Assembly (NCBI GenBank): GCA_025457915.1
Contig: JALOTL010000009.1
Location: 1 to 64,000 of the forward strand
Length of the DNA stretch: 64,000 bases
Source of the DNA: Spirochaetota bacterium
GTDB lineage: Bacteria; Spirochaetota; UBA4802; UBA5550
Direction of reading: 5' to 3'
Part shown: positions 1-64,000 of the stretch, piece by piece
Position numbering within the stretch: the first letter of the stretch is position 1
How the letters are laid out: the number at the start of each line of letters is the position of its first letter
Translations under genes and position numbers: made by a program
Notes under the pieces: model-generated
Database searches by the model: none
The model's input: only the letters and a program-made list of their open reading frames with translations
What the model was told of the DNA's origin: nothing

Positions 1-1
1 A

Positions 2-76
2 GAAAAAGCGCAGAGTGATACGGCCATTATGAAAAAAATGAAATCTTTCTTCTTTGACATGGATTTAATCGATTAA
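2..76 (+). CDS. C-terminal fragment of a gene cut by the window edge (uncertain)
   Basis: Frame 2 is open from the window edge to a TAA at 74-76 and encodes 24 residues ending FFFDMDLID. It may be the tail of a gene that starts outside the window. It is too short to assign a family. The following 117 bases, up to the STAS gene, hold nothing I can recognise. An open frame of this length can occur by chance, so confidence is low. Confidence 0.25.
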   Translation, partial: EKAQSDTAIMKKMKSFFFDMDLID

Positions 77-193
77 TGAATATCTTGCGGACATGGATAC
101 CAGCAGTACGTTTTATAGCAATTACAATTAGGCTGGGTTTGTAAAAGGAATTATTAATAGATGAATTTTACAGGATTAATGAATACTATTTTG

Positions 194-520
194 TCATTCA
201 ATGGAGTCGATGAATTCGAAAAGCTTATCATACCCGGTTTTTATAAGGATATCATAAAGGGATTGTTTCAATCCGGCTATCTTTACGTTCCCGCCTGTTT
301 TGCTGGCATGCTGATAAATGTTTATGAGGAATCCAAGCCCGCCGGAGGATAGGTAATTGAGGCGGGAGGCATCAATTAATATTTTATCAGAGCCGGCCAA
401 CAGGCTTTCGAGTTGTTTGTTGTTGGATGCCCAGGCTGTGAAATCAAAACGGCCTTCCAGCGTGATAACAAGGGAATCTTTATTTTTTCTGGAGCTGAAT
501 TTAAACTTATTGTCAGGCAT
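194..520 (-). CDS. STAS-domain anti-sigma factor antagonist (SpoIIAA/RsbV-like)
   Basis: The 108-residue protein is essentially one STAS domain, the size of free-standing SpoIIAA/RsbV antagonists. The core reads ILIDASRLNYLSSGGLGFL, matching the family segment where a Ser, here in the LSSGG turn, is phosphorylated by a cognate HATPase kinase. Family knowledge: the unphosphorylated antagonist binds the anti-sigma kinase and frees its client (partner switching). No kinase or phosphatase gene lies beside it, although an RsbW-like ATPase is encoded at 38306-38911. No clear ribosome binding site precedes the ATG. It lies downstream of tRNA-Pro on the same strand, beyond a terminator, so it probably has its own promoter. 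The family call is strong; the regulated process is unknown. Confidence 0.85.
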   Translation of the reverse strand: MPDNKFKFSSRKNKDSLVITLEGRFDFTAWASNNKQLESLLAGSDKILIDASRLNYLSSGGLGFLINIYQHASKTGGNVKIAGLKQSLYDILIKTGYDKLFEFIDSIE

Positions 521-568
521 GTTTTATTATTAATTCATAACGCATAATTAAGTCAAGCAAGTTAAAAG

Positions 569-599
569 AAAAAAGCCGTTGGGGAATAACGGCTTTTTT
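569..599 (-). terminator. Intrinsic terminator of tRNA-Pro
   Basis: Perfect stem AAGCCGTT / AACGGCTT with a 7-base loop. It is flanked by A and T runs on both sides, so it can work in either direction. On the minus strand it lies directly after tRNA-Pro and ends in a T run. Confidence 0.75.
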
Positions 600-601
600 A
601 T

Positions 602-675
602 TCGGGGCGACTGGATTTGAACCAGCGACCACATGACCCCCAGTCATGTGCGCTACCTGACTGCGCCACGCCCCG
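602..675 (-). tRNA. tRNA-Pro (anticodon GGG)
   Basis: The minus strand folds into a full cloverleaf. The acceptor arm CGGGGCG/CGCCCCG has the C1-G72 pair typical of bacterial tRNA-Pro. The anticodon stem CATGA/TCATG encloses loop CTGGGGG (anticodon GGG, codon CCC). The T arm carries TTCAAAT and the discriminator is A73. CCA is not encoded. A terminator follows immediately. Confidence 0.95.
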
Positions 676-875
676 CAAATATTACAATTATTGACACTTT
701 CAGAAATATTTTATCACTTGTCAAAGACTTTTCAAGATATTATTTTCTTTATTTGGCATGTAAATCTGTCGGAGATTGATTCTTCCCCGGGAGTTGATAA
801 GGACTGGTAAAAAAAATAGCGGAGCTTTGATTTTTTACTGGTGCCGTAATTTGCAATAATTGGGTGATATTTACA

Positions 876-904
876 TTGACATGCCCGGTTCCATGTATTA
901 AATA
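876..904 (+). promoter_or_regulatory. Possible sigma70-type promoter for the first acyl-CoA dehydrogenase
   Basis: TTGACA (876-881) is followed by 17 bases and TAAATA (899-904). The -35 box is perfect and the -10 box is weak. It would start transcription near 911 and give a leader of about 130 bases containing the hairpin at 940-1013. The rest of the gap between tRNA-Pro and 1044 shows no convincing gene. Confidence 0.35.
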
Positions 905-939
905 ACGGGATCTAATAATCAAATCAGGATATTCCCTTG

Positions 940-1013
940 TGGGCACTTTCAATGTATAGATTAGATTTTCTCAGTGGTTTTAAAATGAAGAATCTGATTT
1001 ATAGAGGTGCCCA
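940..1013 (+). promoter_or_regulatory. Long stem-loop in the leader of the acyl-CoA dehydrogenase gene
   Basis: An outer 7-bp stem pairs TGGGCAC (940-946) with GTGCCCA (1007-1013). After an asymmetric internal loop, an inner 13-bp stem pairs 955-967 with 991-1003, including two G-U pairs. The apical loop is about 20 bases. No T run follows, so it is not a simple terminator. It ends 30 bases before the ATG at 1044, so it could affect translation, RNA stability or binding of a regulator. I do not recognise a known riboswitch class. Confidence 0.5.
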
Positions 1014-1043
1014 TAATATCATATCAGATCGTGGAGAAAAGTA

Positions 1044-2636
1044 ATGTCTTATCCTGATAGAAATAATCCCTATAATTTCGACGCGTTCATTGACTGGAGA
1101 AAGGGTTTTGACTATTACGGGGACGATGAGTTCTTACAGCGGGTATTGAAACGCTTCGCGGGGAAAGAATTTAATTCAGTCGACGCTGAAGCAAGAAAAT
1201 TTTCAAAGAAGGTTTCCTTCAAGTGGCGGGACCTGTCAGACGCCATATCGGTGCCTGAGAAGCGGCCGTATATGATGCACTATGACGGCCACAGGCACAG
1301 AATTGACAGGATAGTCAGGCCGGAGGAAACCAGGATACTGGAAAGGGAAATTTTTTCGGAAGGAATATTTTCAGCCGCTACGAACCCGTGGCTGAGACTC
1401 CTGAAGATGTATTTGATATACCAGAACGGTGAAGCCTGCGTAAGCTGTCCGCTGGTCTGCACTGAGGGATTGATCGCCATCCTGGAAAGATTTGCGGACA
1501 GGCCTGAAACAAAAATGATACTCAAGCACTGCAGGGAAGGGATAGATGGCGATTTTGGCATCGGCGCCCAGTATCTTTCGGAGATCCAGGGCGGATCGGA
1601 CGTGCCGGCGAATCTTATAGAAGCGGTCAGGGACGGGGATTCATGGAAGCTTTACGGAAATAAATTTTTCTGTTCCGCCGCCCATGCGGATTATGCGGTT
1701 GTCACGGCCAAACCTTCAGGTTCGGAAGAGGTGGGGCTGTTCATAATTCCCTCATGGCTTCCGGGCGACAGGGAGAGTGAAAAAAGGAACGGTTATACCA
1801 TCGACAGGATAAAATGGAAGATGGGGACGAGCGAACTGCCGACGGCGGAAATAACGCTGGATGGTGCGGTAGCCTACCAGGCAGGCCCACTGGAACGCGG
1901 TGTCGCCAATGTCGTCGGAATCGTACTGACCTATTCAAGGCTGACGGTCGGCCTTTCCGCGGCGGCAAGCATGACAAGGGCCGCGAGGGAGGCGGAGAAA
2001 TATTCCGAATTCAGGTCCGCTTTCGGGTTGCAGATCGGGCGTTTTCCCATGCTGAAAGCCCAGGTTGATGATATCCAGATGCGGGCCAGAAGGACGACCG
2101 CGGGCGGATTCAAATTGTACGGGGATTTCCTGTCCCTTGAAGGGGGCCTCAAGGGCGGCCTCCAGACTGATGAGTCCAAGGATTTAAAAAGGAAAAGGTT
2201 CGACGTCAGGGAACTGATAATGCTCCAGAAAATCACAGCGGCATGGGATTGCACGGATGCGCTCAGGGATGCAATGTCCGTATTCGGCGGTCATGGCGTC
2301 ATGGAGGATTTTTCATCCCTGCCGCGTCTTTTCAGGGACGCGGCCATAAACGAGCTATGGGAGGGCCCGAGAAACGTCCTTTTAACGCAGATGCACAGGG
2401 ACTTTCAGCGGGCATCGGCCTGGTACCCGCCCGGGGAATTCATATCATCCGTGCTCAGGGGGGCCGGAGATCCCATTACCAGGGACATGGGAAGTGAAAT
2501 GGAGGATCTGTTGTCCCATAAAAGTCTTTTGACCATGGATGAAAAAACCATTCTGGTTTGCCGCAGGTGGGACGATTTCTGCCACAGGCTTTATCATGAA
2601 TATCAAAACATTGCATTGAATGAAGTTGACCGGTGA
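1044..2636 (+). CDS. AidB-like acyl-CoA dehydrogenase family flavoprotein
   Basis: The 530-residue protein belongs to the FAD-dependent acyl-CoA dehydrogenase superfamily, on the longer AidB-like branch. The mid-domain segment YLSEIQGGSDV resembles the AidB signature (EKQGGSDV). The C-terminal helical domain carries VFGGHGVMEDF followed by LWEGPRN, the flavin and substrate contact region. Other acyl-CoA dehydrogenases use this fold for alpha,beta-dehydrogenation of acyl-CoA; AidB itself has an unclear DNA-protective role, so the substrate here is open. The ATG follows a GGAGA-type ribosome site. A structured leader (940-1013) precedes it. The next gene, 88 bases downstream on the same strand, is unrelated. 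Superfamily certain, substrate unknown. Confidence 0.85.
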   Translation: MSYPDRNNPYNFDAFIDWRKGFDYYGDDEFLQRVLKRFAGKEFNSVDAEARKFSKKVSFKWRDLSDAISVPEKRPYMMHYDGHRHRIDRIVRPEETRILEREIFSEGIFSAATNPWLRLLKMYLIYQNGEACVSCPLVCTEGLIAILERFADRPETKMILKHCREGIDGDFGIGAQYLSEIQGGSDVPANLIEAVRDGDSWKLYGNKFFCSAAHADYAVVTAKPSGSEEVGLFIIPSWLPGDRESEKRNGYTIDRIKWKMGTSELPTAEITLDGAVAYQAGPLERGVANVVGIVLTYSRLTVGLSAAASMTRAAREAEKYSEFRSAFGLQIGRFPMLKAQVDDIQMRARRTTAGGFKLYGDFLSLEGGLKGGLQTDESKDLKRKRFDVRELIMLQKITAAWDCTDALRDAMSVFGGHGVMEDFSSLPRLFRDAAINELWEGPRNVLLTQMHRDFQRASAWYPPGEFISSVLRGAGDPITRDMGSEMEDLLSHKSLLTMDEKTILVCRRWDDFCHRLYHEYQNIALNEVDR

Positions 2637-2724
2637 TCCCGGCATTCTTTTATGGTTCAGAATAGACGTATTTGAGCCGATAAATTATTGAGTTCATATA
2701 TTTACCTATCCTTCGGGGGATTTA

Positions 2725-4056
2725 GTGAAAAAAGGCGTATTTATAGGTTGCGGCCTTATCCTTGCCGGTGTTCTTACTCTTGCAGTATTTTTTCAGTTTT
2801 TTCAACCTGAAAGAGAGGCGGAAACCCTTCTCACTGAAGGCAGAATGACGCTTGAGAGGGGCGGCAGGGATTCGATAAATACATCCATCAATATCTTTAC
2901 AAGGCTCATCGCCAAATACCCTGGAACAAAATCCGAAATTCTGGCTTATTATTATATCGCGCAGGGATATGAAAAACTGGGACTGAACCGCCTTGCTTAT
3001 CTTAAATATCTCTACCTGCTCAAAAATAAAAAAAGGGTGTCCCCGAAGCTCCAGAGAGAGGTCAGGGCCAGACTGGCCGCCCTGCAGATTCTTAGAAATT
3101 ATACTGAAGAGGGCACCGCGAGGCTTCTTAATCTTTTAAGTTATAATAATGATAGGGATTTCCGCAGCAGGGTCTACACGGAACTCGGCCATGCATTTTT
3201 GAAGAATAATGAACTCCCAAAATCCAAAAAGATGTTTGATATAGCGCTCAATGAGAACGGCAGCAACGAAGAGGCGATTCTCGGAAAGGCCAGGACACTC
3301 AAGAGAATGGGATATTCGTCCGCTGCATACGATCTGTATGAATACTTCCTGAAATACTTCGGCAGCTTCAGCGAATACACCCGTGACGTCAAGCACTCGT
3401 ATCTGAAGCAGGTTTATTCAAGCGGGTATGACAGCTATGTAAAAGGCAGGTACTGGGATGCCATAACATATTTCAGCAGGATAGTAAGGATATTCCCGGA
3501 TTATTGCCTTGCGGAGAACGCCATCTACATGATGGCGGACTGCTATTTCGAGCTCCAGAGATACAATGAAGCGATAAAGTATTACAACATTGTTCTGGGA
3601 AACGGCTTCCATCATAAAGACCAGGACGCATTGATCAAGAAGGGATATATTTATTATCTATCCGGAAAATACGACCTGGCAGCCAGGGAATTCCAGAAAT
3701 ATCTGAGCGATTATCCCAACGGAAGGCACGGAGCCGCGGCAAAAAGATGGAAGGAGATGAGCGCAAAAGAACTTCTCGGCCAGATCCAGAACAGGATCAT
3801 AAACGATATCGACGACGAATACATAAAAGACATCGAGGAACATATACAGCCGGACAAGGGTGGTAAAAAACAGCCGAAGACGGATGACAAGAAAGAAGCC
3901 GAGAAACCGGAAATCAAGAAAACGGATGACGTGAATCCGGATGAATTAAAAAAAGAGGAAAAAAAACCGGATGACAAGGACAAGGGTGTCATGGAGGGCA
4001 TTGACGAAGATTCCTCCTCGGAAGAAGTAGAGAATGAAAACGTGGCGGAATTATAA
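2725..4056 (+). CDS. Membrane-anchored TPR-repeat protein with charged C-terminal tail
   Basis: A GTG start follows a GGGGGA ribosome site. Residues 6-27 form a single N-terminal membrane segment (signal anchor or uncleaved signal). Residues 30-350 are helical TPR-like repeats, for example ILAYYYIAQGYEKLGLNRLA and AENAIYMMADCYFELQRYNE. The last 75 or so residues are Lys/Asp/Glu-rich and low in complexity (KKPDDKDKG). The layout resembles periplasmic scaffold proteins of the BamD/YbgF type, but no family-specific motif is visible. It is probably transcribed alone, with a terminator directly after it. Function unknown; a role in assembling an envelope complex is a guess from the architecture. 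Confidence 0.8.
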   Translation: MKKGVFIGCGLILAGVLTLAVFFQFFQPEREAETLLTEGRMTLERGGRDSINTSINIFTRLIAKYPGTKSEILAYYYIAQGYEKLGLNRLAYLKYLYLLKNKKRVSPKLQREVRARLAALQILRNYTEEGTARLLNLLSYNNDRDFRSRVYTELGHAFLKNNELPKSKKMFDIALNENGSNEEAILGKARTLKRMGYSSAAYDLYEYFLKYFGSFSEYTRDVKHSYLKQVYSSGYDSYVKGRYWDAITYFSRIVRIFPDYCLAENAIYMMADCYFELQRYNEAIKYYNIVLGNGFHHKDQDALIKKGYIYYLSGKYDLAAREFQKYLSDYPNGRHGAAAKRWKEMSAKELLGQIQNRIINDIDDEYIKDIEEHIQPDKGGKKQPKTDDKKEAEKPEIKKTDDVNPDELKKEEKKPDDKDKGVMEGIDEDSSSEEVENENVAEL

Positions 4057-4063
4057 TTCCGCC
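4044..4063. repeat. 20-bp perfect palindrome at the end of the TPR gene
   Basis: GGCGGAATTATAATTCCGCC is a perfect dyad. It covers the last codons and TAA stop of the TPR gene and lies just before the terminator at 4071-4100. It may act as a first hairpin that stabilises the transcript end. Confidence 0.5.
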
Positions 4064-4070
4064 TGAAATG

Positions 4071-4100
4071 AAAAAAAGGACGCCCGAGGCGTCCTTTTTA
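4071..4100. terminator. Bidirectional intrinsic terminator
   Basis: Stem GGACGCC / GGCGTCC with a 3-base loop, flanked by an A run and a T run. It separates the convergent TPR gene (plus) and htrA (minus) and can serve both. Confidence 0.85.
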
Positions 4101-4120
4101 TATTAATAAACCTGATTGTT

Positions 4121-5245
4121 TTAAGGCCGTTCCTGGACGGTGATACTGAAGCTTAACTCTTTTTTATTCCTCCAGACAGTGACCTGGAGGGTTTCCCCTG
4201 TCTTTGAATTTCCCACATGTTTTATCAGGTCCCTGTAATCCTTGATTTTCTTGGTTCCGATTTTAAGGATCACGTCCTTCACTATTATGCCGGCTTTTGC
4301 CGCGGGCCCGTTTTCAACAATTGACCCGACCAGCGCCCCCTCGGGAGTCTTAAGCCCCAATTCCTTCGCGAATTCTCGTGTAAGGGGCGATAATTGAACT
4401 CCTATGAATCCCCTTTTTACCTTTCCGTATGTCTTTAGGTCGATAAGAGTCTGCCTGGCGGTATTTATCGGGATCGCAAAACTGATGCCAAGATTGCCGC
4501 CTGTCTGGGAATAAATCATCCTGTTGACGCCTATTACCTCTCCGTCGAGATTGATCAATGGCCCGCCAGAATTGCCGGGATTAATAGATGCATCGGTCTG
4601 CAGATGTGTGTTCCCCATATCATCCACGATCCTTCTTCCGGTCGCGCTGATGATTCCCGATGTGATTGTTTTATCCAGTCCGAAGGGATTGCCAATGGCG
4701 ATTACAATGTCGCCTATATTTACTTTGGAGGAGTCCCCGAAATGGACCGGCGTGAAGCTGTTTCCGCCCTCGATCTTCAGCAGGGCGATATCGGTCATGG
4801 GATCGGAGCCGATCAGCCTGGCGCTGTATGTTTTATGGGCCACCTTTACTGTTATGCTGTCTTTTTCAGTGACAACATGATGGTTGGTGCAAATATAACC
4901 GTCTTTTGAAATGATGAATCCGGTACCGAGGCCCCTGTATTTCTGGGATTTCGGCATATTGGGTTCAGGACCGAAGAATTCCCTGAAAAAAGGGTCCTCC
5001 ATGAATGGATGGCCGTATTTCATGTTGATCGTTTTTTCAGTGCTGATAAAAACGACGGAATCCTTGTACAGGTTGTAGATTTTATTGTAGGAATTCTGGA
5101 GCTCGTAAGCCGGCGTATTATGGCTTTTGTTTTTAAGCGGCGAAGGCGACGTGGCGTCATCGAGGAAATCCCCGGCAAGCAATGCCGTGCCGGAAATCGC
5201 AATAACGGCAGCTAATATTAAAACCATTAATTTTCTTGATGACAT
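4121..5245 (-). CDS. htrA: HtrA/Deg family periplasmic serine protease with one PDZ domain
   Basis: The 374-residue protein has an N-terminal signal or anchor (about residues 5-24), a trypsin-like protease domain and one C-terminal PDZ domain (about 275-365). The catalytic triad is visible: His near 123 in the TNHHVV segment, Asp 152 in MTDIALL and Ser 226 in NPGNSGGP. With one PDZ domain it is organised like DegS/HhoB rather than two-PDZ DegP. Family role: degrading or sensing misfolded envelope proteins. The start follows a strong AAAGGAG site, and a good promoter (5273-5301) lies just upstream. It is monocistronic and convergent with the TPR gene. Protease family certain; DegS-like signalling versus housekeeping not resolved. 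Confidence 0.95.
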   Translation of the reverse strand: MSSRKLMVLILAAVIAISGTALLAGDFLDDATSPSPLKNKSHNTPAYELQNSYNKIYNLYKDSVVFISTEKTINMKYGHPFMEDPFFREFFGPEPNMPKSQKYRGLGTGFIISKDGYICTNHHVVTEKDSITVKVAHKTYSARLIGSDPMTDIALLKIEGGNSFTPVHFGDSSKVNIGDIVIAIGNPFGLDKTITSGIISATGRRIVDDMGNTHLQTDASINPGNSGGPLINLDGEVIGVNRMIYSQTGGNLGISFAIPINTARQTLIDLKTYGKVKRGFIGVQLSPLTREFAKELGLKTPEGALVGSIVENGPAAKAGIIVKDVILKIGTKKIKDYRDLIKHVGNSKTGETLQVTVWRNKKELSFSITVQERP

Positions 5246-5272
5246 ATTCCGGCTCCTTTAATTAATTCATAA

Positions 5273-5301
5273 AAAGTAACAGCCTTGATGATTACTGTCA
5301 A
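5273..5301 (-). promoter_or_regulatory. Predicted sigma70-type promoter of htrA
   Basis: On the minus strand TTGACA (5296-5301) is followed by 17 bases and TACTTT (5273-5278). It lies about 28 bases before the htrA start, so the leader would be short. The -35 box and spacing are ideal; the -10 box is weak. Confidence 0.55.
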
Positions 5302-5515
5302 CCATCTTATACCATTAGGAATTTGTCTTATCTGAAACCTTCCTGTTACAAAAAGTTTGCCGCGGTATTAGTTTTATATGAAAAAATTAAGTTTTTGTAA
5401 AGATTGGATAAATGAAGAATGAATAGTTGCATGTCTCATTGTTTTTTTCATTGCTGGATGTGGCTTGCTAAGAAATCTCTTCCTATCTTTAAAAAAAGAT
5501 TTTCGGAGGTTATAC

Positions 5516-6928
5516 ATGAAAAAAGGATTTTGCTGGCTTATGACGGTCTTTGCAATAATCTTCATTGCTTCAGCTTCTTTCGCGCAGGTTGCAAAAGACG
5601 GTGACAAAAAGCCGGAAGAGACCAAGAAAGAGGATAAAAAGCTCGATATCGGGCTTTCGGGAACCATTTACATGGAGTGGGTAAATTTTACCGGCTATCA
5701 GTACGGTGGATCGGGGGATGTGCCTAAAGTCTGGAAGAATTCAACATATACCTTGAATTCATTGATTGCTCCGACCAGCGGCACAAAAAATGAACAATCG
5801 GGACTTTCCAACAATACCTTCAGACTGCAGCGTGTCTATCTTACCTGGCAGAAGGACATCAACGACCTTTTCAGCGTAAGGGTAACGACCGATATCAATA
5901 CCTGGAACGCGGACAAGAGTAATCTGTTATTCATGAAGTATGCATGGCTCCAGGCCAAAAAGGAATTCGGGCCGGTTGGCGCTGTATTAAGAGTGGGCCT
6001 CATCGAGACTCCTGTTATTGGATATGTCGACAAGGTCAGCGATTACAGATGGATCAGCACGAACTATTTAGACAATGCCAAATCCGTATTGAACGGTAAC
6101 TCTTTCGATAACTCGGCCGACTTCGGCGGAAGCATGTCGCTCGAATTTTTTAAATTAGTCAAGGCCTCGTATTCGTATACAAACGGCGAAGGCTATAAGA
6201 ACAACAATAACGAAACCTACAAGGGGAAGGCGCACACCATGCTTCTGACGATTGCGCCGATCAAGGAGGTAAACCTTAATGTTTTCGGAAGGCTTGAAGA
6301 CACGGACAATAAAAGCCTTCAGGAAAGCACCTGGCCCAAATCAGGCGTGAGGTATTACGACCTTGCCTACAGGCTGTATCAGGGCGCAGGCGTAGCATTC
6401 AATAACGATTTGATAAAAGCGGGTTCCAACATTGCTTTTATGAGAAACATGGCCCAGGGATCCGCCAGTTTTGATATTACGAACCCCAACCTTGTTACAG
6501 CGTTTTCACCAAAGTATAAAAAACACTTCGTCCTGTCGGATTCATGGGTGAATTTCAACCTTGGGGCGATCGTTCCTGACGCGCCCGTCCTCCTGGTCGG
6601 CAGGTTCGTTTACGGGAAAGAGCTCCCGTCGATGGTGGCGAACAAGATGAAGACCACTACAACTATAGTCAAGACCATAGGGCTCGGATGGCAGTTCAAT
6701 AATAATGTAAGGATAGTCGGCTACTATGAAAACATAGATTACAGGATAGGGCAGAAACAGACAGGGGTGTTTGTCGAAAACATCTCCAAATGGCCGACTG
6801 AGACGGATGACCTGCACGCGACAAACCTCAACTCAAAATGGAACCCATGGTCGGCAAAATACGCGGGCTATAACAGGAATCCTAAAGCGGCAAACAATTT
6901 CTATGTCAAGGCCGAAGCCAAATTCTAG
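5516..6928 (+). CDS. Putative outer-membrane porin-like beta-barrel protein
   Basis: I chose the ATG at 5516 because it follows TCGGAGG at the right distance and opens a classic signal peptide (MKKGFCWLM, hydrophobic core, cleavage near SASFAQ). The mature protein of about 450 residues starts with a short Lys/Asp/Glu-rich stretch. It then shows alternating aromatic/polar strands typical of beta barrels (IYMEWVNFTGY, VRIVGYYENIDYRI) and ends VKAEAKF with a terminal Phe, the usual outer-membrane assembly signal. The pattern resembles phosphate-selective (OprP/O) or alginate-type porins, but no specific family motif is seen. A terminator follows, so it is a single-gene unit. Localisation well supported, substrate unknown. 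Confidence 0.8.
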   Translation: MKKGFCWLMTVFAIIFIASASFAQVAKDGDKKPEETKKEDKKLDIGLSGTIYMEWVNFTGYQYGGSGDVPKVWKNSTYTLNSLIAPTSGTKNEQSGLSNNTFRLQRVYLTWQKDINDLFSVRVTTDINTWNADKSNLLFMKYAWLQAKKEFGPVGAVLRVGLIETPVIGYVDKVSDYRWISTNYLDNAKSVLNGNSFDNSADFGGSMSLEFFKLVKASYSYTNGEGYKNNNNETYKGKAHTMLLTIAPIKEVNLNVFGRLEDTDNKSLQESTWPKSGVRYYDLAYRLYQGAGVAFNNDLIKAGSNIAFMRNMAQGSASFDITNPNLVTAFSPKYKKHFVLSDSWVNFNLGAIVPDAPVLLVGRFVYGKELPSMVANKMKTTTTIVKTIGLGWQFNNNVRIVGYYENIDYRIGQKQTGVFVENISKWPTETDDLHATNLNSKWNPWSAKYAGYNRNPKAANNFYVKAEAKF

Positions 6929-6967
6929 TATTTTTTTGATCATTCGATATATCGAGCTTTTTTATTC

Positions 6968-6994
6968 AAGCGGCCGTAAGGCCGCTTTTTTTTT
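6968..6994 (+). terminator. Intrinsic terminator of the porin-like gene
   Basis: Stem AAGCGGCC / GGCCGCTT with GTAA loop followed by a T run, 40 bases after the porin-like stop codon. Confidence 0.9.
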
Positions 6995-7084
6995 ATCATA
7001 CATATAAAAAATTTGAAATATATATACTGCGATGATTATTTGTACTGTGTGGTTTGAATATGGAATTTTTTATGAATTAAAACA

Positions 7085-7372
7085 ATGACCGGCATGCAGA
7101 AAACAATAGCGCTCTTATGCCGGGACCTGCTTGAAGAGCTCGAGGAAATGCCGGAATTCAGCGGTCTGGCACGCGGCATGGATAAAATAATACAGGATGC
7201 GCTGGACTTTGAATTTGAGAAGGGTATAATTGAAGGCCTCGAACGGGCGCTCGGGAGATATCATGCAAGGACCATGCAGCTTTATGCATCCAATCCCCGG
7301 AGCAATTATCTCGATAAGCTTCAACGCAGGGTTTCAAGCTTAAGGGAAATGTGCAGTAATCTTCTGAATTAA
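7085..7372 (+). CDS. Small helical protein of unknown function
   Basis: The 95-residue product is probably soluble and all-helical, rich in Leu, Glu and Arg (DLLEELEEMPEF, LERALGRYHART). It has no signal peptide or Cys pairs. I do not recognise a family. No ribosome site is clear before the ATG at 7085; an internal ATG at 7094 is an alternative start. It ends 6 bases before the convergent ade stop, and the tight packing supports a real gene. No transcriptional partner is visible. Confidence 0.5.
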   Translation: MTGMQKTIALLCRDLLEELEEMPEFSGLARGMDKIIQDALDFEFEKGIIEGLERALGRYHARTMQLYASNPRSNYLDKLQRRVSSLREMCSNLLN

Positions 7373-7378
7373 CATTTT

Positions 7379-9145
7379 TCACGTTGAAAAAATCCCGATA
7401 AACGAGCCGTTTAAAACATCCACGAGCCCCCTGTCAGTGATCCTTATCTCAGGTATGACGGGAAGCGCGAGAAAACTGACGGTCATGAAAATATTTTCCA
7501 TCCTCGCGCCCATTTTTTTCGTCATCTCCTTGAGCAGGTCGTATGTGTTTGCGACCTTCTCGGCTTTATAAGTCGACATCAGGCCCCCGATTTTAAGCGG
7601 CAGGTACATGACCATGTCAGAGTCCACAGCGGCGATCCCTCCGCCATGGTCGATCAGATAATCCGCGGCCCTGGCCATGCTTCTGTCGTCCATACCGACA
7701 ACGATCAGGTTATGGCTGTCGTGGGCTATGGTGGAAGCTATTGCGCCCCTTTTAAGTCCAAGCCCTTTTACCAGTCCCACAAAATGCCCTCCGGTCATCC
7801 TGTGCCTCTCGAAAACGGCGATTTTTGCAAGGTCCTTTTCGGGAGATGCGTTTATGACGCCTCCATCCGGGGCCATGTCTTCAAGAGAAATTTTTGTTAA
7901 AATAGTCTCTGGCAGTATTTCCATTACCCGCACCCTGACGCTGCTTGAATCTGCCGCAGTTTTTATTCGGAAAGCATCAGGTGATATTCTTCCCGGCAGC
8001 CTGACGCTGTAGTAGAATTCAGAGAAATCATGTTCTGGCATTTCAAGGGCCAGGGCGCCGTTTTTTACCGCCATTTCACCGTTATGGACTAGAAGTTCCG
8101 TTGTTAAGTCCTTGAGGCTGTTGAATACGGCTATATTTGCCCTGTAACCCGGCAATATCAAGCCGACAGGAGGCAGGGAGTGAAATTTTAAAAATCTATC
8201 AAGATAAATCGCCGGGTTTATTGTCGCCATTGAGACCGCGGTCAGGGTGGATTCTTCCAATCCGCAGCCGGTCGTTTCAGAGATAATATCCCTGGCCCTT
8301 TTGACCGTCCGGTCCATGTGTCCTGATTTTTCAAGCTCACGGGGAGAAAGATCGTCTGAACAAAGCATGCATCGTGAAAGCTTCCCGCTTCTTTTGACAA
8401 TGGAGGGAAGTATTTTGTCCAGGTCCTTTTCCGCGCTTCCGTACCTGATGGCCAGGAACAGGCCCTTTTCCAGCTTTTCCATGGCCTCGTCAGGATCGGA
8501 TGTCTCATGATCGTTCATGATGCGGACGATGCCGTCGCACCTGTCGTTGGATATATACGACGAAAGATCATCCCCCCGCAGGCCGGGGCAGTGGCCGTCG
8601 ACAATCTTGCCGAAATCATATACCGCGTCGACTTTTTTTCTCGCGGTCCCGGCGCCGTGAATGATGTCCTGGAAATCCATCATTTCCGCCAGCCCGTATA
8701 CCCTGTCGTTTTTCATGTAGTGAATGATGTCTTCAATAGTAATAACCGAGGCTGAAGTTTCAAGATCCGTGGCCGGAACGCATGACGGGACCCCAAGGTA
8801 AATGTCTATCGGAAGCCTCCGCGATATATCGATGAATGCGTCCATCGCCTTTCTTCCGAACACATTCACGATTTCGTGGGGATCCGCAAGTACGCACGTG
8901 GTCCCGTGAATGATGCTCTCCCTTGCAAACTGAACGGGTGACAACATGCTGCTTTCGATGTGGATATGGGAATCTATTAAACCGGGTGAAACATATTTTC
9001 CGCTTACATCGACGATTTCAGCTTTGTCCGGTATGCTTCCGTCGTTTATGATTTCCGTGATCAGGCCGTCAGAAACGAGCACATCGGCCCTGGCAACAAC
9101 CATATTCTTGAGATCAAGGATGTTTCCGCCTCTTAACAGCATCAT
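7379..9145 (-). CDS. ade: Adenine deaminase
   Basis: The 588-residue amidohydrolase matches the usual length of bacterial adenine deaminase, which converts adenine to hypoxanthine and ammonia with a two-metal site. Visible signatures are the metal-binding PGLIDSHIHIESSM, CVLADPHEIVNVFG, GLAEMMDF, DGHCPG and CSDDLSP. The C-terminal ~180 residues are the Ade-specific domain (GLVKGLGLKRGAIAS, HDSHNLIVVG). Two adjacent ATGs (9145 and 9142) are possible starts. It diverges from apt, and hpt lies just beyond apt, so the three form a purine-salvage neighbourhood: Ade makes the base used by Hpt, and competes with Apt for adenine. Confidence 0.95.
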   Translation of the reverse strand: MMLLRGGNILDLKNMVVARADVLVSDGLITEIINDGSIPDKAEIVDVSGKYVSPGLIDSHIHIESSMLSPVQFARESIIHGTTCVLADPHEIVNVFGRKAMDAFIDISRRLPIDIYLGVPSCVPATDLETSASVITIEDIIHYMKNDRVYGLAEMMDFQDIIHGAGTARKKVDAVYDFGKIVDGHCPGLRGDDLSSYISNDRCDGIVRIMNDHETSDPDEAMEKLEKGLFLAIRYGSAEKDLDKILPSIVKRSGKLSRCMLCSDDLSPRELEKSGHMDRTVKRARDIISETTGCGLEESTLTAVSMATINPAIYLDRFLKFHSLPPVGLILPGYRANIAVFNSLKDLTTELLVHNGEMAVKNGALALEMPEHDFSEFYYSVRLPGRISPDAFRIKTAADSSSVRVRVMEILPETILTKISLEDMAPDGGVINASPEKDLAKIAVFERHRMTGGHFVGLVKGLGLKRGAIASTIAHDSHNLIVVGMDDRSMARAADYLIDHGGGIAAVDSDMVMYLPLKIGGLMSTYKAEKVANTYDLLKEMTKKMGARMENIFMTVSFLALPVIPEIRITDRGLVDVLNGSFIGIFST

Positions 9146-9176
9146 CTGATACGTCCGCCGGTAATTTGAATTTGAT

Positions 9177-9206
9177 TTGACAACATTGTTTATTTAATAC
9201 TGATAT
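9177..9206 (+). promoter_or_regulatory. Possible promoter of apt
   Basis: TTGACA (9177-9182), 18-base spacer, TGATAT (9201-9206), in the 132-base gap between divergent ade and apt. The -35 is perfect and the -10 is weak. It predicts a leader of about 65 bases for apt. Confidence 0.35.
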
Positions 9207-9277
9207 GCATGTAAAGATTTATCCTGTATAAATATACAACTTTACGAATATTACATCAATAAAATTGGAGATTCCGC

Positions 9278-9805
9278 ATGGCCATAAAATCCAAGATAAG
9301 GACCGTTCCCCATTTTCCCAAGGAGGGGATAATGTTCAGGGACATCACCACTCTCCTGAAAGATGCGCAGGGTTTCAGGAAAGTCGTGGACGAACTTGTG
9401 CAGAGATATACCGGCGAGGGCATTGATATAGTCGTAGGCCTCGAGGCAAGGGGCTTCATACTCGGGGGAGCCGTGGCCCATCAGCTCGGCAAGGGTTTCG
9501 TGCCGATACGAAAGGCCGGCAAGCTCCCGGCAGAAACCGAATCCTATGAGTACAAGCTTGAATACGGATCGGACACGATAGAGATACACAGGGATTCGAT
9601 TAACAAGGGCGACAGGGTGCTTCTAATAGACGATCTCCTTGCCACGGGCGGTACGGCGATGGCAGGAGCGAAACTCATCGAGAAGCTCGGCGGTAAAATA
9701 GTTGAAATGGCTTTCATAATAGATCTCCCTGATGTCGGCGGGAGGAAGAAGATAGAAAAGGAAGGATACAAGGTGTTTGCCCTGTGTGAATTTGAGGGGG
9801 AGTAG
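9278..9805 (+). CDS. apt: Adenine phosphoribosyltransferase
   Basis: The 175-residue protein converts adenine plus PRPP to AMP. It has the type I PRTase PRPP-binding loop [14 protein letters not shown] (residues 122-135) and the Apt-specific features [12 protein letters not shown] near the N-terminus, [10 protein letters not shown] and [10 protein letters not shown]. Length and order are standard for bacterial Apt. The ATG follows a TTGGAGA site. It diverges from ade and converges on hpt with only 3 bases between the stop codons. Confidence 0.97.
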
Positions 9806-9808
9806 GGG

Positions 9809-10516
9809 TCAGCGGAACGTTTTTTCGTTGATCGATACAATAAACGGGAGGTTCCTCAATTCCTGTGACGCATCAATTCCGTAACCGGCCACCCAGATGT
9901 CCTTCACGTTAAAACCGGTATAGCTGACCTTTATGCCGTTCCTCATTTCCTTCACGCGGCTTGACGGATTTTTCAGCTCCTTGTTGATGAGACTGCATAT
10001 TTTCAATGATCCGACCTTTCTTTCATTTACAAGGTAATTTACAAGCCATGTCAGCGTGAAACCCTGGTCCACTATGTCCTCTATCAGGAGGACATCACTG
10101 TTTTTCATATCCTTCGGTTCAAGGTCAAGCCTTACAGTCCTGTATTCCTCGCTGCTGCTTTTGATCGTCCTGTCGTAGACACTGGTTTTTATCAGGTGGA
10201 TCTCCAAACCGGCGCTTAAGAACGTATAGAGCTCCCTTGACAGGTCGGATGCGAAAAACATGGCGCCGGTTAATACGACAATGGCGTCGAGCTTCCGTGA
10301 ACCCGCGTAATCATGCCCGATATCCTTTGCCATCGACCTGATTCTTTTGCGTATGCAGTCGTCCGGGATTAGCAGGTTCATGATCCTGTCGTCAAGCCTG
10401 AGCCTCGCGGAGAGCCGCCTGTGGCTTTCAATGTCCGATTCATGGTCCATCACGCCGTTTTCCCCGACCATTATTGTCTGGGCGTAATCGCTTTCGTTGA
10501 TTATTCTCGGTTCCAT
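9809..10516 (-). CDS. hpt: Hypoxanthine phosphoribosyltransferase with N-terminal extension
   Basis: A type I PRTase whose PRPP loop VLLIEDIVDQGFTL and LTGAMFFASDLSREL segment identify hypoxanthine/guanine phosphoribosyltransferase, which turns hypoxanthine plus PRPP into IMP. GYGIDASQELRNLPFI near the C-terminus is the usual Hpt base-binding end. The protein has 235 residues against about 180 normally; the extra ~60 residues at the N-terminus have no known motif. Two adjacent ATGs (10519, 10516) follow GAGG; I took 10516 for better spacing. A longer frame from 10549 would overlap the upstream gene. It is the last gene of the minus-strand operon that begins with the dprA-like gene. Confidence 0.9.
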   Translation of the reverse strand: MEPRIINESDYAQTIMVGENGVMDHESDIESHRRLSARLRLDDRIMNLLIPDDCIRKRIRSMAKDIGHDYAGSRKLDAIVVLTGAMFFASDLSRELYTFLSAGLEIHLIKTSVYDRTIKSSSEEYRTVRLDLEPKDMKNSDVLLIEDIVDQGFTLTWLVNYLVNERKVGSLKICSLINKELKNPSSRVKEMRNGIKVSYTGFNVKDIWVAGYGIDASQELRNLPFIVSINEKTFR

Positions 10517-10520
10517 CATT

Positions 10521-11978
10521 CTACCTCGGTCCGCGACCTGACCATACATACATCGCGATTGAAGCCGCTGTCGCCGTGTTCAGGGACTCGATTTTTTCAT
10601 TTACCGGTATGGATGCGGCGGCTTTCCTGAATTTTTCCGGGAGCCCTGGACCTTCTATTCCCGGCAGGAGCGCGAAGCTTTCCGGAAAATCCACCACGGA
10701 GATATCCGTTCCGTTTTTATCCAGCGGTATGATATTTATCGCTCCAGAATATTTCTCGAGGTCCATTATCGATGGACCCTTTACCATGTCTGCCTTGAAA
10801 ACCGCGCCTGAAGAAGCCCTTACCGATTTCGGATGGAACGGATTGGCGGCTTCCCTGAGCAGTATTATTCGATCAATCCCGAATCCTACAGCTGATCTTA
10901 TAACGGAACCTACGTTTTCCGGGTCCTGGAACGGCACCATCAGGCTGCAGCCGCGCCCGAGACTGCCGTCCCATTCATGCAACTCTGGGGTTTTAATCAC
11001 CATCAGCGGCCCTGAGGTATTGAATACGTCAAGCTCGGAGTAAAGCGCTTTTTTCAGCAGCAGGAGCTTTCCCTCCCGGGCGAATTTTTTGATGCGGCCG
11101 TCAAAACCGGGGTCCGACTCGCCGTATCCATCGTAGATGATAAGTTCGACCGCATCAATTATCACTTCGTCGATAAGTTCCTGGATCATTTTTTTACCGT
11201 GGACCGTAGTCATCCCCTGTTTCCTGATCCCGTCCGGGCTCAGGAGCCCCTTGATTTTTTTATATCTTTTATTGTCCGCTGACGTTACCGTGACCCCGAT
11301 CGTTTCATGCGGATCCAGCATTATTCTATACATGAACAGATAGGAGTCTGTGATTTTTTTAAACGAGACGAGCCTCCTGTCGTATGACGTGCCGGGCAGG
11401 ACATAGCGCGTATCGCCTTCGAATTCAAAGTTGGTTTTGGAATACTGGTCCAGATCTTCAATTTCGCGCGAAACCTCGGGGCCTTTCATGAAAATAACCG
11501 TTCCACCGCGCGGAAGAAAATGATCAACCCTGCGGAGTGTTTCATTGATGGGTTCGAATGCCCGTGTAATTACCGAGTTTACTTTGAAATGCGATTTGTC
11601 TGTGATCATGTGGGGATATATTTCGATGCCGTCGAGCTCCAGCTCGCGGATGAGGATTTTCAGGAATTCAACGCGTTTTTTTTTCGGCTCGCTCAGGATC
11701 ATATCCAGACCCGGCATCAGTATTTTTATCGGAACCCCGGGAAAACCCGCGCCTGTGCCGATATCAAGCAGAGGGCCGGTGATGTCGGTCAGCTTCGTGA
11801 CCATCATGGAATCGATGAAATGCTTTTCGGCGATATCCTCGAATCTTTTAAGTCTCGTGAGGTCGAATTCATCATTATATTTTTCAAGCAGGCCGTAATA
11901 TACGGCGAATGAATCTATCTGGCGGGTGTTCAGTGAATATCCGGCTGATTTGAATAATTCAGCCAGTCTTTTTTCCAT
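10521..11978 (-). CDS. rsmG: Fusion of RsmG (16S rRNA m7G methyltransferase) and SpoU/TrmH-family RNA 2'-O-methyltransferase
   Basis: One 485-residue reading frame holds two enzymes. Residues 1-210 are RsmG/GidB, which methylates N7 of G527 in 16S rRNA: SAM motif LLDIGTGAGFPG (70-81), then SEPKKKRVEFL and VITRAFEP. Residues from about 220 to 485 are a SPOUT methyltransferase: an N-terminal substrate-binding part (KKIKGLLSPDGIRKQG) and the three knot motifs PENVGSVIRSA (353-363), LPGIEGPGLPEK (438-449) and IPVNEKIESLNTATAAS (457-473). No stop codon or restart site separates the halves. I set the start at the ATG after AGGAG, just past the hisS stop. SpoU enzymes normally add a 2'-O-methyl group to rRNA or tRNA; the target here is unknown. 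Both domain assignments are strong. Confidence 0.92.
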   Translation of the reverse strand: MEKRLAELFKSAGYSLNTRQIDSFAVYYGLLEKYNDEFDLTRLKRFEDIAEKHFIDSMMVTKLTDITGPLLDIGTGAGFPGVPIKILMPGLDMILSEPKKKRVEFLKILIRELELDGIEIYPHMITDKSHFKVNSVITRAFEPINETLRRVDHFLPRGGTVIFMKGPEVSREIEDLDQYSKTNFEFEGDTRYVLPGTSYDRRLVSFKKITDSYLFMYRIMLDPHETIGVTVTSADNKRYKKIKGLLSPDGIRKQGMTTVHGKKMIQELIDEVIIDAVELIIYDGYGESDPGFDGRIKKFAREGKLLLLKKALYSELDVFNTSGPLMVIKTPELHEWDGSLGRGCSLMVPFQDPENVGSVIRSAVGFGIDRIILLREAANPFHPKSVRASSGAVFKADMVKGPSIMDLEKYSGAINIIPLDKNGTDISVVDFPESFALLPGIEGPGLPEKFRKAAASIPVNEKIESLNTATAASIAMYVWSGRGPR

Positions 11979-12003
11979 GTCGGGAACTCCTGTCATTTGA
12001 GGG

Positions 12004-13257
12004 TCATCGCGCAACCATTTTTTCGATGGTTTCAATCAGGGCGGATTCAGATATGGATACCTGTTCGCCTGTATCAAGTCTTTTGACGGTAAAATTGTTC
12101 GACGAGATTTCATCCTGGCCGATGACTATGCATGCCTTTGCCTTTTCACGGTCGGCCCTTTTGAATTGTGCCTTGAAACTCCTTTCGTTGGGATCGAGAT
12201 CAGCTGAATAGCCGTTTTTCCTGATGAGTTTTGCGGCTGACACGGCTTTTTCCAGGGCCTCCCCGCCGACGTGTACAAGATAAACGTCGACGCCATCGTC
12301 AACAGTCACGACGCCTTCCAGCATAAGCATGATCCTTTCAATACCGGCCGCAAAACCCACTGCGGGAGTGGACCTGCCGCCGAATTGTTCCACAAGGTTG
12401 TCGTATCTTCCCCCTGCGGCAAAGGCATTCTGGCCCCCGAGCTTTTCCGTCACGAATTCGAAAGTAGTCCTTGTATAGTAATCGAGGCCGCGCACCAGGA
12501 GGGGGTCCTCGGTGTATTTTGTTCCACCGGAGTCGAGATGCGCCTTCAGTTTCGAATGATGGTCACCGCATTCACCGCATATGTATCCGGTTATGGGCGG
12601 CGATCCGCTTTTAAGGGCCGAGCATGATTCCTTCTTGCAGTCAAGGATCCTGAGGGGATTCTTTTCAAGCCTGCGCTTGCAGTCATCGCAAAGCAGGTCC
12701 CTCTTCGAGGAAAAATATTTTTTCAGATCGGCTATGTATGCGGGTCTGCATGCCGGACAGCCTATGGAATTTATGATAAGGGTATAGTCGCGGATCCCGA
12801 GCCTGTCCGTGATGTCCTCCATCATGGAAATGACCTCGTAATCGTAATAAGGGTTGCCGTCGCCGAAAAGCTCCGCGCCGAACTGGTTGAACTGCCTGAG
12901 TCTTCCCTTCTGCGGCCTTTCGGCCCTGAACATGGGTCCGATATAAAAAAGTTTGCATAGGGCGAGGCGGTTGTATTCACCGTTTTCCGCGTAGGCGCGG
13001 ACTACGGAGGCCGTGCCTTCCGGCCTCAGGGTAAGATTCCTTCCCCCCCTGTCCTCGAAGGTGAACATCTCCTTCGAAACTATGTCAGTCTCGTTCCCGA
13101 TTCCACGTGCGAAAACATCGGTATATTCCATGACAGGAATTATTATTTCCCTGTAATTCATAAGCCTGAAGGATTGCCTTGCCGACCCGGTGATTAAATT
13201 CCACAGCGGGATTTTGTCCGGAAATATGTCATCGATTCCTGGAGGTTTCTGGATCAT
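12004..13257 (-). CDS. hisS: Histidyl-tRNA synthetase
   Basis: The 417-residue class II synthetase attaches His to tRNA-His. Motif 2 region LRPEGTASVVRAYAENG, the His-specific GLDYYTRTTFE signature and the motif 3 arginine in AAGIERIMLML are present. The C-terminal 90 or so residues form the anticodon-binding domain (VDVYLVHVGGEALEKA to VSISESALIETIEKM). A Cys pair inside the insertion domain (CDDCKRR, ICGECGDHH) may bind zinc. The start at 13257 follows AAAAAGGAGAA; an in-frame ATG further upstream lacks this site and overlaps the U32 gene. It sits in the middle of the dprA-like to hpt operon. Confidence 0.97.
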   Translation of the reverse strand: MIQKPPGIDDIFPDKIPLWNLITGSARQSFRLMNYREIIIPVMEYTDVFARGIGNETDIVSKEMFTFEDRGGRNLTLRPEGTASVVRAYAENGEYNRLALCKLFYIGPMFRAERPQKGRLRQFNQFGAELFGDGNPYYDYEVISMMEDITDRLGIRDYTLIINSIGCPACRPAYIADLKKYFSSKRDLLCDDCKRRLEKNPLRILDCKKESCSALKSGSPPITGYICGECGDHHSKLKAHLDSGGTKYTEDPLLVRGLDYYTRTTFEFVTEKLGGQNAFAAGGRYDNLVEQFGGRSTPAVGFAAGIERIMLMLEGVVTVDDGVDVYLVHVGGEALEKAVSAAKLIRKNGYSADLDPNERSFKAQFKRADREKAKACIVIGQDEISSNNFTVKRLDTGEQVSISESALIETIEKMVAR

Positions 13258-13270
13258 CGGGTTCTCCTTT

Positions 13271-14503
13271 TTAGCTGAGCCTTTTCCTGAAGATGGCATC
13301 GTCAGCAACCGGTTCATCGAAAACCACGGTATAATTTTCCGCCGGCCTTGCCATGTTGACGGATCCGCCGTCCCTGTCTATTATCTCCATAACCCTGCAC
13401 CTGCCGTCAATGATTTTGTTTTTTATCGGATAAATTGCATCAAGTTCGTCGCCGATCCTTATCGGATTGGCGGCCATGATTTCTATACTGCTGCCTGCTC
13501 CCATTGATGATTTATATCCCATGAACTGGGACCTTTTGATATATGGCGTTCCGGTGAATCCCATTTCTCCGAATTCGTTGAATAGATCGTCGGTGTACGG
13601 CCTGTGGCTTACAAGGTCGAGCTCTTCCTTCCAGAAGGGAAGGTTGTCCATGAATTCCCCGTCCGTCGCAGCCATGGATGCGTGCCTGTAAATCCTTGTG
13701 ACATTGGCGGTGTAATAGAGGGACTTCATCCTCCCCTCAATTTTAAAAGCGTCGACCCCTGCCTTCGAATATTGCCTTATTTTTTCTATAAGGCAGAGAT
13801 CTTTCGAGGAAATTATCTCGGTCCCGTCCTCGTGCTCGATCAAGTCAAGATAGCTCCCCGGCCTTTTTTTTTCGACAAGGGAATATTTCCACCTGCACGG
13901 ATGCGAGCAGTCGCCCATGTTGGCGTCCCTGCCCGAGAGATATCTGCTCATCAGGCATCTCCCGGAATAAGATATACAGAGCGCTCCATGTACGAATACT
14001 TCTATTTCAGCGTCTGTCTCGCCGCGGATCATTTTTATTTCATCCAGTGTTGTCTCCCTCGCGAGGACTATCCGCTTGAATCCGATGCTGTTCCAGAATT
14101 TTATCGAGAGATGGTTAAGGGTCGACATCTGCGTGGAAAGATGAAGGTCGGCACTGGTTCCTGTTTCCCTGATAAGCATCATCATCCCTGGATCGGAAAC
14201 CATCAATGCGTCAAAACCGATGCCGTCAAGGAGAGAAATATATTCCCTCGCGGCGGAAATATCATTTTCATGCAGAAATGAATTAAGCAGGAACACGGTC
14301 CTCACGCCGCTTTCAAGGCAGAATTTTACTGCATCGCGGATTTCCTGAATTGAAAAATTGTCTGCCCTGACCCGGAGATTGTGAAAGTCGCCCCCGAAGT
14401 ATACGGCATCGGCCCCATACCGGACTGCGAATTTCAGTTTTTCGGGATTGCCGGCCGGAGATACTATCTCGGGCCTAGATTTTCTGCCTGTCGATGAATC
14501 CAT
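13271..14503 (-). CDS. trhP: Peptidase U32 family protein (TrhP/YegQ-type tRNA hydroxylation protein)
   Basis: The 410-residue protein starts with PEIVSPAGNPEKLKFAVRYG, typical of U32 proteins. It has the family signature region HGALCISYSGRCLMS followed by a Cys-rich stretch (GDCSHPCRWKY), where conserved cysteines may bind an Fe-S cluster. The length and single U32 core fit TrhP (prephenate-dependent 5-hydroxyuridine formation at the tRNA wobble position) better than RlhA, which is longer. The start overlaps the mltG end by 29 bases, implying coupling. Neighbouring hisS and an RNA methyltransferase agree with a tRNA/rRNA modification role. Family certain; TrhP versus another U32 subfamily is probable only. 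Confidence 0.8.
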   Translation of the reverse strand: MDSSTGRKSRPEIVSPAGNPEKLKFAVRYGADAVYFGGDFHNLRVRADNFSIQEIRDAVKFCLESGVRTVFLLNSFLHENDISAAREYISLLDGIGFDALMVSDPGMMMLIRETGTSADLHLSTQMSTLNHLSIKFWNSIGFKRIVLARETTLDEIKMIRGETDAEIEVFVHGALCISYSGRCLMSRYLSGRDANMGDCSHPCRWKYSLVEKKRPGSYLDLIEHEDGTEIISSKDLCLIEKIRQYSKAGVDAFKIEGRMKSLYYTANVTRIYRHASMAATDGEFMDNLPFWKEELDLVSHRPYTDDLFNEFGEMGFTGTPYIKRSQFMGYKSSMGAGSSIEIMAANPIRIGDELDAIYPIKNKIIDGRCRVMEIIDRDGGSVNMARPAENYTVVFDEPVADDAIFRKRLS

Positions 14504-15479
14504 TTTTTTTCTTGCCCTTCTGGTAATAATCCACGGCCCGGTTGTGTTCCCTCAGCGTTTTTGAAAAATAATGGGAGCCGTCGTTTCTCGCCACGAAATA
14601 AAGGAAATCGGTTTTTTCCGGTTCAAGGGCGGCCTTTATCGATTCAATCCCGGGCGAACAGATTGGCGTAGGAGGGAGGTTTTTATAAAGATAAGTGTTG
14701 TAGGGTGAATCGAATTCAAGATCCCTGTATCCTATCCTGCCGCTGAATTTTTTCAGGGCGTACCTGATAGTGGGATCACAATCAAGCTTCATCCCGCCGG
14801 CGAGCCTGTTTATGAAAACGGATGAAATATATTTTCGCTCTACGGGTTTTTTTGCTTCCTTTTCAATGAGAGAGGCGAGGGTAAGAATGCCGTGTAATCC
14901 GAGATTTGAATTGCCTTCCTCAATGTCTGATTCCTTTAAATGCTTCCTCAAGTTGGAATGCATGGCCGATATCACGTCCCTAGGATCGCTCGATTCGGGA
15001 AAAACGTATGTGTCGGGGAAGAGGTATCCCTCGCAAGAATTTGATTTTATTCGCAATGTTTTCAGGAAATCCTCATCGAAGCAGTAATAAATGAAACTTC
15101 CAGACGAAGAGATCCCTGATGAATTCAGCCTCTCCGATATCTGGTAGATGTTGAAGCCTTCCGGGATCGTGATTTTTTTAGTGAGCACGTCGCCCCTGGT
15201 CAGCTTGATGAGTACGCCAAGCATCGACATGCCGGCGTGCAGTTCGTATTTACCAGTCCTCATGTTTTTTTTATTTGTGAGATGCGCGATGGCAAGGAAT
15301 GCCTTTTCGCTTGTTATGAGGTTCTGGTTTTTCAGTCTCCGGGATGTTTTTTTCAGCGGTTCACCGTATCTGACCTCAAAAACCTGGGACTGCATCATCG
15401 ATGGCGGGAGATTGATGTAGAATGCGAGGATTGCGGGGAACGTTAATAATATGATGGTAATGGCCGCGGCTTTTTTCAT
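14475..15479 (-). CDS. mltG: Endolytic murein transglycosylase MltG (YceG-like)
   Basis: The 334-residue protein has one N-terminal membrane helix (residues 2-20) and a YceG domain. The catalytic Glu is in ASLIEKEAKKP, followed by SSVFINRL and LDCDPTIRYAL; YNTYLYKNLPPTPICSPG is the usual C-terminal signature. The N-terminal part (YELHAGMSMLGVLIKLTRG, KKITIPEGFNIYQISERL) is the LysM-like substrate-binding region. Family role: cutting nascent glycan strands at the inner membrane to set their length. The ATG at 15479 lies 13 bases after the dprA-like stop; earlier in-frame starts overlap that gene. It is the second gene of the operon. Confidence 0.95.
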   Translation of the reverse strand: MKKAAAITIILLTFPAILAFYINLPPSMMQSQVFEVRYGEPLKKTSRRLKNQNLITSEKAFLAIAHLTNKKNMRTGKYELHAGMSMLGVLIKLTRGDVLTKKITIPEGFNIYQISERLNSSGISSSGSFIYYCFDEDFLKTLRIKSNSCEGYLFPDTYVFPESSDPRDVISAMHSNLRKHLKESDIEEGNSNLGLHGILTLASLIEKEAKKPVERKYISSVFINRLAGGMKLDCDPTIRYALKKFSGRIGYRDLEFDSPYNTYLYKNLPPTPICSPGIESIKAALEPEKTDFLYFVARNDGSHYFSKTLREHNRAVDYYQKGKKKNGFIDRQKI

Positions 15480-15492
15480 TTTGTCTTTCTGT

Positions 15493-16413
15493 TTAAAATT
15501 TAATAAAGGACACAAGCCTGTCGATATTCGGCACAATGAGATCTCCTTCCTTTTTACCTCTTACCGGGAAACCGCCGAGTTCATCAATGATTTTTTTGTT
15601 TCCGCCTGCGTTTTTTGGATATTCGGAATATTCTGTGGTAAAGAGCGGTATCCCGAGATTTTTTGCTGATTTCGCCGCCTCGAAAATCCCGCCATCATGA
15701 GGAGCCTCGACAATATAAACCGCATATGAAAGCGCCGCCGCGGTCCTGTTTCTTGCGAGCGCCGTGAATTTGGTCGGTTCCGCGTTCGGATAGAACATCG
15801 ATACTATGGCCGTCCTTTCGGCGTCAAATGCATCCTGAAGCGCCGAGGGAACCTTTAACCTGAAAATGCCGTACGGCACGAAGGCTATTGTAGTACCGCC
15901 GTTTTCAAGCGAGGACCTGTGGGCGATCATGTCCGTGCCTGCAGCGAGACCGCTGATAATGGGAATTTTGTGCCTTGCAACTTCCTTGGACGCGATGTAG
16001 GTAATCATTTTTCCCTTTTCGCTGATATCCATGTCGCCGAGAACGGCGATTCCCTTTTCTGAAAGGAGGGATTCATTCCCGAAAACATAAAGAAACGGCG
16101 GTATGCCGGTTTCAAGAATTTCAGTCAGCCTCCGGGGATAGCTGGATGAAAAAAAGGGAATTATTTTTATTCCGGAATCGAGCGTTGATATGTAATCCTC
16201 CTCGATCCTGTCCATGAGCTTTTTGGCTTCGGAAACGGCATTTACTATTTTATCGCTGAAATGAAATTCACCGGATATTTCAGATGGTTCAAGACCGAAG
16301 AGATCCGTTATGGAAAGACTTAATTTTTCAAGCGTGGAGTATATCTCCTTCAAATTACCCGGTCCTATGCCCTTTACGGCATCAAGCGCAATCCAGTATT
16401 TATAATTATGCAT
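15493..16413 (-). CDS. Divergent DprA/Smf-like protein (second copy)
   Basis: The 306-residue protein follows the DprA plan: an N-terminal helix-hairpin region (GIGPGNLKEIYSTLEKL), PFFSSSYPRRLTEILETGIP before the Rossmann core, then SGLAAGTDMIAHRSSLENGG and ALARNRTAAALSYAVYIVEA, equivalents of the DprA segments SGxAxGID..AH and RNR.I..L...V.V.EA. The usual GTRxxxxYG turn is replaced by LGDMDISEKGK, and the C-terminal winged helix of DprA is absent. Canonical DprA binds ssDNA and loads RecA during DNA uptake; whether this copy does so is doubtful. It opens the operon with mltG, trhP, hisS, rsmG-SpoU and hpt. A standard dprA is encoded at 18613-19746. Confidence 0.8.
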   Translation of the reverse strand: MHNYKYWIALDAVKGIGPGNLKEIYSTLEKLSLSITDLFGLEPSEISGEFHFSDKIVNAVSEAKKLMDRIEEDYISTLDSGIKIIPFFSSSYPRRLTEILETGIPPFLYVFGNESLLSEKGIAVLGDMDISEKGKMITYIASKEVARHKIPIISGLAAGTDMIAHRSSLENGGTTIAFVPYGIFRLKVPSALQDAFDAERTAIVSMFYPNAEPTKFTALARNRTAAALSYAVYIVEAPHDGGIFEAAKSAKNLGIPLFTTEYSEYPKNAGGNKKIIDELGGFPVRGKKEGDLIVPNIDRLVSFIKF

Positions 16414-16551
16414 TCAGTTATCCAAAATTTATATAACAAAATATAAAAATTGTATCAGGATATCAATAATTTAACTGTTATTTTGAAATAAAGAATAAAA
16501 TAATTTTCTTTCTATATATACAAATAAATTCGGTAAATGAAATTAATTCCG

Positions 16552-16579
16552 TTGACAATTAGCTTTCATTTTTTACTTT
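16552..16579 (+). promoter_or_regulatory. Predicted promoter of the second acyl-CoA dehydrogenase
   Basis: TTGACA (16552-16557), 16-base spacer, TACTTT (16574-16579). The predicted start near 16586 leaves a 45-base leader ending in the AGGAGG ribosome site. The same -10 hexamer occurs before htrA. Confidence 0.5.
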
Positions 16580-16630
16580 AAGATTCAGCTATGATAATGC
16601 AACGAAAATAAATTTAAATAGGAGGTTCTT

Positions 16631-18505
16631 ATGGCTCTGAACCCATGTATAGACACCAGAGACGTGAGATTCTGTCTTTTCGAACTGATTGAACTGGACA
16701 AGTTTGCAAAAAGCAATTCTCATTATTCTGATTTTGACAAGGACACCTTCAATGAATTCCTTGATCTCGCAGAAAGGATAGCCGTTGAACAGCTTTATCC
16801 CGCAAGCGTCGAAGGCGACAAATCCGGATGCAAATACGATCCCAAGACAAAAAATGTAATGATACCCGAAGCTTACAAAGCCCCGCTTAACGCTTTTTAT
16901 GAAGCGGGTTTCATGGGAGTCATAGACAGCCCTGATATCGGAGGCATGGGATTGCCGCACGTCATGGGAATGGCCACAAACGAGATATTCTGCACGGCAA
17001 GCTACCCGGCAATGATGTATCCGGGCCTCTCGCACGGCGCGATGCTCCTCATCAACAGTTTCGGCACGCAGGAACTGAAGGACACATACCTTCCCAAGAT
17101 GACATCAGGTGAATGGGGCGGGACCATGTGCCTTACTGAGCCGGATGCAGGTTCAGACGTTGGCGCACTCAAGACCAAGGCTGTCAAGCAGGCTGACGGC
17201 ACATATAAAATCCAGGGCCAGAAGATATTCATCTCTTCCGGCGACAACGACTATTACGATAACATGATACACCCCGTATTGGCCAGAATAGAAGGCGATC
17301 CGGGCGGAACGAAGGGCATTTCGATTTTTATAGTGCCGAAATACCTGGTCAAGAAAGACGGATCAAAAGGCGAATTCAACGACGTGGTGTGTTCTGGAAT
17401 CGAGCACAAGATGGGAATCAAGGGATCGGCCACCTGTTCGTTGAGTTTTGGCGACGAGGGCAAGTGCATTGGATATCTCCTCGGCGAAGAAAGGAAGGGC
17501 ATGAAGATCATGTTCCAGATGATGAACGAAGCGAGGCTGGGCGTAGGAATGCAGGGACTCGCGATATCCAGCACGGCCTACCACCATGCCGTCACATACG
17601 CAAGAAACAGGCTTCAGGGCGTGCACGTCACCCAGATGCTTAATCCCGAAGCGAAAAGCGTTACAATAATAAACCATCCCGACATCAAGAGGATGCTCCT
17701 CTGGATGAAGGCGCATGTTGAGGGCATGAGGGTGCTTTCTTATTACCTTGCACACAACCTCAACCTGGCCGAAGTCGGGGATGGCGAAATCAAAAAAGAG
17801 GCACAGGGAATTGTGGAAATCCTCATACCGATTTCAAAAGCGGGAAATACTGACACTTCAGTTCTCGTGACATCCGAAGCCGTCCAGGTTTACGGCGGTT
17901 ACGGTTTCTGTGCGGATTACCCCGTTGAACAGATGATGAGGGATTCTAAAATCACGGCCATATACGAGGGGACAAACGGTATACAGTCCATGGACCTCGC
18001 CATGAGGAAGATCCTGATGAACCCGGAGCAGTACAATTACAGCATACTCAAGAAGAGATTCAAAGAGGTTGCCGACAGGGCAAAGGGAATCGTCGAGGAA
18101 AAATACATCACAATGTTCGAAAAAGGCCTCCAGAAGCTTGATGAGGTAATCGAGATGATGAAGGCGCAGATGGCAGGCGGAAAATTCATGCACCTTTTCA
18201 TGGAAGCAACGCCGCTGCAGCAGGCCATGCACAGGCTGGCCCTTGCGTGGGCCCACCTGTGGTCGCTTACGGTAGCCATTCCGAAGATGAAGGAACTGGT
18301 GGGAGACCTCAAGGGAGAGGAAAGGGAGAAGCTCCTCGAGGACAACTACGAGGCAGCATACTACACCGGCCGAGTTCTCTCAGCTCAGTTCTATCTCGGT
18401 TATGAGTTCCCGAAATTTTTCGGACAGATAGAATCGCTTCTTTTCCAGGAAACTGCTGTTATTAAATCTTCAAGCCCGGTATTTACAGGCGCATTGAAAG
18501 AATAA
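16631..18505 (+). CDS. Long-form acyl-CoA dehydrogenase (about 600 residues, DmdC/AcdA-like)
   Basis: The 624-residue FAD enzyme has the acyl-CoA dehydrogenase core plus a C-terminal extension of the Acyl-CoA_dh_C type. Signatures are MCLTEPDAGSDVGALKTKA (FAD/substrate loop), EHKMGIKGSATCSLSFG, EARLGVGMQGLA and the terminal YGGYGFCADYPVEQMMRD followed by TAIYEGTNGIQ, where the catalytic base Glu is expected. The length matches the branch that includes DmdC-type and general medium/long-chain enzymes in beta-oxidation. A strong TAGGAGG site and a good promoter precede it, and a long terminator follows, so it is a single-gene unit. It could supply the first step for FadN/FadA encoded at 32682-36326. 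Chain-length preference cannot be read from the sequence. Confidence 0.95.
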   Translation: MALNPCIDTRDVRFCLFELIELDKFAKSNSHYSDFDKDTFNEFLDLAERIAVEQLYPASVEGDKSGCKYDPKTKNVMIPEAYKAPLNAFYEAGFMGVIDSPDIGGMGLPHVMGMATNEIFCTASYPAMMYPGLSHGAMLLINSFGTQELKDTYLPKMTSGEWGGTMCLTEPDAGSDVGALKTKAVKQADGTYKIQGQKIFISSGDNDYYDNMIHPVLARIEGDPGGTKGISIFIVPKYLVKKDGSKGEFNDVVCSGIEHKMGIKGSATCSLSFGDEGKCIGYLLGEERKGMKIMFQMMNEARLGVGMQGLAISSTAYHHAVTYARNRLQGVHVTQMLNPEAKSVTIINHPDIKRMLLWMKAHVEGMRVLSYYLAHNLNLAEVGDGEIKKEAQGIVEILIPISKAGNTDTSVLVTSEAVQVYGGYGFCADYPVEQMMRDSKITAIYEGTNGIQSMDLAMRKILMNPEQYNYSILKKRFKEVADRAKGIVEEKYITMFEKGLQKLDEVIEMMKAQMAGGKFMHLFMEATPLQQAMHRLALAWAHLWSLTVAIPKMKELVGDLKGEEREKLLEDNYEAAYYTGRVLSAQFYLGYEFPKFFGQIESLLFQETAVIKSSSPVFTGALKE

Positions 18506-18526
18506 CAAAAAGTTGCCATAAATTAT

Positions 18527-18568
18527 AAAAGATGGGCCGGTTTTTTTGACTGGCCCATCTTTTTTTTA
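18527..18568 (+). terminator. Intrinsic terminator of the acyl-CoA dehydrogenase gene
   Basis: 12-bp stem AAAAGATGGGCC / GGCCCATCTTTT with a 13-base loop, then further T residues. Confidence 0.9.
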
Positions 18569-18612
18569 TTAATACGGAAATCATTCGTTAATAAAGTATA
18601 TGAATCCGGTTG

Positions 18613-19746
18613 ATGCGGAATATTTTAATGAATGAAAAGCTGATCTGCGCGGTAACAATCTCAATCGTATCATCATATGCCATGAAGGGTGAATGGGACG
18701 ATCTTACCTTAAAAAATCCAGTGGATGTCTGCGAAAAAATTAATTCTTCCAACGATTTTGTTACACAGGAATTCATCGCCAGGATTTATCCGCGGGATCC
18801 GAAAGCTGCGGCCAGCATAATTATTGAAAAATGCGTGAATTCAGGGGTGAAAATAATAACGCTTTGGGATGATGATTATCCGACCTTTCTCAGGGAAATA
18901 TACAGGCCTCCTGCGGTTCTATATGTAAAAGGAGACCTGCCTCAGTCCGACATGATTGCCGTAGTCGGTACAAGAAATTCAGACGCAAGGTCTGCGGCCG
19001 TGGCCGTTAAAATATCTGAAGAGCTGGCGGGTTTCGGGTTCACAATAACAAGCGGGATGGCTATCGGAATTGACAGGACGGCCCATGAAAGCGCTCTTGA
19101 TTCGAATGGGGACACTGTCGGCGTGCTTGCAAACGGGATAGATATTATCTATCCACGCATGAACATGGATCTTTTTCACAGGATTTCATCCTCACATGGA
19201 TCATCCCTTGTATCGGAATATCCTCCAGGTGTTATATACGGGAAATGGACCTTTATCAGAAGAAATAGAATAATCAGCGGCCTTTCCATTGCTACTGTTA
19301 TTATCAAGGCCGGGGATAGAAGCGGCGCATTAATAACAGGCAGATACGCAATCGAACAGAACAGGGCCCTTTTCGTTTGCCCCGGACATTCATTCGATGA
19401 AGGTTTTGCGGGCTGTCATCGCTTGATACAGAACGGAGCGAGCCTTGTTTCCAGTACTGAAGATATATTGAGAGAATTAAATGTAAATTTCAAGAATATT
19501 CAAAAAAAAGACAATTGTTTTACTGATGCAGGTAACAGTGCGGATAATAATATAATAAAAGACCAGAATTCGGTCGATGATAATGACGAAAAAATCATGA
19601 GGATTTTATCCGGGGCCGGTGGTGATGTCGATTGGATCATTAGAAATTCAGGGTTATCTGCTCGTGAAGTAAATAAATCAATCATGATGCTCGAACTTCA
19701 GGGAAGGATATCCAGAAATGGAAATATGATCAGCAGAAAATTGTAA
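18613..19746 (+). CDS. dprA: DNA processing protein DprA (canonical copy)
   Basis: The 377-residue protein has the full DprA signature: MIAVVGTRNSD, SGMAIGIDRTAHESALDSNG, FIRRNRIISGLSIATVIIKA, SGALITGRYAIEQNRALF and GCHRLIQNGA. A C-terminal winged-helix-like domain ends it (DVDWIIRNSGLSAREVNKSI). DprA protects incoming ssDNA and loads RecA during transformation. The start is uncertain: TTG 18610, ATG 18613 or ATG 18628, none with a strong ribosome site. It lies upstream of a haem-c protein, topA and xerC/D on the same strand. The dprA-topA-xer order is common in bacteria; the inserted haem-protein gene is not. Confidence 0.95.
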   Translation: MRNILMNEKLICAVTISIVSSYAMKGEWDDLTLKNPVDVCEKINSSNDFVTQEFIARIYPRDPKAAASIIIEKCVNSGVKIITLWDDDYPTFLREIYRPPAVLYVKGDLPQSDMIAVVGTRNSDARSAAVAVKISEELAGFGFTITSGMAIGIDRTAHESALDSNGDTVGVLANGIDIIYPRMNMDLFHRISSSHGSSLVSEYPPGVIYGKWTFIRRNRIISGLSIATVIIKAGDRSGALITGRYAIEQNRALFVCPGHSFDEGFAGCHRLIQNGASLVSSTEDILRELNVNFKNIQKKDNCFTDAGNSADNNIIKDQNSVDDNDEKIMRILSGAGGDVDWIIRNSGLSAREVNKSIMMLELQGRISRNGNMISRKL

Positions 19747-19893
19747 AATCAGATTATGTTTAGATTTACTGATCTCGAATGATAATTGGAATATGGTTAA
19801 TGATGAAGGCAATGCACGGGATTTAATTTTAAGTTCTTGACTGTTTCATGAAAAGACGATAGAATATTTAAATAATTTTCCGGATATGATGAT

Positions 19894-20511
19894 ATGAAAT
19901 TTAAATATATACTTATCGGATTGATATCCTTTTTATTACTGATATCCATTTCACAGATTTTCAATATCCCTCCTTATGCAGACGATATTTTTTTGATCTA
20001 TAAATCAGGTTATTTCAACGAACTTGACAGGGAATTCATCATAATCAAGGATTCATTTGTCGCCGTGAAAACGCTGGGCAAACCTGAATATGGATGGATA
20101 TTTCTCGATGACATGGAAAAAAAACATGGCATGAAACTCACGGTATACAACAGGGACGGATATTTGATTACCGCGCCAGGAAAAAAAAATGAAACTGCTG
20201 ATTTGATGATAAAAAATATTCTGGCCATCAAGGGAAACGATATACATCATGATATCGGACCGATGAAATACAGAGCCGTGATGCCCGTAACCGGCGATTC
20301 ATCATGCGGGTTTTGTCATAAAAATATTGAGAAAAAGCCGGTTATCGGAGCAATCCGTATTGAAAGGAATTACGATGCCCACGTTTATTATTCCGCCGAG
20401 AGAATTCTAATATTCATTTTCACGTCAATTATTCTTCTTGCGGGCCTTTTTTTTATCGTACATTGGGAGCCTGCTAAAAACGTCAAAGAATTGTTTGACA
20501 AAAAAAGATAA
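19894..20511 (+). CDS. Membrane-anchored protein with a CxxCH haem-c motif, possible sensor domain
   Basis: The 205-residue protein has an N-terminal membrane segment (about 4-22), an extracytoplasmic domain (about 25-165), a second membrane segment (about 169-190) and a short basic tail. The outer domain carries one CGFCH sequence (Cys138, Cys141, His142) preceded by YRAVMPVTGDSS. The layout of two membrane helices bracketing a small domain with CxxCH near its end resembles DUF3365/Tll0287-like haem sensor modules, but no HAMP, kinase or cyclase output follows. Redox or gas sensing, or electron transfer, is an inference. It lies between dprA and topA, with a GGATATGAT ribosome site before the ATG. 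The haem-binding call is plausible, the function unknown. Confidence 0.65.
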   Translation: MKFKYILIGLISFLLLISISQIFNIPPYADDIFLIYKSGYFNELDREFIIIKDSFVAVKTLGKPEYGWIFLDDMEKKHGMKLTVYNRDGYLITAPGKKNETADLMIKNILAIKGNDIHHDIGPMKYRAVMPVTGDSSCGFCHKNIEKKPVIGAIRIERNYDAHVYYSAERILIFIFTSIILLAGLFFIVHWEPAKNVKELFDKKR

Positions 20512-20555
20512 ACAATCCCTGCTGTACACTGAATTAAATTAAAGCGGGATTAAAA

Positions 20556-22658
20556 GTGAAAAAACAGAAGATCAAGTACAATACACTGGTCATTGTCGAA
20601 TCTCCGTCCAAGGCCAGAACAATAAATAAATATCTCGGAAGCGATTACATTATCTCTTCATCCGTAGGCCATATCATCGACCTGCCGAAATCAAGACTGG
20701 CTATTGATATTGAAAATAATTTCAAGCCTGAATATATAACGATAAGGGGGAAGGCAAAGATACTGAATTCCCTTAAGAAGCTCGCGTCTGAAACTTTAAA
20801 TGTCCTGCTTGCAACAGACCCGGATAGAGAGGGTGAGGCAATTTCATGGCATCTGTCCAACGCATTGGCTCAGAAGAACAGCAATATAAAAAGAATAGAG
20901 TTTAATGAAATAACCGAGGCGGCAGTAAAAGAGGCTATAAAGCACCCGCGGAATATTAACATGGATCTGGTAAACGCCCAGCAGGCAAGGAGGATACTGG
21001 ACCGGATAGTCGGTTATTACATAAGTCCCATCTTATGGAAAAAAATCAAAAAAGGACTTTCCGCCGGGAGGGTCCAGTCAGTCGCTCTCAAGGTGATATG
21101 TGAACGGGAAAAGGAAATTGAGGCTTTCATTCCAGAAGAATACTGGAGCCTTGACGCGGAACTCGCTTATCACACCAGGAAACTCCTGGCGTCGCTGAAC
21201 GAATATAAGGGCCAAAAGATCAAGCTGAGTAACAGGGCGGAACTGGATGAAGTTCTCGATCATTTAAAAGACAAGGTGTTCACGGTTTCAGACGTAAAAA
21301 AACAGGAAAGGAAACGGAGACCTTCATCCCCATACATTACAAGCAAGCTCCAGCAGGATGCGGCCAACAGGCTCGGTTATACATCTCAGAAAACCATGAT
21401 CGTCGCCCAGCAGCTCTATGAAGGAATTGAAATCACTGAAGAAGGACCAACGGGACTCATTACATACATGAGAACGGATTCCACCAGGGTTTCCGAGACA
21501 GCTATAACATCAGTAAGAAATTATATCGCGTCTGAATTCGGAGCCGAATATCTTCCGGAATTCCCGAATCAATATCAGAATAGGAAGGGGGCACAGGATG
21601 CGCATGAAGCCATAAGGCCCACCGATGTCAGCAGGACGCCTGAATCTCTGAAGGCGGACCTGACAAGGGAGCAATACAAACTGTATGAATTGATATGGTC
21701 AAAATTCGTTTCTTCACAGATGACGCCTGAAATATCAGAAATGACTTCGGTAGTGGTCAGGGCCGGGGAGTGCGTCTTCAGGATCTCAGGCAGCAGGGTG
21801 CTTTTCAATGGATTTACCGCTGCCGACAGGAGCGATAGAACGGAAAAACACCCCGTTCCGGATTTAAAATCCGGCGATCAACTGAATCTTGTCGAGTTTA
21901 AACCGGAGCAGCATTTTACAACTCCTCCGCCCAGATTCAACGATGCGTCGCTGGTGAAATTTCTGGAGGAATCCGGCATAGGCAGACCTTCAACTTATGC
22001 TCCGACAATAACAACGCTGAATAAAAGATATTATATCGTGAGGTCCGGCAAACAGCTGGTGCCAACCACGCTTGGGAAGATAGTGAACGATATCATGATC
22101 AAGCATTTCAGTTCGCTCCTGTCAATAGATTTTACAGTCAAGATGGAGGAAAAACTGGATCTGATTGAGGAATCCAAATCAGACACTCTGAACATGTTAA
22201 GGGAGTTCTATGATCCCTTTAAAACTGAAGTTGACAAGGCAGAGATTAATATTGAAGAAATGAAAAATATTCTCGATGAAGAAACTGATCTTGTCTGCGA
22301 AAACTGCGGGAAAAAGATGATCAAGAAACTCGGCAAGTATGGTTTTTTCCTGGCATGTTCGGGTTTCCCGGAATGCAGAAACTCGAAGCCTATACCTCTG
22401 GGCATATGTCCGAAATGCGGAACCGGAAATATAATAAAAAGAAGTTCGAAAAAGGGAAGGGGAAGTTTTTTCGCATGTTCAAATTATCCTTCCTGCGATT
22501 TTTTCACGCGGGACAATCCTTCCGAAAGCCCGTGTCCCAAGTGCGGAAGCATCCTTCTTGTTAAAAGGCTGAAGGGAAGGGGTGAAAACCATTACTGCGT
22601 CAAGGAGGGCTGCGGTTATCAGATAGACCTTCTTGATGAGAAAATGACCCGGTCATGA
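20556..22658 (+). CDS. topA: DNA topoisomerase I
   Basis: The 700-residue type IA topoisomerase relaxes negative supercoils. The Toprim domain at the N-terminus reads LVIVESPSKARTINKYLG and ATDPDREGEAISWHL. The active-site Tyr is in GLITYMRTDSTRVS near residue 305, and ESGIGRPSTYAPTI is also present. The C-terminus carries three Cys4 zinc ribbons (CENCG..CSGFPEC; CPKCG..CSNYPSC; CPKCG..CVKEGC). The start is GTG 20556. The stop overlaps the ATG of the recombinase gene by 4 bases (ATGA). Confidence 0.97.
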   Translation: MKKQKIKYNTLVIVESPSKARTINKYLGSDYIISSSVGHIIDLPKSRLAIDIENNFKPEYITIRGKAKILNSLKKLASETLNVLLATDPDREGEAISWHLSNALAQKNSNIKRIEFNEITEAAVKEAIKHPRNINMDLVNAQQARRILDRIVGYYISPILWKKIKKGLSAGRVQSVALKVICEREKEIEAFIPEEYWSLDAELAYHTRKLLASLNEYKGQKIKLSNRAELDEVLDHLKDKVFTVSDVKKQERKRRPSSPYITSKLQQDAANRLGYTSQKTMIVAQQLYEGIEITEEGPTGLITYMRTDSTRVSETAITSVRNYIASEFGAEYLPEFPNQYQNRKGAQDAHEAIRPTDVSRTPESLKADLTREQYKLYELIWSKFVSSQMTPEISEMTSVVVRAGECVFRISGSRVLFNGFTAADRSDRTEKHPVPDLKSGDQLNLVEFKPEQHFTTPPPRFNDASLVKFLEESGIGRPSTYAPTITTLNKRYYIVRSGKQLVPTTLGKIVNDIMIKHFSSLLSIDFTVKMEEKLDLIEESKSDTLNMLREFYDPFKTEVDKAEINIEEMKNILDEETDLVCENCGKKMIKKLGKYGFFLACSGFPECRNSKPIPLGICPKCGTGNIIKRSSKKGRGSFFACSNYPSCDFFTRDNPSESPCPKCGSILLVKRLKGRGENHYCVKEGCGYQIDLLDEKMTRS

Positions 22659-23599
22659 TTTCTGAAATCGATGAATTCATGGACTACCTGAGGATCGAGA
22701 AGAATTCGTCGATGAAGACAGTCAATTCATATAATACAGATCTCATACTGCTTTATAAATTTCTGACAGGCGATTTCCACGACATCAAGAATTATAATTA
22801 TGAAATCAATGCTGTCATCGAGGATGATGACGTATTAATAGATTCCATAAGTAAATCCGACTTGATAAGCTTCATTGAATTCTCATATGATTCCGGTTTG
22901 AAAAAATCCTCAATTGAAAGAAGAATCGCTTCCATCAAGAGTTTTTTCAGATATCTATACAACAGGGATACCATAAAATTCAATCCTTCGGAAAAGCTGA
23001 TTTATCCCAAGAAAGAATCAAGGCTGCCGAAATTTCTTTATCTTGAACAAATTAATGCCATAATCGACTTTACGCCTGAAGGCCTGATTGATTTCAGGGA
23101 CAGGGCATTGCTTGAAACTTTTTATTCCACAGGATGCAGGGTTTCAGAGTTATGTTCTGCTGATGTTTCCGATTGTGATTTTGAAAACTCGAGATTAAAG
23201 GTTACAGGCAAGGGCTCTGAAGACAGGATCGTATTTCTTACCTGTTCTGCGGTTTTCCACCTAAAAAAATATTTTTTTGAGAGGACAAAAATCCACGGGC
23301 GGCCTTCAGGTCCTCTTTTCATCAATTCAAAGGGCGGTAGGATTACAGAAAGGGGGGTTTTCAACATAGTTTCAAAGAGAGCGAAAGATGCCGGTTATCC
23401 CGGAGTAACACCTCATACACTGCGACATAGTTTTGCGACTGAACTGCTTGACCAGGGAGCGGACATCAGGGCCGTGCAGGAGATGCTGGGCCATAAAAAT
23501 CTTTCAACGACTCAGATTTATACCCATACCACCAAATCAAGGTTAAAAAAGATTTATGAAAAATATCACCCTCATTCCGGAAAAAAAAAGAAGGATTGA
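22655..23599 (+). CDS. xerC/xerD: Tyrosine recombinase of the XerC/XerD family
   Basis: The 314-residue integrase-fold protein has the full catalytic set: Arg in GCRVSEL (near 160), Lys in TGKGSEDRIV, HTLRHSFATELLDQG (His, Arg), LGHKNLSTTQIYTH (His and nucleophile Tyr near 288). The N-terminal SAM-like core-binding domain carries a small acidic insertion (NAVIEDDDV). Family role: resolving chromosome dimers at dif. The 4-base overlap with topA and the housekeeping context argue against a mobile-element integrase. XerC and XerD cannot be separated by sight. Its 3' end overlaps the convergent radical SAM gene by 28 bases. Confidence 0.92.
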   Translation: MISEIDEFMDYLRIEKNSSMKTVNSYNTDLILLYKFLTGDFHDIKNYNYEINAVIEDDDVLIDSISKSDLISFIEFSYDSGLKKSSIERRIASIKSFFRYLYNRDTIKFNPSEKLIYPKKESRLPKFLYLEQINAIIDFTPEGLIDFRDRALLETFYSTGCRVSELCSADVSDCDFENSRLKVTGKGSEDRIVFLTCSAVFHLKKYFFERTKIHGRPSGPLFINSKGGRITERGVFNIVSKRAKDAGYPGVTPHTLRHSFATELLDQGADIRAVQEMLGHKNLSTTQIYTHTTKSRLKKIYEKYHPHSGKKKKD

Positions 23600-24558
23600 T
23601 CGTTATAAAGAAATCCCTGCCTTGTTCCGCGTTTTTTAAATTCATCATTAACCGCCTTGATTACAGTACCTTTATGCAATCCCCATGAGGGCGCGACAAG
23701 TGAATCCGCGCTCCGGTCTCCTGCAATCCTGTGGATTATGATATTTTCAGAAAGCCGTTCAATAAAATCGCATAAAGTGGAAACATATTCATCCATTGTA
23801 AGGAGCTTGATATGCCCGGATTTATAAATTGCGGAGAGGGCCGTATTTTGTATGACATGAAGATGGTGGAATTTTATTCCCTGTATTTCCAATCGGTTAA
23901 TTTCAAGGGCGGTGTCCATCATGTCGTTCCATGTTTCCCCTGGTATTCCGAGGATGATATGAAGGCATACCGGAATGTTCCTCATCCTGGCCCTCTTAAC
24001 AGAATCTAACGTGGAACGATGATCATGGCCTCTTTTCAGAAATTCAAGGCTTGGATTATGCATGGATTGCATGCCGATTTCAAGCCACAGTTCAAATTGA
24101 TCCTTCATGTATCCGGAAATGAGGTCTAATATTTCATCTGAAAGGCAATCAGGTCTTGTTCCGATCATCAGCCCGATCACGTTTTCTGATCGAACGGCAG
24201 CGTCGTACGTTTCTTTTAGAATTTTAACGGCAGCATTCGTGTTGGTAAAAGCCTGGAAGTATGCGATAAACCTTGTATTTACATCGATACGATCGAAATT
24301 ATTTTTTGCAGCCGACATCTGAAGCTTGATGTCCGAAATACCCTTGATTGAAGGTGAAGCGGAACCGTCATCTGAACAATATATGCATCCGGTATTCCCA
24401 GGTTTTATATTTCTATTGGGACATCCGAACCCGGCATTAATCGGCAGCTTGAGGACCCTGCACCCGTATTTCGACCACAGGTAGTCGCCGAAGAAGCGAT
24501 ATGGTTTTTCGGAAATTTGCCCGTTTTTATAGGGCTTTATTTTTTTCTCCGTTTGCAA
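23572..24558 (-). CDS. yhcC: YhcC-family radical SAM protein
   Basis: The protein matches the YhcC/TIGR01212 radical SAM family. The start of the homologous core is YRFFGDYLWSKYGCRVLKLP, followed by the [4Fe-4S] Cys set in GFGCPNRN and CIYCSDDGSAS, a variant spacing typical of this family. YFQAFTNTNA, IGTRPDCL, LWLEIGMQS and HIILGIPGETWNDM follow. The biochemical role of the family is not established. The start is unclear: ATG 24633 would overlap the upstream amidase gene by 107 bases, so I prefer TTG 24558 (328 residues), which overlaps by 32. Coupling to the amidase gene is likely. Family certain, start uncertain. Confidence 0.88.
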   Translation of the reverse strand: MQTEKKIKPYKNGQISEKPYRFFGDYLWSKYGCRVLKLPINAGFGCPNRNIKPGNTGCIYCSDDGSASPSIKGISDIKLQMSAAKNNFDRIDVNTRFIAYFQAFTNTNAAVKILKETYDAAVRSENVIGLMIGTRPDCLSDEILDLISGYMKDQFELWLEIGMQSMHNPSLEFLKRGHDHRSTLDSVKRARMRNIPVCLHIILGIPGETWNDMMDTALEINRLEIQGIKFHHLHVIQNTALSAIYKSGHIKLLTMDEYVSTLCDFIERLSENIIIHRIAGDRSADSLVAPSWGLHKGTVIKAVNDEFKKRGTRQGFLYNDQSFFFFPE

Positions 24559-26272
24559 AATAAGAATTTTTAAGGTACTGCTGGTTTTGGTATTTCCCCG
24601 GGTTGAGAAGTATCTTGGTGACCCTGCTGACATTCTTTACGGTTAAATTTTTATTAAGTGTGACAAGGTATATTCCTCTGGTGAAACTGGCATTTTTATA
24701 TTCTTTTTTCTGAACTACAATCTTTTTTTTCTTTTTGCTGGAATAGGTCAGGATTCTTTTTTTAATTACGAATTTTGCATTTTTAAGAGATGATGTAATT
24801 TTTTTTAATGATGTCTTATCTGGCTCAAGGGCCGTCTGTACCGCATCCTCGAGGGTCTGACCTGCATCCAGTGTTAATATTACCGGCAGTGATAAGGGGG
24901 CCCTGACTACCGTATTGATGTATACGTGGCTTTTTTCAATATGACCGTTATATCCGTTTGAATCGTTAATAACCGGCCTCTGTTTAAGTTCAACCGAGTA
25001 TCTTTTATGATATGCGGAAAACACCGGGTTATGACTCAGGCTTTTTCTCGCAAGCCTGAAGTAATACCTGGCTTTTTTATTCTGCTTCTTATTTTTAAAT
25101 TTTACAGCAGTTTTGTAATAGATTTCTGATCTTTCAAGTCGGGGCCTTATTTCTGAAAAATATTTTATATAACCGTCATGATTCGGCGAGGAATAATTTT
25201 TTTGCATGACCCTGATGGCATTCAGGGCCTTATCGGTGCAACCCTTTCGAAGGTAATATACGGATATCCTGGCCAGTTTTAATGAATCAATATTGTCCTT
25301 TGGATTTTCATCATTCAGTTTTTTTACACTTGATCCTGATATATCAACGCCGAATGTATCGGCTATGGCATCGAGAAGTGAATCATATTGCGATTCAGCT
25401 ATTTTTTTTACATATTCCGGGTCCCTTAATTTTTTTTCTTCTTCAGGGTTTGAAATAAATCCGGATTCGTAAATGACTGAAACGGGAAAATCAACGAAAT
25501 AGCTGAAACGTGAATCTCCAACTGCACCGAAATCCCAGTTGTTAGGCTTGAGTCCCCGAGACATGAGGTATTCCTTCAGTTTAAACGCGTAGTTTCTCGA
25601 AAGTCCGCTTGCATCGAGCTTGTTATAAAGGGTCAGGAAACCTGAATAAGATCCGGTGACGTATGTCAGCATTTTAAGTCCCCATTCATTTCGCGTGATG
25701 TGGAACCCGGTAAGATTGGCCCTTCCGCTCGCCTTATGTATCACCGATACATTATTTAGGTGTTCAGAAATAATGATAAACGCGCCTGCTTCTTTTGAAA
25801 GGGCCACCGTGGTTGAAAAAGGGATATCATTATAAATATCACTTTCACCTTTTAAAACAGAAAGGAAATCCGGTGTTGTCCTGATTTCGATATGCTTGTT
25901 TTTGATGAAAAGTCTGTATAATTCCCTTGATAGCATTATCGAATAATATTCTTCCGGTTTTCCTGTGCAACTCTGCCGTTTGGTTGCCGCTCCTCCCTGC
26001 CATCTGCCGTCCGGGAGCTTCCCGTGTGCCGGATCGAAGAATATTATCAGTTTTTTATTGTTTTTAAGGTTGTCGTACAGGTCTGAATATGTGGCGTCAA
26101 TGCAGTTTATTATTTCTGAAAGTGCAATACGATCCTGTTCATTTTTTTCATTTTTTATTATATTATTTATTGCATTTGACTGGGTTTTATGCAATTCTTG
26201 ATCTGAGGCAATGGAGTAGTTAAAGCTTAATGTGATAAAAAAGAAGACAGCGGCAATGATAAGTCGGTTCAT
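24527..26272 (-). CDS. Secreted N-acetylmuramoyl-L-alanine amidase (Amidase_3) with C-terminal extension
   Basis: The 581-residue protein has a signal peptide (MNRLIIAAVFFFITLSF, cleavage near SIAS). An Amidase_3 domain (about 70-290) carries zinc ligands His in FFDPAHG, Glu in EEYYSIMLSREL and His in ISEHLNN, and the catalytic Glu in VIYESGFISNPEEE. It cleaves the bond between MurNAc and the stem peptide. Residues from 320 on have TPR-like helical stretches (ARISVYYLRKGCTDKALNAI, KARYYFRLARKSL) and a Lys-rich end that is not part of the standard enzyme; it may help positioning in the envelope. The start codon has a clear signal sequence. The YhcC-type gene overlaps its 3' end. Confidence 0.88.
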   Translation of the reverse strand: MNRLIIAAVFFFITLSFNYSIASDQELHKTQSNAINNIIKNEKNEQDRIALSEIINCIDATYSDLYDNLKNNKKLIIFFDPAHGKLPDGRWQGGAATKRQSCTGKPEEYYSIMLSRELYRLFIKNKHIEIRTTPDFLSVLKGESDIYNDIPFSTTVALSKEAGAFIIISEHLNNVSVIHKASGRANLTGFHITRNEWGLKMLTYVTGSYSGFLTLYNKLDASGLSRNYAFKLKEYLMSRGLKPNNWDFGAVGDSRFSYFVDFPVSVIYESGFISNPEEEKKLRDPEYVKKIAESQYDSLLDAIADTFGVDISGSSVKKLNDENPKDNIDSLKLARISVYYLRKGCTDKALNAIRVMQKNYSSPNHDGYIKYFSEIRPRLERSEIYYKTAVKFKNKKQNKKARYYFRLARKSLSHNPVFSAYHKRYSVELKQRPVINDSNGYNGHIEKSHVYINTVVRAPLSLPVILTLDAGQTLEDAVQTALEPDKTSLKKITSSLKNAKFVIKKRILTYSSKKKKKIVVQKKEYKNASFTRGIYLVTLNKNLTVKNVSRVTKILLNPGKYQNQQYLKNSYFANGEKNKAL

Positions 26273-26450
26273 TTATTATACCCGTTTTTCAATGATATCC
26301 CCGGAAGCTATGCAAAATTATATATATTGGAAATACAGTATTTATTATCTTTATCGATAAATTTCAAGAAATTATTTTCCATTTTATTCATTTATTTATT
26401 TTTTTCAATGAAACCTTGTTAAATGACCGGTATGATCAGGAGACTGAAAT

Positions 26451-27002
26451 ATGAAAAATTTAATCAAATATGAGAAGCTTTCAAGGGATTTAAAAAATGA
26501 AATAAAAAAATATCATAAATCCAGAGCTGATAAAGGATTCCGAGAAGATGAGTCAATGGATGAATGGTTTAATAATAAATTCGACGGGTGGCTTATAGAA
26601 AAATTTCAGAAATCCGGCATGGACAATAAAAGAAAGCATTTCAGGCTGGATGTAGAGCTGCCAATAAAAATTATCGATACTCTAATCGAGTCGGCAAGTG
26701 ATGACTCTACGGCAATCGATTTAATAGGGAAGGTCGTAAACATCAGCAGGGGCGGGATATATTTCAAATATGAAAAGAGAATAGAAATATCATCAATAAT
26801 TAAAGTAATAATAGATCTGAATCATATGGATAAGGAATTGAGCAGCATAGAAGCCCTTGCCATGGTGGTCAGGCTGGATAAATTAAAAAATAATGAATAC
26901 GGCATTGGAATAATGTTCAGCAGCATATATGAAAATGCCAGAAGGAGCATTGATTTTTTTATAATAAAAAATCTATCTCAATATATATATACGGATATCT
27001 GA
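26451..27002 (+). CDS. PilZ-domain protein (probable c-di-GMP receptor)
   Basis: The 183-residue protein has an N-terminal charged helical region (1-60) and a PilZ domain. The c-di-GMP-binding signatures are visible: RKHFRLDVELP (RxxxR) and VNISRGGIYF (N-x-S-x-x-G, equivalent to D/NxSxxG), followed by YGIGIMF. PilZ proteins transmit c-di-GMP levels to motility, exopolysaccharide or secretion targets. No diguanylate cyclase or phosphodiesterase gene occurs in the window. A CAGGAGA site precedes the ATG. It is alone on its strand, convergent with the lipoprotein pair. Confidence 0.85.
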   Translation: MKNLIKYEKLSRDLKNEIKKYHKSRADKGFREDESMDEWFNNKFDGWLIEKFQKSGMDNKRKHFRLDVELPIKIIDTLIESASDDSTAIDLIGKVVNISRGGIYFKYEKRIEISSIIKVIIDLNHMDKELSSIEALAMVVRLDKLKNNEYGIGIMFSSIYENARRSIDFFIIKNLSQYIYTDI

Positions 27003-27005
27003 TTA

Positions 27006-27482
27006 TTAATTTGCCCCCAGATTTCTTACCTGCTTCTTCAGATTTTCCTTGTTAATTTCAAAATAAAAGATGTTATTATTATCCCATTCCATTTCTTTTT
27101 GGGAGAACGTACCGTTGTTGTTGATAAGGTCGAGAATGCCCGCTTTTACATTCTGATTGATGGTTTTATTCTCGGAGGCAAGATAATTCTGAAGAGTTGA
27201 ATTCGCCCTTTTTTTGGCCTTCTCCTCAAGCTCGGACAGATTGTTGGTAGAATCATTTTTTGGGGCCATAATAACTATCCTGAAGATGTCGCCGGAAATG
27301 AAACCCTCGCTGAGATATTTTTTCTTTAACTCGTTTGAATCTATTATGAGTTTACCGGTTTTTCCGTCTATCCCCGCGTTTTTCCCGTCTGTCTTATTCT
27401 CTGTTGAACAGGATATGCAGGCAGAAATTGACACTGTAAAACAAAAGAACGCGATGGTCATTATCAATTTATTTTTGTTCAT
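27006..27482 (-). CDS. Putative lipoprotein, paralogue of the upstream gene
   Basis: The 158-residue product starts at the ATG that follows GAGGC, overlapping the upstream gene by 14 bases. Its signal peptide ends ISAC, a good lipobox, so a lipid-anchored Cys is likely. The mature part aligns by eye with its neighbour: SEGFISGDIFRIVIMAPKND here against SEGFLNDNVFQMILQIKPDD there, then KAKKR in both. A conserved-looking C-terminal segment reads IFYFEINKENLKKQ. I do not recognise a family. The two genes are a tandem duplication at the end of the TPR-protein operon. Function unknown. Confidence 0.7.
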   Translation of the reverse strand: MNKNKLIMTIAFFCFTVSISACISCSTENKTDGKNAGIDGKTGKLIIDSNELKKKYLSEGFISGDIFRIVIMAPKNDSTNNLSELEEKAKKRANSTLQNYLASENKTINQNVKAGILDLINNNGTFSQKEMEWDNNNIFYFEINKENLKKQVRNLGAN

Positions 27483-27987
27483 GTTTTGCCTCAATTTTTT
27501 TTTGTATCATGTTGCCCATATTCATGGTAAGCGATTCAAGATCGGCCTTGAGATCTCCTCCGTAAATCCTGTAACTTACAATCAGTGATTTGTCTTCCCT
27601 GAAGTATTCCTGAGCGATATACCCATTTTTAACATAGGTTTTCAGTGTCTTTCTGAATAGCTTTTTTAACTCTCTGTAATTGGGGATCGTCTTGGGATCA
27701 TTTATCCTGGCCTTTTTGGAATCCCTGTTTATTATGTACAAAATCATATAGTCAACGGAATAACCAAGCAATCTTTTTTTTGCTTTTTCCTGCGCATTTT
27801 CCCTTTTTTGCACCAGACCTTTTGCGCTGTCGTCTGGCTTGATTTGAAGAATCATCTGGAAAACATTATCGTTAAGGAATCCTTCACTCTTATAGTCCTG
27901 TATCTGTCTTCCGCTGCTGCCGAATATGCATGATGCGGATATGAATAACGGGAATAATAAAATTATAAGCAGGCATTTATGTTTCAT
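27469..27987 (-). CDS. Putative lipoprotein, paralogue of the downstream gene
   Basis: The 172-residue product has a signal peptide (MKHKCLLIILLFPLFISASC) whose Cys after SAS could be a weak lipobox. The mature region shares the SEGF.....F.......P.DS core and AKKR motif with the next gene, then continues into a longer helical and strand region (YRELKKLFRKTLKTYVKNGY, SLIVSYRIYGGDLKADLESL). No family is recognised. It lies 14 bases after the large TPR gene and is probably cotranscribed with it, suggesting the lipoproteins and TPR proteins act together in the envelope (inference). Confidence 0.7.
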   Translation of the reverse strand: MKHKCLLIILLFPLFISASCIFGSSGRQIQDYKSEGFLNDNVFQMILQIKPDDSAKGLVQKRENAQEKAKKRLLGYSVDYMILYIINRDSKKARINDPKTIPNYRELKKLFRKTLKTYVKNGYIAQEYFREDKSLIVSYRIYGGDLKADLESLTMNMGNMIQKKIEAKHEQK

Positions 27988-28001
27988 TATTATTTGCTTT
28001 T

Positions 28002-30365
28002 TCAGCTTCCTTTTATCATTCGAATATACCCTTTTATCTTATCACTTCTCGGATGATTGGGATTTTTTGAAAGAAGTGCTTCAAATTCATGGAGCGCTTT
28101 CTCGTTGTTTTTCAGCTTCCTGTAGTATATCATCCCTATTTCTTCATGGGCGTCAAAGAGATTTTTATCAAGCTGCAGTGATTTTTCAAAGCATTTTACG
28201 GCATCCTGGTAATTGCCCTTGTCTCTGTAGGCCATGCCCATGAAAAAATAGGCGCGGGAATTCAGCGGCTCTATGCCTATCGCAGTCTTGTATTCCTCGA
28301 TTGCTTCCTCGAAAAGTTTTGTTTCCCTGTAGGCGTTTGCGAGATTATAATGGGCTTCGAATGATTTTGGATTGTTGGTTACTGCGTTTTTATATAGCTG
28401 GATGGCCTTATCGTAAAGCTTGTTTTTAGAATATAACTGACCCAGGTTAATATAGGCGTTTGTATATGAAGGATTCAGGGATATTGCTTTTGAATAGGTT
28501 GTTATAGCTTTTTCATCGTTACCTGAAGCCTCATAGGCCTTCCCCATTTGATAGTAAGACTGGTGATCGCCTTCTTTTATCTGTACCGCTTTCTGGAAAT
28601 AATCAATTGCCTCCTGGTACTGCCGGGTCTTGTATTTCAGCAGACCCAGATTGAAAAATGACTGGTAATACTGGGGATCAAGCTCGAGCGTTTTTTTATA
28701 ATACTGTATGGCGCTGGGATATGACTTCATCTCATCATATGTCTCTGCAAGCTTAAAGTTCGTATCGGCGTTGTTTGGTCTCAGGTCCCTGTCCCTAGAA
28801 AAATATTTTAAAGCCTCCGGGTAGTTTTTTCCGTCAAGATATATCACCCCGAGGTCGAAATACGCCCTGTCCAGTTTGGGGTCCTGTTCTATTGATTTTT
28901 TCAGGTCGCCTGTCGCCTGGGAAATGTTTTTCATTTTATAATTTGCGAGGCCGCGTGAATAAAATGCCTTGGGAAAGTTTGGCTTGATGGATATGGCCCT
29001 GGAGAAGCATTTTGCGGCAGGATCATATTTTTTTTCAAGATAGTAAATCAGGCCCAGACGGTAATGGGATTCGCTGTTGTTGGGGTTTGCAATTATCGAA
29101 TTCTGATATGATTTCCTGGCTTCATCCACCATGTTGTTATGCTGGTAAATTCTTCCCATCCAGTAGTGCGAATGATCATCGGAATTATCAGCTTCAACGG
29201 CCTTCCTGTAATACTTGACCGCGTTGTCATAATCCTTTTTTTCCCTGTACTGGTCGGCCATTTCTCTCCACTTAGACGAATTACCGCCCGATGGGTCCGC
29301 CTTCTTGGTGGATGCGCCTTCCCTGGCATCGGAAAGGGAATCCGCGCCGGAATCTATTGATCCTCCAGTACTTTTTCCTCTGGCATCCCTTGAAATCCGG
29401 TCATTGCTTTTTTCGGATTTTGACGAATTCCCATCCTTTAAAAGCCTGAGTGCTTCATTGTATTTTTTCCTGAGGTTTTTGTCCCTGCTGTTGTATGAGA
29501 GTGCATGCTTATAGCTGTCGACGGCTTCCTTGTAACCCCGCCTGTTCATGTAAATATCGCCAAGCCTTTCCGAGGCGGCAGAATCAGTTTTGTCGGCCTT
29601 AAGAGCGTTCTTGAATGAATTTATGGCATCGTCTTCCTTTCCGAGCTTGATGAGCGATTCGCCCTGTCCCCTGTGGTATTTGGATTTTTTAGGATCAAGT
29701 TCTATCGCCCTGTTGAAATTTTTATTGGCGTCGTTGTATTTCTTTCTGGAGAGGTAGAGATTCCCGATATTGTAATAACCTTCAGCGTCTTTTGGATTGG
29801 CTTTTATGCCTTTATTCAGCTCCTTGAGGGCCGCGTCTGCATCCCCCTTTTTAAGATGCTGGTTTGCAATATTCCTATAACTCTCCTGGTCTTTCGGGGC
29901 TATTTTCTGTGCGTCCCTGTATTGCTTGAGAGCCTTCAACTGTTCAAGCTGATCGTCATAAACGTTGCCCAGCTTGTTATATGCGGCAGGGTGTTTGGGT
30001 TTTAACTTTTTGGCCTTGATAAATGTATCTATGGCCCTGTCGTAATCTCCTTTCAACGCGTATGCATGTCCGAGCTCATTGAGCGCGCCGTAGTTTTCAG
30101 GATCTATTTCCAGGGCCTTTTTTAAATATCCGATGGCTTTATCAATTTCGCCTATGGATTTGTACAGGCTGCCTATTTTAACCAGGATATCCGTATTACC
30201 GGGTTCATGCGTGAGGATTTTTTCATAATCACTGATCTGTTCGTACCGCAGGTCTTTAACATCGCCTGTTTTTTTCAATGCAAAAAACAGGCCGGCTGCA
30301 ACGAGCAATGCTATAATTATTGCCGCTGCTGCGGCAGGCTTTTTTCTATCCGTATAATATCCCAT
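28002..30365 (-). CDS. Large membrane-anchored TPR protein with about 20 repeats
   Basis: The 787-residue protein has one N-terminal membrane segment (about 9-29, Ala/Ile-rich). Two TPR blocks, roughly residues 40-300 and 355-780, carry near-canonical 34-residue repeats (NELGHAYALKGDYDRAIDTF, YNLANAYRETKLFEEAIEEY). They are separated by a low-complexity linker rich in Ser, Gly, Lys and Asp (residues about 300-355). The solenoid is probably periplasmic or cytoplasmic, depending on anchor orientation, and serves as a protein-binding scaffold. A GAGGAGG site overlaps the end of the upstream TPR gene region, so the two are coupled. No enzyme domain is present. Confidence 0.85.
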   Translation of the reverse strand: MGYYTDRKKPAAAAAIIIALLVAAGLFFALKKTGDVKDLRYEQISDYEKILTHEPGNTDILVKIGSLYKSIGEIDKAIGYLKKALEIDPENYGALNELGHAYALKGDYDRAIDTFIKAKKLKPKHPAAYNKLGNVYDDQLEQLKALKQYRDAQKIAPKDQESYRNIANQHLKKGDADAALKELNKGIKANPKDAEGYYNIGNLYLSRKKYNDANKNFNRAIELDPKKSKYHRGQGESLIKLGKEDDAINSFKNALKADKTDSAASERLGDIYMNRRGYKEAVDSYKHALSYNSRDKNLRKKYNEALRLLKDGNSSKSEKSNDRISRDARGKSTGGSIDSGADSLSDAREGASTKKADPSGGNSSKWREMADQYREKKDYDNAVKYYRKAVEADNSDDHSHYWMGRIYQHNNMVDEARKSYQNSIIANPNNSESHYRLGLIYYLEKKYDPAAKCFSRAISIKPNFPKAFYSRGLANYKMKNISQATGDLKKSIEQDPKLDRAYFDLGVIYLDGKNYPEALKYFSRDRDLRPNNADTNFKLAETYDEMKSYPSAIQYYKKTLELDPQYYQSFFNLGLLKYKTRQYQEAIDYFQKAVQIKEGDHQSYYQMGKAYEASGNDEKAITTYSKAISLNPSYTNAYINLGQLYSKNKLYDKAIQLYKNAVTNNPKSFEAHYNLANAYRETKLFEEAIEEYKTAIGIEPLNSRAYFFMGMAYRDKGNYQDAVKCFEKSLQLDKNLFDAHEEIGMIYYRKLKNNEKALHEFEALLSKNPNHPRSDKIKGYIRMIKGS

Positions 30366-30376
30366 TCATCTCCTCC

Positions 30377-31153
30377 TCATAGATCGTCTTCAGTGTAGAT
30401 TTCTTCAATTTTTTGTTTTGTTTTTTTTGATTCACTGCCGGCCTGCTTGTCCTTTGCGGTCCTGTCCAGTCTGTCGGCCGTCGCGCCCCCGAGGAGGAGG
30501 GCTTCTTCTATCGAAACCTCGCTTCCAGGAGGGGGGAGAACGAAATTCGGATCCCTTAAAAGATTAATCGCTCTTTTGATTTTATCGTATTGAGGATCTT
30601 CGGGTGCGAGTCCAATATAGGTTTCCCAGAATTTGATCGTGCTGGCCTTGTCCCGTTTAAGCATGAGATAAGTCAATCCCATGTGGAAATATGAAAAATT
30701 AATGCTCCTGTCGAGTTCAAGCGACCTTTTGAAGTTGTCTATTGATTCATCCGCATTTTTTTTATGATAGTAGACCTGGCCGAGCCTGAAATAGTTTTCA
30801 GCCAGGTCTGTATTCAGATCTATTGCTTTTTTAAAGACATTCAAAGCCCCGTCGAAATTTTTCTTTTTTAAAAAAATGTCGCCGAGATAGGAATAAGCCT
30901 TTCCGTTTTCCGGGTTTTTCTTTATGCATTCCTGGAGCATCAGTTCGGCCATCTCGAGCTTATTCTGGAAAAAATAATATTCCGCTTTTTTAAAGATCAA
31001 GGCGTTTTCCTGATCATCCTGCGAAAAACCCGGAATAATGTGTAAGAATGACGTCAATATTATCAAAATGCATAGAAGCAACAGCGGCGTTATTTCGAAA
31101 AAGAAAAAAGATCCGTCTGGGCCGATGCATTTATCAGTGTTTTTTTTCATCAT
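30377..31153 (-). CDS. Membrane-anchored TPR protein
   Basis: The 258-residue protein has a hydrophobic segment (about 20-43, [17 protein letters not shown]) preceded by a short cytoplasmic tail. About four TPRs follow ([80 protein letters not shown]). The C-terminal ~70 residues are charged and end in an acidic tail (TEDDL). It overlaps the deaminase gene by 20 bases and precedes the larger TPR gene by 11 bases, so all three are likely in one transcript. Function unknown; a shared scaffold role with the larger protein is an inference. Confidence 0.8.
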
Positions 31154-31592
31154 ATACGACCATTTCTATATCAGTCTCTGCAAGCAGTTCTTCGGTAAGC
31201 GGGTCTTTATACGGTGACCTGTAGATGAATTTAACAATGCCGCTGTTTATCAGCATTTTTGTGCAGATGGAGCAGGGCTGATGCGTGATGTAGATGGATG
31301 CGCCGTTTATCGAGACGCCGTAGTAAGCGGCCTGTATGACGGCATTTTGTTCGGCATGGAGTCCCCTGCAGAGCTCGTGCCGCTCGCCGGAAGGGACATT
31401 GTATTTCGTCCTGAGACAGGTCTCCCCGGTGCAATGGGAAATGCCTGTTGGCGCGCCGTTATATCCGGTAGTAAGTATTCTTTTATCCTTAACTATTACC
31501 GCTCCGACATTTCTTCTGATGCAAGTTGAACGCGTTGAAACATCCTCCGCGATTTTCATGAAATACGAGTCCCATGAGGGGCGTGTTTTCAT
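31134..31592 (-). CDS. comEB: dCMP deaminase (ComEB family)
   Basis: The 152-residue zinc deaminase converts dCMP to dUMP for dTTP synthesis. The zinc and catalytic motif is [13 protein letters not shown] (His, Glu), with [10 protein letters not shown] providing the two Cys ligands. A second Cys/His-rich segment, [21 protein letters not shown], is the extra structural site typical of dCMP deaminases. The N-terminus [19 protein letters not shown] is also standard. It overlaps the upstream membrane-protein gene by 4 bases and the downstream TPR gene by 20. Confidence 0.95.
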
Positions 31593-32188
31593 TTAAGCAC
31601 CTCGTGCCTGAATTTTAATACAATATCCTCGGGCTTCTCCCTGAAGTTGATCCTCAATTCCGCATTTAGCGGCAGGTATGGCCTGTTTAAAGGGAGAATG
31701 GTACGAATCTCCGGCTTGAGCAACCCGTCATGATTTTTAGCGAATTCATCGAATAGACTTGGTTCGATGAGCATATTGAATGAACGGTATTCACCGGGTT
31801 TAATATATATAGTTTCTATATTACCCCCGATATTCGTGTTGATTATTTCATTCCCCGAACATTTAATTTTCAGATTGAATATGGAGCCGGTAAATGCTTT
31901 CCTTTCAGGTCTGTCTGATTGGGATTTAACGCTTACAAAAAAAATGTATTTTGTTGATTTTTTATCCCTGCTCATTGAAAATCTGTAAAGCATTTTATCT
32001 TTTTCAAGTACCGCAGATTCGTATCCTGTTTCGATCTCTTTTGATTGATAGAGAACGAACATAATCACAAGAATAAATCCGTTCATGAAAAAGAGGGTTC
32101 TCGGCGTGATTTTTTTTCTGCGTCCGCCTGAATCGGAACCGGTTTTCTTCTTCAGTGAAACATATGACGGGTTTTCTTCTTTTTTCAT
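31589..32188 (-). CDS. Single-pass membrane protein of unknown function
   Basis: The 199-residue protein has a basic N-terminal tail (about 30 residues), one membrane helix ([17 protein letters not shown]) and an extracytoplasmic domain with beta-rich segments ([33 protein letters not shown]). No family is recognised; the domain has a general immunoglobulin-like feel but no diagnostic motif. I chose the ATG at 32188; a TTG two codons earlier is possible. Neither has a clear ribosome site. It is first in the run with the deaminase and TPR genes and shares an ATGA overlap with the deaminase. Confidence 0.65.
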
Positions 32189-32351
32189 TATCAAATAGCG
32201 GAATTATGATTTATTAATATTCAATTTGTCGTTTTAAAATATATAAAAAATGCAGGGGGATAACTAAATTTATTTGTTTCTGTTAAAAATAAATGTCAAA
32301 TCTTTTTAGATAATGTCGGATATAATGAAAACCAGAGGGGCAGACGTCATG

Positions 32352-32492
32352 TTACAGATATTTTTCAAGCCGTTCGATTCCGGATTTAATATGTCTATAC
32401 TCCATTGAATCAGGCGTAAAAGCCTCCAGATACTTCTTGAAAGACTCGATCTGTTCGATTTTCCATTTATGTGATTGATTACAAGCCGGCAT
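32352..32492 (-). CDS. Candidate 46-residue small protein
   Basis: A short frame reads MPACNQSHKW, then two amphipathic helical segments with EQIESFKKYLEAF and SGIERLEKYL. An ideal ribosome site, TGGAG, lies 6 bases before the ATG. It sits alone in the 487-base gap between the membrane-protein gene and the fadA terminator. The remaining DNA in this gap is AT-rich with no other signal. The product is soluble and charged, with no known family. The good ribosome site and plausible composition support it, but chance cannot be excluded. Confidence 0.5.
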   Translation of the reverse strand: MPACNQSHKWKIEQIESFKKYLEAFTPDSMEYRHIKSGIERLEKYL

Positions 32493-32633
32493 AAAATACT
32501 CCATTGGATTTTATTTATCCTGCATACACGAAATCAATTTTTAAACAATATAATGCTTCACTTAATATTTGATGATCCTTATTAATATCGTCATTAAATG
32601 ATAATGTTTTCAACGAAATCCTGGTGGTTTTGC

Positions 32634-32667
32634 AAAAAAAAAGGCTGCCATACGGCAGCCTTTTTTT
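32634..32667 (-). terminator. Intrinsic terminator of the fadN-fadA operon
   Basis: Stem GGCTGCC / GGCAGCC with ATAC loop. On the minus strand it is followed by a long T run (nine bases), directly after the fadA stop. Confidence 0.9.
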
Positions 32668-32681
32668 CGTAGAGGTTCTAA

Positions 32682-33884
32682 TTAGCAGAGTTCAAACAGG
32701 GCAGCCGCTCCCATGCCGCCGCCAATGCACATGGACTCAACGCCGTATTTGACGCCAAGTCTTACCATGTTGGCAACCATGGTTGCTGCAAGTTTGGATC
32801 CCGTGCATCCAAGCGGGTGGCCGAGTGCTATGGCTCCTCCGCTTATGTTGATCCTTTTTTCCTTGCTGTCCGCTGCCCAGTATTTTTTATCGGCTATGCC
32901 TATCTGCCTTGCGCAGTATATAGCCTGTGATGCGAAAGCCTCATTGAGCTCCCAGAGGCCTATGTCTTCAGCTTTAAGGCCGGCCAGTTTTAGAAGCTTA
33001 GGAACCGCATAAGCCGGTCCAACGCCCATTTCATCGGCCTTGCAGCCTGCGACAGCGTAAAGCTTGAATTTTACCAGCGGCTTAACGCCGTATTTTTTTA
33101 CTGCTTCTTCGCTCATCAGAATGGATGCCGCTGCACCATCGGTTGTCTGTGAAGAGTTTCCAGCGGTTACAGATCCTGTTGCGGCGAAAGCAGGTCTCAG
33201 TTTCCCAAGTCCTTCAACAGTTGTGTCGGCCCTTACGCCGTCATCAAAGTCCTGCACGAATGTGCTTCTTTTTATCGTGCCGTCTTTGAGTTCTTCATAT
33301 TTATCCGCATTGGTTGGAATAATCTCGGTAAAGAGTTTATTCTTCTGTGCTTCTGCGGCTTTTAAATGTGAATTGTAAGCGAACTCGTCCTGGTCCTGAC
33401 GGGTTACGTTGTATCTCTTGGCGACGTTTTCTGCCGTGATTCCCATGGACACGTATACATCCGGGTGTTCCTTCGCCCATTCGGGGTGAGGCCTCGGCAT
33501 GTTTCCTCCCATCGGAACGATGGACATGGACTCGAGCCCGGCCGCCATTGCTACATCGCACCAGCCGTTCGCAACTTTCAATGAAGAGATTGCTATAGAT
33601 TCCAATCCTGATGCGCAGAACCTGTTTACGGTTGCTCCGCTCACGGAATCCGGGAAACCGGCCATCTGAGCCGCGACCCTTCCGATGTTGAGACCCTGTT
33701 CGGCCTCTGGGAATGCGCATCCGACCATAAGATCATCTATCGCAGCCGGATCCAGTTTGATTCTTCCTACAGCGCCATGAAGAGCCTGCACCAGAAGGTT
33801 CTCGGGCCTTGTCTGTGAAAAGGCGCCTCTTGCCCTTCTGCATCCAGGAGTTCTAACGGCACTTACGATATATACATCTCTCAT
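32682..33884 (-). CDS. fadA: Acetyl-CoA acyltransferase (3-ketoacyl-CoA thiolase)
   Basis: The 400-residue thiolase cleaves 3-ketoacyl-CoA with CoA to acetyl-CoA and a shortened acyl-CoA. Catalytic residues are visible: Cys in NRFCASGLESIAI (near residue 92), His in GGAIALGHPLGCTGS and Cys in CIGGGMGAAALF. The start MRDVYIVSAVRTPGCRRARG is typical of FadA/PcaF-type degradative thiolases. It follows fadN by 21 bases, the same order as fadN-fadA in Bacillus subtilis, and the terminator ends the operon. Confidence 0.95.
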   Translation of the reverse strand: MRDVYIVSAVRTPGCRRARGAFSQTRPENLLVQALHGAVGRIKLDPAAIDDLMVGCAFPEAEQGLNIGRVAAQMAGFPDSVSGATVNRFCASGLESIAISSLKVANGWCDVAMAAGLESMSIVPMGGNMPRPHPEWAKEHPDVYVSMGITAENVAKRYNVTRQDQDEFAYNSHLKAAEAQKNKLFTEIIPTNADKYEELKDGTIKRSTFVQDFDDGVRADTTVEGLGKLRPAFAATGSVTAGNSSQTTDGAAASILMSEEAVKKYGVKPLVKFKLYAVAGCKADEMGVGPAYAVPKLLKLAGLKAEDIGLWELNEAFASQAIYCARQIGIADKKYWAADSKEKRINISGGAIALGHPLGCTGSKLAATMVANMVRLGVKYGVESMCIGGGMGAAALFELC

Positions 33885-33905
33885 AAGTTTTCCTCCTATT
33901 TTAAG

Positions 33906-36326
33906 TTATATCATCAATGGTTTGCCGGTCGTCAGTATATGCGCTGCCATCTTCTGGGAGTTTTCAGTCTTCCAGAGGTCGACAAAAGCCTCCCTTTCAA
34001 GCTTGAGCATATAGTCTTCAGATACCGATAATCCCGATCTCGCTTCTCCGCCGGAGAGAACATAAGCTATCCTCTTGGCGATGAATTCCATATGAGGGGT
34101 GATGTATCCGCCGTTCTTCATGTTGAAGAGCTCGGCATGGATCATACCCATCGCCTCCCCGCCCATTACGGGTATTTTGGTTTTGATGGGTGGGACGTAT
34201 CCATCGTCGACCATCTTGAGGACTTCTTTCTTGGCTTCGCCGATCAGGAAGTCTTTATTGTAGACGATTCTGTCTTTAGGCCCGAGGAAGCCGTTTTTCC
34301 TGGCCTCGGCCGCAGACATGGACACTTTCGCCATCGCTATGTTCTGGAAGCATGGAATGAAGTAGGCGGCCATATCGGTTACTTTTACAGGTCCTGGCAC
34401 GCTTTCAACGAACTTCCTCCAGAGATTTGTGCATCCGCCGCCCGCAGGAAGAAGACCGGCGCCGATTTCAACGAGACCCATGTAGAGTTCGCAGTGCGCA
34501 ACGATCTTGTCAGCGGCAAGGCAGACTTCCGCGCCGCCGCCCAGCGTCATTCCATAAGGAGCCGCTACGACGGGGAAGGGGGCGTATTTTGTTCCCATCA
34601 CGTTTTTGTGAACAAGCGCGATGAATGCCTCGATTTCTGAGAATTTGCCGTCTTTGGCCAGGCCACCCATGAAGCCGAGGTCTCCGCCAGCGCAGAATGC
34701 GCCTGGTATTCCCGGGGCCTGGTTGCCTATGACCATTCCGATACCGTTCTTTTCAACATATTCCCTGGCCTCGCCCATGAATTCGACCATGGCCTTGTTG
34801 ACGGCGTTCATTTTGGAATGAAATTCCATGCAGAAAACTCCGTCTCCAATGTCGATCAGGGATGCGGCATCGTTTGACTTAACGACCTTGTTGTCAGCCC
34901 TGAGGGTTTTAAGGAATATCATGCTGCTCTTTAGAGGAACGGGTTTGTAGCTGTTTGAGGCAAAGTCATAGAACATCTCCTTGCCCTTTTCAACCTTGTA
35001 GAACTTGTCGTTACCGGAATCGATCATCTTTTTGATGTTGGCCGGTACGGCGAATCCATCGGCTTCCATCTTTTTGACGGAATCTTTAAGGCCGATGTTG
35101 TCCCATATTTCAAAGGGACCGGTTTCCCACGCATATCCCCATTTCAATGCGTTGTCAACGCCGACTACCGTGTCAGCTATCTCGGGGATCCTGTTCGCAG
35201 TATAGGTAAGAAGTCTTGCGATAAGCTTCCATGCGAAATCGGATTCTTTGCCGCCGGCAAAAAGAACGGCCTTCTGTTTTTCCGCGAGGGTCTTGGCAAC
35301 CTTTGCTTTGACCACGCATTCCGGAAGGGCCTTGGAATCGTAAGCTACGTGCTCAAGGGTCTTGATGTCAAGAACCATCTTGTTTCTTTTCCAGGTCTTG
35401 GGATCGATTGTGGTTTTATAGAAACCGCCCGCGTCCTTGGTCTTGTTTCCGAACATTTTCTTTTCGAGCATGCCTTTTACGAATGCCGGGAGTTTGTAGA
35501 CTTCCCTGTATTCGTCGTTTGGCAGAAGCTCGTATGAGTTTTCAGACAGGTGTCCGACCGTGTCGAGACCAACAAGGTCCGTCAGGGCGAAAACGCCGGT
35601 CTTTGGAATTCCCATGGGCGAACCGAATATCGCATCGATTGTGGGGATGGAGACATCTGATTTTTCGAGGAGTTTAACCGCCTCGCATATCATGGCTACG
35701 CCAATCCTGTTGCCGATAAAGTTCGGTGTGTCTTTGGCCCATACTATTCCTTTCCCGAGGATTTTTTCTCCCCAGTTGGATATGAATTCGCAAACTTCCT
35801 TGTCCGTATCCGGCCCGGCAACAAGCTCTAGGAGCTTCATATATCTAACCGGGTTAAAGAAGTGTGTGATGAGGAAGTGCTTTTTGAAATCAGCGCTCCT
35901 TCCCTCGGCCATTTTCGCAAGAGGAAGACCCGAGGTGTTAGAGGAGATTATCGCGCTTGGTTTGCGGATCTTTTCTATTCTCGCGAAAAGGTCCTGCTTG
36001 ATTTTGAGGTTTTCGACGACGACTTCGACTATAAGGTCGCAGTCTTTAAGCTTGTCGAAATCATCAGTCAAGTTTCCGATTTCGATAAGGTTGACGTCAA
36101 AATTTTTGTCCATGAAAAGTCCAGGTTTGGCCTTGACCGTGTTGTCCAATCCGGCCTTTACTATCCTGTTTCTAGCTGCAGGATTGTTCTTTTCTTCTTC
36201 TTTAAGATCGAAGGGAACAATGTCCAATAGCAGCGTAGGAATTCCAGCGCTGGCACAGAGAGCAGCGATACCCCCGCCCATGATGCCAGAGCCGATTACG
36301 GCTACTTTCTCAATCCTTCTAACCAT
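33906..36326 (-). CDS. fadN: FadN-type bifunctional 3-hydroxyacyl-CoA dehydrogenase / enoyl-CoA hydratase
   Basis: The 806-residue protein starts with the NAD-binding fold (VAVIGSGIMGGGIAALCASAG) and 3-hydroxyacyl-CoA dehydrogenase core (SSNTSGLPLAKMAEG, KHFLITHFFNPVRYM, DTPNFIGNRIG). The second half is a crotonase domain (PGAFCAGGDLGFMGGL, PYGMTLGGGAEVCLAAD, LYMGLVEIGAGLLPAGGG). The domain order, dehydrogenase then hydratase, is that of FadN, opposite to FadB. It catalyses hydration of enoyl-CoA and oxidation of the hydroxyacyl-CoA. It is cotranscribed with fadA; a predicted promoter lies at 36446-36474. Reaction and order are well supported. Confidence 0.95.
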   Translation of the reverse strand: MVRRIEKVAVIGSGIMGGGIAALCASAGIPTLLLDIVPFDLKEEEKNNPAARNRIVKAGLDNTVKAKPGLFMDKNFDVNLIEIGNLTDDFDKLKDCDLIVEVVVENLKIKQDLFARIEKIRKPSAIISSNTSGLPLAKMAEGRSADFKKHFLITHFFNPVRYMKLLELVAGPDTDKEVCEFISNWGEKILGKGIVWAKDTPNFIGNRIGVAMICEAVKLLEKSDVSIPTIDAIFGSPMGIPKTGVFALTDLVGLDTVGHLSENSYELLPNDEYREVYKLPAFVKGMLEKKMFGNKTKDAGGFYKTTIDPKTWKRNKMVLDIKTLEHVAYDSKALPECVVKAKVAKTLAEKQKAVLFAGGKESDFAWKLIARLLTYTANRIPEIADTVVGVDNALKWGYAWETGPFEIWDNIGLKDSVKKMEADGFAVPANIKKMIDSGNDKFYKVEKGKEMFYDFASNSYKPVPLKSSMIFLKTLRADNKVVKSNDAASLIDIGDGVFCMEFHSKMNAVNKAMVEFMGEAREYVEKNGIGMVIGNQAPGIPGAFCAGGDLGFMGGLAKDGKFSEIEAFIALVHKNVMGTKYAPFPVVAAPYGMTLGGGAEVCLAADKIVAHCELYMGLVEIGAGLLPAGGGCTNLWRKFVESVPGPVKVTDMAAYFIPCFQNIAMAKVSMSAAEARKNGFLGPKDRIVYNKDFLIGEAKKEVLKMVDDGYVPPIKTKIPVMGGEAMGMIHAELFNMKNGGYITPHMEFIAKRIAYVLSGGEARSGLSVSEDYMLKLEREAFVDLWKTENSQKMAAHILTTGKPLMI

Positions 36327-36445
36327 AAAAACCTCCTGATTAAGTCTTGTTATAATTGGTAGTTAGATTAGTATTTAAACTCTCTGTTGGTTCTGAAGTA
36401 TTTATACCCAATGAGTTCGGGAAAATTACAACCAGTCCGAGAGCT

Positions 36446-36474
36446 ATTCTGAATAAATTGAATAATTATGTCAA
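36446..36474 (-). promoter_or_regulatory. Predicted promoter of the fadN-fadA operon
   Basis: On the minus strand TTGACA (36469-36474), 17-base spacer, CAGAAT (36446-36451). It would give a leader of about 115 bases. The gap 36327-36775 is otherwise AT-rich and shows no gene; it holds the paired repeat at 36519-36774. Confidence 0.5.
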
Positions 36475-36518
36475 TATTTTTAAGTTAAGTTTATATTTAA
36501 ATTGATAAACCTTCAAAA

Positions 36519-36774
36519 AATATTTACTCAATGACAACATTATGAAACGGGCGGGATTAATATCAAGCGCTTTATTGTTAGATTTGCGCTTAAGGATAAA
36601 ATATTGGATCAATATATCAGTTTATAAGAATATATTAAAATATTAATTTACTTTTCGTTATTTTTCCATAAAATTCATTCGGGAAGTTGAAAAAAAATTA
36701 TTGTGCTGTTGAATAAGGCTGGATAAACAGTTTCAATAACATTAAGGTCCTTGTAAAACATTTGAGTAAATATT
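36519..36774. repeat. 13-bp inverted repeat pair between the fad operon and the tRNA operon
   Basis: AATATTTACTCAA (36519-36531) and its exact complement TTGAGTAAATATT (36762-36774) lie 230 bases apart. One copy is upstream of the fadN promoter, the other abuts the -35 box before tRNA-Cys. They could be binding sites for one regulator. The DNA between them is AT-rich and non-coding. Confidence 0.4.
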
Positions 36775-36775
36775 G

Positions 36776-36803
36776 TTGACAACAGGGGGAATCTAAATAT
36801 ACA
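36776..36803 (+). promoter_or_regulatory. Predicted promoter of the tRNA-Cys/tRNA-Leu operon
   Basis: TTGACA (36776-36781), 16-base spacer, TATACA (36798-36803). The expected start, near 36810, lies just before tRNA-Cys at 36817. Confidence 0.65.
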
Positions 36804-36816
36804 GGCAGGATATTCC

Positions 36817-36889
36817 GGCGCCGTACCCAAGTGGCTAAGGGAGAGGTCTGCAAAACCTTTATGCAGCGGTTCGAATCCGCTCGGCGCCT
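36817..36889 (+). tRNA. tRNA-Cys (anticodon GCA)
   Basis: Acceptor GGCGCCG/CGGCGCC; anticodon loop CTGCAAA gives GCA (codon UGC/UGU). T loop TTCGAAT and discriminator U73, as in bacterial tRNA-Cys. CCA is not encoded. It lies 9 bases before tRNA-Leu. Confidence 0.95.
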
Positions 36890-36898
36890 AATTTCTTA

Positions 36899-36983
36899 GC
36901 CCAGGTGGTGGAATTGGTAGACACAAGGGACTTAAAATCCCTTGGACCTTTGGTCCGTGAGGGTTCAAGTCCCTCCCTGGGCA
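36899..36983 (+). tRNA. tRNA-Leu (anticodon UAA)
   Basis: Acceptor GCCCAGG/CCTGGGC; anticodon stem AGGGA/TCCCT encloses CTTAAAA (anticodon TAA). The long variable arm (TGGACCTTTGGTCCG) is the class II feature of tRNA-Leu. A73, no encoded CCA. I see no intrinsic terminator before the convergent gene ending at 36992. Confidence 0.95.
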
Positions 36984-36991
36984 GTGCGGTT

Positions 36992-37528
36992 TCATTTATC
37001 GACATTTTCATTTAATTCCTTCCCGGTTTTTTTAAGACTTCCCATGACCGTGTTGAAAACCTCGATGTACTTTTTATAAGTTGAAATCGGCGATCTGCAT
37101 TCAATTATGATCATGTTATCGTCTATATCGGATATCAAAATTCTTTCCAGCACGAGATTTCCTTTATAATTATATTCGAAGAGGAGCAGTTTCCCGGTAA
37201 TATACTTTTCGATTTGCACGTCTTTGGATTCAATGATCTTTTTCAAGCCGCCGCCCACGTCCTTAACGTACCATTCCTTCCAGTTTTTCCATTTTATTTT
37301 TTCTTCTGAATCATTGTTTACGGCAGTGATCCTGATTTCCGTGTGTCTTCCTTTTTTTAATGAAAGCACATGCTTGTATTCAAAATCCGCTTTAGCCTTT
37401 TCCCATGCGGCGGGAATCATTACTGTATAATTAAACGATTTATTGTGATACCTTATGTATTCGACATCCGCTCGCAGTGATAAAGCGGAAGTTAGAATGA
37501 GTATTATTAATAAAGGTTTTAATCTCAT
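36992..37528 (-). CDS. Putative exported protein of unknown function
   Basis: The 178-residue protein has a signal peptide (MRLKPLLIILILTSALS, cleavage near LRA). Its mature part is a compact alpha/beta domain (HNKSFNYTVMIPAAWEKAKA, LVLERILISDIDDNMIIIEC, YIEVFNTVMGSLKKTG). The pattern, an N-terminal strand segment ending in P.AW and a C-terminal FNTVMGSLK helix, resembles PsbP-like/DUF1795-type secreted proteins, but the match is only by eye. It is the third gene after the RsbW-like and LOG genes, 7 bases after the LOG stop, so cotranscription is likely. Confidence 0.65.
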   Translation of the reverse strand: MRLKPLLIILILTSALSLRADVEYIRYHNKSFNYTVMIPAAWEKAKADFEYKHVLSLKKGRHTEIRITAVNNDSEEKIKWKNWKEWYVKDVGGGLKKIIESKDVQIEKYITGKLLLFEYNYKGNLVLERILISDIDDNMIIIECRSPISTYKKYIEVFNTVMGSLKKTGKELNENVDK

Positions 37529-37535
37529 GATGTCC

Positions 37536-38309
37536 TCAGATCGGGAATTTAAGTTCGAGGTAATTATGTATGTTTTCCATTATAAGCTTTAATTTCGGTT
37601 TAAGAATAGATATGCCTTCGTCGGAATTTGAAAAATATGAGAAAAGGTTCAGGTCTTCCTCTGATATCATGCCGTATTCGACAAGACGCGGAAAGTTTAT
37701 GATTTCATCCCAGAAGCTTTTGTCATACAGGAGTATGGGGATGTTCAATTTTTCCAGCTTTCTCGTCTGAACGAGGGTCAGGGTTTCAAACAATTCGTCA
37801 AGGGTCCCATATCCGCCGGGGAAAACGATTATCGCCTTTGCGTGGTAGATAAACCACAGCTTTCTCATGAAAAAGTAATGGAATTCAAAATTAAGTTCCG
37901 GCGAAATGTAGTCGTTGGGATATTGCTCATATGGAAGTTGAATGTTGAGGCCGATGGATTTGCTGCCCGTCCTTGATGATCCCTTATTGGCCGCCTCCAT
38001 GATGCCCGGACCGCCGCCGGTGCAGATGTAAAAACAGTTGCCGGTTTCCTTTTCTATTTCAGTGCTGAGAAGTGAAAGCCTGCAGGCGAAATCCTCGGCC
38101 GCGTCATAATATTTCGAAAGTTTAAATTTATCGTCGGAACCCGGCTTTATTCTTGCCGATCCGAAAAAGACGACGGTATGGAGTATGTTGTTTTCCTTGA
38201 ATTTTTTTTCAGGCGCCAGATATTCACTGATGATCCTGAGAGTTCTCGCCTCCCTTGATTTCATGAAATCAGGATCTTCATAGGCGTTTCTAACGATGTT
38301 ATGAGTCAT
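37536..38309 (-). CDS. LOG-family protein (nucleotide phosphoribohydrolase-like)
   Basis: The 257-residue protein has the Rossmann-type LOG/YgdH fold with the two diagnostic motifs GGGPGIMEAANKG and PGGYGTLDELFETL, the latter matching PGGxGTxxE. LOG proteins release a free base from nucleoside 5'-monophosphates, and were first annotated as lysine decarboxylase-like. It starts with a 4-base ATGA overlap on the RsbW-like gene, so the two are translationally coupled. Actual substrate in this organism is unknown. Family certain. Confidence 0.9.
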   Translation of the reverse strand: MTHNIVRNAYEDPDFMKSREARTLRIISEYLAPEKKFKENNILHTVVFFGSARIKPGSDDKFKLSKYYDAAEDFACRLSLLSTEIEKETGNCFYICTGGGPGIMEAANKGSSRTGSKSIGLNIQLPYEQYPNDYISPELNFEFHYFFMRKLWFIYHAKAIIVFPGGYGTLDELFETLTLVQTRKLEKLNIPILLYDKSFWDEIINFPRLVEYGMISEEDLNLFSYFSNSDEGISILKPKLKLIMENIHNYLELKFPI

Positions 38310-38911
38310 TTATATCGCCTGATGCGCTTCATGTTGAAGATGGTGCCGTCCGTGTGTTCTGAAACCAAAGTGGATAAAACTTTTTCCTTGTCTATCAGAT
38401 CTATCGTTATTGAATCCATGAAATTAAGAATGATTTTAAGGCCGGCTCCTATTCCCCTAAGAGGAACCTCCTCTCCGTTTATCCTGATTTTTATTCTGCT
38501 TTTTTCCGACTCGGTAGCATAGCTTATTATCTGGCTCTGGTAGTCGTCGGCGTTGCAGTTTGGAATCTTGCTGAATATATTGAATATGTCCAGCCCCTTG
38601 CCGTGGTCGATGATGGTGGCGTTGAATTCAGTCAGGGTGATAGTGTACCTGATTGTGATGTCCCTCGTGTCATGGCACGGATTAGACTGTATGAGATGGC
38701 AGTTTTTTTTCATCGTCTCCTGGACGGCATTCGTTATGGCTTCGTCCATTGAGAGCACGATTTCATCTATTTCATTCTGGGGATAACTGATTTTCCTGAG
38801 ATCTGTTATGAGCCTGCTGATTACAGTGGGGACTACGGATGTATCAGCAGAATAGCTGTCAAGGAAGCCTATTTCTCTTTCATCATTTCCCATTAGTATA
38901 TTGCCGGCCAT
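38306..38911 (-). CDS. RsbW/SpoIIAB-like HATPase (anti-sigma factor kinase-like)
   Basis: The 201-residue GHKL ATPase has the three boxes of a serine-kinase anti-sigma factor: DEAITNAVQE (N box), IDHGKGLDIF (G1) and RGIGAGLKIILNFMDSI (G2). Family role: binding a sigma factor or other client and phosphorylating a STAS antagonist. A STAS protein is encoded at 194-520, far away, so pairing is a hypothesis. No sigma factor gene is adjacent. It is first in the operon with LOG and an exported protein. A short insertion after the N box (HDTRDI) is unremarkable. Confidence 0.85.
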   Translation of the reverse strand: MAGNILMGNDEREIGFLDSYSADTSVVPTVISRLITDLRKISYPQNEIDEIVLSMDEAITNAVQETMKKNCHLIQSNPCHDTRDITIRYTITLTEFNATIIDHGKGLDIFNIFSKIPNCNADDYQSQIISYATESEKSRIKIRINGEEVPLRGIGAGLKIILNFMDSITIDLIDKEKVLSTLVSEHTDGTIFNMKRIRRYK

Positions 38912-38975
38912 TATATGACAAAAATTATAGATTTTAATAAAAAAAGCAATTATTTTTATTTAATAGTTTCAAACA

Positions 38976-39005
38976 TTGCTGTTTACAAATGAAACCCTGT
39001 ATAAT
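38976..39005 (+). promoter_or_regulatory. Possible promoter of nagZ
   Basis: TTGCTG (38976-38981), 18-base spacer, TATAAT (39000-39005): a perfect -10 with a partial -35 in the gap between the divergent RsbW-like gene and nagZ. The leader would be about 100 bases. Confidence 0.35.
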
Positions 39006-39115
39006 AATTATCGGTTGTATTTGGCCTTAAATGTTTCATTAATGGCCTCGTTTTAAATAATAAATTTAAAATTGTACGATATGATACTAATAAACGTTTT
39101 ATAAGGGATTCTAAG

Positions 39116-40753
39116 ATGCAAAAAATATGTTCAATTATATCAATTTTAATATCCATTTTCATTTTTTACGGATGTAAAAAGAACTATGATTCAGAAATCA
39201 TATCCATAATGAAAAAAATGGACATGGATACCAAAATCGGACAGTTAGTGATGTTTGCAGTACCAGGCAGCAGGATGAATCCTGAAACCGCTTCCCTTAT
39301 AATGAAATACAGGCCGGGAGGGGTGCTGCTTTTCGGATATAATGTCGCTGACTCAAAAACCCTTAAAAGATACATATCAGATATGCAGAATGATGCCATA
39401 AAAAGCTGCGGGGTGCCTCTTTTTGTGTCCATTGACCAGGAAGGCGGCAGGGTCATAAGGATTACAGAGGACGTCACCCAGTTTCCCGGCAGCATGGCCG
39501 CCGGTTCCGCCGCTGACAGGAAGCTTGCATATAAATGGGGAAGAATACTCGGGATTCAGTTGAGACTGATAGGGGTAAACATTAACCTTGCTCCGGTTCT
39601 GGACGTGAACAACAATCCTGAAAACCCGGTAATCAACACCCGGTCAATCGGTTCGGACCCCCGAATAGTGTCGGAAATCGGATCCGGGTATATCCGGGGT
39701 CTGCAGGATTCTCTCTGCATTGCGGTCGGGAAGCACTTTCCCGGTCACGGGGACACAAACAAGGACTCGCATAAGACACTGCCTGTAATCGGGTACGGAA
39801 TGGACAGGCTTGAAAAGATCGAGCTGCTCCCCTTCAGGAAAGCTATCGATGAGAACGTCGGCGGGATCATGACCGCTCACATATCTTATCCCGTGATAAT
39901 AAAAAACGGGGAGCCTGCGACCATGTCTGATTTTTTCATAAACGGCGTTTTGCGCGGGAATATGAAGTTCAGCGGGATCGTCATGACGGACGCCATGGAA
40001 ATGGACGCAATTTCAAAAAGATACGATCTTGGTGAAGCGTCACTGTCCGTATTGAAGGCAGGGGGCGATATTATACTCCTCAGTTCGTACGGCCAATATG
40101 TTCCTTTGATCGTAAACAGGCTGAAAAAGGCGGTGAAAAACGGCGAACTGCCGGAAAGCAGGATAGATGAGTCGGTTAAAAGGATCCTGGACCGCAAACT
40201 GAGATACGGAATCATTGAAATGAAGAACGGATCGGCCGCCCTTGCCGGGTACCTGCCCGGGGAAAGAGGGGACCGCATAGTCTCAGAATCCGAGAAGGTG
40301 AACCGGGAGCTGTCGAGGAGATCCATCTCCTGCATCGGAGATGATAATCTTATACGTCCCTCGGGCCGGACAAGGATATTCGTATCTGGAGACAGGGTAT
40401 TTTTCCAGAATCTCAATCTCGACGAATCAAATCTCTATTATGAAAACATCACCCGGAAACAACTGCAGGGTGTTAAAACCTCTCTGAAAAAAAATATCGT
40501 GCTATATTTTTACCCGGAGTTTGACGACCTGCGGGCCGTGGCAAGGATGAAACAGGTTTGTGATGGCGGGGCCGCAGACCTTGTCGTGCTGTTTTCCGGC
40601 AACCCTTTTCCCCTTGTTAAATCAGGACTTGCGGCGAACATGCTTATATCGTTTTCAAATACCACGGAGTCTGTAAGGCAGCTGGCCGAGTGCCTCAATG
40701 GAGATTTCGTTCCCCGAAAGGGATCCACAATAGACCTCGGCTTTACGAAGTGA
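39116..40753 (+). CDS. nagZ: Beta-N-acetylhexosaminidase, glycoside hydrolase family 3 (NagZ-like)
   Basis: The 545-residue protein starts with a hydrophobic signal (ISILISIFIFYGC) that ends in a Cys, a possible lipobox, so it may be lipid-anchored in the envelope. The GH3 domain has KHFPGHGDTNKDSHKTLP (acid/base His-Asp loop) and the nucleophile Asp in IVMTDAMEMDAI. FVSIDQEGGRVIRI and INLAPVLDVN are also typical. NagZ removes GlcNAc from peptidoglycan fragments. The C-terminal ~180 residues are outside the catalytic domain. An envelope location would differ from cytosolic NagZ of enterobacteria. The HemW gene overlaps its stop. Confidence 0.9.
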   Translation: MQKICSIISILISIFIFYGCKKNYDSEIISIMKKMDMDTKIGQLVMFAVPGSRMNPETASLIMKYRPGGVLLFGYNVADSKTLKRYISDMQNDAIKSCGVPLFVSIDQEGGRVIRITEDVTQFPGSMAAGSAADRKLAYKWGRILGIQLRLIGVNINLAPVLDVNNNPENPVINTRSIGSDPRIVSEIGSGYIRGLQDSLCIAVGKHFPGHGDTNKDSHKTLPVIGYGMDRLEKIELLPFRKAIDENVGGIMTAHISYPVIIKNGEPATMSDFFINGVLRGNMKFSGIVMTDAMEMDAISKRYDLGEASLSVLKAGGDIILLSSYGQYVPLIVNRLKKAVKNGELPESRIDESVKRILDRKLRYGIIEMKNGSAALAGYLPGERGDRIVSESEKVNRELSRRSISCIGDDNLIRPSGRTRIFVSGDRVFFQNLNLDESNLYYENITRKQLQGVKTSLKKNIVLYFYPEFDDLRAVARMKQVCDGGAADLVVLFSGNPFPLVKSGLAANMLISFSNTTESVRQLAECLNGDFVPRKGSTIDLGFTK

Positions 40754-41892
40754 ATTACGGTCTTTATCTTCATTTTCCATTCTGCAGAAAAAAATGCGAT
40801 TACTGTGATTTTTTTTCAATTCCACTGGAGCCGGAATCATCTACGGTGGACCTGACTGGCGCATATCTGAAGAGGCTTGTTTCCGAAATACATGAAAGAC
40901 TGCCGGGATTTTCCGACGGCTCGATAGACACCATATATTTCGGCGGGGGTACGCCTTCGATCATGGAGCCGGAAGATGCATCGGCCGTAATTGAAGCGAT
41001 AAAGAGCACGATTGATATACATCCCGGTTCGGAGATTACATTGGAAATCAACCCGGAAGACGTGCGGAGAGAGAAGCTGGAAGGCTTTTCCGATGCAGGC
41101 ATCAACAGAATGGTTCTCGGCGTTCAGAGCATTAATGACCGTCATCACAAGACGATCGGCAGGGCGTCCCGGGTATGCAGCCCTCAGGTCCTTGAAGAAT
41201 TCTTCGGGTATGGAGATATTTCAAGATGCATCGACGTTATAATCGGCATCCCCGGACAGGATGAACGTGAGCTGTCGGATGAGCTGGAGATCCTGACCGG
41301 ATTCAGGCCGGACCATATATCGGCGTATATGCTTACCGTCGAGGATGGAACACCTTTATCAGTCAGGCTGGATACTGCAGGACTTGATTCGTTTCAGAGG
41401 GAAGCATTCAAAACGGCCATTTCCTTGCTGAAAAAACAGGGATACAGTCATTATGAAATATCAAATTTCTGTCTGGATGGCAAGTTCTCCAGGCACAATA
41501 TGAAATACTGGAAACACCGGCCGTATATCGGCATTGGACCGTCATCGCATTCGTTTTACGGAGGCAGGAGATACAGGAACGATATGCCACTTGAATTTTA
41601 CATTAATTCTGATAAGACGGAGCTTGAAGTTGATGAGAGGACATCGGGACAGGAGATGGCTGAATACATAATGATGTCTATCAGATTGGTTGGCGGCATT
41701 TCTCTCAATGAAATGGAGGACTGCCTCGGTGATGTCATGCCGGGCCAGTGTTTCGAAAGGTTTGTTGCAATGAAAGAAAGGGGCCTTGTTGAAATTATAA
41801 ATAAAGACGGCGCGTGCAGGATCAGGCTGACCGAAGAGGGGCTTTTTCTTGCCGATACGGTTATATACGATACCGTAGAGCCGCTCCTTTGA
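40750..41892 (+). CDS. hemW: HemW-like radical SAM haem chaperone (coproporphyrinogen III oxidase family)
   Basis: I place the start at GTG 40750, which overlaps the nagZ TGA, because the family core begins YGLYLHFPFCRKKCDYCDFF; a longer frame from 40690 would overlap nagZ by 64 bases. The 380-residue length fits HemW. The CxxxCxYC radical SAM motif is near residue 10, followed by FGGGTPSIM and the terminal HNMKYWKHRPYIGIGPSSHS of the family. HemW binds haem and [4Fe-4S] and helps load haem into cytochromes; it lacks the extra HemN residues for decarboxylation. The genome does encode haem-c proteins (for example 45246-45503), so it fits. HemW versus HemN rests on length and lineage. Confidence 0.88.
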   Translation: MNYGLYLHFPFCRKKCDYCDFFSIPLEPESSTVDLTGAYLKRLVSEIHERLPGFSDGSIDTIYFGGGTPSIMEPEDASAVIEAIKSTIDIHPGSEITLEINPEDVRREKLEGFSDAGINRMVLGVQSINDRHHKTIGRASRVCSPQVLEEFFGYGDISRCIDVIIGIPGQDERELSDELEILTGFRPDHISAYMLTVEDGTPLSVRLDTAGLDSFQREAFKTAISLLKKQGYSHYEISNFCLDGKFSRHNMKYWKHRPYIGIGPSSHSFYGGRRYRNDMPLEFYINSDKTELEVDERTSGQEMAEYIMMSIRLVGGISLNEMEDCLGDVMPGQCFERFVAMKERGLVEIINKDGACRIRLTEEGLFLADTVIYDTVEPLL

Positions 41893-42753
41893 TCATTTCA
41901 CGATGAAGTACTTCGTATAATTTTCATTCATTTTTTTATAATGCACCTCGGCGCCGGTGTTCCCTTTTTTATGATAGTATCCGGACAGAAGCTCGGTGGC
42001 TTTTATCATGAAATTATTCAGGTCCCTTCCTTTCATGTTTTTATTGATCTCGATGTTTCCAGTTTTGATAAGGCGCATCGCATTTCTAAGGTTTTGTATC
42101 AGGCTGGAAAGAAACTGTTTGAGTTCCTGGTCGTCATTTTCAATCAGTGAAGACATTTTGTCATCGTCGAGCATGCCGGACATGAGGAAGTATTTTTTCA
42201 TGTCCACCATGCATTTGTTGATCATCGACTTGCTGAGGCCGATCCTGATCCTTTCCCTGAAGAGTTCGAATGCCGTGATCCTCTGGCTGTCTGAAATCGG
42301 TTCGTCATTGAATCTCGTTTTGTACAGGCTGAAGGATATTCTTTCCACCTCCTTGCAGTCTATGTCATTCGCAATCGTTTCAGCGAGTGCGAAATAACCC
42401 TGGGGGTTCCGCTCCAGTATTTTAATGTAGAGCTCTATGCCCTTCAGCGCCTCGTGAAAAACAGGAAGCGCCTTCAGGGTGTAATCCTTCATGGTCAGGT
42501 ATTTCATCGCCTCGTTGATCATAGGAGATTGGGCCGTAAGCAGGATTGCGTCCATGTCCGGTTCGAAGTCGTCAGAGCTCCTTTTTTTTGAAGACGGTGT
42601 GCTCTCCCCGTGGGCCTTTTCGACATGAGATAATTCCTCGAAGGACGGGAGTTCCTTGTCGATAAACGCGTCATCCATCTCGAAGGAGTCGGGTTTTTTT
42701 ACCGGCTGCTCGTCGAATATCGATTCGAAATCAAAATCATCATTGTTCGGCAT
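41893..42753 (-). CDS. Hypothetical helical cytoplasmic protein with acidic N-terminus
   Basis: The 286-residue product has an acidic, disordered-looking N-terminus (NNDDFDFESIFDEQPVKKP) for about 75 residues and a helical C-terminal part (INEAMKYLTMKDYTLKALPV, LFRERIRIGLSKSMINKCMV, LRNAMRLIKTGNIEINKNM). No signal peptide and no family I know. The ATG at 42753 follows AGGAA with good spacing. It abuts the hemW stop tail to tail, and lies 20 bases after the small gene at 42773, likely in one operon. Acidic tails and helical repeats suggest protein binding (inference only). Confidence 0.65.
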   Translation of the reverse strand: MPNNDDFDFESIFDEQPVKKPDSFEMDDAFIDKELPSFEELSHVEKAHGESTPSSKKRSSDDFEPDMDAILLTAQSPMINEAMKYLTMKDYTLKALPVFHEALKGIELYIKILERNPQGYFALAETIANDIDCKEVERISFSLYKTRFNDEPISDSQRITAFELFRERIRIGLSKSMINKCMVDMKKYFLMSGMLDDDKMSSLIENDDQELKQFLSSLIQNLRNAMRLIKTGNIEINKNMKGRDLNNFMIKATELLSGYYHKKGNTGAEVHYKKMNENYTKYFIVK

Positions 42754-42772
42754 CTGCATTTCCTGTCAGGTT

Positions 42773-42970
42773 TCAGTTTTCCGGTATAATATCATAAACG
42801 AGATTGAAGCTTATCAGACTCATTAAAACAGTTTTTAAAGGCATCCCATCCGTGGTTTTTATCAGATGAGGATTGTTGACGTCGCTGTATCTCCAATCGG
42901 ATCCTTTAACAATAATCGACCCGCAGTATTCAAGCGAATCTGCATCATAAAGCTTGATTTCCTTGTTCAT
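42773..42970 (-). CDS. Small protein of unknown function (65 residues)
   Basis: The 65-residue product (MNKEIKLYDADSLEYCGSII and a hydrophobic-ended C-terminus) has no recognisable domain. It precedes the acidic helical gene in the same direction by 20 bases. An AAAGGG site lies 11 bases before the ATG. A compact beta-strand start suggests a small folded domain. Two-gene operon with 41893-42753 is likely. Confidence 0.6.
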   Translation of the reverse strand: MNKEIKLYDADSLEYCGSIIVKGSDWRYSDVNNPHLIKTTDGMPLKTVLMSLISFNLVYDIIPEN

Positions 42971-43050
42971 ATCGTTACAACCCTTTTATGGAAACTGGAA
43001 AAAGTCCGTTATAGTGAGAAGATATAAACTGTACATACCTTAGTCAAGTA

Positions 43051-44160
43051 TTAAGCGATGTATACCCTGGGCACTCTCTTTGAAATTCCACAGGTGATTT
43101 CGTATGGAATTGTGCCGATCCAGCCGGCGATGGTCGATGCAGTTATTATTTCTTTTCCGAAGAGGACCACCTCTTCTCCGATTTCGTATTCATCATCGCC
43201 GATATTGATCATTATCTGGTCCATGCAAACCCTGCCTGCGACAGGATAAGATTTCTTTCCTATCAGCACACTGCCTTTATTGGACAGGAACCTGCTGTAC
43301 CCGTCTCCATAACCTATCGGTATCGTGGCGATATTCGCGTCTTTATCGAGAGTATATGTCATGCCGTATGAGACCGTGGAACCCTTTTTCATCCTCTTTA
43401 TGAATAAAATGCAGCTTTTCAGCGTCATTGAGGGTATAAGATCCAGATTGTTTTTTTTTCCGTTAACAGCATAGCCGTAAGACATTATCCCGGGCCGGAT
43501 CATATTGAAAATTGAAGCCGGGTAATTTATTAATCCGGCGCTGTTGGATATGTGCTTGAACCCAACCCTGCAGCCTTCGTTCTCGATGGAATCAATTATG
43601 CCTTTAAATTTGTCTACTTGCCGCAGCGTCATTTCGGATTCTGGATTGTCGGCATCCGGGAAATGTGAATACACGCCCTGGATGGAGATATTTTTCATGC
43701 CGCTTATTTTTTTATATATTCCCGGGGCTTCCTCCGGCATGCAGCCGATTCTTCCCATGCCGGTGTCGATTTTGAGTTGGATCTGCGCCTCTCTGTTCCT
43801 GCGGACGGCAATTTCGGAGATTTTTTCAGCCAGGTCCGGATAGGCGACAGTCTGGATCAGGTCATAGTCAAAAATGATTTCAATTTGCTTTTCACTCGGG
43901 ATTATCAGTCCCAGCACAAGTATGGGTAGGCCAATGCCGGCGTTCCTTAATTCAATACCCTCGTCGAGAGAGGCGACCCCGAGCATGTCCACGGGACAGC
44001 ATTCCTCGGCGTACCTTGATATTTCAATTATACCATGACCGTAAGCGTCAGCTTTAACCGGGAGGAGTATGCCGACATTTTCACCCGCCGCCTTTTTAAT
44101 AGCGGTCAGATTATGCCTTACGGCTCCAAGATCAATTTCTACGAATGTTCGCCTCAGCAT
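43051..44160 (-). CDS. alr: Alanine racemase
   Basis: The protein interconverts L- and D-alanine for peptidoglycan, using PLP. From the chosen ATG (44160) it has 369 residues, the family norm. The N-terminal RRTFVEIDLGAVRHNL and the PLP-lysine motif VKADAYGHG are followed by the second catalytic Tyr region (SYGMTYTLDKDANIATIPIG, YGDGYSR) and RVCMDQIMINIG. An in-frame ATG at 44220 is upstream, but it has no better ribosome site and would add a non-homologous tail. It lies 93 bases after the RluA gene; both read on the minus strand. Confidence 0.95.
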   Translation of the reverse strand: MLRRTFVEIDLGAVRHNLTAIKKAAGENVGILLPVKADAYGHGIIEISRYAEECCPVDMLGVASLDEGIELRNAGIGLPILVLGLIIPSEKQIEIIFDYDLIQTVAYPDLAEKISEIAVRRNREAQIQLKIDTGMGRIGCMPEEAPGIYKKISGMKNISIQGVYSHFPDADNPESEMTLRQVDKFKGIIDSIENEGCRVGFKHISNSAGLINYPASIFNMIRPGIMSYGYAVNGKKNNLDLIPSMTLKSCILFIKRMKKGSTVSYGMTYTLDKDANIATIPIGYGDGYSRFLSNKGSVLIGKKSYPVAGRVCMDQIMINIGDDEYEIGEEVVLFGKEIITASTIAGWIGTIPYEITCGISKRVPRVYIA

Positions 44161-44253
44161 GACAGAAACCGGTCGAGTATCAACGGTATTCGATAAATTA
44201 TTATAAATGATTATTGTCAATAATAATAATTGCCGTCAGGGAATCCATGATAA

Positions 44254-44985
44254 TTACGACTTTCCGGGCGCTTCCCTGGCGTTATTTATTAATAATTCCA
44301 TTATATCATCAATCCGGGCTATTCTTTTACTGAACGTTTCCGGAGGTGGTGATACCAGTTCGATGTCGTTTTTTTTAATCGGATGCGCGATTTTCAAATA
44401 AAAGGAATGAAGGCATATGCTTCCGTCTTCAACCTTTTCCCCTGATCCGTATTTAGTATCCCCGATTACGGGAATGCCGATCGATGAAAGCTGCGTGCGT
44501 ATCTGGTGTTTTCTGCCTGTATATAGCCCGATCATTAGGAGCCTGTATCCGTTGACGGACAATATCTCTTTGCAGATAAGAGCAGCCTTTTTGGTACGGC
44601 CTGATTCAACCGGGCTTATTTCGGATACGTCCCTTTTCCTCAGGATATTCTGTTCGAGCCTGAGCCAGTCCCTGCCGGGCGTTTCACCCTCCATGGGGAC
44701 TATTGCGAGATAAATCTTGGTCACTTTCCGTGAAAGGAACTCTCCGTTAAGGATCCTTGCCGCCTTGGATGTCCTTGCAAACATCAATACCCCTGAAACC
44801 TGCTTGTCGAGCCTCTGTACTATACCGAGGAATACATTCCCCGGCTTCCGGTATTTTATTTTCAGGTATTCCTTGACGCATTCATATAAGGAAATATCTC
44901 CGGTATAATCCCCCTGGGTCAGCATGCCGGCTATTTTATCGACTGCTATGACGTGGTTGTCTTCGTATAAAATTTTTAAATTCAT
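44254..44985 (-). CDS. RluA-family pseudouridine synthase
   Basis: The 243-residue protein isomerises uridine to pseudouridine in RNA. The catalytic Asp is in VQRLDKQVSGVLMFA, the RLD motif of the family (usual HRLDxxTSG). Other matches are YEDNHVIAVDKIAG near the start, TSKAARILNGEF, and GRKHQIRTQLSSIGIPVIGD. Length fits a catalytic domain without S4 extension. The specific RNA target cannot be assigned. It is on the same strand upstream of alr with a 93-base gap. Confidence 0.92.
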   Translation of the reverse strand: MNLKILYEDNHVIAVDKIAGMLTQGDYTGDISLYECVKEYLKIKYRKPGNVFLGIVQRLDKQVSGVLMFARTSKAARILNGEFLSRKVTKIYLAIVPMEGETPGRDWLRLEQNILRKRDVSEISPVESGRTKKAALICKEILSVNGYRLLMIGLYTGRKHQIRTQLSSIGIPVIGDTKYGSGEKVEDGSICLHSFYLKIAHPIKKNDIELVSPPPETFSKRIARIDDIMELLINNAREAPGKS

Positions 44986-45192
44986 TATGCGGTTGAGTGA
45001 AAATAAATAAAACAGAATATGTTACTATTATGACGCCTGTATAACCATTATTTTTTTTGATAAATCAACCACATTTTTTAATGCCCCACTTAATAAATCT
45101 TATTATTAAAGATGACAGGTCAAATAATACTGTCTTTAAATACTAAATATCGATTAATTAAAAATCATTTAAACATAATTTTAAAAATATTC

Positions 45193-45221
45193 TTGACCTT
45201 GAGTTTGGTGTGGATTATTTT
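45193..45221 (+). promoter_or_regulatory. Predicted promoter of the small cytochrome-like gene
   Basis: TTGACC (45193-45198), 17-base spacer, TATTTT (45216-45221), giving a start near 45228 and a short leader with AAAGG before the ATG. A second TATAAT at 45226 has no matching -35 box. The rest of 44986-45192 is AT-rich without a gene. Confidence 0.45.
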
Positions 45222-45245
45222 ACTATATAATATAAAGGTACCCAT

Positions 45246-45503
45246 ATGAAAAAATTACTTTTTGCATTCGTTATTGGAATATTTGCATTTTCATATACCG
45301 GTCTTGATGCAAATCCGAAAATCAAGGCGGCCCATGCCGCGTTAAAAAACAGCGGCAATATTAATTATGATTGCAATACCTATTGTCACGGTGCCCCGAA
45401 TAAAATTGAAAAACTGAAAGGGCAGAAATATCTTAAGAATCAGGCAAAATTTGCATCATTGAAGAATAATTCCAAATGCAATATGAAGGGCTGCCACAAC
45501 TGA
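45246..45503 (+). CDS. Small exported protein with unusual haem-c-like motifs (CX3CH and CX4CH)
   Basis: The 85-residue protein has a signal peptide (MKKLLFAFVIGIFAFSYTG; cleavage near LDA). The mature part has two Cys...CysHis motifs: C43NTYCH48 (CX3CH) and C78NMKGCH84 (CX4CH), plus His30. Canonical c-haem sites are CX2CH; CX4CH is documented in cytochrome c3-type proteins, and CX3CH is rarer. It could be a tiny di-haem cytochrome or a metal- or redox-sensitive protein. Strong promoter and ribosome site support expression. No cytochrome biogenesis gene lies nearby except HemW. Possible function is an inference from motifs. Confidence 0.7.
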   Translation: MKKLLFAFVIGIFAFSYTGLDANPKIKAAHAALKNSGNINYDCNTYCHGAPNKIEKLKGQKYLKNQAKFASLKNNSKCNMKGCHN

Positions 45504-45553
45504 AAAAAAGCTTGTATTTTGATGAGCTATTTTCATATTGATCCTGGTCTTGG

Positions 45554-45635
45554 GCGAGCGTGGTGGAACTGGCAGACACGCTAGACTTAGGATCTAGTGC
45601 CGAAAGGCGTGGGGGTTCAAGTCCCTTCGCTCGCA
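45554..45635 (+). tRNA. tRNA-Leu (anticodon UAG)
   Basis: Acceptor GCGAGCG/CGCTCGC; anticodon loop CTTAGGA (TAG); variable arm TGCCGAAAGGCGT; T loop TTCAAGT; A73. No encoded CCA. It lies 6 bases before tRNA-Gly. Confidence 0.95.
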
Positions 45636-45640
45636 ATTAA

Positions 45641-45712
45641 GCGGGAATAACTCAGCGGTAGAGTGTCACCTTGCCAAGGTGAAGGTCGCGGGTTCAAATC
45701 CCGTTTCCCGCT
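45641..45712 (+). tRNA. tRNA-Gly (anticodon GCC)
   Basis: Acceptor GCGGGAA/TTCCCGC; anticodon stem TCACC/GGTGA encloses TTGCCAA (GCC); T loop TTCAAAT; discriminator U73 typical of bacterial tRNA-Gly. A terminator follows at 45719. Confidence 0.95.
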
Positions 45713-45718
45713 CATGGC

Positions 45719-45756
45719 AAAAAAAGAGGTTATTGAAAAATAACCTCTTTTTTTTA
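45719..45756 (+). terminator. Intrinsic terminator of the tRNA-Leu/tRNA-Gly unit
   Basis: 14-bp stem AAAAAGAGGTTATT / AATAACCTCTTTTT with a short GAAA loop and further T residues. Confidence 0.9.
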
Positions 45757-45954
45757 TCACCATCTACATGATAAACGTCGCAATGCTCTCGTATTTTATA
45801 TCAAATTTTAAATATATCAATATTATTCATAAAACTCATTCCCTGTTCTGCTCGGTATTTGTTTTTTATCTTCCTTATTTATATAAAAAAATGTTTGACT
45901 GGTATATGCTTAGTTCAAAATATATGGCAATATTTTATGGAAGGGGTGAATCTT

Positions 45955-47292
45955 TTGAACATAGATGCAAAGAAGCTGGAAAATTCCAGAATGGAGCTTC
46001 AGATAAATGTACCGTTAGATAATGTAGAGTTGGAATACAAATCGGTTTTCAATAAAATCCAGTCCGGCGCGACCATAGACGGATTCAGAAAAGGCAAGGC
46101 TCCTCTCGGTCTTGTAGAAAAAAGGTATCAGGAACTGGCCGATAAAGAGGTTTCGGAAAACCTCTTAAAAAGGGCCTTCGTAGATGCCGTTACTGAAAAA
46201 CAGCTTACCCCCATCGCACAGCCCCAATATGAATTTGACAGGATATCAAGGGGGGAGCCGTTTTCATTCAAGGCGGTTTTTGAAGTACCCCCGTCCATAG
46301 AGCTCGGTAAATACAAGGAATTGCATGCGGATGAAAACTCGTGCGTTATCTCCGAGGAAGATGTAAATAATGAAATCGAATCGATAAGGGAAAGGGATTC
46401 CAAGGTCCACAAGAAGGAGATAGATCCTGTAATTGAAAACGGTGATCTTGCCAAAATCAAGGTAAAAAGGATCGACGATGTTCAGCAGAACGAGATCGAC
46501 AAGGTTGACTTCAAGGAGTATTCGATTGTAGTCGGGAAAAGCAAGGATGAGTCGGCGCTTGATAAACACCTTGCCGGAATGAATCTTGGCGAGGAAAAGG
46601 AAATTGAAGTCAGGTATCCAAAGGGCTATTACATCAAGGAGTTGTCCGGCCAGAAGGTAAAATATCTGGTAAAGATAGAGGATGTAAGCACGATTGAGCT
46701 TCCCGAACTGAACGATGAGTTCGCAAAAAAAGTTCAATATGAGTCAATGGATGATTTCAGGAAAAAGACCAGGGAATACCTGGAAAAATTCGTCAGCGAA
46801 AGGGCAATGGGTGACGCGAAAGCTCAGATTCTTAAAAATATCGTTGAGAACAGCAATTTCGACATTCCCGAGTCCATGATACTGACTGAAATGGCCGTGA
46901 TATTCAGGAAAACCCAGGAGAGGGTCGGTTATGTTTCCGACAACCTGACGGAGTTCTGCAAGGCTTTTGGAATGGATCAGGAAGAGTTCAGGAATAAGCT
47001 CAGGGAGGAAGCGGTCATGTCGATTAAAACGACGCTGGCCCTTCAGGAGATAGCAAAGAAAGAGGATTTGAAACCGTCCGAGGAGAAATTCAGGGAAGTG
47101 CTGCAAAACATCGCCATGAGGAACTCCAAGTCCATTGAAGAGATTGATAAATTGATAACGGAAAATAATTCCAGGGAAAGGATAGAGTACGAACTGCTCC
47201 TCGATTCGGCCATGGAATTTATTTATGACAATGCAAAAGTCAAAAAGCTTAAGCCTGTAACCCTCGATGAGTTTTTAAAAAAAGAGGATTGA
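45955..47292 (+). CDS. tig: Trigger factor (ribosome-associated chaperone, peptidyl-prolyl isomerase)
   Basis: The 445-residue protein has the ribosome-binding N-terminal domain with the signature GFRKGKAP (residues about 41-48), followed by a PPIase domain (about 155-240, KEYSIVVGKS, LAGMNLGEEKEIEV) and a C-terminal helical chaperone domain. It folds nascent chains at the ribosome exit. I chose TTG 45955 because AAGGGG lies 8 bases before it; ATG 45937 or GTG 45946 are weaker choices. It opens the tig, clpP, clpX, lon series, standard in many bacteria, though a 290-base gap separates it from clpP. Confidence 0.95.
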   Translation: MNIDAKKLENSRMELQINVPLDNVELEYKSVFNKIQSGATIDGFRKGKAPLGLVEKRYQELADKEVSENLLKRAFVDAVTEKQLTPIAQPQYEFDRISRGEPFSFKAVFEVPPSIELGKYKELHADENSCVISEEDVNNEIESIRERDSKVHKKEIDPVIENGDLAKIKVKRIDDVQQNEIDKVDFKEYSIVVGKSKDESALDKHLAGMNLGEEKEIEVRYPKGYYIKELSGQKVKYLVKIEDVSTIELPELNDEFAKKVQYESMDDFRKKTREYLEKFVSERAMGDAKAQILKNIVENSNFDIPESMILTEMAVIFRKTQERVGYVSDNLTEFCKAFGMDQEEFRNKLREEAVMSIKTTLALQEIAKKEDLKPSEEKFREVLQNIAMRNSKSIEEIDKLITENNSRERIEYELLLDSAMEFIYDNAKVKKLKPVTLDEFLKKED

Positions 47293-47453
47293 ATTCGAAT
47301 CCTTTAATAAAGAGTTGAAACAGTCAACATATTGCTAATTGAAGAAAAATTTTATACATTTTCTTAAAATTGTAAAATATTAATTCTTTATTAATTCCAT
47401 ATTTTAGTTTGCTAATGTAACATAATACATAAATTAATGTATATTAATTATAA

Positions 47454-47480
47454 ATCAAACGGTGTTTGACGCCATTTGAT
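47454..47480. repeat. Inverted repeat upstream of clpP
   Basis: ATCAAACGGTG TTTGA CGCCATTTGAT pairs 10 of 11 positions (one G-U, one mismatch) and lies about 100 bases before clpP. It is not the CIRCE sequence. It could be an operator. The remaining tig-clpP gap (47293-47582) is AT-rich without a gene. Confidence 0.4.
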
Positions 47481-47582
47481 TAATTTGATTGTTTATAATG
47501 AAGCGTTAATGCCGAAAAATATTATATACAACTTCGTAAAAGTTTCAGAAGACAATTTAATAGAATTCAGGGGTGTGATTAG

Positions 47583-48167
47583 ATGAGTCTAGTTCCTATA
47601 GTTATTGAACAGTCCAGCCGGGGGGAAAGGGCATATGACATATACTCCAGGCTTTTAAAGGACAGGATCGTTTTTCTCGGCGAGGCCATAGATGATTATG
47701 TTTCCAGCCTTGTAATCGCCCAGCTCCTTTTTCTTGAAGCCGAGGACCCGGATAAGGACATATTTCTTTATATAAATTCACCGGGCGGGATCGTAACTTC
47801 CGGTCTTGCCATTTACGACACCATGCAGTACATCAAACCCGATGTCGCTACCATATGCATAGGACAGGCGGCATCCATGGGATCACTGCTTCTTGCGGCC
47901 GGGGCCGCTGGCAAAAGATCGGCTCTGCCGAATTCAAGAATAATGATCCATCAGCCTGCCGGGGGATTCCAGGGCCAGGCGTCAGATATAGAGATCCAGG
48001 CAAGGGAAATCGTAAAAATTAAAAAGAAATTGAATGAAATATATTCCTTCCACACTAAGCAGCCTGTTGAAAGGATCGAAAAGGACGTCGACAGGGATTA
48101 TTTCATGTCGGCTGAAGAGGCCATGAAGTACGGCCTCTTAGACAAGGTTATTGAAAGAAAACAATAA
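47583..48167 (+). CDS. clpP: ATP-dependent Clp protease proteolytic subunit
   Basis: The 194-residue serine protease has the catalytic triad Ser98 (AASMGSLL), His123 (MIHQPAGG) and Asp172 (VDRDYFMS). N-terminal [20 protein letters not shown] and FLYINSPGG are also standard. It forms the 14-mer chamber that works with ClpX, encoded 9 bases downstream. The ATG follows AGGGGTG. Confidence 0.97.
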
Positions 48168-48176
48168 GGAGTCGAG

Positions 48177-49433
48177 ATGGCGTCAAAAGGCAAGGAAGAA
48201 AAAGCTAAACTATACTGTTCATTTTGCGGTAAAAGCCAGGACATAGTAAAAAAGCTAGTAGCCGGACCGGATGTATACATTTGCGACGAATGCATAGATC
48301 TCTGCAACGAGATAGTTGCTGACGATGCGGCAAGCGGCCTGGATGAGAATTTTTCAAACCTTCCCAAACCGAAAGACATCAATGAAATCCTGAATGAATA
48401 TGTCATTGGGCAGGATGAAGCCAAGAAAATACTCGCCGTGGCCGTCTACAACCACTACAAGAGAATTTTCAGCAATAAGAATTTAAAGAAGAATGACGTG
48501 GAGATCGACAAGAGCAATATTCTTCTTGTCGGACCTACTGGTTCGGGGAAAACCCTTCTGGCGCAGACCCTGGCGAGAATCCTTCATGTGCCGTTCGCAA
48601 TTGCTGACGCAACAACCCTGACCGAGGCGGGATATGTGGGGGAGGACGTGGAAAACATTCTCCTTCGCTTGATTCAGAACGCCGACGGCGAGGTCAAAAA
48701 AGCGGAGATAGGCATAATATACATCGATGAAATCGACAAGATATCCAGGAAATCGGACAATCCCTCTATCACGAGAGACGTTTCCGGGGAAGGGGTGCAG
48801 CAGGCGCTTTTAAAAATCATAGAGGGAACGATTGCAAACGTGCCGCCGCAGGGCGGAAGAAAACACCCGCACCAGGAATTCATCTCGATAGATACAAGAA
48901 ACATATTGTTTATCGTTGGCGGTGCCTTCGTCGGTCTGGACAATATAATACAGAAACGGCTCGGGAACAAAACAATGGGCTTCGGGGCTGATATCAAGTC
49001 CCAGAAGGAAATAAGCGATGAAAATATTTTAAGAAGCCTTCACCCCGAGGATCTAATAAAATACGGGATGATACCGGAATTCGTCGGCAGGATCCCTGTA
49101 CTTGCAGTGCTTGACGAGCTCAACAAGGAAGCGCTGGTCAGGATACTAATCGAACCGAAAAACGCGTTCATCAAGCAGTATAAAAAGATCTTCTCTTTCG
49201 AGGATGTGGATCTGGAATTCACCGAGGATGCGATAACCGAGATAGCCGATATAGCTATCGGCAGATCGTGCGGGGCGCGGGGTCTGAGGGCCGTTCTGGA
49301 AAGCCTGATGCTGGACCTCATGTATGACGTACCGTCGATGAGCAATATAACCAAGGTTGTCATAACCAAGGCAATGGTGAACGGCGAGCAGGGTCCGAAA
49401 ATCATATATAATGACAAGGAGAAATCGGCCTGA
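48177..49433 (+). CDS. clpX: ATP-dependent Clp protease ATPase subunit ClpX
   Basis: The 418-residue AAA+ unfoldase has the N-terminal zinc-binding domain ([16 protein letters not shown]), Walker [13 protein letters not shown], Walker [11 protein letters not shown] and the ClpX-specific [11 protein letters not shown] region ([14 protein letters not shown]), plus [11 protein letters not shown] and sensor 2 [11 protein letters not shown]. It recognises and threads substrates into ClpP. AAGGAGTCGAG precedes the ATG. Lon starts 8 bases after its stop. Confidence 0.97.
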
Positions 49434-49440
49434 TTTAAAT

Positions 49441-51888
49441 ATGAAAAAGCAGATAGATTACAATAAAAAATATCCTCTTCTGCCCCTCAGAGACGTGGTG
49501 GTTTTTCCCCACATGGTGATACCGCTTTTTGTCGGGAGGGAAAAGTCGGTAAACGCGCTGGACGAAGCCATGAAGACCGAAAGGCTGATCGTTCTCGCGA
49601 CTCAAACGGATGCCCAGATAACGGTACCGGAAAGGAAGGACCTCTATGACGTCGGTACAGTCGCGGAGATACTGCAGCTTCTGAAGCTCCCTGACGGAAC
49701 CATCAAGGTCCTCGTGGAGGGTGTTTCAAGGGGTTATATCTCCGACTTCGGTTCCGACAAGGATTATTACGAGGTCAAGATAAAGGATATCGACAGGACG
49801 GTGGAGACCGGCATCGATATCCAGTCTTTAAAGCAGAACCTTCTGGACACATTCGATAAATACATCAAGCTCAATAAAAAAGTTCCTCGGGAGGCCCTGA
49901 CCTCGTCGGCGGGGATAGAAGATATTTCCCAGCTGGCGGATATAATATCGTCCCATGTCGAAATGAAAATCGAGTACAAGCAGTCGCTTCTTGATATCGG
50001 AAGTCCCGTAGACAGGCTCAGCAGGCTGATCGAGCTTATCAACGGCGAAATCGAGGTCATGTATATTGAAAAGAAGATACAGGGCCAGGTCAGGAAACAT
50101 ATGGAAAAGACCCAGAAAGAATATTACCTGAACGAACAGATGAAGGTAATAAAAAAGGAACTGGGGCAGGGCGAGGCAGAAGTTGACGAGATAGATGAAC
50201 TCAGAAAATCCATAGATACGGCAAGGATGAGCACGGAGGCCAGGACCAAGTCGCTTCAGGAGGTCAAGCGGCTAGAGAAAATGCCGCCCATGTCGGCCGA
50301 GTCGGCCGTGGTCAGGAACTATATAGAATGGCTCAGGGACGTGCCGTGGTATAAAAAGACAAGGGACAACAAGGATATAGAGCTTTCAATGAATATTCTC
50401 AACGAAGACCATTACGGACTTGAAGAGGTCAAGGAGAGAATCGTTGAATATATAGCCGTAAGGCAGCTTTCAAAGAAGCTCAAGGGCCCGATCCTTTGCT
50501 TCGTCGGTCCTCCGGGAGTGGGCAAGACCTCCCTCGGCAGATCCGTTGCCAGGGCCCTTGGCAGAAAATTCGTAAGGATGTCTCTCGGCGGAGTAAGGGA
50601 CGAAGCGGAGATACGCGGCCATAGAAGGACCTACGTGGGCGCTCTTCCCGGAAGAATTATACAGATGATGAAAAAGGCCGCTACGGTCAATCCGGTAATT
50701 CTCCTCGACGAGGTCGACAAGATGTCAATGGATTTCAGGGGGGATCCCTCGTCCGCATTGCTTGAGGTGCTTGACCCCGAGCAGAACAATTCATTCGTCG
50801 ATCATTACATGGAAGTTCCGTATAATCTCAGCGATGTTATGTTCATTACCACTGCCAACGTGCAGCACAAGATCCCGCTGCCCCTGCTTGACAGGATGGA
50901 AATTATCGAGATATCGAGTTATACCGAACCGGAAAAGCTCAATATTGCTGTAAAATTTCTTCTTAACAAACAGATCCTTGAAAACGGACTGCGACGTGAA
51001 AATATTGAATTTCCTGATGATATGATACTTTATACGATAAGGCACTATACCAGGGAGGCCGGGGTAAGGAACCTTGAGCGCGTTATTGCGAAGGTTTGCA
51101 GGAAGGTGGCCAGGGAAGTAGTAAGAAACGGCAATGACTTCAAAAAGACCGTAACTGAAGAAGCTCTTCACCGGTTCCTTGGCCCCATAAAATTCAAATA
51201 CGGCGTCAAGGAACAGAAAAATGAAATCGGGCTGGCCAATGGATTGGCCTGGACCGAGGTCGGCGGCGATATACTTAACATCGAGGCATCGCTTATAAAG
51301 GGCAAGGGCAATCTGACCCTCACCGGCAAGCTCGGAGAGGTGATGCAGGAATCGGCCCACGCGGCGCATACCTATGTGCGCGCGAACCAGCAGTTTTTTA
51401 ATATTGAGGATGATATCCTGCGGAAAAGCGACATTCATCTTCATGTTCCTGAGGGAGCGATTCCAAAGGACGGACCTTCGGCGGGAATAACCATGGCCGT
51501 TGTAATCGCATCCCTGCTCAGCAATATCCCGGTCAGGTGCGACGTGGCGTTGACCGGTGAAATAACCCTGAGGGGCAAGGTGCTGCCGATAGGCGGACTG
51601 AAAGAAAAAATTCTTGCCGCCCACAGGGCCGATATCCGGCATGTAATAATACCGGAAGAAAATGAGAAAGACCTCGAGAAAATCCCGGAATACGTAAGGC
51701 AGCAGATGGTTTTTCACCCCGTTTCAAAAATGGAAGAGGTAATTTTCCTTGCGCTTCAGGATCCGGACAAGTTCTTCAAGGACCATGAAAAAACCAGGTT
51801 CCTCTATGAAAGATGGAAGGGCCATATGGGCGACTGGAGCATTGAAATAGGCGATCAGGTAAACGATAAAGACGCCATCAAGATGTAG
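49441..51888 (+). CDS. lon: ATP-dependent protease Lon
   Basis: The 815-residue protein starts at the ATG after the clpX stop (a longer frame from 49411 overlaps clpX and lacks the usual N-terminus). It has the LAN substrate-binding domain, coiled coil, AAA+ module with Walker [14 protein letters not shown] (near 355) and Walker [12 protein letters not shown], and the protease domain with catalytic dyad Ser ([11 protein letters not shown], near 680) and Lys ([12 protein letters not shown], near 722). It degrades misfolded and regulatory proteins. Its stop almost meets the convergent methyltransferase stop (4 bases). Confidence 0.97.
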
Positions 51889-51892
51889 AGGT

Positions 51893-52648
51893 CTAAGTCT
51901 TCGAGAAGTGTATTACCATCCTCGTGGATTTTTCGGTGTAGGGATCATTCTTGAAGCTGGAAAACACGTTGATTATCCTGAAAGAATTTCCTTCTATAAA
52001 CTTTTTTATTTCATCATAGGTAAAAGTTCTCATCACGTGCCTGTCGCGTACAGTTTTCTGCCCGGAGCCTGTTTTTATTAAATAGTTGTAATTGACCTCT
52101 ACAACGGTCTTGTTGGGATATTCCAGGATTCTGAATCCGCGCTCCCTGTCGATTTTAACATCCTCGTACGCTGTCGTTGATATGTGGCTTAAATCTTTCT
52201 TGTGGATGATTTCTATCGGTATTGAATTCCAGATTTCAAAAACCGCGGTTCCATTGCTCTTCAGCGCCCTCCACGTGTTCCAGAAAACACGGTCCACGTC
52301 CGAATCTTCGAGAACGTAGTTGAATGTTCCGAAAATGGAAAGTGCCACGTCGAATTCTTCGTAAAAATCGAAAGAGGCCATATCCATCCTGATAAAGGAA
52401 ATTTTTTTATCGGGATTCCGCATTTTAGCGATTCTCAGCATTTCGGGGCTTGAATCAATGCCGATGCAGGTTAATCCCTTGCCGCTCAGGACTTTAAGAT
52501 GCTCTCCTGTTCCGCAGCCTATATCGAGCAGTTTCGAGTCTTTTATGGATGGTATAATTTTAAGTATGAAGGAGATGTCGTCATTTATATTCCTGTGATT
52601 GTTTTCTATGGAAAAATAGTATTCCGCAAGGTCGTTATAAAGTTTCAT
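51893..52648 (-). CDS. Class I SAM-dependent methyltransferase
   Basis: The 251-residue protein has the SAM-binding motif LLDIGCGTGEHLKVL and post-I acidic residue (CIGIDSSPEML), then VALSIFGTFNYVL as motif IV. The fold is Rossmann-type, Methyltransf_11/25-like. Its start ATG overlaps the ptsI stop (TAATG), so it is translationally coupled to ptsI. The substrate is not evident; small molecules are more likely than DNA. It converges on lon. Family certain, function unknown. Confidence 0.85.
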   Translation of the reverse strand: MKLYNDLAEYYFSIENNHRNINDDISFILKIIPSIKDSKLLDIGCGTGEHLKVLSGKGLTCIGIDSSPEMLRIAKMRNPDKKISFIRMDMASFDFYEEFDVALSIFGTFNYVLEDSDVDRVFWNTWRALKSNGTAVFEIWNSIPIEIIHKKDLSHISTTAYEDVKIDRERGFRILEYPNKTVVEVNYNYLIKTGSGQKTVRDRHVMRTFTYDEIKKFIEGNSFRIINVFSSFKNDPYTEKSTRMVIHFSKT

Positions 52649-54390
52649 TACATTATCTCTTGGTATTTTTCCTTGAATTTCATCCTTACGAGGGCCTCGA
52701 TTTCCTCTGTAAGCTCCATTCCCATGATTTCCCTGACCATTTCCTCGCATTCGGATATATTGACCGATCGAATGATTTTTTTCACCTGGTTCATGTAGGT
52801 GGGACTCATTGACAGCTGCCTGAAGCCGAGGCCCAGGAGAAGCATTGTATACTGTGGCTCTCCCGCTATTTCACCGCAGATGGAAAGGGGCACTGAATTT
52901 TTTAACGAAGCGTCCACTATCTGTTTCAGGGACCGCAGGACGGCTATGTTGAGAGGGTTGTATAGATAGGCGATTTTTTCGCTTATCCTGTCCACTGCAA
53001 GTATGTACTGCACCAGATCGTTCGTACCGACGGAGAAAAAGTCGACGTGTCTTCCAAGTATATCGCTGTTTATGGCGGCGGAAGGGACCTCGATCATAAT
53101 GCCGATTTCGATGTTTTCATTAAAAGGTATGTTTTTGGATCTCAATTCATCCATAATATTTTCGGTTATGGCCTTTGATTTGAAAAATTCCTCAAGGGTA
53201 GTTATCATGGGGAACATAAGCTTGATGTTGCCGTAATGACTGGCCCTGAGGATGGCCCTGAGCTGTATCTTGAAAAGGTCCACGTTTTCAAGACTGAACC
53301 TTATCGCCCTGCAACCGAGAAAGGGATTTCTTTCCTTGTATTGCTTGGTGTAGGCATATACCTTGTCTCCGCCGACGTCAATAGTCCTGATTGTGACCGG
53401 AAGGGGATTGAAATGTTCCGCCACTTTCCTGTATTCATTGAACTGTCTTTCCTCATCGGGAAGGGATTTGTCCAGGAATAGGAATTCAGATCTGAATAGC
53501 CCTATCCCCTGTGCGCCATGGTTTTTTATTATTTCCACTTCTTCCGGGATTTCAATGTTCCCGAAAATAAAAACCTCCTGATTGTCGACCGTTTGGGATG
53601 GAAGGTTGGTCAGTTTTGCCAGCTCCAGCTCCAGCTGTTCGAACTCCTCCTGGTATCTTCTGAATTCAGTTATTTCGTTTTCGGTGGGATTGATGATAAT
53701 CTGTCCGTGGACCGCGTCTATAATGACCGTGTCGTCGTTTTTCACAAGGGACGACGCATTTAAAGTTCCCACGATCGCGGGAATCTCAAGCGCCCTGGCC
53801 ATTATGGCCGTATGGGAGGTTTTACCCCCTTTGTCGGTTACAAAAGCAAGGATAAGGTTTTTATTCATTATGGCTGTTTCGGACGGAGTGAGGTCCGAGG
53901 CGAAAACAATGACTTCTTCTTTTATATCTGTTATCGAGTAGGTTCTGTTCTTCTGGAGATTGGATATGACCCTTTTGTTTATATCCGAGATGTCAATAAT
54001 TCTTTCACGGAAATAATCATCCTCAATTGTCGAAAGACTGTTTATCAGATCAATGGATATATCATTGATGACCCATTCAGCGTTCTTTTTTTCCTCCGTG
54101 ATGATTTTCCTGGATTTTTCCTCGATAATCGGGTCCTCCAGAACCATCAGGTGGCTTGAAAATATGTCGGACATTTCCTTTGAAAGGTTTTTGGCTATCT
54201 GGGCCTGGATGCTTTTAATTTCTTCTTTAGTTCTTTCAAGCGCCTTGTTGAAGCGGTCAAGCTCGAAGACAATTTCTTCGTCCTTGATTTTATATCTGGG
54301 AATGGGTATTTTATCGCCTTTGTAAATGTAGGCTTTGCCGATTTTTATGCCCGGTGAGGCGACAATACCGTTATTAATGATTAAAGACAT
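52648..54390 (-). CDS. ptsI: PTS enzyme I (phosphoenolpyruvate-protein phosphotransferase)
   Basis: The 580-residue protein transfers phosphate from PEP to HPr. Phospho-His is in GGKTSHTAIMARAL (near residue 196); the C-terminal PEP-binding domain has MLMFPMITTLEEF-like MFPMITTLEEF, GIMIEVPSAA, FSVGTNDLVQYILAVDR and the Cys in SICGEIAGEP. The start ASPGIKIGKA is typical of EI. No HPr or sugar permease gene lies nearby, so the PTS may be regulatory or its other parts are elsewhere. It is followed by a coupled methyltransferase. Confidence 0.95.
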   Translation of the reverse strand: MSLIINNGIVASPGIKIGKAYIYKGDKIPIPRYKIKDEEIVFELDRFNKALERTKEEIKSIQAQIAKNLSKEMSDIFSSHLMVLEDPIIEEKSRKIITEEKKNAEWVINDISIDLINSLSTIEDDYFRERIIDISDINKRVISNLQKNRTYSITDIKEEVIVFASDLTPSETAIMNKNLILAFVTDKGGKTSHTAIMARALEIPAIVGTLNASSLVKNDDTVIIDAVHGQIIINPTENEITEFRRYQEEFEQLELELAKLTNLPSQTVDNQEVFIFGNIEIPEEVEIIKNHGAQGIGLFRSEFLFLDKSLPDEERQFNEYRKVAEHFNPLPVTIRTIDVGGDKVYAYTKQYKERNPFLGCRAIRFSLENVDLFKIQLRAILRASHYGNIKLMFPMITTLEEFFKSKAITENIMDELRSKNIPFNENIEIGIMIEVPSAAINSDILGRHVDFFSVGTNDLVQYILAVDRISEKIAYLYNPLNIAVLRSLKQIVDASLKNSVPLSICGEIAGEPQYTMLLLGLGFRQLSMSPTYMNQVKKIIRSVNISECEEMVREIMGMELTEEIEALVRMKFKEKYQEIM

Positions 54391-54417
54391 TCAAAAATCC
54401 GTGTAATAAATTTCTGC

Positions 54418-54448
54418 CTAATAGCTTTAAATGATCCCGCTTTGTCAA
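54418..54448 (-). promoter_or_regulatory. Possible promoter of ptsI
   Basis: On the minus strand TTGACA (54443-54448), 19-base spacer, TATTAG (54418-54423), in the gap between argC and ptsI. The -35 is perfect; spacing and -10 are suboptimal. Confidence 0.35.
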
Positions 54449-54457
54449 GAAAATTCT

Positions 54458-55507
54458 TCATGGATAAAATCCCGGCATTTTCAGGGCCGTCGTTTCGTCA
54501 TACCCGAACATGAGGTTGGCGTTTTGGACTGCATTGCCTGATTGTCCCTTCATTAAGTTGTCTATCACTGAAACAATGAACATTTTTCCAGTTCTTGAAT
54601 CTACCGCAGGCATGATTTCACACCTGTTGGACCCCCTGACATCGGAACTGTTTGGGGACCTTCCGCTGATTAATACGAATGGTTTCCCTTTATAATAATC
54701 ACTGTAAAGCTCCTGCAGTTTTTTCGTGTCATATCCGGGTTCGGGATCTGCGTAGATAGTTGACAGTATTCCCCTGTTCAAAGGGATCACCTGGGGAACA
54801 AATAAGATGCCGTGTTTTTTATTTCCCGCCGCGTTCAGCACGTTTTCGATTTCAACAAGGTGCTGATGTCTTCCCTCCCTGTAGGTGTTGATGTTTTCAT
54901 GGCGCTGGGGATACAGGTTGGCTTCGCCGGAATTTTTGCCTGCGCCGGAAACGCCTGATTTCCCGTCGCAAATGATGGTTTCGCAGTTTATTATGCCTGC
55001 CTCTACGGCAGGGAGCAATCCCAGGATAATGCCGATGGCAAAGCATCCGGGGTTTCCAACCACTTTCGCTTTTTTTATGCGTTCTGAAAATTTTTCAGGA
55101 AGCCCGTATACCGCGCTTTCAAGAACTTCCGGGGAGAGATGCAATTCATCTATTCCCTTGTTCCTTGCATATACTCCGTAGTCGTCGATGTTGCCAAAGC
55201 GGAAATCACCGCTGAAATCAATTACAGGGATATGTTTATAATAGAAATCGTTTATCATCGTCATACCGGCCCTGTCCGGAGTTGAAAAAAACGCCAGGTC
55301 TATGCCTGAATAATCGATTTCTTCCGGCGCAGAGACTTTCATATCGCAAAAACCGGCAAGGTGGGGAAAAATCTCGGATATGGTCCTGCCGGAGTCCTTT
55401 CTGGCAATGATCTGTTTTATCCTGAACCCGGGATGCCTGAGCAATATTTCGATAAGTCCCAGACCGCCGAAACCGGTTGCGCCGACTATTATCACGTTTT
55501 TCATCAT
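54458..55507 (-). CDS. argC: N-acetyl-gamma-glutamyl-phosphate reductase
   Basis: The 349-residue protein reduces N-acetylglutamyl phosphate to the semialdehyde in arginine synthesis. It has the NADP-binding start VIIVGATGFGGLGLIEIL, the catalytic Cys in VVGNPGCFAIGIILGLLP, and HQHLVEIENVL and FVPQVIPLNRGILSTIY. I placed the start at the ATG of 55507; ATGs at 55516 and 55504 are alternatives. No other arginine gene is near; it is separated from ptsI by a 67-base gap. Confidence 0.95.
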   Translation of the reverse strand: MMKNVIIVGATGFGGLGLIEILLRHPGFRIKQIIARKDSGRTISEIFPHLAGFCDMKVSAPEEIDYSGIDLAFFSTPDRAGMTMINDFYYKHIPVIDFSGDFRFGNIDDYGVYARNKGIDELHLSPEVLESAVYGLPEKFSERIKKAKVVGNPGCFAIGIILGLLPAVEAGIINCETIICDGKSGVSGAGKNSGEANLYPQRHENINTYREGRHQHLVEIENVLNAAGNKKHGILFVPQVIPLNRGILSTIYADPEPGYDTKKLQELYSDYYKGKPFVLISGRSPNSSDVRGSNRCEIMPAVDSRTGKMFIVSVIDNLMKGQSGNAVQNANLMFGYDETTALKMPGFYP

Positions 55508-55700
55508 CTGCACCATTGCCGAATAAAGTTAATAAAAAAGTAGCTTTATCCTACTTTGAATAATTGTCAAGAATAATCATTGTAATATTAGAATTGACAT
55601 AATCAGGAGTAGCGGGCAATATAAAATATTATGATTTTGTTCGATGGATTCTGATCACAGCCTTCCGGTATATTTTAAAATTATATAAATTGAAAACCCA

Positions 55701-58700
55701 GTGAAATTCATAGCAGACTTCCATATACACTCCCATTTTTCAGTGGCGACAAGCAGGAACCTTGTGCCCGAGCATCTTGAATACTGGGCAAGGATCAAGG
55801 GCATTAATGTACTCGGTACCGGCGATTGCATACATCCCGGCTGGTACGATGAATTGAAAGAAAAGCTCGAGCCCGAAGGCAACGGCCTTTATTTACTGAA
55901 AAAAGAGTACAGGCTGAAAGAATCCCGTTCGCTCGCCGGGGGCAACTACCCGGAACAGGTCCATTTCATGCTGACCGGAGAGATCAGCAGCATCTATAAA
56001 AAAAACGGCAGGGTGAGAAAGGTCCACAACCTCTGCTTCTTCCCGGATTTTGAATCCGCGCTGAAGATGCAGTCATCGCTGGACAGGATAGGAAATATAA
56101 GATCGGACGGAAGGCCGATCCTTGGCCTTGATTCCAGGATTCTCCTTGAAATGCTCCTGACGACATCACAGAAATCATTTCTTGTCCCAGCCCACATCTG
56201 GACCCCATGGTTTTCTGTACTCGGCTCCAATTCCGGATTCGACAGCATTGAAGAATGCTTCGACGACCTCACAGGTGAAATTTTTGCAGTCGAGACCGGG
56301 CTTTCCAGCGATCCGCCTATGAACCGGGCCTGCGGCATCCTGGACCGCTTCAAGCTGATTTCCAATTCAGATGCGCATTCTCCTGAAAAGCTCGGAAGGG
56401 AGGCCAACGTTTTCGATTGTGAAATGAATTATAACGCCATTTACGGGTCGCTCAAAGGAGACGGAGGTCTGGCGGGAACAATAGAGTTCTATCCCCAGGA
56501 AGGAAAATATCATTACGACGGGCACAGGAAATGCGGCGTCAAATGGGATCCACTCGAAACCGTCAGGCACAACGGCGTCTGCACGACGTGCGGCAGGCCC
56601 GTAACGAAGGGCGTGATGTACAGGGTAGCCGAGCTTGCAGACAGGACCGGGACGGGATCATCCAAGAATGCGTTGGGATACAGCTCAATAACGCCCATGC
56701 CCGATCTTATATCCGAGATCCTTGGCCACGGGAGCACTAAGTCGAAATCCGTGCAGAATGAGTATATGAGGGTTATATCCGCCCTCGGATCGGAATTCCA
56801 TATTCAACTTGAAGCTCCAATTGACGAGATCGAGAAAAAGGCGGGATTATTGCTTTCAGAGGGAATAAAAAGGCTGAGGGAAGGGAATGTAATCATCGAA
56901 GAGGGGTATGACGGTGAATTCGGAAGGATAAAGGTTTTTCTTGATTCCGAACTTCGAACCGCATCCGACGGAGATCTTTTCGGGCGCGGGAAATTTTCAG
57001 AAAGGCCGCCCGGTCTAAATGAATCTTCCGTGAAGTTCGATATAAATGAATTTAAAAAAGCCTTGGATATCATGTCCACTGGAATTGAAGGCAAGGGCGG
57101 TGCCAGTATGGATGCCGATAAACCTGCCGGTAAACCCGCAACTGGAAATCCTGAATTGTCAGCAGAACAGCTGAGCGCTGTAGAATACAAGGACGGCAAC
57201 TGCATAGTGATCGCCGGTCCGGGGTCAGGGAAGACGAGGGTGCTCGTGGAGAAGATACTGCACCTGACGGACGATGAAGGAGTCCGTCCCGGAAGTATTC
57301 TGGCTGTTACGTTTTCCAACAAGGCCGCCCAGGAAATCCGTGACAGGCTGAAAAACCGGGGAATGAAGGGTGATCTCGAAGTGGCGACTTTTCATTCCTT
57401 CGGGCTGGGTTTTATTAAAAAAAATATTTCAAGGACAGGCAGAAAAGAAAATTTTATCATACTGGACGATGAAGACAGGACCGCTTTGATCGGGAAGCTG
57501 TTCAGGTCAAAGGAGAAACCTGAAAGCATTGCCAGGAGGCTGGACCTTTTCAAACAGGGCAGTGATGCGCACGGCGATCCGGCGATGCTTAAAACATACG
57601 AAGAAGCGCTTGTCGAAATGAATGCATTCGATTTCGGGGATCTTGTCAGCATACCGGTGAAATTGCTCGGGAATGATCCCGATCTTTTTGAGGGCATGGC
57701 GGGAAAATTCAGCTGGGTCCTGATTGACGAATTTCAGGACATCAACGCGGTTCAGTTTGAATTCATACGTCTTCTCTCGGGGAACGGCCGGACAAAATTG
57801 TTCGCTATCGGAGACCGGGACCAGGCCATATACGGTTTCAGGGGATCGGACCCGAAATATATCGATCTTTTTATCGAAAATTTCTCTCCCCTCGTCGTTA
57901 CGCTCGGGAAGAGCTACAGGTGCCCGGATCCGCTTCTGAAAATCGCGGGGCAGGTCCTGAATAAAGATAAGACAATTTCCGGGCTTCCTTCAGACATAAA
58001 GGCGGAAATCATCGGGATGAGCTCGGACAGAAGCGAGGCGGACTGGATTGCAGCAAAGATAGAATCAATGATGGGAGGCGTCAGGAGTTTTTCCATGGAC
58101 AGCGGCATGACAGACGGTCATGGCGGATCACTGGATTTTTCTGATTTTTGCGTTCTTTGCCGCGGCTCCTTCATGTTCGACCCGATTGTCGAAGCCTTTA
58201 ATAATCACGGTATATCCTATCAGGTAATAGGCGGAAGGAGCTTTCTTTCCGGGGAGCCTTACAGGACGGCTGTCAGGATCATGACAGAGTCCTTAAGGAT
58301 GCAGGCAGACTGTTTGCCGCCTGAAACAACAGTCACCGGAGCAAGGAGAATGATGGATGATGGTGCTTCTGTCATTGAAATAATGAGACACTTGCTGAAG
58401 AATGAAATAACCACGGTTGATTACGACAGGCTCGAAAATACAGGAAAAAAATTCGGAAATGATTATCCCGGTTTCATAAGGTCCTGTTCCACAAGACAGG
58501 GAATTGATGATTATGAGGAAAGGTCAAGCGCCGTATCGCTTATGACCATGCACGCATCAAAGGGGCTCGAGTTCACGAATGTCTTTATACCGGGGTGCGA
58601 AGACGGTATCATTCCATTCGAGCTGTACGCTAAAAAAACCGGCGAGGAATTAATTGAAGAGGAAAGGCTTTTTTATGTCGGGATTACCAGGGCAAAGATG

Positions 58701-58868
58701 AACCTTTTCCTGACATATGCATCCAGAAGGACAATTAGAAACAGGCGTCTCACGCTCGAGATCAGCAGGTTTATCGGGAGAATGTGCGGGGATCTTATTC
58801 AATCCGGCATGCGGACTGAAAAAAAGAAACGGAAGACGGATGAAGATCAGCTCGACCTGTTCAAATAG
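55701..58868 (+). CDS. EndoQ-like PHP endonuclease fused to UvrD-family helicase
   Basis: One frame of 1055 residues starting at GTG. Residues 1-430 match the EndoQ/TIGR00375 PHP family, which nicks DNA 5' of deaminated bases: DFHIHSHFSVATSRN (metal-binding His), LGTGDCIHPGW, HNLCFFPDF, PAHIWTPWFS, and SNSDAHSPEKLGREA, then the Cys pairs KCGVKWDP / CTTCGRPVTKG of the family zinc site (270-300). After a linker (about 430-480), residues 480-1055 are a superfamily 1A UvrD helicase with all motifs: Q-motif-like SAEQLSAVEY, Walker A IAGPGSGKTRV, VLIDEFQDINAVQ, GDRDQAIYGFRGSD, SYRCP, TMHASKGLEFTNVFIPG and FYVGITRAK. The fusion predicts one polypeptide that nicks at uracil or hypoxanthine and unwinds. 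Domain calls strong, coupling inferred. Confidence 0.92.
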   Translation: MKFIADFHIHSHFSVATSRNLVPEHLEYWARIKGINVLGTGDCIHPGWYDELKEKLEPEGNGLYLLKKEYRLKESRSLAGGNYPEQVHFMLTGEISSIYKKNGRVRKVHNLCFFPDFESALKMQSSLDRIGNIRSDGRPILGLDSRILLEMLLTTSQKSFLVPAHIWTPWFSVLGSNSGFDSIEECFDDLTGEIFAVETGLSSDPPMNRACGILDRFKLISNSDAHSPEKLGREANVFDCEMNYNAIYGSLKGDGGLAGTIEFYPQEGKYHYDGHRKCGVKWDPLETVRHNGVCTTCGRPVTKGVMYRVAELADRTGTGSSKNALGYSSITPMPDLISEILGHGSTKSKSVQNEYMRVISALGSEFHIQLEAPIDEIEKKAGLLLSEGIKRLREGNVIIEEGYDGEFGRIKVFLDSELRTASDGDLFGRGKFSERPPGLNESSVKFDINEFKKALDIMSTGIEGKGGASMDADKPAGKPATGNPELSAEQLSAVEYKDGNCIVIAGPGSGKTRVLVEKILHLTDDEGVRPGSILAVTFSNKAAQEIRDRLKNRGMKGDLEVATFHSFGLGFIKKNISRTGRKENFIILDDEDRTALIGKLFRSKEKPESIARRLDLFKQGSDAHGDPAMLKTYEEALVEMNAFDFGDLVSIPVKLLGNDPDLFEGMAGKFSWVLIDEFQDINAVQFEFIRLLSGNGRTKLFAIGDRDQAIYGFRGSDPKYIDLFIENFSPLVVTLGKSYRCPDPLLKIAGQVLNKDKTISGLPSDIKAEIIGMSSDRSEADWIAAKIESMMGGVRSFSMDSGMTDGHGGSLDFSDFCVLCRGSFMFDPIVEAFNNHGISYQVIGGRSFLSGEPYRTAVRIMTESLRMQADCLPPETTVTGARRMMDDGASVIEIMRHLLKNEITTVDYDRLENTGKKFGNDYPGFIRSCSTRQGIDDYEERSSAVSLMTMHASKGLEFTNVFIPGCEDGIIPFELYAKKTGEELIEEERLFYVGITRAKMNLFLTYASRRTIRNRRLTLEISRFIGRMCGDLIQSGMRTEKKKRKTDEDQLDLFK

Positions 58869-58944
58869 TACTTGACTGAACAGATAACGGCCTGCAAATA
58901 CAATTAATTGACCTCTTAATAAATCAATATTCAAGGTACTTGCT

Positions 58945-60492
58945 ATGACAGGATTTTCAGGATTTTTTTTAAAAAGATACGAATCCAGCGACTATCTCAC
59001 CAGAAGAAAGGCAGGCCTTATCTTTTTTTTCGCTGTGGCCGTTATTATAATCCTCAACGGCGGGGCCGTAATATCCCTTTTCTTCGTAGGACAGGAAAGG
59101 TTCGCGACTTTCATGGAATCTGCAATCTCCGCGAGCATTTTCGCATTCATAACTTTAATGCTTCTCAGATATGGGAAAATGCAGGCGGCGGCAAATGTAT
59201 TCGTGGCATTCACTTCCATAGTGGTTCTTGTAGGTTTTATAAGAAAACCTCCTGAAACGGCCTATGTGACCATGGTCTACTTCATGTTCGTTACCATCCT
59301 GTTTTCATCGGTTTTTTCATCTAAAATCATCGCAACTCTCATCATGATCTCATATGTCGCCGGTAATATATATTATTTCATTTTGCACAGGGGCAATGAG
59401 AATGAAATGATAGCCGCGATTGTTAAAACAGGATTCATAGACAGCATCGCAGCCATGACACTCGCATACTGGATCGGACTTCTGTCGATTACGGTTTTCC
59501 AGAACTCGATTAAGATAATAAATGACGAGAAGCAGAAAAACGAGAACCAGTTCGGCCTGATGAAGAGCCTGCACGGGATAATAAGCGAGAGCGCGCAGAA
59601 AATGACATCTTTCGCGGAGAACCTCTCATCGTCCATTCTCGGCTTTACCAAAAATATTCAAAACCAGGCCGGGCTGATCAACGAGATCAATTTTTCCACT
59701 ACGAACGTAACAACGAATATAAATAAAACATCTTCAAACATACAGGACCAGTATCAATCGCTCCTGTCCCTCATCGATTCCATAAAGAGGATATGGATCG
59801 AGAATGAAGCGCTCAAGAGCTCCTCGATTGAAGCGTCCAGCGCCTTCAGATCGGTTCTTGAAATCGCCCGCGGCGGTGAAAACGCCGTCGCCGGCATTGA
59901 CAGCAATTCGAAAACCCTTGTAGACAATTCAGCAAAGCTTTCATCCATCATGAACATCCTGGATGATCTTTTCGACAAGATACACCTGCTCGCTCTCAAC
60001 GCCGCGATCGAGGCCGCCAGGGCCGGAGACCATGGCAAGGGATTTGCCGTCGTTGCCGACGAGGTAGGAAAACTTTCTGAAAGATCCATGTTCAGTCTGA
60101 AGGAGATCAACGACCTCATCAGCACGAATATAAAAGGCGCAGATGAGGGGGGACAGAACATCCTCGTAATAATAAACCTGATCCAGAAAATAATTGAAAC
60201 GGTAAACCTTCTCGAAGAGAAGTACGGAGAAATTTTCAGCAGCATCGACAATCTTGCTTCCCTGAACAGGGACATAGAAATCAAGGTGGACGATCTTCAG
60301 AAAAAAAGCGTAGAGATCAACAGCGATACTCAAAAGCAGGACGAATCGATAAACGAAATCGCGCTTTCGATATCGAATATAAATGCCCTGCTTCAATCGA
60401 ATACCTCTGCGATTGAAAATCTGAATACCACCGCGGAACAGCTGGCCCTCATGGCCGATTCGATTAATAAGAAAATAATGGAGATAGATTAA
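58945..60492 (+). CDS. Methyl-accepting chemotaxis protein with six-TM N-terminal domain
   Basis: The 515-residue protein has about six N-terminal membrane helices (residues 20-195; [20 protein letters not shown] is the first) with short loops, no large periplasmic domain and no HAMP. The cytoplasmic signalling domain follows, with the conserved hairpin tip [27 protein letters not shown] (as separate parts: [20 protein letters not shown] near 360). It should bind CheA/CheW and sense membrane-related signals or internal cues. The ATG follows CAAGGTAC. It lies 75 bases after the helicase fusion and 18 bases before the acyl-CoA synthetase-like gene. MCP certain, signal unknown. Confidence 0.92.
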
Positions 60493-60510
60493 TCCCTCAG
60501 GTATTTTTAT

Positions 60511-61902
60511 ATGAAATCGTTGGAACAGTTTTTCAATCCATCATCAGTCGTTGTCATAGGCGCATCGAACTCGCCGTTTAATCTCGGGTCGACCATCTGC
60601 AAGCTTTTAAAGGAATATCTAAATTTTTCGGGGCAGATATATGCAGTAAACAGGAAGGGGGAAAACGTGTTCGGCTGCGACGGTTTTCATGCCGTCGAAG
60701 AGATCCCGGGGCAAGCGGAGCTTGCAGTGATCATCACACCGGCAGGGGTCGTCCCGGGATTTGTCCGGGATTGCGGGAGGAAAGGAATTAAAAACATCAT
60801 CATTGAAAGCGCCGGATTTTCCGAAGCGGGAGATACCGGGACAAAAATGCAGGAAGAAATGGACGGGTACAGGAGAGAATACGGCCTCAGGATCATGGGG
60901 CCTAACTGCCTCGGCGTATTGAACGCGCACGCGAAGTTCTGCTGTTTTTACGGATTCGGTCCTGCAACCATGGGAATGATGAGCTTGCTGCTCGACAAAC
61001 CCGGAACCATTTCCTACATAATCCAGAGCGGCGGTATCGGCGTAGTCATTTTGGAATCATTCTTGAAAGAGGTCGTCAACATCAACAAGATGGTCAGCAT
61101 AGGGAATAAAACCGACATAGACGAGGCGGACCTTATCGAATATTTTAAAGATGACGGCACCGAGGTTATCGGGTTGTATCTTGAAAACATTAATGACGGG
61201 CGGAAGTTTATCAATTCCGTCAAAAAACTCGGGAAACCTGTCCTGGTATACAAGGTAGGCAAAACCGCAGAGGGAGCGAGGGCGGCCATGTCCCACACCG
61301 CGGGAATGGCCAGTAATGACGTCATCTTCGACAGCGCCTGCAGGCAATCCGGGATCATAAGGTTGAAAAGCATCAGCGAACTCCATTCCATGCCGAAAAT
61401 TTTCACGTCGATGCCCATACTGAAGGGGGGAAATATCGCCATTTTCACAAACTCCGGCGCTTTCGGCGGCATTACCTCTGATCTTCTCGTGGAGGCCGGT
61501 CTGTCCATACCAAGACTTTCCACTGATACCCAGGTAAAGCTCTCCAGTGTCGGGCAGATTTTTAATGTATCCAACCCCATCGATCTCGGGCCGGCTATTT
61601 CGCCCCAGATTTACATTGATATTTTTGATATACTTCTTTCTGCACCGGAAATCGACGGACTTCTTCCTGTGCCGAGCATATGGCAGCCTTTCGTCATTGA
61701 TGCGCTGGATGAACTTGTGAAAATGTGTGAAAAATATGGAAAGCCTGCGGCGATATATACTCCGAATTCCGTTGAAAAGATAATAACAACCAGAAAGGAG
61801 AGGCAGATCCCGCTGTTCGAATCGCCGGAAGAGGCCGTTCGGGCACTGCAGATTTCATATGAATACGGCAGGCATATAGATAAAATTAATAAAAACGTAT
61901 AG
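60511..61902 (+). CDS. ADP-forming acyl-CoA synthetase alpha-subunit-like protein
   Basis: The 463-residue protein corresponds to the CoA-binding and CoA-ligase part of ADP-forming acetyl-CoA synthetase. The N-terminal Rossmann domain has SSVVVIGASNSPFNLGS; the next has IMGPNCLGVLN and SYIIQSGGIGVVILESF. The probable phospho-His is in AAMSHTAGMASND (near 262). Family enzymes make ATP from acyl-CoA in anaerobes. The ATP-grasp beta domain is missing here and no partner gene adjoins, so it may need a distant beta subunit or have another role. The start follows a weak GG-rich site, 18 bases after the chemoreceptor. Confidence 0.85.
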   Translation: MKSLEQFFNPSSVVVIGASNSPFNLGSTICKLLKEYLNFSGQIYAVNRKGENVFGCDGFHAVEEIPGQAELAVIITPAGVVPGFVRDCGRKGIKNIIIESAGFSEAGDTGTKMQEEMDGYRREYGLRIMGPNCLGVLNAHAKFCCFYGFGPATMGMMSLLLDKPGTISYIIQSGGIGVVILESFLKEVVNINKMVSIGNKTDIDEADLIEYFKDDGTEVIGLYLENINDGRKFINSVKKLGKPVLVYKVGKTAEGARAAMSHTAGMASNDVIFDSACRQSGIIRLKSISELHSMPKIFTSMPILKGGNIAIFTNSGAFGGITSDLLVEAGLSIPRLSTDTQVKLSSVGQIFNVSNPIDLGPAISPQIYIDIFDILLSAPEIDGLLPVPSIWQPFVIDALDELVKMCEKYGKPAAIYTPNSVEKIITTRKERQIPLFESPEEAVRALQISYEYGRHIDKINKNV

Positions 61903-61934
61903 TTTTTTTAAACTTGATGCACCAGGGATATTCC

Positions 61935-63506
61935 GTGAATTTTATAAAATCATTGATCATAACATCCATGTTTTTTCTGGGCTGTTCCGCGTCCGTTACT
62001 GATAATGATCCGTACACGCTTTACATGCACCTGAGCTCCGACCCCGGAACGCTTAATCCCATAACATCAAGCGAGGCCATAACCTCCACCATAAACGAGA
62101 ACATCTATGAAACCCTTGTCGACAGGGATTTTGACACTCTTGAAATAGTACCCCAGCTTGCCGTGAAATGGAAAATTTCGGACGATAAACTAAGGTACAT
62201 TTTTTACCTGAGAAAGGGCGTTTTATGGAGCGACGGCGTCGAGTTCACCGCGGATGATGTCGTGTATTCATACAGGGTCATCAAGGACCCGTCCACGGCC
62301 TGCGCCCCCCTGAAGGTATATTATATTGACATCAGGGACGTGAGAAAAATAGACAGGTACACGGTCGAATTTATCTACACGAAACCGTATTTTCTCGGGT
62401 TGAACTATTGCGGGAGCATGCCCATAATACCGAAACATATTTTTGATGACGGGACAGATTTTAATACGCATAAAAACAACAGGCATCCGGTGGGAACAGG
62501 CGCATATATATTTAAACGATGGGACACCGGCAAAAGGATAGTTCTTTCAGCCAATCCCAGATACAGGGGGAAAAAACCGGACATCCGCAATGTGGTATTC
62601 AAGATAGTATCGGAACCGAGCGTCGCACTGCAGATGCTGAAAAAGGGCGAGCTCGACGTGATGTCTGTAAGACCGATAGAATGGGTCCGGCAGACCAATT
62701 CTGAAAGCTTCATCAAAAATTTTTACAAGCTGGAATACTATATTCCCAACTATAGCTGGATAGGATGGAATTCAAGGACAGAGTATTTCAAGGACAAGCG
62801 GGTCAGGAAGGCCATGACCCATCTCATCAACAGGGACGCGATCAGGGAAAAATTGCTTTTCGGACTTGGAAAACTTGTGACCGGCACGTTCTATATTTAC
62901 AGCAGGGCTTACAATCCGGACATAAAGAGCATCGAGTATGATCCGGAAAAAGCGAAAAGGCTCTTGAGCGAGGCCGGGTGGAGGGATACCGACGGAGATG
63001 GAATTCTCGACAGGAACGGTAAAAAATTTTCATTCACATTCACCATTGCGTCTGAAAAAAAGTTTTCCGAAAGACTTACCAGCATATTGAAAGAAGACCT
63101 TGCCAGGGTCGGGATTGAAATGAACATAAACAGGTATGAATGGGCCGTTTTCGCGGACAGGCTTCATAAACGCAACTTCGAAGCAATCACGCTTTCATGG
63201 CTGCTGAGTTATTCGGATGATCCCTATCAGCTATGGCATTCCTCCCAGGTTGATGCGGGTTCGAATTTCTGCAATTTCAAGAACCGTGAAGCCGATCGCA
63301 TAATAGAAAAGGCAAGGGTTGAATTCAACGACAGGAAGAGAAATAAGATATACCACCGTTTCGGGGAAATCCTGTATGACGAACAGCCATATACTTTTTT
63401 ATTCTGCAGTCCATCCCTTGTGGCGGTAAATAAAAGGTTCACCAATGTAAAGGTTCATCTCAGGGGATTGAATTACCTTGAATGGATGATCAGGGATAAA
63501 AAATGA
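61935..63506 (+). CDS. Peptide/oligopeptide-type ABC transporter substrate-binding lipoprotein
   Basis: The start GTG 61935 follows AGGGA at good distance and opens a lipoprotein signal (MNFIKSLIITSMFFLGC; lipobox FLGC). The mature protein (about 505 residues) is SBP_bac_5: YTLYMHLSSDPGTLNPITSS, WSDGVEFTADDVVYSYRVI (typical solute-binding core), HPVGTGAYIFKRW, RKAMTHLINRDAI, and YDPEKAKRLLSEAGW. It captures peptides, nickel or other solutes in the periplasm. The permease starts inside its stop codon (ATGA overlap). Confidence 0.92.
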   Translation: MNFIKSLIITSMFFLGCSASVTDNDPYTLYMHLSSDPGTLNPITSSEAITSTINENIYETLVDRDFDTLEIVPQLAVKWKISDDKLRYIFYLRKGVLWSDGVEFTADDVVYSYRVIKDPSTACAPLKVYYIDIRDVRKIDRYTVEFIYTKPYFLGLNYCGSMPIIPKHIFDDGTDFNTHKNNRHPVGTGAYIFKRWDTGKRIVLSANPRYRGKKPDIRNVVFKIVSEPSVALQMLKKGELDVMSVRPIEWVRQTNSESFIKNFYKLEYYIPNYSWIGWNSRTEYFKDKRVRKAMTHLINRDAIREKLLFGLGKLVTGTFYIYSRAYNPDIKSIEYDPEKAKRLLSEAGWRDTDGDGILDRNGKKFSFTFTIASEKKFSERLTSILKEDLARVGIEMNINRYEWAVFADRLHKRNFEAITLSWLLSYSDDPYQLWHSSQVDAGSNFCNFKNREADRIIEKARVEFNDRKRNKIYHRFGEILYDEQPYTFLFCSPSLVAVNKRFTNVKVHLRGLNYLEWMIRDKK

Positions 63507-64000
63507 AAAAATATCTGGCTAAAAGAATCCTGCTGATTATCCCGACTTTCATCGGTATAACCCTGATAACATATCTGATGATAAGGCTTGCACCGGGCGA
63601 TTATACATCGCTGAAAGCCGGGCTGCAGGGAGAGATAAAAGCCGGCAGTATCAGCAAGACGATATTCGACCAGGAGAGAAAACTCTACGGGCTTGACAAG
63701 CCGATCGTCGTCGGATATGCTGAATGGCTGTTTAATTTAGTAAAGCTAGATTTCGGAAAATCCAGAAAAGACGGGAGGGATGTCTCATCCAGGATTTCCG
63801 AAGCCCTGCCCATTACCCTCACCCTCAATATCATTACCATATTTATAGTATATATAATATCCATACCCCTTGGGATTTATTCGTCCGTCCGGAGGGATTC
63901 GACCTTCGACAGGGGAACAAGCCTGTTGCTTTTTATTCTCTATTCTCTTCCGTCCTTCTGGGTCGGTCTTATCCTCGTCATGTTTCTAAGCGGAGAAGAG
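63503..64000 (+). CDS. DppB/OppB-type ABC transporter permease (5' part, cut by window end)
   Basis: The frame from the ATG at 63503 (4-base overlap with the binding-protein gene) runs open to the window end, 166 codons. It begins MKKYLAKRILLIIPTFIGIT with one membrane helix, then LIRLAPGD-like MIRLAPGDYTSL, LYGLDKPIVVGYAEWLFNLV, LDFGKS, then SRISEALPITLTLNIITIFI and SIPLGIYSSVRRDS, all typical of the first DppB subunit. The rest of the transporter should follow outside the window. Confidence 0.92.
   Translation, partial: MKKYLAKRILLIIPTFIGITLITYLMIRLAPGDYTSLKAGLQGEIKAGSISKTIFDQERKLYGLDKPIVVGYAEWLFNLVKLDFGKSRKDGRDVSSRISEALPITLTLNIITIFIVYIISIPLGIYSSVRRDSTFDRGTSLLLFILYSLPSFWVGLILVMFLSGEE

Follow-up and report, generated by a model that had tools for sequence, protein, structure and literature searches.

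An EndoQ-UvrD fusion protein with a sliding-clamp motif, a candidate single-chain enzyme for the repair of deaminated bases in bacteria

The window analysed here, a stretch of 64,000 nucleotides from a Spirochaetota genome, contains a gene in which an EndoQ-type nuclease and a UvrD-type helicase are joined in one frame (Table 1). Its translation holds no internal stop, and the N-terminus of the protein, MKFIADFHIHSH, aligns with the start of its family. The gene stands alone; its neighbours, named from their translations, are a divergent argC-like gene and a chemotaxis-receptor-like gene. Upstream, at 47583-51888 of the window, lies an ordinary clpP-clpX-lon-like protease cluster. The fusion is the only EndoQ copy in the assembly, which is 96% complete. 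The AlphaFold model of the protein has a mean pLDDT of 80.7, falling below 50 at linker residues 424-429, 440-442 and 461-483; the segments 461-483 and 1034-1055, in the linker and the tail, are modelled with low confidence and are probably disordered.

Table 1. Position and extent of the fusion gene and its parts in the window
Feature	Coordinates	Strand	Description
EndoQ-UvrD fusion gene	55701..58868	+	single open frame, GTG start, TAG stop, 1055 aa
EndoQ domain: PHP catalytic and zinc-binding parts	55701..56936	+	residues 1-412
Zinc site H275-C278-C294-C297	56523..56591	+	aligned with Pfu C249, C252, C268, C271
Variable linker	56937..57155	+	residues 413-485; confidence partly low in AlphaFold model
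Degenerate linker clamp motif SDGDLF	56964..56981	+	residues 422-427; Gln lost
SF1A UvrD/Rep-type helicase	57156..58790	+	residues 486-1030; identified from Pfam/NCBIfam/PDB, Foldseek and motifs
C-terminal beta-clamp-binding motif QLDLF	58848..58862	+	residues 1050-1054; matches published consensus

What can be discerned about the nuclease half? Residues 5-412 match PfuEndoQ (5zb8) with an E value of 9.2e-44 in phmmer, and Foldseek superimposes this half on 5zb8 and on the dU-DNA complex 7k30 with TMt values of 0.87-0.88. Against TIGR00375, residues 5-410 score 135 bits (E 3.9e-39) and do not reach the curated equivalog cut-off of 326.6 bits; other members of the fusion clade score 164-185 bits. 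Judged by these scores, the half is homologous to TIGR00375 but is no TIGR00375 equivalog. An earlier note on this DNA had recognized the EndoQ pattern here, which the profile and structure matches bear out, with H8 and H10 forming the HxH motif and TGDCIHPGW occupying residues 40-48. In an alignment of 79 complete fused proteins, 19 near and five far stand-alone EndoQs and PfuEndoQ, residues H8, H10, D42, E94, H109, H165, D224 and H226 are conserved, the exceptions being an Asn for D224 in one relative and otherwise single gaps or unread positions; apart from these, a loss of metal ligands, which the note had named as a possible objection, is seen in none of the 79. The note had further described zinc-binding Cys pairs. 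Four ligand-type residues are kept at the place of the zinc site, but they do not form two Cys pairs: the first is H275, found in 78 of the 79 fused proteins, and the other three are cysteines throughout (79/79). As the same His replaces Pfu C249 in nearly all aligned stand-alone bacterial sequences as well, the substitution of H-C-C-C for the C4 site of Pfu looks like a conservative ligand swap.

Residues E76, H84, H139, G169 and S171 of PfuEndoQ correspond to E94, H109, H165, G200 and S202 here, and the base-pocket trio H165, G200 and S202 is invariant in all 79 fused proteins. In PfuEndoQ, the pocket residues H139, G169 and S171 exclude T and A and admit U and Hx (PMC8307549). Since every metal ligand and every base-pocket residue is conserved, we infer lesion-specific nicking by the EndoQ half, and regard this as well supported. 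The archaeal enzymes (PfuEndoQ PF1551 and TkoEndoQ TK0887; PDB 5zb8, 7k30-7k33) share with the fusion the whole fold of PHP and zinc domains and all catalytic and base-pocket residues, but are only ~30% identical to the fusion half, comprise about 400-425 aa without a helicase and have an all-Cys zinc site, in which one Cys is His in the fusion. Bacterial stand-alone EndoQs (of Bacillus pumilus, and homologues in Nitrospirota and Desulfobacterota) represent the same nuclease as the fusion half, again without the helicase.

The helicase half carries motifs I (505), Ia (537), II (676), III (704), IV (738), V (951) and VI (992) and matches the Pfam families UvrD-helicase (7.9e-62) and UvrD_C (1.4e-31). 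Sequence matches in the PDB include Rep (1uaa) and PcrA (1pjr), and the closest fold is that of the DNA-bound Deinococcus UvrD (4c30, Foldseek TMt 0.75). With 242-311 bits it does not reach the UvrD, PcrA and Rep equivalog cut-offs of 911-1144 bits. The description of this half as a complete SF1A helicase with intact motifs needs amending in one respect: motifs I, Ia and II-VI are indeed all present in the alignment, but the 2B region, at residues about 853-937, is shortened by roughly 50-75 residues. This reduction follows from the short interval between motifs III and V, which measures 247 residues in the window protein and 238-254 in its lineage, as opposed to 299-322 in seven of the eight UvrD/PcrA/Rep proteins measured (the eighth, a 446-aa frame, has 132). 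Rep is activated by the removal of 2B, and by this analogy the reduced 2B may favour unwinding by a monomer. While the fusion thus has all motifs and the fold (TMt up to 0.75) in common with UvrD, PcrA and Rep, it differs in forming a separate branch of the helicase tree and, in the window's lineage, in the shortened 2B.

Neither the clamp-binding motifs nor the wide spread of the family nor the proposals already published appear in the earlier note. The protein ends in DEDQLDLFK, in the low-confidence tail of the model, and the pentapeptide QLDLF agrees with the consensus for DnaN binding, QL[S/D]LF or QxxLF (PMC12309361). The pattern Q..[LMI][FL] is found within the last 25 residues of 73 of the 79 fused proteins, compared with 26 of 1135 other ORFs from the same loci, and a slightly looser C-terminal pattern in 76 of 79, compared with 5.7 expected from shuffling the same tails, although neither count is independent, as the fused proteins are related. 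The tail before the motif varies across the fused proteins while the motif itself is kept, with the consensus Q-L-[S/D]-L-F. None of the 14 UvrD/PcrA/Rep tails examined has a clamp-type ending, the sampled UvrD and PcrA proteins differing from the fusion in this lack of a QxxLF tail. DnaN is present in the window genome, and the QLDLF tag should hook the fusion protein to the replication clamp.

A second motif resides in the linker. Outside the window's lineage, 43 of 63 fused proteins have the pattern Q..[LMIF][FL] there, in 41 of the 43 at one and the same distance behind the EndoQ domain, against 2.1 expected; in the window's lineage the Gln is retained in none of 15 proteins, and the motif has decayed to xxxLF. 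The site is where related stand-alone EndoQs end (for example in KGQSMLF), 11 of which end in such a motif, whereas the fused form carries its C-terminal motif at the helicase end. Earlier work had already pointed out a C-terminal clamp motif in bacterial EndoQ, and in Archaea PCNA binds and stimulates EndoQ by way of a C-terminal PIP box (PMC4858679); the clamp partner of the fusion would instead be DnaN. The combination of a clamp motif retained in the linker with a second one at the end of the helicase was not found in the literature searched.

The profile searches, structure prediction and domain-order survey that the earlier note had proposed all agree with its reading: EndoQ and UvrD profiles and folds are both matched, and the 79 complete fused proteins, from many phyla, have the same domain order. 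In the window's phylum, 45 of 296 genomes have EndoQ matches, predominantly long fused frames, which are spread over many families, and otherwise mostly stand-alone frames of 400-430 aa with ~32% identity; most sampled members of the window's own family have the fusion. Two close relatives carry lesions in the EndoQ half (L042:4831-8061 and L069:5056-8264, both on the plus strand), one an in-frame stop and one a frameshift, which reflect either sequencing error or decay. A scan of 84,980 species yielded at least 591 matching stretches, of which the best 80 fall into Bacteroidota, Bacillota, Thermodesulfobacteriota, Myxococcota, Chloroflexota, Planctomycetota, Nitrospirota, Actinomycetota, Elusimicrobiota, Omnitrophota, Fibrobacterota and others, some of these assignments resting on single metagenome bins that could be mislabelled. 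EndoQ occurs in 101 of 148 genomes of the Geobacter phylum, about 41 with a frame of fused length, and in 97 of 200 of the Blautia phylum, about 23 of them fused and most others distant stand-alone forms, the fused counts being approximate readings from frame tables. The fusion is old and widespread in bacteria. As many related EndoQs, more than half of the Desulfobacterota sample among them, have frames of stand-alone length, the helicase is dispensable for some EndoQs.

In the helicase tree, the fused halves are separated from 14 UvrD/PcrA/Rep proteins, taken from the same and other genomes, by a branch with a support of 99. They are joined by the helicases of five relatives (L101, L110, L115, L132 and L157) in which endoQ and uvrD-type genes are split but adjacent, overlapping by 4 bases in one instance (L101:5992-8954). 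These five helicases nest within the fused group, and each of them has a clamp motif at its C-terminus. That the two halves function together is indicated in three ways, by their fusion, by gene adjacency where they are split and by the clamp tags that both arrangements share; the helicase tree fits one recruitment of one helicase type. In L157 the split pair could derive from a fusion that was damaged, as L149, a close relative, has the fused form. A single origin of the fusion, with all stand-alone forms as losses, is not favoured by the EndoQ tree, which needs nine changes, at least six of them forced; as its outgroup is long-branched, the stand-alone forms may be ancestral or secondary. 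One stand-alone EndoQ, L062:6409-7740 on the minus strand, has neither helicase nor clamp motif while the other sampled members of its family are fused, and looks like a secondary loss.

Which other enzymes could act on deaminated bases in this organism? A search of the window genome for Ung, EndoV and Nfo found none of the three. The two UDG-superfamily matches in the genome reach 17-38 bits, where the family 4 cut-off lies at 125, and both are degenerate UDG4-like proteins without the usual family 4 motif A. One, of 226 aa (L169:1249-1929, plus strand, G000:C12), lies just before a priA-like gene, as does its 219-aa counterpart in a relative (L166:1282-1941, plus strand). Conserved in at least one relative and retaining the HPITLxKNP motif after the loss of motif A, this protein is perhaps a non-catalytic UDG descendant. 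The other (L172:1441-2097, plus strand, G000:C43) is a weaker UDG-fold-like protein of 218 aa with 17 bits to family 4. Given the absence of Ung, EndoV and Nfo and the degeneracy of the UDG4-like proteins, repair of deaminated bases in the window genome may be initiated mainly by the fusion. The fusion is not a simple UDG replacement, since close relatives often also carry UDG4, G102 for instance having a proper one beside the fusion. A phylum-wide replacement of UDG is likewise unsupported, as 289 of the 296 genomes have UDG-superfamily matches. Within the same order, among genomes of at least 90% completeness, canonical UDG (E below 1e-14) is about equally frequent with and without the fusion, and weak matches only are found in 5 of 15 genomes with it and 3 of 15 without.

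On balance, we think it fairly probable that the fusion is a single-chain, clamp-tethered enzyme of alternative excision repair that combines nicking with unwinding. The C-terminal QLDLF would dock on the DnaN ring, and the EndoQ domain would flip out a deaminated base, uracil or hypoxanthine and probably also xanthine or an abasic site. As EndoQ nicks immediately 5' of the lesion and leaves 3'-OH and 5'-P ends (PMC4357722), cleavage would place a 3'-OH upstream and the lesion at the 5' end of the downstream strand. The tethered UvrD-type motor would then load at the nick, most simply on the intact strand; moving 3' to 5', it would head towards the lesion and strip off the damaged strand beginning at that strand's 5' end. 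A clamp-bound polymerase would meanwhile extend the 3'-OH. A flap or single-strand nuclease and a ligase would complete the repair. Seen directly are the two domains with their intact active sites, the conserved clamp motifs, the long-standing covalent or genetic linkage of the halves and a lack of conserved gene partners around them. What we infer is catalysis and lesion range, the polarity of the helicase and its loading at the nick, the binding of DnaN and the coupling, with the direction and loading strand of the helicase borrowed from the SF1A family. This mechanism is supported by the resemblance in fold to EndoQ and UvrD structures solved with DNA. Coupling of nick and unwinding, which the earlier note had suggested, is plausible and is strengthened by the fusion, the adjacent split gene pairs and the clamp motifs; fusion alone, however, does not prove sequential action on one lesion. 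Counting against the mechanism as a whole are the score below the TIGR00375 cut-off, the loss of the linker Gln in the window's lineage, the UDG4 of close relatives and the many related EndoQs of stand-alone length.

The proposed order of events resembles strand removal in MutL-UvrD mismatch repair, where a nick is likewise followed by UvrD-type unwinding of the faulty strand with involvement of the clamp; there, however, a mismatch is the signal, and nicking, helicase and clamp contact are divided among different proteins, whereas the fusion combines these functions in one chain. Removal of the strand by a helicase has also been proposed to follow dual incision by EndoQ and EndoV (PMC4357722). 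That model invokes EndoV, whereas the window genome has no EndoV match and the helicase is built into the EndoQ chain.

Could the helicase instead act before the nuclease? A clamp-tethered helicase might open the DNA or clear it of proteins so that EndoQ finds its lesions, which it would reach in single-stranded DNA near forks, leaving the downstream removal to polymerase I and flap nucleases. EndoQ does cleave U and Hx in single-stranded DNA (PMC11354406), some stand-alone EndoQs carry a clamp motif but have no helicase next door, and the window genome encodes further UvrD-like proteins, including a PcrA-type helicase, so that these paralogs would keep the PcrA-type functions and the fusion copy would be free to specialise. 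Yet EndoQ works on duplex DNA and flips bases unaided (PMC8307549), so prior unwinding is not needed, and we consider this order of events unlikely. Rather less likely still is a broader lesion nuclease-helicase whose main target would be AP sites, oxidised pyrimidines or uracil misincorporated at forks, and not spontaneous deamination. In its favour, PfuEndoQ also cleaves AP sites and some oxidised pyrimidines (PMC8307549), Nfo has no match in the window genome and the clamp motif points to replication-coupled action; against it, the pocket residues that bar T and A and admit U and Hx are invariant, and AP-site repair may be covered by Xth.

An antiviral nuclease-helicase directed against phages whose DNA contains uracil or is altered in other ways, akin to Gabija, is very improbable. 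Such a role has been suggested for Bacillus EndoQ, as reported in PMC8307549, and the helicase half matches GajB models in PADLOC, but these matches are confined to the generic UvrD part. Gabija (GajA-GajB) also partners a nuclease with a UvrD-like helicase, but uses two genes, serves defence and has an unrelated nuclease of the OLD-family ATPase/TOPRIM type, while the nuclease here is EndoQ by sequence and fold. A mobile or defence element was rejected on further grounds: 72,556 plasmids and 50,697 phage records contain no match, there are no conserved neighbours, and the fusion occurs in most sampled family members and not in patchy islands. The notion of an artefact or pseudogene uniting two genes, for which only a few relatives with an internal stop or frameshift (L042, L069) could be cited, has practically no probability left, being refuted by dozens of intact fusions with the same domain order and conserved active sites; the frameshift artefact against which the earlier note had cautioned is likewise ruled out, as the same fusion is found as an uninterrupted frame in many families and phyla.

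Earlier publications have noted clamp motifs in bacterial EndoQs (PMC4858679) and proposed that a helicase acts after incision (PMC4357722), while the literature searched, under several names, yielded no published study of the EndoQ-UvrD fusion itself. Strand removal after incision in the EndoQ pathway has so far been proposed, in one model with a helicase (PMC4357722), and not shown. A natural EndoQ-UvrD fusion with a clamp tag in many phyla is direct evolutionary evidence for such a helicase step, and incision, unwinding and clamp dependence can now be studied together in a single protein. More tentatively, the family might represent a widespread, uncharacterised pathway in which a single polypeptide, attached to the clamp at one site or two, detects deaminated bases, nicks the DNA and processively displaces the damaged strand, serving in some genomes, including that of the window, as the sole dedicated initiator in place of glycosylase-based excision repair and EndoV. 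The fusion also suggests that repairing deaminated DNA without a glycosylase is not a mainly archaeal trait but common among bacteria.
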